From an uncultured Flavobacteriales bacterium (GTDB taxonomy: Bacteria > Bacteroidota > Bacteroidia > Palsa-965): a stretch of 19,261 nt of DNA. The notes under the pieces are model-generated. The model saw only the letters and a program-made list of their open reading frames with translations, made no database searches and was not told where the DNA came from. Shown in pieces: positions 1 to 19,261 of this stretch. The position numbers were made by a program, and so were the translations under genes. The stretch lies in contig CAMLEF010000042.1 in assembly GCA_946478675.1 (NCBI GenBank), positions 1 through 19,261 of the forward strand, read 5' to 3'. Position 1 is the stretch's first letter, and every line of letters begins with the position of its first letter.

Positions 1-3000
1 GCTTACGTGCCGGGCGCTAATTTTTCTTCAGCGCTGGTCGGCTGCATACAGGTGAATGTCGACGGCAACGATATTACCTGCGGCACGGTTTGCGTGAACG
101 GGATTTATACGCCTGAACAAATTGCGGCGCTGCTGGTGGCAGCTATCAACAGCTGCATTTCAACACCGGTCGATTTTACGGCAGCCATCAACCCGGCTGA
201 CCCATCGCAGTTCACCATTACTGCAGCGGCATCGGTTGGAAGCGCCGGTAATGACTATACGCTTGCGATCAATTTCCTGGGGACCAACTGGACCGGAAAC
301 GACGACGAATTTAAATTTACCGGTGGCGCTGAAGTGGATTGCCCTCCGCAGCAAAACTGTTTTTGCCAGCAACTTGAACAGCTTGAACAGTTCTATGATG
401 CCACCAGCCCGACTTCCGGTTTCTCCGGCGGCTATATCATCAATCACGATTTATATTCCGGTCTCACAGATTACATTTCTCAGACTCTAAATACCGTTTA
501 CGGCACAACGGTTTCTACCTCTGATGTCGATTCATGGATGGAGCGGTGCAGCATCCTGGGCACTCCTACCGATCCTTCAAAGCTGGAAGATGCACCCCTG
601 CCTCTCGCCCTCCGCTGCGATACCAATACTACGCCCTGCGCGGAAGACGCCTACGACATCACCGATTATTACGCCAACTATTTCTACCAGCAACAGGTAG
701 AACAGGCCACGCAGGATTTTATCCACGATTACATCGCGCATTGTTTCGGCGGAAACTTCATGGAAGATTTTAACGTGACACACGCCGACCGCGAATATCA
801 TTATACGCTTTATTACTACGACCAGGCCGGCAACCTCGTGCGCACGGTTCCGCCTGCAGGAGTAAAGCTGCTTAACGCAACAGACATCGGCCACGCAGAA
901 GATTATCGCAACGGCGTTCCGGGAAGCTCCCGCACCGTGCCCGATCACAACTCCACGGCCAACTCGATGGTGACGAATTACAAATACGATTCGTTTAACA
1001 ACCTCGTGGAATCGGCCACGCCCGACTCGAAAACATCGACGTTCTATTACGACAGGATCGGCCGCGTGGTCGCTTCGCAAAATGCAAAGCAGGCTGCCTT
1101 GTCCAATCATGTCTACAGCTATACCTTCTACGATCCGCAGGGGCGCATTTATGAAGTTGGTCAGGTGACGAGCTCCACGACGATTTCCGCTTCCGTGACC
1201 GCCACCATGAGCACGTTTACGACATGGGTCGGCGCGGGCACACGCTCGGAAGTGACGTCGACGTATTACGACCAGTCGCTCAACGGCACTGTAGCGGGTG
1301 AATTCTTTAACGGCCAGAACTACCTCCGCAAGCGCGTGACTTCCGTAACAATCGAGGATGTGTATGACGGCAACGCGAATACCTACGATCATGCGACGCA
1401 TTATTCGTACGACGTGCATGGCAATGTGAACGAAGTCATACAGGATTTCCCGCAGCTGGCGGATCTCGGGCAGCAGTACAAGCACATCGAATACGAGTAC
1501 GATCTCATCTCGGGCAACGTGAACCGCGTGATCTACCAGCGCGGATCGGCGGACGGGTATTACCATGCGTATTATTACGACGCCGACAACCGCATCACCA
1601 ACGTATATACCGCTTCGATGGACGCGCAGCAGATGACGCCGGGATGGAACAGCGGACGGCAGCTGTACGAGCAGGATGCTAAATATTTTTATTACCTGCA
1701 TGGGCCGCTCGCGAGAACGGAGATTGGCGACAAGACCGTGCAGGGAGAAGATTACGCGTATACCATCCAGGGATGGATCAAAGGCGTGAACAGCAACATC
1801 CTTGACCGCACGAAAGATCTCGGCAAAGACGGGCAGACCACCGGCTCGACCGCGTACAACACGCGCGCCGGCATGCACAGCAATATTGCCATCGATGCGT
1901 TCGGTTATACGCTGGGCTATTTCTGGAAATCTTCCGGCTCGTACGGAAAAGATTACGTGCCGATCAACAGCGCCGCACAATCACTTTACGGAGACGTGAC
2001 CGCGCTAAACGATCCGGCGGATACACTACACAACGGTAACATCAAGGACATGGCCACTGCGCTGATGGCGCCCAATGGAACGTCACTGCCCCAGCTGCTG
2101 CCGCTGATCGACAATCATTACCGGTATGATCAGCTGAACCGGATTGTGTCGTCGAATTCTTATATCGGTACCAGCACAACGGCGTATACCGGGCTGACGA
2201 CCACGGCGCACCAGTACGAGAATACGTTCACTTACGATGCCAACGGCAACATTAAGCGGCAGCTGCGAAATGGAAATTCCACCAGTGGTATAAGCATGGA
2301 TAGCCTGACGTATTATTATTGGAACAGCGCCCATACCTCCACGTATGCCATGAATACCGATGGTTCCGTTCCCGTGAATGCTACCAACCAGCTGGCCTAT
2401 GTGCGCGATAACGGAACAAGCGGAAATTATTCGGATGACCTCGAAACACAGCTGGCGGGCAACTATACTTATTATGCCAATGGAGAATTGAAATCCGATG
2501 CTTCCGAGGAGATCAACACGATTAACTGGAGCGTTTACGGAAAGATCAAATCCGTGCAGCGCAATTCAGGTTCTGTGAAAAAAGAGCTTAACTTTACTTA
2601 CGATGCCATGGGCCAGCGCGTGCTCAAAATTGCCAAAGAACGCGATGCTTCACTGGGCATCAAAACGCAGGATCACTGGACGTATACGTATTACGTGCGT
2701 GATGCGCAGGGAAATGTAATGGCAACCTACAACCGCACATTTACGGATAACGTTTCGCATACGCAGGTGACGGACAAGATGGAGCTGGCGGAATCGCATC
2801 TATATGGTTCTTCACGGATCGGTGTGAAAGACCGTTCGCAGAGTGGCGTGTATTCGGATGTCGTGTACAATTATAACGCCATCAATACCGATAAATCCTT
2901 CCATACGACGACGCAGGCTTCGACTACGCATCTCAATGACCCTGAGCTGGCGGCGCCTAAACGGAAGCTCGGGTATAAGATGTATGAGTTGTGCAATCAC

Positions 3001-4137
3001 CTGGGGAACGTGCTGGTGACGGTGAGCGATCGAAAGTTGATTCATGTGACATTGTCCGTGCTTGATTATTACATGCCGGATGTGCGAACGACGAGTGATT
3101 ATAGTGCGTTCGGTTCCCCAATGCCTGGCAGAAATTTTGTTCCCGCGGCAAAATACCGCTACTCGTTCAACGGCAAGGAAACCGACGAGGAAACCAGCAC
3201 GCAGGATTATGGAATGCGGATTTATAACCCGGCCTTGGGAAGATTCTTGTCGGTGGACCCGTTGACAAGAAAATATCCGATGCTTTCGCCGTATCAATTT
3301 GCAAGTAATAGACCGATTAATGCCATTGATTTAGATGGCTTGGAAGCAGCTTCGCCGGTAGCTGGAGCTGCAAAGTTTGTCAAAGCGATTCCAACCGCAA
3401 GCAGTGTAAAAAAATCGGCCGTTAATAGCACTACAGCCACTACTGCTGCGAAACCCAATTCTAACAGCACTTCATACTCTTGGAGTCCTTCTTCCTCAAC
3501 TGGAACCAGCGCAACTGTAGCAACTACCACACCAACTTATTCAGGAGATTGTTCAGGATGTAATGTAGTAACTTCAAGTGCCCCAATAATATTAACTGCG
3601 GAAGAAGTCAATATGGGCTTTGAAGAGCCTGCATACGCGCCCGGATCTATAGTGACCGAGGAACCTGCAATGCCCGCTGACGGCACACGATATGTTCGCT
3701 TTTATTACGACAGCGGTGATCCAGAAACGTCAACAAGTCCTTATAGCAGATGGTTTGCGAAGTATGATGATGTTAAAGATTTAACGCCTGCTCAAATTAA
3801 AGATAAATACTCATTGCCCAATACACCGAACCGAATGGTAGATGTAAATCCAGCGGGGCAAACAGCGCGCGAAGGTACTGCCGCGGCAAATAAATGGGGG
3901 AGTGGCGGAGGAACTCAATATCAATTCACAGAGGAAGCTCCGGCGGAGGTTTATGGTAGTCATTATACTATCGAAGGAGGGGCTCCTATAATGGAAGCCC
4001 AGCCAACCAACACATATCCTTCTCCACCAAGCTCAACCCAAGGCACCGGAACAGGAGGATTAACACCTGAGGAGCCAGGAATAAATCCTGGTGATGAACC
4101 AGAAGTGCCGGAATTCCCTGAAGTTCCACCGCTATAA
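1..4137 (+). CDS. RHS repeat protein with TNT-like C-terminal toxin module (5' partial)
   Basis: The frame is open from the first base, so the true start lies upstream; the GTG at 7 is only the first possible start codon inside the window. Residues from about 260 to 1040 (counted from position 7) carry many YD/RHS-type repeats such as YYYDQAGNLVRTV, FTYDANGNIKRQL and FTYDAMGQRVLKIA. These form the beta-cage that encloses a toxin in this family. The RHS core runs from about residue 1050 (YRYSFNGKETDEE) through GRFLSVDPLT to DLDGLE at 1110-1113. The last 263 residues are the variable part and are visibly more AT-rich than the cage. Around residues 1225-1307 they hold a module with KYSLPNTPNRMVDV and WGSGGGTQYQF, which resembles the glycine-rich end of TNT (NAD glycohydrolase) toxins; this family call is tentative. 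A Pro/Glu/Thr-rich tail follows. The small gene 13 nt downstream is the likely immunity gene. The export route is not visible. RHS identity is very secure; toxin chemistry is uncertain. Confidence 0.93.
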   Translation, partial: AYVPGANFSSALVGCIQVNVDGNDITCGTVCVNGIYTPEQIAALLVAAINSCISTPVDFTAAINPADPSQFTITAAASVGSAGNDYTLAINFLGTNWTGNDDEFKFTGGAEVDCPPQQNCFCQQLEQLEQFYDATSPTSGFSGGYIINHDLYSGLTDYISQTLNTVYGTTVSTSDVDSWMERCSILGTPTDPSKLEDAPLPLALRCDTNTTPCAEDAYDITDYYANYFYQQQVEQATQDFIHDYIAHCFGGNFMEDFNVTHADREYHYTLYYYDQAGNLVRTVPPAGVKLLNATDIGHAEDYRNGVPGSSRTVPDHNSTANSMVTNYKYDSFNNLVESATPDSKTSTFYYDRIGRVVASQNAKQAALSNHVYSYTFYDPQGRIYEVGQVTSSTTISASVTATMSTFTTWVGAGTRSEVTSTYYDQSLNGTVAGEFFNGQNYLRKRVTSVTIEDVYDGNANTYDHATHYSYDVHGNVNEVIQDFPQLADLGQQYKHIEYEYDLISGNVNRVIYQRGSADGYYHAYYYDADNRITNVYTASMDAQQMTPGWNSGRQLYEQDAKYFYYLHGPLARTEIGDKTVQGEDYAYTIQGWIKGVNSNILDRTKDLGKDGQTTGSTAYNTRAGMHSNIAIDAFGYTLGYFWKSSGSYGKDYVPINSAAQSLYGDVTALNDPADTLHNGNIKDMATALMAPNGTSLPQLLPLIDNHYRYDQLNRIVSSNSYIGTSTTAYTGLTTTAHQYENTFTYDANGNIKRQLRNGNSTSGISMDSLTYYYWNSAHTSTYAMNTDGSVPVNATNQLAYVRDNGTSGNYSDDLETQLAGNYTYYANGELKSDASEEINTINWSVYGKIKSVQRNSGSVKKELNFTYDAMGQRVLKIAKERDASLGIKTQDHWTYTYYVRDAQGNVMATYNRTFTDNVSHTQVTDKMELAESHLYGSSRIGVKDRSQSGVYSDVVYNYNAINTDKSFHTTTQASTTHLNDPELAAPKRKLGYKMYELCNHLGNVLVTVSDRKLIHVTLSVLDYYMPDVRTTSDYSAFGSPMPGRNFVPAAKYRYSFNGKETDEETSTQDYGMRIYNPALGRFLSVDPLTRKYPMLSPYQFASNRPINAIDLDGLEAASPVAGAAKFVKAIPTASSVKKSAVNSTTATTAAKPNSNSTSYSWSPSSSTGTSATVATTTPTYSGDCSGCNVVTSSAPIILTAEEVNMGFEEPAYAPGSIVTEEPAMPADGTRYVRFYYDSGDPETSTSPYSRWFAKYDDVKDLTPAQIKDKYSLPNTPNRMVDVNPAGQTAREGTAAANKWGSGGGTQYQFTEEAPAEVYGSHYTIEGGAPIMEAQPTNTYPSPPSSTQGTGTGGLTPEEPGINPGDEPEVPEFPEVPPL
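2593..3130 (+). repeat. RHS 3' block, copy A (duplicated at 4701-5238)
   Basis: This stretch of the first RHS gene recurs at a constant offset of 2108 bases with no insertion or deletion that I can find. The first 150 bases or so are nearly identical between copies; similarity falls after that but the reading frame is kept. The match begins at TTTACTTACGATGCCATG and ends just before the core motif YRYSFNGK, where the two copies switch to unrelated core and toxin sequence. It is the natural substrate for recombination exchanging RHS tips. Confidence 0.93.
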
Positions 4138-4150
4138 TTAAATTTACGTC

Positions 4151-4450
4151 ATGAGACAAGGGCTTCCATTTCCAATCAAAAAAGAAATCGTTGTTAACGG
4201 CAACAGAATTGCTTTATTAGATGTTCCCCCAAAAATTATTTACAACAGAAATGTTTGCTGTATTAATAACGCGGGAGAAATAATTTGGCAAATTGAAGAA
4301 CTAAGCTCGTATCCTGGCAACACGCAACGCTGCCCTTTCATTGACATCGCAGAAGGTCATGGTAAGTTGGTATTATTTAACTGGTGCGATCTACGTTTAG
4401 TTGTAGACCCAACCAATGGAAACATCATTAGAAAAGAAGAAATTAGATAA
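4151..4450 (+). CDS. Probable immunity protein to the TNT-like RHS toxin
   Basis: A 99-residue, soluble protein with no signal peptide or membrane helix, beginning MRQGLPFPIKKEIVVNGNRI. The ATG lies 13 nt after the RHS stop codon, the usual place for the cognate immunity gene of a polymorphic toxin. The pattern (LPFP, NRIALLDVPPKIIYNRNV, GEIIWQIEE, LFNWCDLRLVVDPTNGNIIRKE) looks like a small beta-rich fold seen in immunity-type proteins next to secreted toxins; I recognise the style from memory but cannot name the family. Lack of a signal peptide implies action in the cytoplasm, in keeping with a toxin attacking a cytosolic substrate such as NAD. The low GC matches the toxin module rather than the RHS cage, suggesting both were acquired together. 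Confidence 0.8.
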   Translation: MRQGLPFPIKKEIVVNGNRIALLDVPPKIIYNRNVCCINNAGEIIWQIEELSSYPGNTQRCPFIDIAEGHGKLVLFNWCDLRLVVDPTNGNIIRKEEIR

Positions 4451-4485
4451 TACCAGTGTAGGCGTTATGAGGGACGGTGATTTCT

Positions 4486-4527
4486 AATCCCGTTTTTGGT
4501 ATGAAGATACGGAAACGGGATTTATTC
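4486..4527 (+). terminator. Hairpin after the first toxin-immunity pair
   Basis: A 10-bp perfect stem (AATCCCGTTT at 4486-4495 with AAACGGGATT at 4513-4522) with a 17-nt loop lies 36 nt after the immunity stop codon. It is followed by the U-rich stretch TATTCATTTTG. It probably ends the RHS-immunity transcript and would isolate the displaced tip downstream from read-through. The U tract is imperfect. Confidence 0.55.
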
Positions 4528-4565
4528 ATTTTGTTTCCTGGGAATGCCGGAGCGTTCTACACTAG

Positions 4566-4654
4566 CCGGGATTGCAGCGGAAAGCTCACAGCCGCAGCAG
4601 AGAATTCTTTGTGTGCTTCATTCTCCAGCGGCGAGGACTTGCAGCGAAAACCCG
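4566..4654. repeat. Intergenic scar element, copy 1
   Basis: This stretch lies between the first immunity gene and the duplicated RHS block. It begins CCGGGATTGCAGCGGAAAGC, contains CCGCAG, and ends GCGAGGACTTGCAGCGAAAA then CCCG. A related arrangement (CCGGGATTG, CGGAATGC, CCGCAG, CGAGGAGCT, GCGATAGCGAGAC) occurs at 7379-7438 after the second immunity gene. The similarity is patchy. It looks like a genomic intergenic repeat family bordering the toxin modules. The only possible start of the following open frame, a TTG at 4572, falls inside it, so that start is probably not genuine. Confidence 0.4.
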
Positions 4655-6320
4655 TAGTTTAATTGAAACTACAACTGCATCTGCTCCTAAAGACCTTACA
4701 TTTACTTACGATGCCATGAGGCAGCGCGTGCTCAAAATTGCCAAAGAACGCGATGCTTCACTGGGCATCAAAACACAGGATCACTGGACGTATACGTATT
4801 ACGTGCGTGATGCGATGGGAAATGTAATGGCAACCTACAACCGCACATTTGCCGACAACGGAGCTCACACGCAGGTGACGGATAAGATGGAGCTGGCGGA
4901 ATCGCATCTGTATGGGTCAATGCGCCTGGGTATTAAAGACCGTTCGCAGAGCGGTGTGTATACCGACGTGGTTTACAATTATACAGCCATCAATACGGAT
5001 AAGAGTTTCCATATTACGACTCTGGTGTCCACTATGCACCTGAATGATCCGGACCTCACTACGCCCAAGCGGAAACTGGGATATAAGATGTATGAGTTAA
5101 GCAATCACCTGAGGAATGTGCTAGTAACGGTGTCGGATCGGAAGCTGATTCATGTGACTGCGTCCGTACTTGACTACTACCTGGCGGATGTACGATCCAC
5201 GAGTGATTATTCTGCATTTGGTTCTCCGATGCCGGGAAGACAATTTTCGGCTGGGAACTATCGATATGGTATGAACGGTCAAGAACATGAGAACGAAATT
5301 TCTGCTGGCGTCTACGGCGCTGAGTTCTGGGAGTACGATAGCCGATTGGGGAGAAGATCGAATATTGATCCTCAATTTTTAATAGACCTTTCTCCCTATG
5401 CTACATTTGTGAATAATCCTATAAAAATGGTAGATATTTGGGGAGATGTACCAACGCCTGCAGAAGCCGCTGCAATAGCCGCTCATGTATATGGTGATCA
5501 ACCCGACCAGATACTTATAGGTGGATGGAAAGTCTCTACGCGTGACTTTGGACCTAACTTTGTTAAAGTTGATCCCATTACGGGATTTAGATCCCAAGTG
5601 TACGAAAGAACGGTTGGTTCGGTGACAGAATATGTATACGCATACGCCGGAACGAATGACTTAGTAGATGCTCAAACCGATTTTACCCAAGCGTTCGGCT
5701 GCTCAGATCAATATCGACAAGCAAAAATCAACTCGCAAATAATTAACAATGCAATGAATGGGCAGGATTTAACTTTTGTTGGACATTCATTGGGTGGGGG
5801 ATTAGCTGCAACAAGTGCTTATGTTACTGGCGGTACAGCTATAACTTTCAACGCTGCGGGAGTTAGTCCTGTCACTACCTATACGAACTCCAACGCTAAT
5901 ATTACTGCGTATAAGATGCTTGGCGACCCTCTAAATAATTGCCTCAACAGTACTATTGGGCCAAGCCTAGATGGAAACGTTGTTAATGTTGTGATACCTC
6001 TAAAGGATGGTAGTTGCGATAAGGGCGGGCACAGTATTGATTACTTTCTTGCCTTTTATAAAAACCCTTATTTTATGAAAAAGGACGAAGAACGCAAAGT
6101 AGAAGCAAGACCTATTTCCGGAATGGGATCGGCCACGAGCTGCCAGATGAGCCATGCTGGCGCTGAAGCCACCTATGCTGCACCTCAGATCAAATCTCCC
6201 CCTTCATATTCCAAACCAAACTTTTCCAATAGTACACCTACAATACCTTATAATCCAGGAGCAGTATATACATATTCTTGGCCAGGTCCATCTAACAATG
6301 CCTCAACAATTCAACAATAA
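4572..6320 (+). CDS. Displaced, 5'-truncated RHS tip with class-3-lipase-like toxin
   Basis: The frame opens after a stop at 4563-4565 and lacks any proper RHS start or N-terminal cage; the first 43 codons are junction sequence, and residues are numbered from the TTG at 4572. Residues 44 to about 223 repeat the RHS sequence of the upstream gene. The core then changes subtype: YRYGMNGQEHENE at 230, AEFWEYDSRLGRR, and VDIWGD ending at 292. The C-terminal toxin looks like a class 3 (alpha/beta-hydrolase) lipase. It has YAGTNDLVDAQTDF, the nucleophile elbow TFVGHSLGGG with Ser406, probable Asp452 in YKMLGDPLNN, and probable His487 in GGHSIDYFL. A Pro/Ser/Thr-rich tail follows. Membrane lipid is the expected target. 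It is probably a silent reserve tip that is expressed only after recombination into the full gene, though internal translation cannot be excluded. Its immunity gene begins 1 nt downstream. Confidence 0.88.
   Translation: MQRKAHSRSREFFVCFILQRRGLAAKTRSLIETTTASAPKDLTFTYDAMRQRVLKIAKERDASLGIKTQDHWTYTYYVRDAMGNVMATYNRTFADNGAHTQVTDKMELAESHLYGSMRLGIKDRSQSGVYTDVVYNYTAINTDKSFHITTLVSTMHLNDPDLTTPKRKLGYKMYELSNHLRNVLVTVSDRKLIHVTASVLDYYLADVRSTSDYSAFGSPMPGRQFSAGNYRYGMNGQEHENEISAGVYGAEFWEYDSRLGRRSNIDPQFLIDLSPYATFVNNPIKMVDIWGDVPTPAEAAAIAAHVYGDQPDQILIGGWKVSTRDFGPNFVKVDPITGFRSQVYERTVGSVTEYVYAYAGTNDLVDAQTDFTQAFGCSDQYRQAKINSQIINNAMNGQDLTFVGHSLGGGLAATSAYVTGGTAITFNAAGVSPVTTYTNSNANITAYKMLGDPLNNCLNSTIGPSLDGNVVNVVIPLKDGSCDKGGHSIDYFLAFYKNPYFMKKDEERKVEARPISGMGSATSCQMSHAGAEATYAAPQIKSPPSYSKPNFSNSTPTIPYNPGAVYTYSWPGPSNNASTIQQ
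4701..5238 (+). repeat. RHS 3' block, copy B (duplicate of 2593-3130)
   Basis: Second copy of the RHS segment in the upstream gene, at a fixed offset of 2108 bases and free of indels. Homology starts abruptly at 4701, directly after non-RHS junction sequence. It ends as the core changes to the NGQEHENE subtype. Near-identity at the 5' end and greater divergence towards the core suggest gene conversion or recent exchange at the left part. Confidence 0.93.
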
Positions 6321-6321
6321 T

Positions 6322-7233
6322 ATGAAATTCATATATAATGTTTTGGCTTTTGTGAGCCTTCTGGGGGGGTGCGATACCAATCAAATTAACGCCCCCCGTC
6401 AACCATCGTTTTGCGATAGCCTGATCAATAAACAAAATCTGAGAGCAAATGATTACCGTTTATTTCAAGGAACTCCCGTTTGCGACATTGCATTACAGCT
6501 TAGCGATGACGATACTGTGAGCGTTCGCGAAACTGTACAAAAAAACCACATTAACTTAAACTATCAGGAACCGCAATATGGAATGTCATTGCTTATGCAG
6601 GCTGTTTTATGCCGAAGGTATAAAAGTTGTGACATATTATTAAAACTGGGGGCCGATCCAAATCTAAAGGATTTTGCAAATGGTCGTTCCTCATTTATCT
6701 ATTGCTGTTATGGTGATGATCCTGACCTATCTTTTCTAAAGCTATTGATGAAATATGGAGGAAATATTAATGACACCACGTTAATGAAAACGGTTAATGG
6801 AAATGTAATCAATTCGCCTTTAATTATAGCTTGTTCCATCGGCGCATATGATAGTGTTGCGTTAGATAGGATAAAACTCTTAATTGATTCTGGCGGGTCT
6901 ATTAACTATGCCTCTAACATTCAGGGCTCGGCCTTTGCTGTATCCTTAACTAGTAACAACTTTATGATTGCTTCATATTTATTAGAGCGTGGAGCCGACT
7001 TCACTCAACCTGTTCTTATCCAAACAGACGGCACACCTCTATATCCTGTAGATATACTTAGAAAATCGATTCTACCATTGGATTCTAAAGAATATGAATA
7101 CAAAATGCAGATTGTAGACTTTCTTTTATCAAAAGACATCAATTATAGAAATACACCGATCCCCGCATATATATTGAATAAAATCAAAAAACAATATCCC
7201 AGCGATTGGAAAGATTTTGCTAGAAAATATTAA
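6322..7233 (+). CDS. Ankyrin-repeat lipoprotein, probable immunity to the RHS lipase
   Basis: A 303-residue protein; I chose the ATG at 6322 because it follows the lipase stop codon by one base and starts a lipoprotein signal peptide, MKFIYNVLAFVSLLGGC, with lipobox LGGC and lipidated Cys17. An in-frame extension back to 6154 would overlap the toxin and bury the signal. The mature protein has ankyrin-like repeats from about residue 86 to 240, including GMSLLMQAVLCRRY, CDILLKLGADPNLKD, LKLLMKYGGNINDT, DRIKLLIDSGGSINYA and ASYLLERGADF. No acidic lipoprotein surface-export signal is visible after Cys17, so it probably faces the periplasm. That is where a phospholipase toxin would act, and lipoprotein immunity partners are known for bacterial antibacterial phospholipases. 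The pairing here is inferred from position and compartment. Base composition is AT-rich like the toxin. Confidence 0.85.
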   Translation: MKFIYNVLAFVSLLGGCDTNQINAPRQPSFCDSLINKQNLRANDYRLFQGTPVCDIALQLSDDDTVSVRETVQKNHINLNYQEPQYGMSLLMQAVLCRRYKSCDILLKLGADPNLKDFANGRSSFIYCCYGDDPDLSFLKLLMKYGGNINDTTLMKTVNGNVINSPLIIACSIGAYDSVALDRIKLLIDSGGSINYASNIQGSAFAVSLTSNNFMIASYLLERGADFTQPVLIQTDGTPLYPVDILRKSILPLDSKEYEYKMQIVDFLLSKDINYRNTPIPAYILNKIKKQYPSDWKDFARKY

Positions 7234-7297
7234 GGCAGTTCACTTCCGGTATACGACAACAAAGGTCTGAAGGTACGGCCAAATTTTTTGAAGTTCA

Positions 7298-7333
7298 AGA
7301 TAAACCGGTTGCTTGCGATCGGTTTATCTTTTT
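7298..7333 (+). terminator. Rho-independent terminator after the ankyrin lipoprotein
   Basis: A perfect 9-bp stem (GATAAACCG at 7298-7306 with CGGTTTATC at 7319-7327), a 12-nt loop and then six T residues. It lies 65 nt past the stop codon of the ankyrin gene and should end the lipase-tip/immunity transcript. Confidence 0.85.
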
Positions 7334-7378
7334 TCAAACAAGTAGCATTCCTAGAAAGCATCTAACCGCTCCGAACTA

Positions 7379-7438
7379 TCCGGGATTGAACGGAATGCCC
7401 GAACCGCAGGCACGAGGAGCTAATTAGCGATAGCGAGA
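7379..7438. repeat. Intergenic scar element, copy 2 (degenerate)
   Basis: Shares with 4566-4654 the words CCGGGATTG, CGGAA, CCGCAG, CGAGGA and a GCGA-A-C end in the same order, with a shorter middle. Both copies sit a short way downstream of an RHS immunity gene. The match was made by eye and is patchy. Confidence 0.35.
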
Positions 7439-7512
7439 CAAGTCAGCAACTTAGTCGAAGTTCGTACTCTACCGAGAGGCTCTAGTGCTGTAGGAGCAAC
7501 TAGCCCTCAATC

Positions 7513-7531
7513 GCCGGGCCCCAGGCCCGGC
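7513..7531. other. Perfect GC-rich hairpin
   Basis: GCCGGGCC and GGCCCGGC form a perfect 8-bp stem with a 3-nt loop (CCA). No T tract follows on either side, so it is not a typical terminator. It may be a protein-binding or structural site, or chance. Confidence 0.4.
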
Positions 7532-8218
7532 TAAGTACAGCGGACTGCACTTATCCCAAGCTCAAAATATCGAACCACATCTTGGCGGGCAATGGCGCGG
7601 GCTGCAGCCCAACAGTCACAAGAAAATCCGGTTCGGTAAGCCTAAGCGTCCCAATATCGAACCTCAGCCCCAGCAAAATCAACACTCGCGATCACCACGG
7701 GCTGTAAAAGGCATCACACATTACAGTGCGCAATCGCTTTATCGAACCCAATTTCCAATGGAAACAAAGGGCGCAGAGCAGTCAGAAAAATCTTCTTGTG
7801 GGGAAAAGGAATCGAACCGGGAAGATGTTCGTCGCATCAACCCCGCGTTAAAGCCGGTGACGAGCTGTATTAAGCCCACTATAGTGATACAGTCAGACAT
7901 GCTCTTTCCCGCTTCCACCCATCGCAGAGCCGTATACAACGCACACACGAGGTCCTAGTGAACACTAATAATTAGAATGCTATGAATTCTTATATTTACT
8001 TGGTTCTTCGAAAGGGGGTGACATCTTGTTCCCGGTATGTTACCCGTTACCAGTAACTGAATGTGAGAGTGGTTAATCTTCAGGTGATTGCCGAGTTCTT
8101 TAGTATTTCAAGATTGAAGATTCTTTATTTTTTGAAGCAGAACCGTTCTTCTTACCCAGTGAGAATCGTCTCGCTTTCCCTGCCCGACTGCGTCATTCAG
8201 GCGGCGCTCTACTCCTCA

Positions 8219-8279
8219 GCGTTGAAAAAAGTAAACCTCGAAGGTTTCAAAAACCTTCGAGGTTTACTTTTTTCAACGC
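8219..8279. repeat. Perfect inverted repeat, 29-bp arms, 3-nt loop
   Basis: Bases 8219-8247 are the exact reverse complement of 8251-8279, separated only by CAA. The arms contain GTAAACCTCGAAGGTTT, with A6 and T6 runs near the outer ends. As RNA from either strand it would be a very stable hairpin. It could act as a bidirectional terminator, but its length and perfection also fit a REP-like or miniature mobile palindrome. Similar CTCGAAGGTTT palindromes occur between genes in other Bacteroidetes as far as I recall. Confidence 0.9.
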
Positions 8280-8339
8280 CTCCGGGGTGCCGCTGCAATC
8301 GAGGCTAGGAAGAGCCGTCTGGAGTTTCAATGCACCGCA

Positions 8340-8518
8340 TTTTTATTGCAGTTCATCAGGCTGAGTAGCGGAGTAAATTTTTATTGCAGCTCGCAAGGCA
8401 GACAGAGACGCACATTTTTTATTGCAGTTCGTCAGGCTGAGTAACGAAGTAAATTTTTATTGCAGTTCATCAGGCTGAGTAGCGGAGCGCATCGAAGCCT
8501 GACGAACTCCAATAAAAA
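8340..8518. repeat. Four 38-bp tandem repeats closed by an inverted partial copy
   Basis: Units begin TTTTTATTGCAG at 8340, 8378, 8416 and 8454, an exact 38-base period. Units 1, 3 and 4 share TTCRTCAGGCTGAGTARCGRAG; unit 2 is diverged in the middle. Bases 8496-8518 are the reverse complement of the first 23 bases of a unit with one or two mismatches, so the last unit folds on this copy with a 19-nt loop. The array lies downstream of the minus-strand protease gene and its terminator. There is no spacer-repeat alternation as in CRISPR. Confidence 0.88.
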
Positions 8519-8543
8519 AGCCGCTCCCGGAAAAGGAACGGCT
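8514..8543 (-). terminator. Rho-independent terminator of the first M43 protease gene
   Basis: Read on the minus strand, a 9-bp stem (AGCCGTTCC with GGAGCGGCT, including one G-U pair) is followed by five or more U residues. It lies about 25 nt past the stop codon of the protease gene at 8567-9853. The T tract overlaps the end of the 38-bp repeat array. Confidence 0.8.
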
Positions 8544-8566
8544 CTTTATTCATTCGAAAGAATCAC

Positions 8567-9853
8567 TTAGTTGATGATCACCTTCCGCGTTACTTTCTCA
8601 TGCGCGTTGCGAACTTCAATGAAGTAAACGCCTTCTTTATTGCCGGTAAGATCAAGCGTCAGCTGGCCTTCGTTCAGCGCATCGAAATGCTGTGCGTAAA
8701 CGATCTCGCCGAGCACGTTGTAAACGCTGATGTCCGTGTTCTCCATCTGCAGCGGTCCGAAGCTCAGCGTAAACTCTCCGTGCGAAGGCGACGGCGCTAC
8801 GGTGAACACGCTCTTCAGCGTAAGGTCCGCAACACCAACCGGAGTACAAGCGATCGACGACATGATCGGCAAACGTCCGCCGTTCAGCGTCGCCCAGATG
8901 CGCGTCTTCTGACCGTTGGTGAAGAAATACATCGCGGCATCGTCCGTGTAATCCATGTAGTTCATCCACATCGTGCCGGGCGAAGTGCTCGTGCAGGCAT
9001 CCGTCTGAACGCTGCCCACAGCGAACGTGCCGTAGTGGCAATCGCACTGGTTCGGCGTATCCGCAACGTTATCGCTGCCGGAGCATTGTGAGCCGCCGTC
9101 ATTGCAAACGCCGTCCGCATTCGTATCGTCGCCCCAGATGTGGAAGAGGTTGAACCAGTGTCCCACTTCGTGCGTGGCGGTGCGGCCTTTGTTGTAAGGA
9201 GCAGCAGCGCCCGTTACGCCTACCGCGCTGAACAACAGCACCACGCCGTCTTTATTGGCAGGGCCGCCGGAGAACGTCGAATAGCCCAGCAGTCCGCCGC
9301 TGAGGTTGCACACCCAGATGTTCAGGTAGTTGTTGCGGTCCCACGCATCCGCGCCGCCGGTGGAAGCAAATTTCACCGGGTCGCCGCTCATGCCGAACGA
9401 CGTTACCGTGGTTTGCGTGCGCTCGATGCCGTCCGTCCAGTTGCCGGAAGGATCGCGTTTTGCCAGGCAGAACTCCACTTCGCAGTCGGCAGCGAGTCCC
9501 TGGAAAGCAGCCGGTACGTTGCCGATATCGGCGTTCATCTTGCGGTAATCTTTGTTGAGCACGTCGATCTGCTCGAGCAAACGTTGCGTGCTGATGTTCT
9601 GTGAAGCTGTTTTGTAAACGACGTGGAAAATAACAGGGATCGTAACGATCGCGCGGTTGGTGTAACCGGTCGGATGCGCCTGGAGGAATTGCTGGTAGTC
9701 CTGCTCGTTCTGGTTAAGAACGTTGGCCAGCGACGGATCCGCAGCGAGTTCCTGTTGTTTGTATTCGTAGCTGGCGCAGCGTTGAACATTTTGCCCGGAT
9801 GCAAATACCGGCGCAAGCAGCAATGCAAGGGCAGGGAGTAAAAGTTTCTTCAT
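8567..9853 (-). CDS. Secreted M43-type metalloprotease with T9SS sorting domain
   Basis: A 428-residue exported zinc protease of the PAPP-A/cytophagalysin type (MEROPS M43). The start gives a Sec signal peptide (MKKLLLPALALLLAPVFASG). The catalytic domain begins near VTIPVIFHVVYKT. It carries HEVGHWFNLFH with zinc ligands His228, His232 and His238 and catalytic Glu229. A Cys-rich loop (DDTNADGVCNDGG, CSGSDNVADTPNQCDC) and a Met-turn region WMNYMDYTDD follow. The last 80 residues or so, with YNVLGEIVYAQ and GVYFIEVRN and ending KVTRKVIIN, are a type A T9SS C-terminal sorting domain, so the protein should be secreted or surface-attached through the type IX system. It is the smallest of three tandem paralogues and closest to the 9966-11285 gene. 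The substrate is unknown. Confidence 0.95.
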   Translation of the reverse strand: MKKLLLPALALLLAPVFASGQNVQRCASYEYKQQELAADPSLANVLNQNEQDYQQFLQAHPTGYTNRAIVTIPVIFHVVYKTASQNISTQRLLEQIDVLNKDYRKMNADIGNVPAAFQGLAADCEVEFCLAKRDPSGNWTDGIERTQTTVTSFGMSGDPVKFASTGGADAWDRNNYLNIWVCNLSGGLLGYSTFSGGPANKDGVVLLFSAVGVTGAAAPYNKGRTATHEVGHWFNLFHIWGDDTNADGVCNDGGSQCSGSDNVADTPNQCDCHYGTFAVGSVQTDACTSTSPGTMWMNYMDYTDDAAMYFFTNGQKTRIWATLNGGRLPIMSSIACTPVGVADLTLKSVFTVAPSPSHGEFTLSFGPLQMENTDISVYNVLGEIVYAQHFDALNEGQLTLDLTGNKEGVYFIEVRNAHEKVTRKVIIN

Positions 9854-9880
9854 TGAAAATGCTGGTTAGGTAAGGTCTTA

Positions 9881-9911
9881 CGAAGATACGTTTTACGTCC
9901 CGCAATTCAAA
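9881..9911 (-). promoter_or_regulatory. Bacteroidetes-type promoter of the first M43 gene
   Basis: On the minus strand, TTTG (9908-9911) and TATCTTCG (9881-9888) are separated by exactly 19 nt, matching the Bacteroidetes sigma-ABfr consensus TTTG-N19-TAnnTTTG with one mismatch. The -7 box lies 27 nt before the ATG. It indicates the gene is transcribed on its own rather than only by read-through from its paralogue. Confidence 0.7.
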
Positions 9912-9913
9912 CG

Positions 9914-9946
9914 CAAAGCCGGGCAACTCCATGTCGCCCGGCTTTG
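9914..9946 (-). terminator. Hairpin between the first two M43 genes
   Basis: CAAAGCCGGGC (9914-9924) and GCCCGGCTTTG (9936-9946) form a perfect 11-bp stem with an 11-nt loop, 20 nt past the stop codon of the 9966-11285 gene. The downstream U tract on the minus strand is weak (CGTTTGAATT), so termination may be partial. It sits directly before the promoter of the next gene. Confidence 0.6.
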
Positions 9947-9965
9947 AAAAAAATGAATGCAACGC

Positions 9966-11285
9966 TTATTGATTCAGCAATACGCGTTCGGCTTTCAATG
10001 CATTTGCTGCGCGAACTTCAACAAAATAAACGCCGTTCGCTTCCTGCGAAAGATCGATGGCGAACGTGCCGCCGTTGCTGTTTTCCTGCGCGCGCGAATA
10101 CACGATTTCACCCAGCGCATTCGTCACCGTGATCTGCAGCTGCGACTGTGAAGCCAACGCAATTTCAAGGTTGAATTTTCCGGTCGACGGGTTCGGGAAA
10201 AGATCGATGGTAATGCCCGACGAAAGATTTTCCACGCCCGCCAGCTGGCATTTGTTCGAAGTCGTCAGCGCATTGTACGGCGCAGCATTGATCACGTTCG
10301 TCATGCGCGCCACCTGCCCGGTCGTGAACATGTACATGGAAACGTCATCCGTATAATCCATGTAGTTCATCCACATCGTGCCGGGCGAGCTGCTCGTGCA
10401 CGCATCCGTCTGCACGCTGCCCACCGCGAAAGCGCCGTAATGACAATCGCATTGGTTCGGCGTATCGGCCACCACGTCGCTGCCGGAACACTGGCCCGCG
10501 CCGTCATTGCAGGTGCCGTCCGCATTCGTGTCGTCGCCCCAGATGTGATAAAGATTGAAGCAGTGACCGACCTCGTGCGTCGTCGTGCGTCCGCGGTTGT
10601 ATTCCGGGTCGAGCGAGAACGTTCCGTACGACGTGTAATTGCTGCCGAAATAATAATAGCCGATCACCACGCCGAACGTCTGGCTCACATTCGAAGACGG
10701 AAATTCCGCATAGCCCAGCAGTCCGCCGCCGAGGTTGCACACCCAGATGTTGAAGTAATGCGCCGGGTCCCACGCATCGAGCCCGCCCTGGCTGTAATGC
10801 TTCACCTTGTCGTCGTCGATCCACGAAGTCGTCACCGTATTCTGCCGGCGTTCGATGCCGTCGGTGAAATTCCCGGACGGATCTTGTTTCGCTAAACAAA
10901 ACTGGATATTCGGATTGCTCACTGCTCCCTGGAAAGCCGCCGGCGTATTCGAGACGTCGCTGTTGGTGCCGGTGAAATCCTGGTTCAGCACGGCGATCTG
11001 CGAAAGGATCTGGTTGGTGGAAATATTCTGCGCCGTCGTGCCGTAAACGACGTGTACCACTACAGGGATCGTCACGGCCGACTGAACGGAATTCGCATTC
11101 GCATTCGCGAGGCGCGCCGTCATGTTCTGTTCGTACGCAGCACGTTCGGCAGCGCGTTCCGGCTGTTGCTGCTGCAGGTAAGCTTCATGCGTCAGCACGC
11201 CGCAGGTCCGCGGATGCTGCGACGGCGCGCCGAGCGACAACGCCGAAAAAGTAAGAGCGAGGATGGGGTAGAAGTATTTTTTCAT
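9966..11285 (-). CDS. Secreted M43-type metalloprotease with T9SS sorting domain (paralogue 2)
   Basis: A 439-residue paralogue of the 8567-9853 protein, very similar at DNA level through the catalytic core. It starts with a signal peptide (MKKYFYPILALTFSALSLGA). The pro-region holds a Gln/Glu/Arg-rich stretch (EAYLQQQQPERAAERAAYEQ). The zinc site is HEVGHCFNLYH with His237, His241, His247 and Glu238. The Cys-rich loop (DDTNADGTCNDGAGQCSG) and the Met-turn region WMNYMDYTDD are intact. The C-terminal 80 residues start near DLFPNPSTGKFNLEI and end AERVLLNQ, a standard T9SS type A sorting domain. It is expected to act outside the cell on proteins. It lies between its two paralogues in the same direction, with a terminator on each side. 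Confidence 0.95.
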   Translation of the reverse strand: MKKYFYPILALTFSALSLGAPSQHPRTCGVLTHEAYLQQQQPERAAERAAYEQNMTARLANANANSVQSAVTIPVVVHVVYGTTAQNISTNQILSQIAVLNQDFTGTNSDVSNTPAAFQGAVSNPNIQFCLAKQDPSGNFTDGIERRQNTVTTSWIDDDKVKHYSQGGLDAWDPAHYFNIWVCNLGGGLLGYAEFPSSNVSQTFGVVIGYYYFGSNYTSYGTFSLDPEYNRGRTTTHEVGHCFNLYHIWGDDTNADGTCNDGAGQCSGSDVVADTPNQCDCHYGAFAVGSVQTDACTSSSPGTMWMNYMDYTDDVSMYMFTTGQVARMTNVINAAPYNALTTSNKCQLAGVENLSSGITIDLFPNPSTGKFNLEIALASQSQLQITVTNALGEIVYSRAQENSNGGTFAIDLSQEANGVYFVEVRAANALKAERVLLNQ

Positions 11286-11303
11286 AAAGAGGTTCTTGTC
11301 TAA

Positions 11304-11311
11304 CGAAGGTA
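11304..11311 (-). promoter_or_regulatory. Probable -7 element of M43 paralogue 2
   Basis: TACCTTCG on the minus strand matches TAnnTTTG with one mismatch, the same variant (TAnnTTCG) as in the neighbouring paralogue. It lies 18 nt before the ATG. No clear TTTG is seen 19 nt upstream, where the T tract of the preceding terminator lies, so this is less certain than the promoter at 9881-9911. Confidence 0.45.
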
Positions 11312-11326
11312 CAACAACGCCGGTGT

Positions 11327-11362
11327 AAAAAAGAAAGCCCCGCCTCGGGAGGCAGGGCTTTC
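11327..11362 (-). terminator. Strong terminator of the third M43 gene
   Basis: On the minus strand, GAAAGCCCTGCCTC pairs with GAGGCGGGGCTTTC around a short loop, followed by six U residues. It starts 17 nt past the stop codon of the 11379-13655 gene, so that gene should not be co-transcribed with the next paralogue. Confidence 0.88.
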
Positions 11363-11378
11363 ACCGAAAAAGATCCGG

Positions 11379-13655
11379 TTATCGGTTGATGACGATACGC
11401 TGTACCGTTTTCTCTTCGCCGGCGGTGACTTCTACGAAGTAAACACCGTTGGGCTGGGAAGAAAGGTCGAGCGAGTACTGTCCGCCGTAGGTGTTGCCTT
11501 CAGCAAACTGCATCACGGTCTGGCCGATCGCGTTCGTTACTTTGACGTTCAGGTTTTCCTGGCTGTTGAGCGCAACGTTCAGGTTGAACAGGCCGGTTGT
11601 CGACGGGTTCGGGAACAGGTTCACGCTGCTGGAAAGCTGCATCGACTGCACATCGGTCGTGTTGGTGATGTTGATGTCGTCGAGGTAGAGATCGTCTTCG
11701 TAATCGGAGATGTTGCGGAACTTCACGTAAAGCGCGTTCGCCGACTGGTACGGGAGCAGCGATACGGTTTCGAGGCGCCACTGGGCAGCGGTCGGAACCC
11801 ATGCTGCAGAGTTGCTCGAAAGCGGGGTTGCCGTCTGGAGGTTAGAGCCCCATTTCTTGTAAACCGTCGTCCACGTCGTGCCGCAGTCGGTAGAGACGAG
11901 CACTTCGAGCGTATCAGAATACTGGTACGGAACCGTCCAGTAGGTGTACGCCACCTGGAAGGTCATCACCGGGTTGGAAATCATGGAAACGTTTACCGGG
12001 GAGGTGACCATTTCATCGCGCTGGCCATTGCCGCCCTGGTAGCCCCAGTTGTCCATGCGTGCGCAGGCAACACCCGTTTTTGCGCAGGTCGTCGTGCGGG
12101 CCCAGGTCGTAGCGCCGTCCGGGTTGTTGAGCGTCCAGCCGGTCGGAACGAACGTGCCGCCTTCAAAGCCTTCGAAGAACGGCGGGTTGGAGCCGGCCGA
12201 TACGCAGGTGAAGTTGGATGTTTGCTGGTCGTTCGCTGCGTTGGCGTCAGACGTGCTGTTCGGGTTGCTGGTGTAGCAGGTGAAGGTGTGCGACGCTGCC
12301 GTAGTGGTCATGCTCGAAAGCGTAACCGTTGCCGTATTGCCCGAGGTGATCGTGCCCGACCAGCTGTAGGTCTGCACCGCGTTGTTGTCGATCTTGTAGT
12401 TGATCGTGCAGGAAGTCAGCGTGGTGGCGCCGAAGTTTTTCAGCGTTACAACCGGCGTGAAAGACGTGCCGCAGATCGTGCCGTTCGGCGTAGTGATCGT
12501 CGGAATGCCGGCGTCGGTACCGACCGCAACCGGCGACTGGCAACCGTTGGAGGTTTGCAGCGCGTTGTACGGAGAAGTGTTCAGGACCGCGAGCATGCGC
12601 GTCTTCTGGCCGTTCGTGAAAAGGTTCAGGCAGTTGTCATACGAGTAGTCCATGTAGTTCTCGAACATGATGCCGGGGTTCGTTGTCGCGCAGGCATCGG
12701 TGTGCGGGTAAGTGTAGCAGGTCGTCGTGGCGTCGGCCTGGTTCGGCGTGTCGGAGCACTGGTCGGAACCGCTGCAGGAGCCGCCGTCGTCACCCCAGAT
12801 GTGATAGAGGTTGAAGCAGTGCGAGAACTCGTGCGTGGTGGTGCGGCCGCGGTCGTACGGAGACTGTACTGCCGAGAACGTGCCATACGACGTGTAGTTG
12901 GAACCAAACGCGGAGTAGAGAATAACTACGCCCATCGTCTGGCTTGCGCTGGCCGTCGGGAACTCACCGTAGCCGAGCAGGCCGGAACCGAGGTTGCACA
13001 CCCAGATGTTCAGGTAGCGCGTCGGGTCCCATGCGTTGGCGCCGCCGGTGTTGGCGTGCTTCACGCCGTCGTTCGAAGAGAAAGAAGTAACCGTGGTCGA
13101 CGTGCGCTCGATGCCGTTCGTCACGTTGCCGTTCGGATCCTGCTGCGCAAGGCAGAACTGGATCGTCGTGTTGGCAGCCTGCGACCAATGCGTGTTCGCA
13201 TCCGAATTGGTGCGGCCGAAGTCTTCGTTCAACACCTGGATCTGCGAGAACACCTGGTTGTCCGGGATGTTTTGCGCAGCGGTTTTGTAAACGACGTGAA
13301 CGACTACCGGCAGCGTGATGACCGACTGCGTGGTTTCGAGCTGGTTCTTGTGAGCGGCGATGTAAGCCTGGATCTGCTGCTCGTACGCGTTACGGTCGGC
13401 AGCATAATTCGGGTTCTCGTTTACCAGCGTGTTGTAACGCTGTGCGTTCTGGTTGTCACGGTCAGTCTGCGTGGTCGCGTCCATGTTGAAACGGATCATC
13501 GATTTGCCGCTGACGTCATTCGGCTGGTTGGCGTTGATGTCCGTCAAGGCTGCTCCCGACGTGGTACCGGGAATGATTTTGTTCTTCGCAGTCTGAGCAA
13601 AAGCAGCAGAGAACAGGACGCACAAGGCCAATGCAGAGAATAATTTCTTCTTCAT
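11379..13655 (-). CDS. Large secreted M43-type metalloprotease with Ig-like, MAM-like and T9SS domains
   Basis: A 758-residue paralogue of the two downstream proteases with extra domains. It has a signal peptide (MKKKLFSALALCVLFSAAFA), a pro-region of about 95 residues, and a catalytic domain from VITLPVVVHVVYKT. The zinc site is HEFSHCFNLYH (His275, His279, His285, Glu276), with Phe-Ser replacing the Val-Gly of its paralogues. The Cys-rich loop is shorter and the Met-turn reads FENYMDYSYD. After it come an Ig-like or CARDB-like segment (TPVVTLKNFGATTLTSCTIN) and a MAM/choice-of-anchor-like jelly roll (FFEGFEGGTFVPTGWTLNN to LYLDDINI). The last 78 residues from NLFPNPSTTGLFNLNV to VQRIVINR are a T9SS sorting domain. 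The added beta domains probably bind substrate or surface. It is the first gene of the minus-strand cluster; I could not define its promoter. Confidence 0.95.
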   Translation of the reverse strand: MKKKLFSALALCVLFSAAFAQTAKNKIIPGTTSGAALTDINANQPNDVSGKSMIRFNMDATTQTDRDNQNAQRYNTLVNENPNYAADRNAYEQQIQAYIAAHKNQLETTQSVITLPVVVHVVYKTAAQNIPDNQVFSQIQVLNEDFGRTNSDANTHWSQAANTTIQFCLAQQDPNGNVTNGIERTSTTVTSFSSNDGVKHANTGGANAWDPTRYLNIWVCNLGSGLLGYGEFPTASASQTMGVVILYSAFGSNYTSYGTFSAVQSPYDRGRTTTHEFSHCFNLYHIWGDDGGSCSGSDQCSDTPNQADATTTCYTYPHTDACATTNPGIMFENYMDYSYDNCLNLFTNGQKTRMLAVLNTSPYNALQTSNGCQSPVAVGTDAGIPTITTPNGTICGTSFTPVVTLKNFGATTLTSCTINYKIDNNAVQTYSWSGTITSGNTATVTLSSMTTTAASHTFTCYTSNPNSTSDANAANDQQTSNFTCVSAGSNPPFFEGFEGGTFVPTGWTLNNPDGATTWARTTTCAKTGVACARMDNWGYQGGNGQRDEMVTSPVNVSMISNPVMTFQVAYTYWTVPYQYSDTLEVLVSTDCGTTWTTVYKKWGSNLQTATPLSSNSAAWVPTAAQWRLETVSLLPYQSANALYVKFRNISDYEDDLYLDDINITNTTDVQSMQLSSSVNLFPNPSTTGLFNLNVALNSQENLNVKVTNAIGQTVMQFAEGNTYGGQYSLDLSSQPNGVYFVEVTAGEEKTVQRIVINR

Positions 13656-13858
13656 GCGATGGTGTTAATGGTTTTGATTGATTGGTGTGTACTAATCGGG
13701 ATGGTGTCCCGGTGGTTATTTGGGCGAACGTGAAGATGAGTATTGTTTTTCAAATAAACAAGCTGCTATTATTCAGCTGTTTAACCTTCTGTGAAGTCAT
13801 CTTTCCGGAAAAAGCGGCGAACAGGTGGAATTTCCCGCTGTATTCGCAATTTTGCATC

Positions 13859-14545
13859 ATGAAAAGGCGCATTCTGCTCGTCGAGGATGAGGAAAACCTG
13901 TTGAAAACAATCCGGCTCAACCTCGAGCTGGAAGGACACGAAGTCATCCCTGCCATCGACGGCGACAGCGCGCTGCGGGTCTTCGCGGAAATGCCGTTCG
14001 ACCTCGTGATCCTCGACGTGATGCTGCCGATGCGCAACGGTTTCGACGTGTGCGCCGCCATCCGCGAAAAAGACCAGCGTGTTCCCGTGCTTTTTCTCAC
14101 GGCGAAAGCCGATAGCGAAGACCGCGTGAAAGGGCTCCGACTCGGCGCCGATGATTATCTCGTCAAGCCGTTCAACCTCGAAGAATTCCTGCTGCGCGTG
14201 CAGAACCTGTTGCGCCGCTCACCCGGAAAAGAGGAACAGCTGCCTTCGCTCGTCACGTTCGGAAAAAACAGCGTCAACTTCGCGACCTACGAAACGTCGG
14301 GCCCCGCAGGCGATTTTACGCTTTCCAAACGCGAAGTGGAATTGCTGCGGCTGCTGATGGAAAAAGAAGGCGAAGTCGTTTCGCGCGATGAAATTTTAGA
14401 AAAGCTCTGGAAAGATGACGCCCAGCCCACCGCCCGCGCCATCGACAATTACATTCTGAATTTCCGCAAGTATTTCGAAGAGCAACCGCGGGAGCCGAGG
14501 CATTTCTTTTCCATTCGCGGCGTCGGTTATAAGTTCCAAAAGTAG
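13859..14545 (+). CDS. OmpR/PhoB-type two-component response regulator
   Basis: A 228-residue protein with a receiver domain and a C-terminal winged-helix DNA-binding domain. I start it at the ATG at 13859 (MKRRILLVEDEENL); the open frame runs back to 13682, but the extra residues are hydrophobic and unlike a receiver. The acidic pocket is E9-D10, the phosphate acceptor is Asp53 in VILDVMLP, and the switch residues are Thr81 (FLTAKAD) and Lys103 (YLVKPFN). The effector half includes LSKREVELLRLLMEKEGEVV, then ARAIDNYILNFRKYFEE and IRGVGYKF, typical of the OmpR group. No histidine kinase is present in the window, so its partner lies elsewhere. It is divergent from the M43 cluster and convergent with the small membrane-protein gene. 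Confidence 0.95.
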   Translation: MKRRILLVEDEENLLKTIRLNLELEGHEVIPAIDGDSALRVFAEMPFDLVILDVMLPMRNGFDVCAAIREKDQRVPVLFLTAKADSEDRVKGLRLGADDYLVKPFNLEEFLLRVQNLLRRSPGKEEQLPSLVTFGKNSVNFATYETSGPAGDFTLSKREVELLRLLMEKEGEVVSRDEILEKLWKDDAQPTARAIDNYILNFRKYFEEQPREPRHFFSIRGVGYKFQK

Positions 14546-14558
14546 TTTCGGGGAAAAT

Positions 14559-14651
14559 CGGTCATTCGGTCATTCGGTTGTCAGTCATTCGGTCTTTGTG
14601 ATTCTATTTACTGACCGACTGACGACCGACAACTGACCGACTGACCGACCG
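14559..14651. repeat. Imperfect palindrome of CGGTCATT/GACCGACT units between convergent genes
   Basis: The left half repeats CGGTCATT-like units and the right half repeats GACCGACTGAC-like units, so the two halves are near reverse complements. The inner arms GTCATTCGGTC (14584-14594) and GACCGACTGAC (14613-14623) pair with one mismatch. It fills the space between the stop codons of the response regulator and the small membrane-protein gene and could act as a bidirectional terminator, though no good T tract follows. Confidence 0.65.
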
Positions 14652-14655
14652 TTTT

Positions 14656-14943
14656 TCATTTCATCGAAGCTGCCACACTATCCTTCTTCTGCTGAAGTTC
14701 CTTAAGAGAATCTCTCTTCTCCTTCTTCGCCTCATTCCCATCACCGAATTCCGCCACGATGAACGCGACCAGCAGCACGAGCACGACGATCAGGAAGATC
14801 TTGCGGTAACGATAGAGCGGCGTGCGGTACAGCGGGTGGGTCATCTTCTGGTAATTCTGCATGACCTTGCCAAAGTCCTTGTGCCGCGCGATCTGCTCTT
14901 CGCGGGGTTCTTTCGGGTCGATATTGAATTTATAGTTTGCCAT
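14656..14943 (-). CDS. Small single-pass membrane protein in operon with an ECF sigma gene
   Basis: A 95-residue protein with a charged N-terminal half (MANYKFNIDPKEPREEQIAR), one hydrophobic helix at about residues 49-65 (IFLIVVLVLLVAFIVAEF), and a highly charged C-terminal tail of about 28 residues rich in Lys, Glu and Asp that is probably coiled or helical. Its ATG lies 3 nt after the stop codon of the sigma factor, so the two are almost certainly co-transcribed and perhaps translationally coupled. Position suggests a role in sigma control, but it has no zinc-binding His-Cys motif or other known anti-sigma signature. I do not recognise a named family. Confidence 0.8.
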   Translation of the reverse strand: MANYKFNIDPKEPREEQIARHKDFGKVMQNYQKMTHPLYRTPLYRYRKIFLIVVLVLLVAFIVAEFGDGNEAKKEKRDSLKELQQKKDSVAASMK

Positions 14944-14946
14944 GAC

Positions 14947-15534
14947 TTATCGTCCGACTGCTTTGGTCAAAACTTGTTTTAAACGGTCGAGGATGCGATA
15001 CGTGCGCACCTTCGCATTGTTTTCCGTGATGCCGAGAATTTCGCCGACTTCCGCGAACGCTCTTTTTTCGAAGAAACGTAATTCGAGCAGCTGCATTTCT
15101 TCCGGCGCCAGCGTGCTCATCACTTTCATCAGCAATACCTGGTTCTCCTGCGAATCCGTTTCGCCGGTTTCCGCAATCATCGTTCCGAGATCCGCACGGT
15201 CGAGGCTCACGGCGCGCTCACGGTCCGTCTTCCGGAAAAACATATTCACCTCGTTGATCGCGATACGAAACAGCCACGCGGAAAAAGGAACGCCTTTGTA
15301 AACGTATTTCTGCAGCGAAAGCATCGCCTTCAGGAACGTATTCGAAACAATGTCGCCCGTGACTTCCTCGTTGCCCGTTCGCCGGAAAACAAAAACAAAC
15401 ACCTGCCGGTAATAGCGCTCATACAGCACACCGAATTTCGCCGGCTCGGACTTCGCACTTTCGATCAGCGCGAGCTCCGCCTTCAGGTCGGTTTCTGTTT
15501 TGTGATACGCGTTCAATTCCGGGCTGTTTCCCAT
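14947..15534 (-). CDS. ECF-type RNA polymerase sigma-70 factor
   Basis: A 195-residue sigma factor with region 2 from about FGVLYERYYRQVFVFVFRRT through SAWLFRIAINEVNMFFRKT (core binding and -10 recognition). Region 4 (LAPEEMQLLELRFFEKRAF, then VGEILGITENNAKVRTYRIL) is a helix-turn-helix for -35 recognition. The N-terminal 30 residues, rich in Glu and Lys, precede region 2. It is followed directly by the small membrane-protein gene, and is divergent from the exported 795-residue protein gene, with which it shares a promoter-like 14-mer. It probably responds to an envelope signal, but no such signal is visible. Confidence 0.95.
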   Translation of the reverse strand: MGNSPELNAYHKTETDLKAELALIESAKSEPAKFGVLYERYYRQVFVFVFRRTGNEEVTGDIVSNTFLKAMLSLQKYVYKGVPFSAWLFRIAINEVNMFFRKTDRERAVSLDRADLGTMIAETGETDSQENQVLLMKVMSTLAPEEMQLLELRFFEKRAFAEVGEILGITENNAKVRTYRILDRLKQVLTKAVGR

Positions 15535-15553
15535 CCTAATGCAAAGATGAAAG

Positions 15554-15567
15554 AAAAGATACAGGGG
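15554..15567 (-). promoter_or_regulatory. Promoter-like 14-mer upstream of the sigma gene
   Basis: CCCCTGTATCTTTT on the minus strand ends 19 nt before the sigma-factor ATG. The same 14 bases occur on the plus strand at 15931-15944 upstream of the divergent exported-protein gene. TATCTTTT resembles the Bacteroidetes -7 box TAnnTTTG. No TTTG is seen at the proper spacing here, so it may be a regulator site or a promoter read by another sigma factor, possibly this one. Confidence 0.45.
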
Positions 15568-15739
15568 CGTGTTTCGGGTTGCGTGTTTCGGGGTTCGGGG
15601 GGGCTTTTTCTGGGGAGGCTATTTGCAAATGGGGGAAGTGCCCGGCCTGGTTTACTGTTAGTCGTTTGTAGTTAGTTGTTGAATGTTGTATTAGAAATGC
15701 ACTACAAACATTTTCATCGAAGAACAACACTCACCTGTG

Positions 15740-15908
15740 ACGCAACTCCGCAACTCCGCACCCTCGCACCCCGCAACTCCGCACCCCGCAACTCCGCACC
15801 CCGCAACTCCGCACCCTCGCACCCCCGCAACTCCGCACCCCCGCAACTCCGCAACCCGCAACTTGCAACCCGCAACTCGTAACCTGCAACTCGCAACTCC
15901 GCAGCTCC
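15740..15908. repeat. CGCAAC-rich tract, about 15-bp period
   Basis: About 170 bases built from GCAACTCCGCACCCC-like units of around 15 bp, each made of two 7-8-bp halves starting GCAAC or GCACC, decaying to GCAACTTGCAACCC and GCAACTCGTAACCT at the right end. It is strongly strand-biased in composition (few G). Related sequence on the opposite strand lies at 15567-15600 and another block at 18968-19128. It is intergenic, directly upstream of the promoter of the 795-residue gene. Confidence 0.88.
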
Positions 15909-15909
15909 C

Positions 15910-15945
15910 TTTGGCAACACCCTCCGGCAACCCCTGTATCTTTTG
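15910..15945 (+). promoter_or_regulatory. Probable promoter of the 795-residue exported protein gene
   Basis: TTTG at 15910-15913 and TATCTTTT(G) from 15937 are separated by 23 nt, at the upper end of the spacing known for Bacteroidetes promoters. The -7 part is inside the 14-mer CCCCTGTATCTTTT shared in inverted orientation with the sigma gene. The ATG is 36 nt downstream. Confidence 0.5.
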
Positions 15946-15980
15946 AACGACTATGTAGTTATAAGGGAAACAGCAGACCC

Positions 15981-18368
15981 ATGAAACGCATCGTCCTTTG
16001 TATTGTAGCGGGAATACTGGTGAGCCAGACGTACGCGCGCACCGGTGTGCAGGAAGCGCTTCGCCGGCCGGCTTCGGTGACGGAGCTCGTGCTCTCCGGC
16101 GAAAAAAATGAAGCGGCATTGCTGACGAAGCACGCGTCGGAATTTAGTTCGCTTGTGCATATTGTCATTTCCGGTATTAATGATTCGCTGGCGGCGGAGC
16201 AGGATGTGATGGCAGTGGCGGCGGTCTCTTCCTGCCGTGAGCTGACCTGGGAAAATTCTTCGCTGCAGCAGTTGACGGGCGCGTTCGGCATGCTCGGAAA
16301 TGTGAAAACCGTCAATGTGAAAAATGCCGCGACGTTGAATATCGCTTCTGCGTTCGTGACGTTTTCCACGATGCCTTCGCTGCAACAACTGAATTACGAA
16401 GGTTCGCTGGTGGCGCTTCCGAAAAGCCTGGTGCGGTTGCGCGGGTTGCATGAAGTATCGCTGCGCAATACGGATTTGTCGCTGGCGGATAGTTACCAGC
16501 TGAACACGCATGCGCCGGAAGAGCTGCTCGTTTCAAAATCGCTGGAGCTGGGATTTGGGAATGCGGCGTTGCAGCTGAGCTATTCCTGTTACGATGCGAC
16601 GTTTGCTGCCGAGCACCTGAGCCTCATGCGCGATTTGCTGCAGGGTGTCGCCTTTCCCGGAAATGCCTTGACGCTTCCTTCGCGGCCGGTTGTTTTTCAC
16701 AAGCAGCATCCGCTTGTTCGTCCGCCGGTAAAAGGCCTCGACGTGGCGACCAGCGCTTATACCACGAACGCAGCGATCGGCGGAATGATCGAATATGCTT
16801 CGGGCACGCGCATCATCATTCCTCCGAATGCATTTGTCGATGCGAACGGAAATACGATCCACGGCACCGTCACGATCGGCTACCGCGAATTCCGTGACCC
16901 GGTCGACATTCTCGTCAGCGGCATCCCGATGAAATACGATACTGCCGGCCATCCCGGGGATTTCGAATCGGCAGGCATGTTCGAGATGAATGCGTCGGTG
17001 AACGGCCGGGAAGTTTTTCTCGCGCCCGGAAAAAAGATCGATCTCGATTTTGCAGTAGTCGATACCGCTTCCTCGTATAATTTCTATCGCCTCGATGAGC
17101 AAAAAGGCTGGCAGTATCTCTCGAGCCCCGGCAAAACGGAAACGCTGGCCACGCAGGCTGCACCGACGCAAACGATCACCACGCAGGCCAGCTCGGCAGT
17201 GTTGGCTTTTCAGAAGTTGCTCTTAAAGTCGATGCGCGACGAACCTTATCTCGGCGATACCGTCACTTTTGAAAAACGTTACGCCGATACGATGTATTTC
17301 TCTTCGTTCGGAAGTAAATACAAACGCCCGGTGGTTTATTCAGCCCAGGCAGTACGCAACGAATGGAAGAGCGCCACGCACTGGCGGATGCAGAAAGTGT
17401 ATTCCGAAAAAGGCACGAACTGTTTTCAGCTTTGGTCGTGCGGGCGGTCTTTCTTCTGGTACAATACGGAGATGACGTATTTCCGCAACACGACATTTCA
17501 ATTCAACGATCCCATCGACAAAGCAACCTTTGCAAAGCTGCGTTCTTCCAGGAGCGGCATCTGCGACCTGCGCCTCGATTACGAAGGCGGCAACCGGTTT
17601 ACGATGGCGCTGAAATTTCCCGACGGCTTCCAATCGTATTCCGTAAGCGCCGTGCATATGGATGGAAAAAAGCCGGTGCCGTACAGCGAGAAATTCTGCG
17701 CTACGCAATTCCTCCGTTATTCACGCACGCTCACGCGCCGCCAAACGCGCATGAACCGCGACATCAGCAGGAACGTCGCCAACCATTCGAAATGGGCAAC
17801 ACAAGCCGGCGCCGATTCGCTCAACAGCTGGAACGCGGTAAAGAACCAGATGAATACAAGCGAGCAGGCGATGGATTTTGCGGGCTGGTCGAATTACACG
17901 CGGCGCTTCAACGGGTTTCGTTTTTATCAAGTGAACGAAGCCACGCAGGAACAATCTTCCGCCGTTTACCAGGCGCTCCAGATCATGAATTTCGGTGTGT
18001 ATAACTGCGACCAGATTCGCCGCATCAACAACCCTGTGCAGGTGTACGCGTGGGCCGACACGCCCGACAACACCCGCCGCGACGTAACGCAGATGTTCGT
18101 GATCGTTCCCGGCCGCAACCAGGCGTTCTCCTACACCGGCGAACAGGGACAGCCTGTGCAGATCGCGTTCGGAAAGAACGATCCGTCGAAGCTGCTGGCG
18201 ATCCACACCGATGGTTCCGTTTCTTACTGCGATGAAAATTCTTTCGGAAAGTATACTACGGATCGCACCGGCGACGTTCATTTTATAACGAACGATTTTT
18301 CCGGTAAACCCGTAACGCCGCAACAACTCCGTGAGCTGATCTATCCTGAACAGCTCGCGAAAAAATAG
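15981..18368 (+). CDS. Exported 795-residue protein with LRR-like and ZU5-like segments
   Basis: Starts with a signal peptide (MKRIVLCIVAGILVSQTYA). Residues of about 85-180 contain leucine-rich-repeat-like turns (LQQLTGAFGMLGNVKTVNV, SLQQLNYEGSLVALPKSLVR, LRGLHEVSLRNTDL). Residues of about 267-360 (GGMIEYASGTRIIIPPNAF, GTVTIGYREFRDPVDILVSG, ESAGMFEMNASVNGREVFL) look like a ZU5-like beta domain found in Bacteroidetes surface proteins. The C-terminal 430 residues are rich in Arg, Tyr and Trp with scattered cysteines, and I do not recognise them. No T9SS sorting domain or lipobox is seen, so a periplasmic or outer-membrane-associated place is likely. It is divergent from the ECF sigma gene and may be one of its targets. 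Function unknown. Confidence 0.9.
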   Translation: MKRIVLCIVAGILVSQTYARTGVQEALRRPASVTELVLSGEKNEAALLTKHASEFSSLVHIVISGINDSLAAEQDVMAVAAVSSCRELTWENSSLQQLTGAFGMLGNVKTVNVKNAATLNIASAFVTFSTMPSLQQLNYEGSLVALPKSLVRLRGLHEVSLRNTDLSLADSYQLNTHAPEELLVSKSLELGFGNAALQLSYSCYDATFAAEHLSLMRDLLQGVAFPGNALTLPSRPVVFHKQHPLVRPPVKGLDVATSAYTTNAAIGGMIEYASGTRIIIPPNAFVDANGNTIHGTVTIGYREFRDPVDILVSGIPMKYDTAGHPGDFESAGMFEMNASVNGREVFLAPGKKIDLDFAVVDTASSYNFYRLDEQKGWQYLSSPGKTETLATQAAPTQTITTQASSAVLAFQKLLLKSMRDEPYLGDTVTFEKRYADTMYFSSFGSKYKRPVVYSAQAVRNEWKSATHWRMQKVYSEKGTNCFQLWSCGRSFFWYNTEMTYFRNTTFQFNDPIDKATFAKLRSSRSGICDLRLDYEGGNRFTMALKFPDGFQSYSVSAVHMDGKKPVPYSEKFCATQFLRYSRTLTRRQTRMNRDISRNVANHSKWATQAGADSLNSWNAVKNQMNTSEQAMDFAGWSNYTRRFNGFRFYQVNEATQEQSSAVYQALQIMNFGVYNCDQIRRINNPVQVYAWADTPDNTRRDVTQMFVIVPGRNQAFSYTGEQGQPVQIAFGKNDPSKLLAIHTDGSVSYCDENSFGKYTTDRTGDVHFITNDFSGKPVTPQQLRELIYPEQLAKK

Positions 18369-18391
18369 CCGGGCGACACGTCCCCAATGAA

Positions 18392-18430
18392 AAGAGGCTG
18401 CCTCGTAACCCCGGGCAGCCTCTTGTTTTT
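18392..18430. terminator. Bidirectional terminator between convergent genes
   Basis: AAGAGGCTGCC (18392-18402) and GGCAGCCTCTT (18414-18424) make a perfect 11-bp stem, followed on the plus strand by GTTTTTT. On the minus strand the stem is followed by four U residues in all. It ends the 795-residue gene and probably also the convergent gene at 18443-18934. Confidence 0.88.
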
Positions 18431-18442
18431 TACAGCAAGCGA

Positions 18443-18934
18443 TCAGAAATGGATCGAGTCGCTTTTCATGCGCTCGAATTGCAGCGACTCGACTTTCGGT
18501 TTCCCGTTCTCGAAACCTTCGCGTTTGATCGTCATCGTGTTGTTGGTTTCGAGACGGTAGAGAATGCGTTTGGGAAAATCCCGCTCCTTGTTTTCGAAGA
18601 CGGCGTGATGATCGTCGCATTCGATCATTTTGAAAAGGATCGGCGCTTTTGTTTTCGGTTCGAGCGCGACGTAGTAAGGTGCGCCTTCCACCGTTTCCAT
18701 TTTCAGCGCTTCTTTCCACAACGTGTCGCCGTCGGGAGAAGTGGTGAACGATTGTCCGTTCAGCGAATTGGCGCCGGCGCGTTCCCAGCTTTCATGAAAC
18801 ACCAAATCATTCACGTCGCGTCCTTCCCAGCGGCCCACCACCCATTCGACGTTTTTAATGGTCATGTCGTTTCCGCATCGCACCAGCAGCAGCGCGAATA
18901 AGAGAGAAGTAGCGAGAATTACCGGACGGGTCAT
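18443..18934 (-). CDS. DUF6265-like exported (lipo)protein
   Basis: A 163-residue protein with a hydrophobic N-terminus (MTRPVILATSLLFALLLVRC) that ends in a Cys, suggesting a lipoprotein. The residue before Cys20 is Arg instead of the usual Gly, Ala or Ser, so lipidation is doubtful. The mature part reads VEWVVGRWEGRDVNDLVFHE SW-type at its start, then a GDTLWKEALKME strand, VFENKERDFPKRILYR, and a charged C-terminus. This pattern (W-xxG-W-E, then ENxxxDFPxRIxY) agrees with my memory of the DUF6265 family, small lipocalin-like beta proteins of unknown function. It is convergent with the 795-residue gene and lies alone on its strand. Confidence 0.88.
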   Translation of the reverse strand: MTRPVILATSLLFALLLVRCGNDMTIKNVEWVVGRWEGRDVNDLVFHESWERAGANSLNGQSFTTSPDGDTLWKEALKMETVEGAPYYVALEPKTKAPILFKMIECDDHHAVFENKERDFPKRILYRLETNNTMTIKREGFENGKPKVESLQFERMKSDSIHF

Positions 18935-18967
18935 GCTGCGAAATTACAGAAGAAAAAGAATTGCGGT

Positions 18968-19128
18968 TCCGCGTTGCGTTGTTTCGTGTTTCGGGTGAAT
19001 TGTTATTTCCGGTGAAAATCTATTCATCGTCCGCACTTTCTCACGCATCTTGTTTTTATGAACCCGCAACCCGAATCACGCAACCCGTAACATCGCAACC
19101 CGCAACACCGCACCTCCGCAACTTCCCC
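18968..19128. repeat. Second CGCAAC/GTTTCGGG repeat zone
   Basis: The left part (GCGTTGCGTTGTTTCGTGTT, TCGGGTG) and the right part (CCCGCAACCCGAATCACGCA, then ACCCGTAACATCGCAACCCG) are near reverse complements of each other and belong to the same low-complexity family as 15567-15600 and 15740-15908. It fills the space between two minus-strand genes. No gene or RNA is seen. Confidence 0.7.
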
Positions 19129-19137
19129 CCAAAGGAA

Positions 19138-19171
19138 AATCCCCGTCTCTCTGAATGAAAGACCGGGGATT
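19138..19171 (-). terminator. Terminator of the right-edge minus-strand gene
   Basis: On the minus strand AATCCCCGGTCT pairs with AGACGGGGATT (one bulged G) around an 11-nt loop, followed by TTCCTTT. It lies about 24 nt past the stop codon at 19195. Confidence 0.7.
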
Positions 19172-19194
19172 CCGGGGGAAAACAAAACGTTGAA

Positions 19195-19261
19195 TTATTT
19201 CGATGACGGGAATTTCGCGAGGATGTCTTTCACTGCGTCCCTGTGGATGGTGAAGGTCATC
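19195..19261 (-). CDS. C-terminal end of an unidentified protein (partial)
   Basis: A minus-strand frame enters from the right edge and ends MTFTIHRDAVKDILAKFPSS then Lys and TAA at 19195-19197. The codons resemble those of the neighbouring genes, and a terminator follows at the right distance, which supports a real gene. Only about 22 residues are visible, so the Met may be internal and no family can be assigned. Confidence 0.65.
   Translation of the reverse strand, partial: MTFTIHRDAVKDILAKFPSSK

What the first reader, a model, noticed from the sequence alone, without database searches (positions are those of the whole stretch)
5430..7233. RHS-fused class-3 lipase toxin paired with an ankyrin-repeat lipoprotein
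A GHSLGG nucleophile elbow with probable Asp452 and His487 follows the RHS core, and an ankyrin lipoprotein starts one base later. Lipoprotein partners of antibacterial phospholipases are known in Proteobacteria; an ankyrin solenoid anchored in the envelope as the inhibitor of an RHS lipase in Bacteroidota would be a distinctive pair. The absence of an acidic export signal after Cys17 fits a periplasm-facing inhibitor.
Basis: partly seen in the sequence, partly recalled or inferred. Interest (0 to 1): 0.75.

Follow-up and report, generated by a model that had tools for sequence, protein, structure and literature searches.

The report
RHS lipase toxin with ankyrin antidote
This looks like a membrane-lipid-cutting bacterial weapon tip next to the gene for its membrane-anchored ankyrin antidote, a Bacteroidota version of a toxin-antidote pair already known from another bacterial group.

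Summary
In detail: ORF 4572-6320 ends in a class-3-type lipase (Ser406/Asp452/His487), and an ankyrin lipoprotein (303 aa, lipobox Cys17) starts one base after its stop. The pairing idea is well supported but has a direct precedent: the lipase's best PDB match by fold and by profile is the Enterobacter cloacae Tle lipase ("Tle6"), solved in complex with its ankyrin lipoprotein immunity protein Tli. In 53 of 80 lipase loci an ankyrin gene of one family comes next; in 395 sampled Bacteroidota genomes all 5 lipase genes found (seed genome included) are followed by one, while half of the ankyrin genes found stand without a lipase. Lipase and ankyrin distances correlate (r 0.81, 0 of 5000 shuffles). 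The module rides on Sec-type RHS proteins in Bacteroidota and on T6SS VgrG in Azospirillum and Nitrospirillum; other lipases of the family have unrelated partners. The window copy is a displaced RHS tip (88% repeat of the upstream RHS over 300 nt) without an export part of its own. I call it a new variant of a known kind. Tle6's crosslink sites and cytosolic isoform were looked for, inconclusively. No complex was modelled; no activity is shown.

The parts
1..4137 (+). Upstream RHS protein (5' end outside the window) with its own C-terminal tip
   Evidence: 1378 codons open; Rhs_assc_core 65.7 bits
4151..4450 (+). 99-aa ORF after the first RHS, possible partner of that tip
   Evidence: No Pfam or NCBIfam match at E 0.1; position only
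4572..6320 (+). ORF of the second, displaced RHS tip carrying the lipase
   Evidence: nominal TTG start; RHS homology starts at about 4689
4689..5260 (+). RHS-core segment that repeats the upstream RHS gene from nt 2581 on
   Evidence: 300-nt direct repeat 2581-2880 / 4689-4988 at 88%; DNA alignment, weakening after about 5260
5397..6320 (+). Stretch modelled as the lipase tip (fold from about 5440 on), with a 73-residue low-confidence tail from about 6099
   Evidence: AlphaFold2 model, mean pLDDT 73.6, 132 residues at 90 or more, residues 235-307 under 50 save one; best PDB match 9cys_A; 282 homologous proteins
5787..5789 (+). Nucleophile Ser406 in GHSLGGG
   Evidence: Ser in 47 of 47 aligned lipases, window included; aligns with Tle Ser341
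5925..5927 (+). Triad acid Asp452
   Evidence: Asp 31, Glu 14, other 2 of 47; aligns with Tle Glu393 by my count
6030..6032 (+). Triad His487
   Evidence: His in 47 of 47; aligns with Tle His448 by my count
6322..7233 (+). Ankyrin-repeat lipoprotein, proposed immunity protein (303 aa)
   Evidence: Ank_2 7.3e-14; model mean pLDDT 92.3, pTM 0.85, helical solenoid
6322..6372 (+). Lipoprotein signal and lipobox, Cys17 at 6370-6372
   Evidence: lipobox-like by script in 39 of 53 partners in the loci

Best explanation
A polymorphic-toxin module: an RHS-carried, Tle6-like phospholipase tip followed by its dedicated envelope-anchored ankyrin immunity protein. The lipase, when carried on a full RHS protein, is exported by Sec (seen as signal peptides in relatives), reaches a neighbouring cell's envelope and hydrolyses membrane phospholipids with a Ser-Asp-His triad (inferred). 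The ankyrin lipoprotein sits on the periplasmic face of a membrane (inferred from the lipobox and the lack of an acidic run after the Cys) and cups the lipase, probably holding its lid helix away from lipid as Tli does with Tle (inferred from the solved homologous complex). In this window the module is a displaced tip: its RHS-core segment duplicates the upstream gene, so it could replace that gene's tip by recombination, while the ankyrin gene protects the cell meanwhile (inferred).
Against: No complex was modelled, no binding or activity is shown. The ankyrin model and profile match ankyrin solenoids at large; Tli is not in the rows shown. 27 of 80 loci lack an A2 ankyrin: by eye 12 have another exported type, 5 a multi-TM protein, 9 something else, and L006 no ORF before the contig end. 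Ankyrin genes without a lipase exist (G079 two in tandem, G170 one, a degenerate copy in G149). Five partners, all proteobacterial, show no signal. The window ORF has no good start near its homologous beginning, so this copy may be silent.
Confidence: 0.78

Rival explanations
1. Same module, but the ankyrin lipoprotein is mainly a folding or maturation partner of the lipase (as cytosolic Tli is for Tle) and only secondarily an inhibitor.
For: In E. cloacae cytosolic Tli is needed to activate Tle (passages of PMC11470151; commentary PMC10294624, part 1 of 2). K or R lies within +11 to +15 of the triad His in 24 of 47 lipases, so a crosslink site somewhere near Tle Lys461 is not excluded for part of the family.
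Against: The window ankyrin gene has no in-frame ATG, GTG or TTG in codons 12-65, so no obvious cytosolic form starting just past the signal. At the ungapped position of Tle Lys461 (His +13) the window has Tyr, and 5 of 47 have Lys (11 of 47 end before it); the window has no K or R at +11 to +15. Arg180 lies before the aligned part (203-472).
Confidence: 0.12
2. Decaying remnant: a displaced RHS tip and its immunity gene kept as scars, neither expressed.
For: No credible start at the tip's beginning; the tip is longer (307 residues) than the same stretch in any of the 80 loci (193-300) because of a low-confidence tail. A broken relative exists: in L026 the lipase's C-terminal end reads in the ankyrin frame.
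Against: Lipase frame open with an intact triad; ankyrin gene intact with its signal; co-divergence says the pair is maintained in the family. Displaced RHS tips becoming active after recombination is recalled from enterobacterial RHS work; no paper on it was read.
Confidence: 0.2
3. The lipase is an ordinary secreted digestive enzyme and the ankyrin gene a chance neighbour.
For: Three T9SS-tagged M43 peptidases lie downstream in the window.
Against: Adjacency in 53 of 80 loci and 5 of 5 sampled genomes; RHS or VgrG carriers. Broader class-3 lipases of the Photorhabdus class are not followed by such ankyrins: of 16 hits in 12 of 274 genomes only the seed's own locus has an A5 match next to it; 3 of the 16 (L115, L119, L120) show no next ORF in the short stretch held.
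Confidence: 0.03

Closest known systems
Tle6-Tli of Enterobacter cloacae (PDB 7UBZ, 9CYS); Slp of Serratia marcescens is named there as homologue
   Same: Homologous lipase domain with aligned Ser/acid/His triad; partner encoded next to it is an ankyrin-repeat lipoprotein
   Different: Here the lipase is a tip on an RHS core, not a T6SS effector; acid is Asp, not Glu; no clear counterpart of the Arg180 helix or of Lys461 of the methylglyoxal crosslink; no start for a cytosolic isoform seen just past the signal; Tli itself was not compared by sequence
RHS polymorphic toxins with displaced (orphan) tip-immunity modules (recalled kind)
   Same: Second tip with duplicated core segment downstream of an RHS gene, followed by an immunity-like gene
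   Different: Bacteroidota RHS (DUF6443 type in three complete relatives); lipase tip
Imm-Ank immunity proteins (Zhang et al. 2012, PMC3482391)
   Same: Ankyrin repeats as an immunity module in polymorphic toxin systems
   Different: The passages shown (12 of 24 places) list Imm-ank with nuclease and deaminase toxins, not with a lipase
Tle1-Tle5 phospholipase effectors (named in PMC11470151; their immunity types recalled)
   Same: Antibacterial phospholipases with cognate immunity
   Different: E. cloacae Tle belongs to none of the five according to that paper

Membership tests
Tle6-Tli pair | Lipase domain homologous to E. cloacae Tle | tested here: met
Tle6-Tli pair | Ser-acid-His triad | tested here: met
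   Ser406/Asp452/His487 align with Ser341/Glu393/His448 (residue numbers; conservation)
Tle6-Tli pair | Adjacent ankyrin-repeat protein with lipoprotein signal | tested here: met
   lipobox by eye
Tle6-Tli pair | Immunity protein homologous to Tli beyond the ankyrin fold | tested here: inconclusive
   Generic ankyrin matches fill the lists
Tle6-Tli pair | Arg180-Lys461 methylglyoxal crosslink sites | tested here: inconclusive
   Tyr at the ungapped Lys461 position here, Lys in 5 of 47, K/R within +11 to +15 in 24 of 47; Arg180 lies outside the aligned 203-472, where the window has RHS core that was not modelled
Tle6-Tli pair | Cytosolic immunity isoform from starts downstream of the signal | tested here: inconclusive
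   No ATG/GTG/TTG in codons 12-65; a GTG at 66 would cut into the repeats; other start codons and translation not tested
Tle6-Tli pair | Delivery by T6SS | tested here: inconclusive
   Carrier is an RHS core whose N-terminus is outside the window, and no genome is held. Three complete relatives (L002, L021, L030) have Sec-type signals by eye and DUF6443 without VgrG or PAAR domains
Tle6-Tli pair | Direct binding and inhibition | not testable with these tools
   No complex prediction or assay
Pfam Lipase_3 (PF01764) | Score at or above the curated cut-off | tested here: not met
   21.2 bits against 22; the fold is nevertheless that of class-3 lipases
RHS polymorphic toxin tip | RHS core directly before a variable C-terminal domain, partner gene after it | tested here: met
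   Core repeat 88% over 300 nt, then divergence; Rhs_assc_core 29.7 bits, just under its cut-off of 32.5

The most novel reading that the evidence does not exclude
One lipase-ankyrin module serves two unrelated delivery routes: injected by T6SS (VgrG fusions) and Sec-exported on RHS proteins in Bacteroidota. On the RHS route the producing cell's own lipase must pass its periplasm, so the ankyrin lipoprotein would act in cis as a periplasmic escort that keeps the lipase shut, and perhaps folds it, until release: an essential gene in producers, unlike the periplasmic T6SS immunity genes described as dispensable without attack, and needing no glycation crosslink or cytosolic isoform.
Probability: 0.25. 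Interest if true: 0.7.

Novelty: new variant of a known kind. Interest (0 to 1): 0.45.

Why it matters
It suggests that ankyrin-lipoprotein control of class-3 lipases is not an enterobacterial T6SS oddity but a module spread through Bacteroidota on RHS proteins, whose delivery is poorly understood. It offers a natural comparison for the question why Tle6 needs its immunity protein for activation, and several unrelated partner types for one lipase family.

Tried and rejected
Rejected: chance neighbour; ankyrin next to class-3 lipases in general (only the seed's own locus among 16 hits; L110's 211-aa next gene looked ankyrin-like by eye but has no A5 match). Led nowhere: no genome held for the window; wrong frame, not used; no plasmid match; 3 weak ankyrin loci in viral contigs, not used; NCBIfam SA1320 (27.5 bits of 230) and Dot/Icm AnkH (20.2 of 600) lie far below cut-off; PF26363, precomputed on the listed hits, did not come up in the local Pfam copy for P0002 or P0006, so I do not know its name; no Rfam or tRNA match in the window; promoter and terminator scans at chance level. 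Passages of PMC12994826 (words ankyrin and lipase: 0) and PMC7073777 (ankyrin and lipase: 0) gave nothing on the pair. The lipase fold list also holds fungal lipases and plant EDS1/PAD4 below Tle. The ankyrin fold list shows no Tli, which is no evidence against kinship.

The genome searches scored only part of the first-look candidates in many genomes (such as 6 of 9), so misses are possible. My first lipobox rule was too strict (29 of 53); a looser one gave 39 of 53, and the split of the other 14 into 9 and 5 is by eye. L002, L029, L030, L033 and L079 have two candidate Cys; one search used the later one. The Mantel test used 49 of 54 pairs: 4 near-copies and L058 (split ankyrin) left out. 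Labels of the 27 loci without A2 ankyrin are by eye; 8 of these partners went to Pfam. The tree is of the quick kind, and near-copies help labels cluster.

Full report
What is there. The window looks like Bacteroidota (T9SS sorting tails) but no genome is held for it. A 5'-truncated RHS gene (1-4137) with its own tip and a 99-aa ORF (4151-4450) is followed by a second tip: ORF 4572-6320, whose segment from about 4689 repeats the first RHS from 2581 on (88% over 300 nt; alignment weakening after about 5260) and then diverges into a lipase (fold from about 5440). One base after its stop, at 6322, begins a 303-aa ankyrin lipoprotein. This is the layout of a displaced RHS tip with its immunity gene.

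The partner. The ankyrin protein models as a solenoid (mean pLDDT 92.3). Thirteen proteins were found by sequence, seven of them at E 4.8e-19 or better; these seven and the window protein make the profile A2. Of 80 lipase loci in public genomes (best 80 of 442), 53 have an A2 ankyrin ORF as the next gene, E 1.6e-130 to 1.3e-5. The other 27 carry, by eye, 12 times another exported type, 5 times a small multi-TM protein, 9 times something else, and once no ORF before the contig end; Pfam gives no convincing name for the 8 of them tried. On a lipase tree the partner types cluster (11 changes against 24.7 in shuffles, 0 of 200 as low), and the window groups with four ankyrin-paired lipases (support 82, not starred).

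Reverse check. In 395 Bacteroidota genomes drawn evenly, the lipase (E 1e-20) was found in 5, the seed genome included, each followed by an ankyrin gene (four at 1e-20 or better, G066 at 4e-14). The ankyrin was found in 6: beside a lipase in four, without one in two (G079 with two in tandem, G170); G149 has a further degenerate copy. By gene that is 4 of 8 beside a lipase. Without the seed the overlap has P 3.9e-6. Contig lengths suggest that G019 and G149 are the genomes of L026 and L015, so this sample is not independent of the 80 loci. Lipase and ankyrin distances correlate over 49 pairs (r 0.81) and over the 25 closest (r 0.71), 0 of 5000 permutations each; shared descent of the two genes is enough to explain that, which is what a stable module means.

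Where they work. 39 of 53 ankyrin partners have a lipobox-like signal by script; of the other 14, by eye, 9 have a hydrophobic N-terminus and 5 (all Proteobacteria) neither. After the Cys, none of the 39 has more than two acidic residues in +2 to +6; the acidic surface-export signal of Bacteroidota lipoproteins is recalled, not tested. Complete RHS-lipases such as L002, L021 and L030 start with Sec-type signals (by eye) and carry DUF6443, while L052 and L066 carry the lipase on VgrG with an ankyrin gene next. So the same pair rides on two carriers. It is not general to class-3 lipases: in 274 genomes of the Photorhabdus class, 16 weaker lipase hits in 12 genomes, only the seed's own locus has an A5 ankyrin next, with no next ORF visible in 3.

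How it compares. The passages seen of PMC11470151 ([quoted passage not shown] PMC10294624 (part 1 of 2) says periplasmic T6SS immunity genes could be inactivated without cost when cells are not attacked. For the window, the lid-holding mode is plausible but unmodelled; crosslink sites and cytosolic isoform were sought without a clear counterpart, and the tests are inconclusive. So it works like Tle6-Tli as far as the evidence goes and shares its lipase family, on another carrier: a variant. Searches of the held library listed no title or abstract on an RHS-lipase with ankyrin immunity in Bacteroidota; the library is partial, lists were cut at 18-20 rows for the broad searches, and the primary paper on Tli (Jensen 2023) is not held.

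Noticed in passing
window 4151-4450: 99-aa ORF directly after the first RHS tip, no family match; candidate partner of that tip
   Followed up: partly
window 8567-13655 (- strand): Three tandem M43 (pappalysin-type) metallopeptidases, each with a T9SS sorting tail
   Followed up: partly
window 8221-8277: Long hairpin-like inverted repeat, seen by eye
   Followed up: no
window 8339-8484: 38-bp tandem repeat, 3.8 copies
   Followed up: no
window 15741-15908 and 19061-19122: Short tandem arrays of CGCAACTC/CCGCAACCCG-like units
   Followed up: no
L028, L034, L036, L040, L042, L045, L049, L050, L053, L056, L060, L061: By eye a second partner type for the same lipase family: exported proteins that share a short N-terminal motif ending in DT; no convincing Pfam match in the four tried
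   Followed up: partly
L025, L027, L035, L037, L044: By eye a third partner type: about 140-aa multi-TM proteins (two tried in Pfam)
   Followed up: partly
L026: Lipase frame is split: its C-terminal part reads in the frame of the ankyrin ORF
   Followed up: no
L101: Two ankyrin genes of the family in tandem without a lipase nearby, an immunity-only locus
   Followed up: partly
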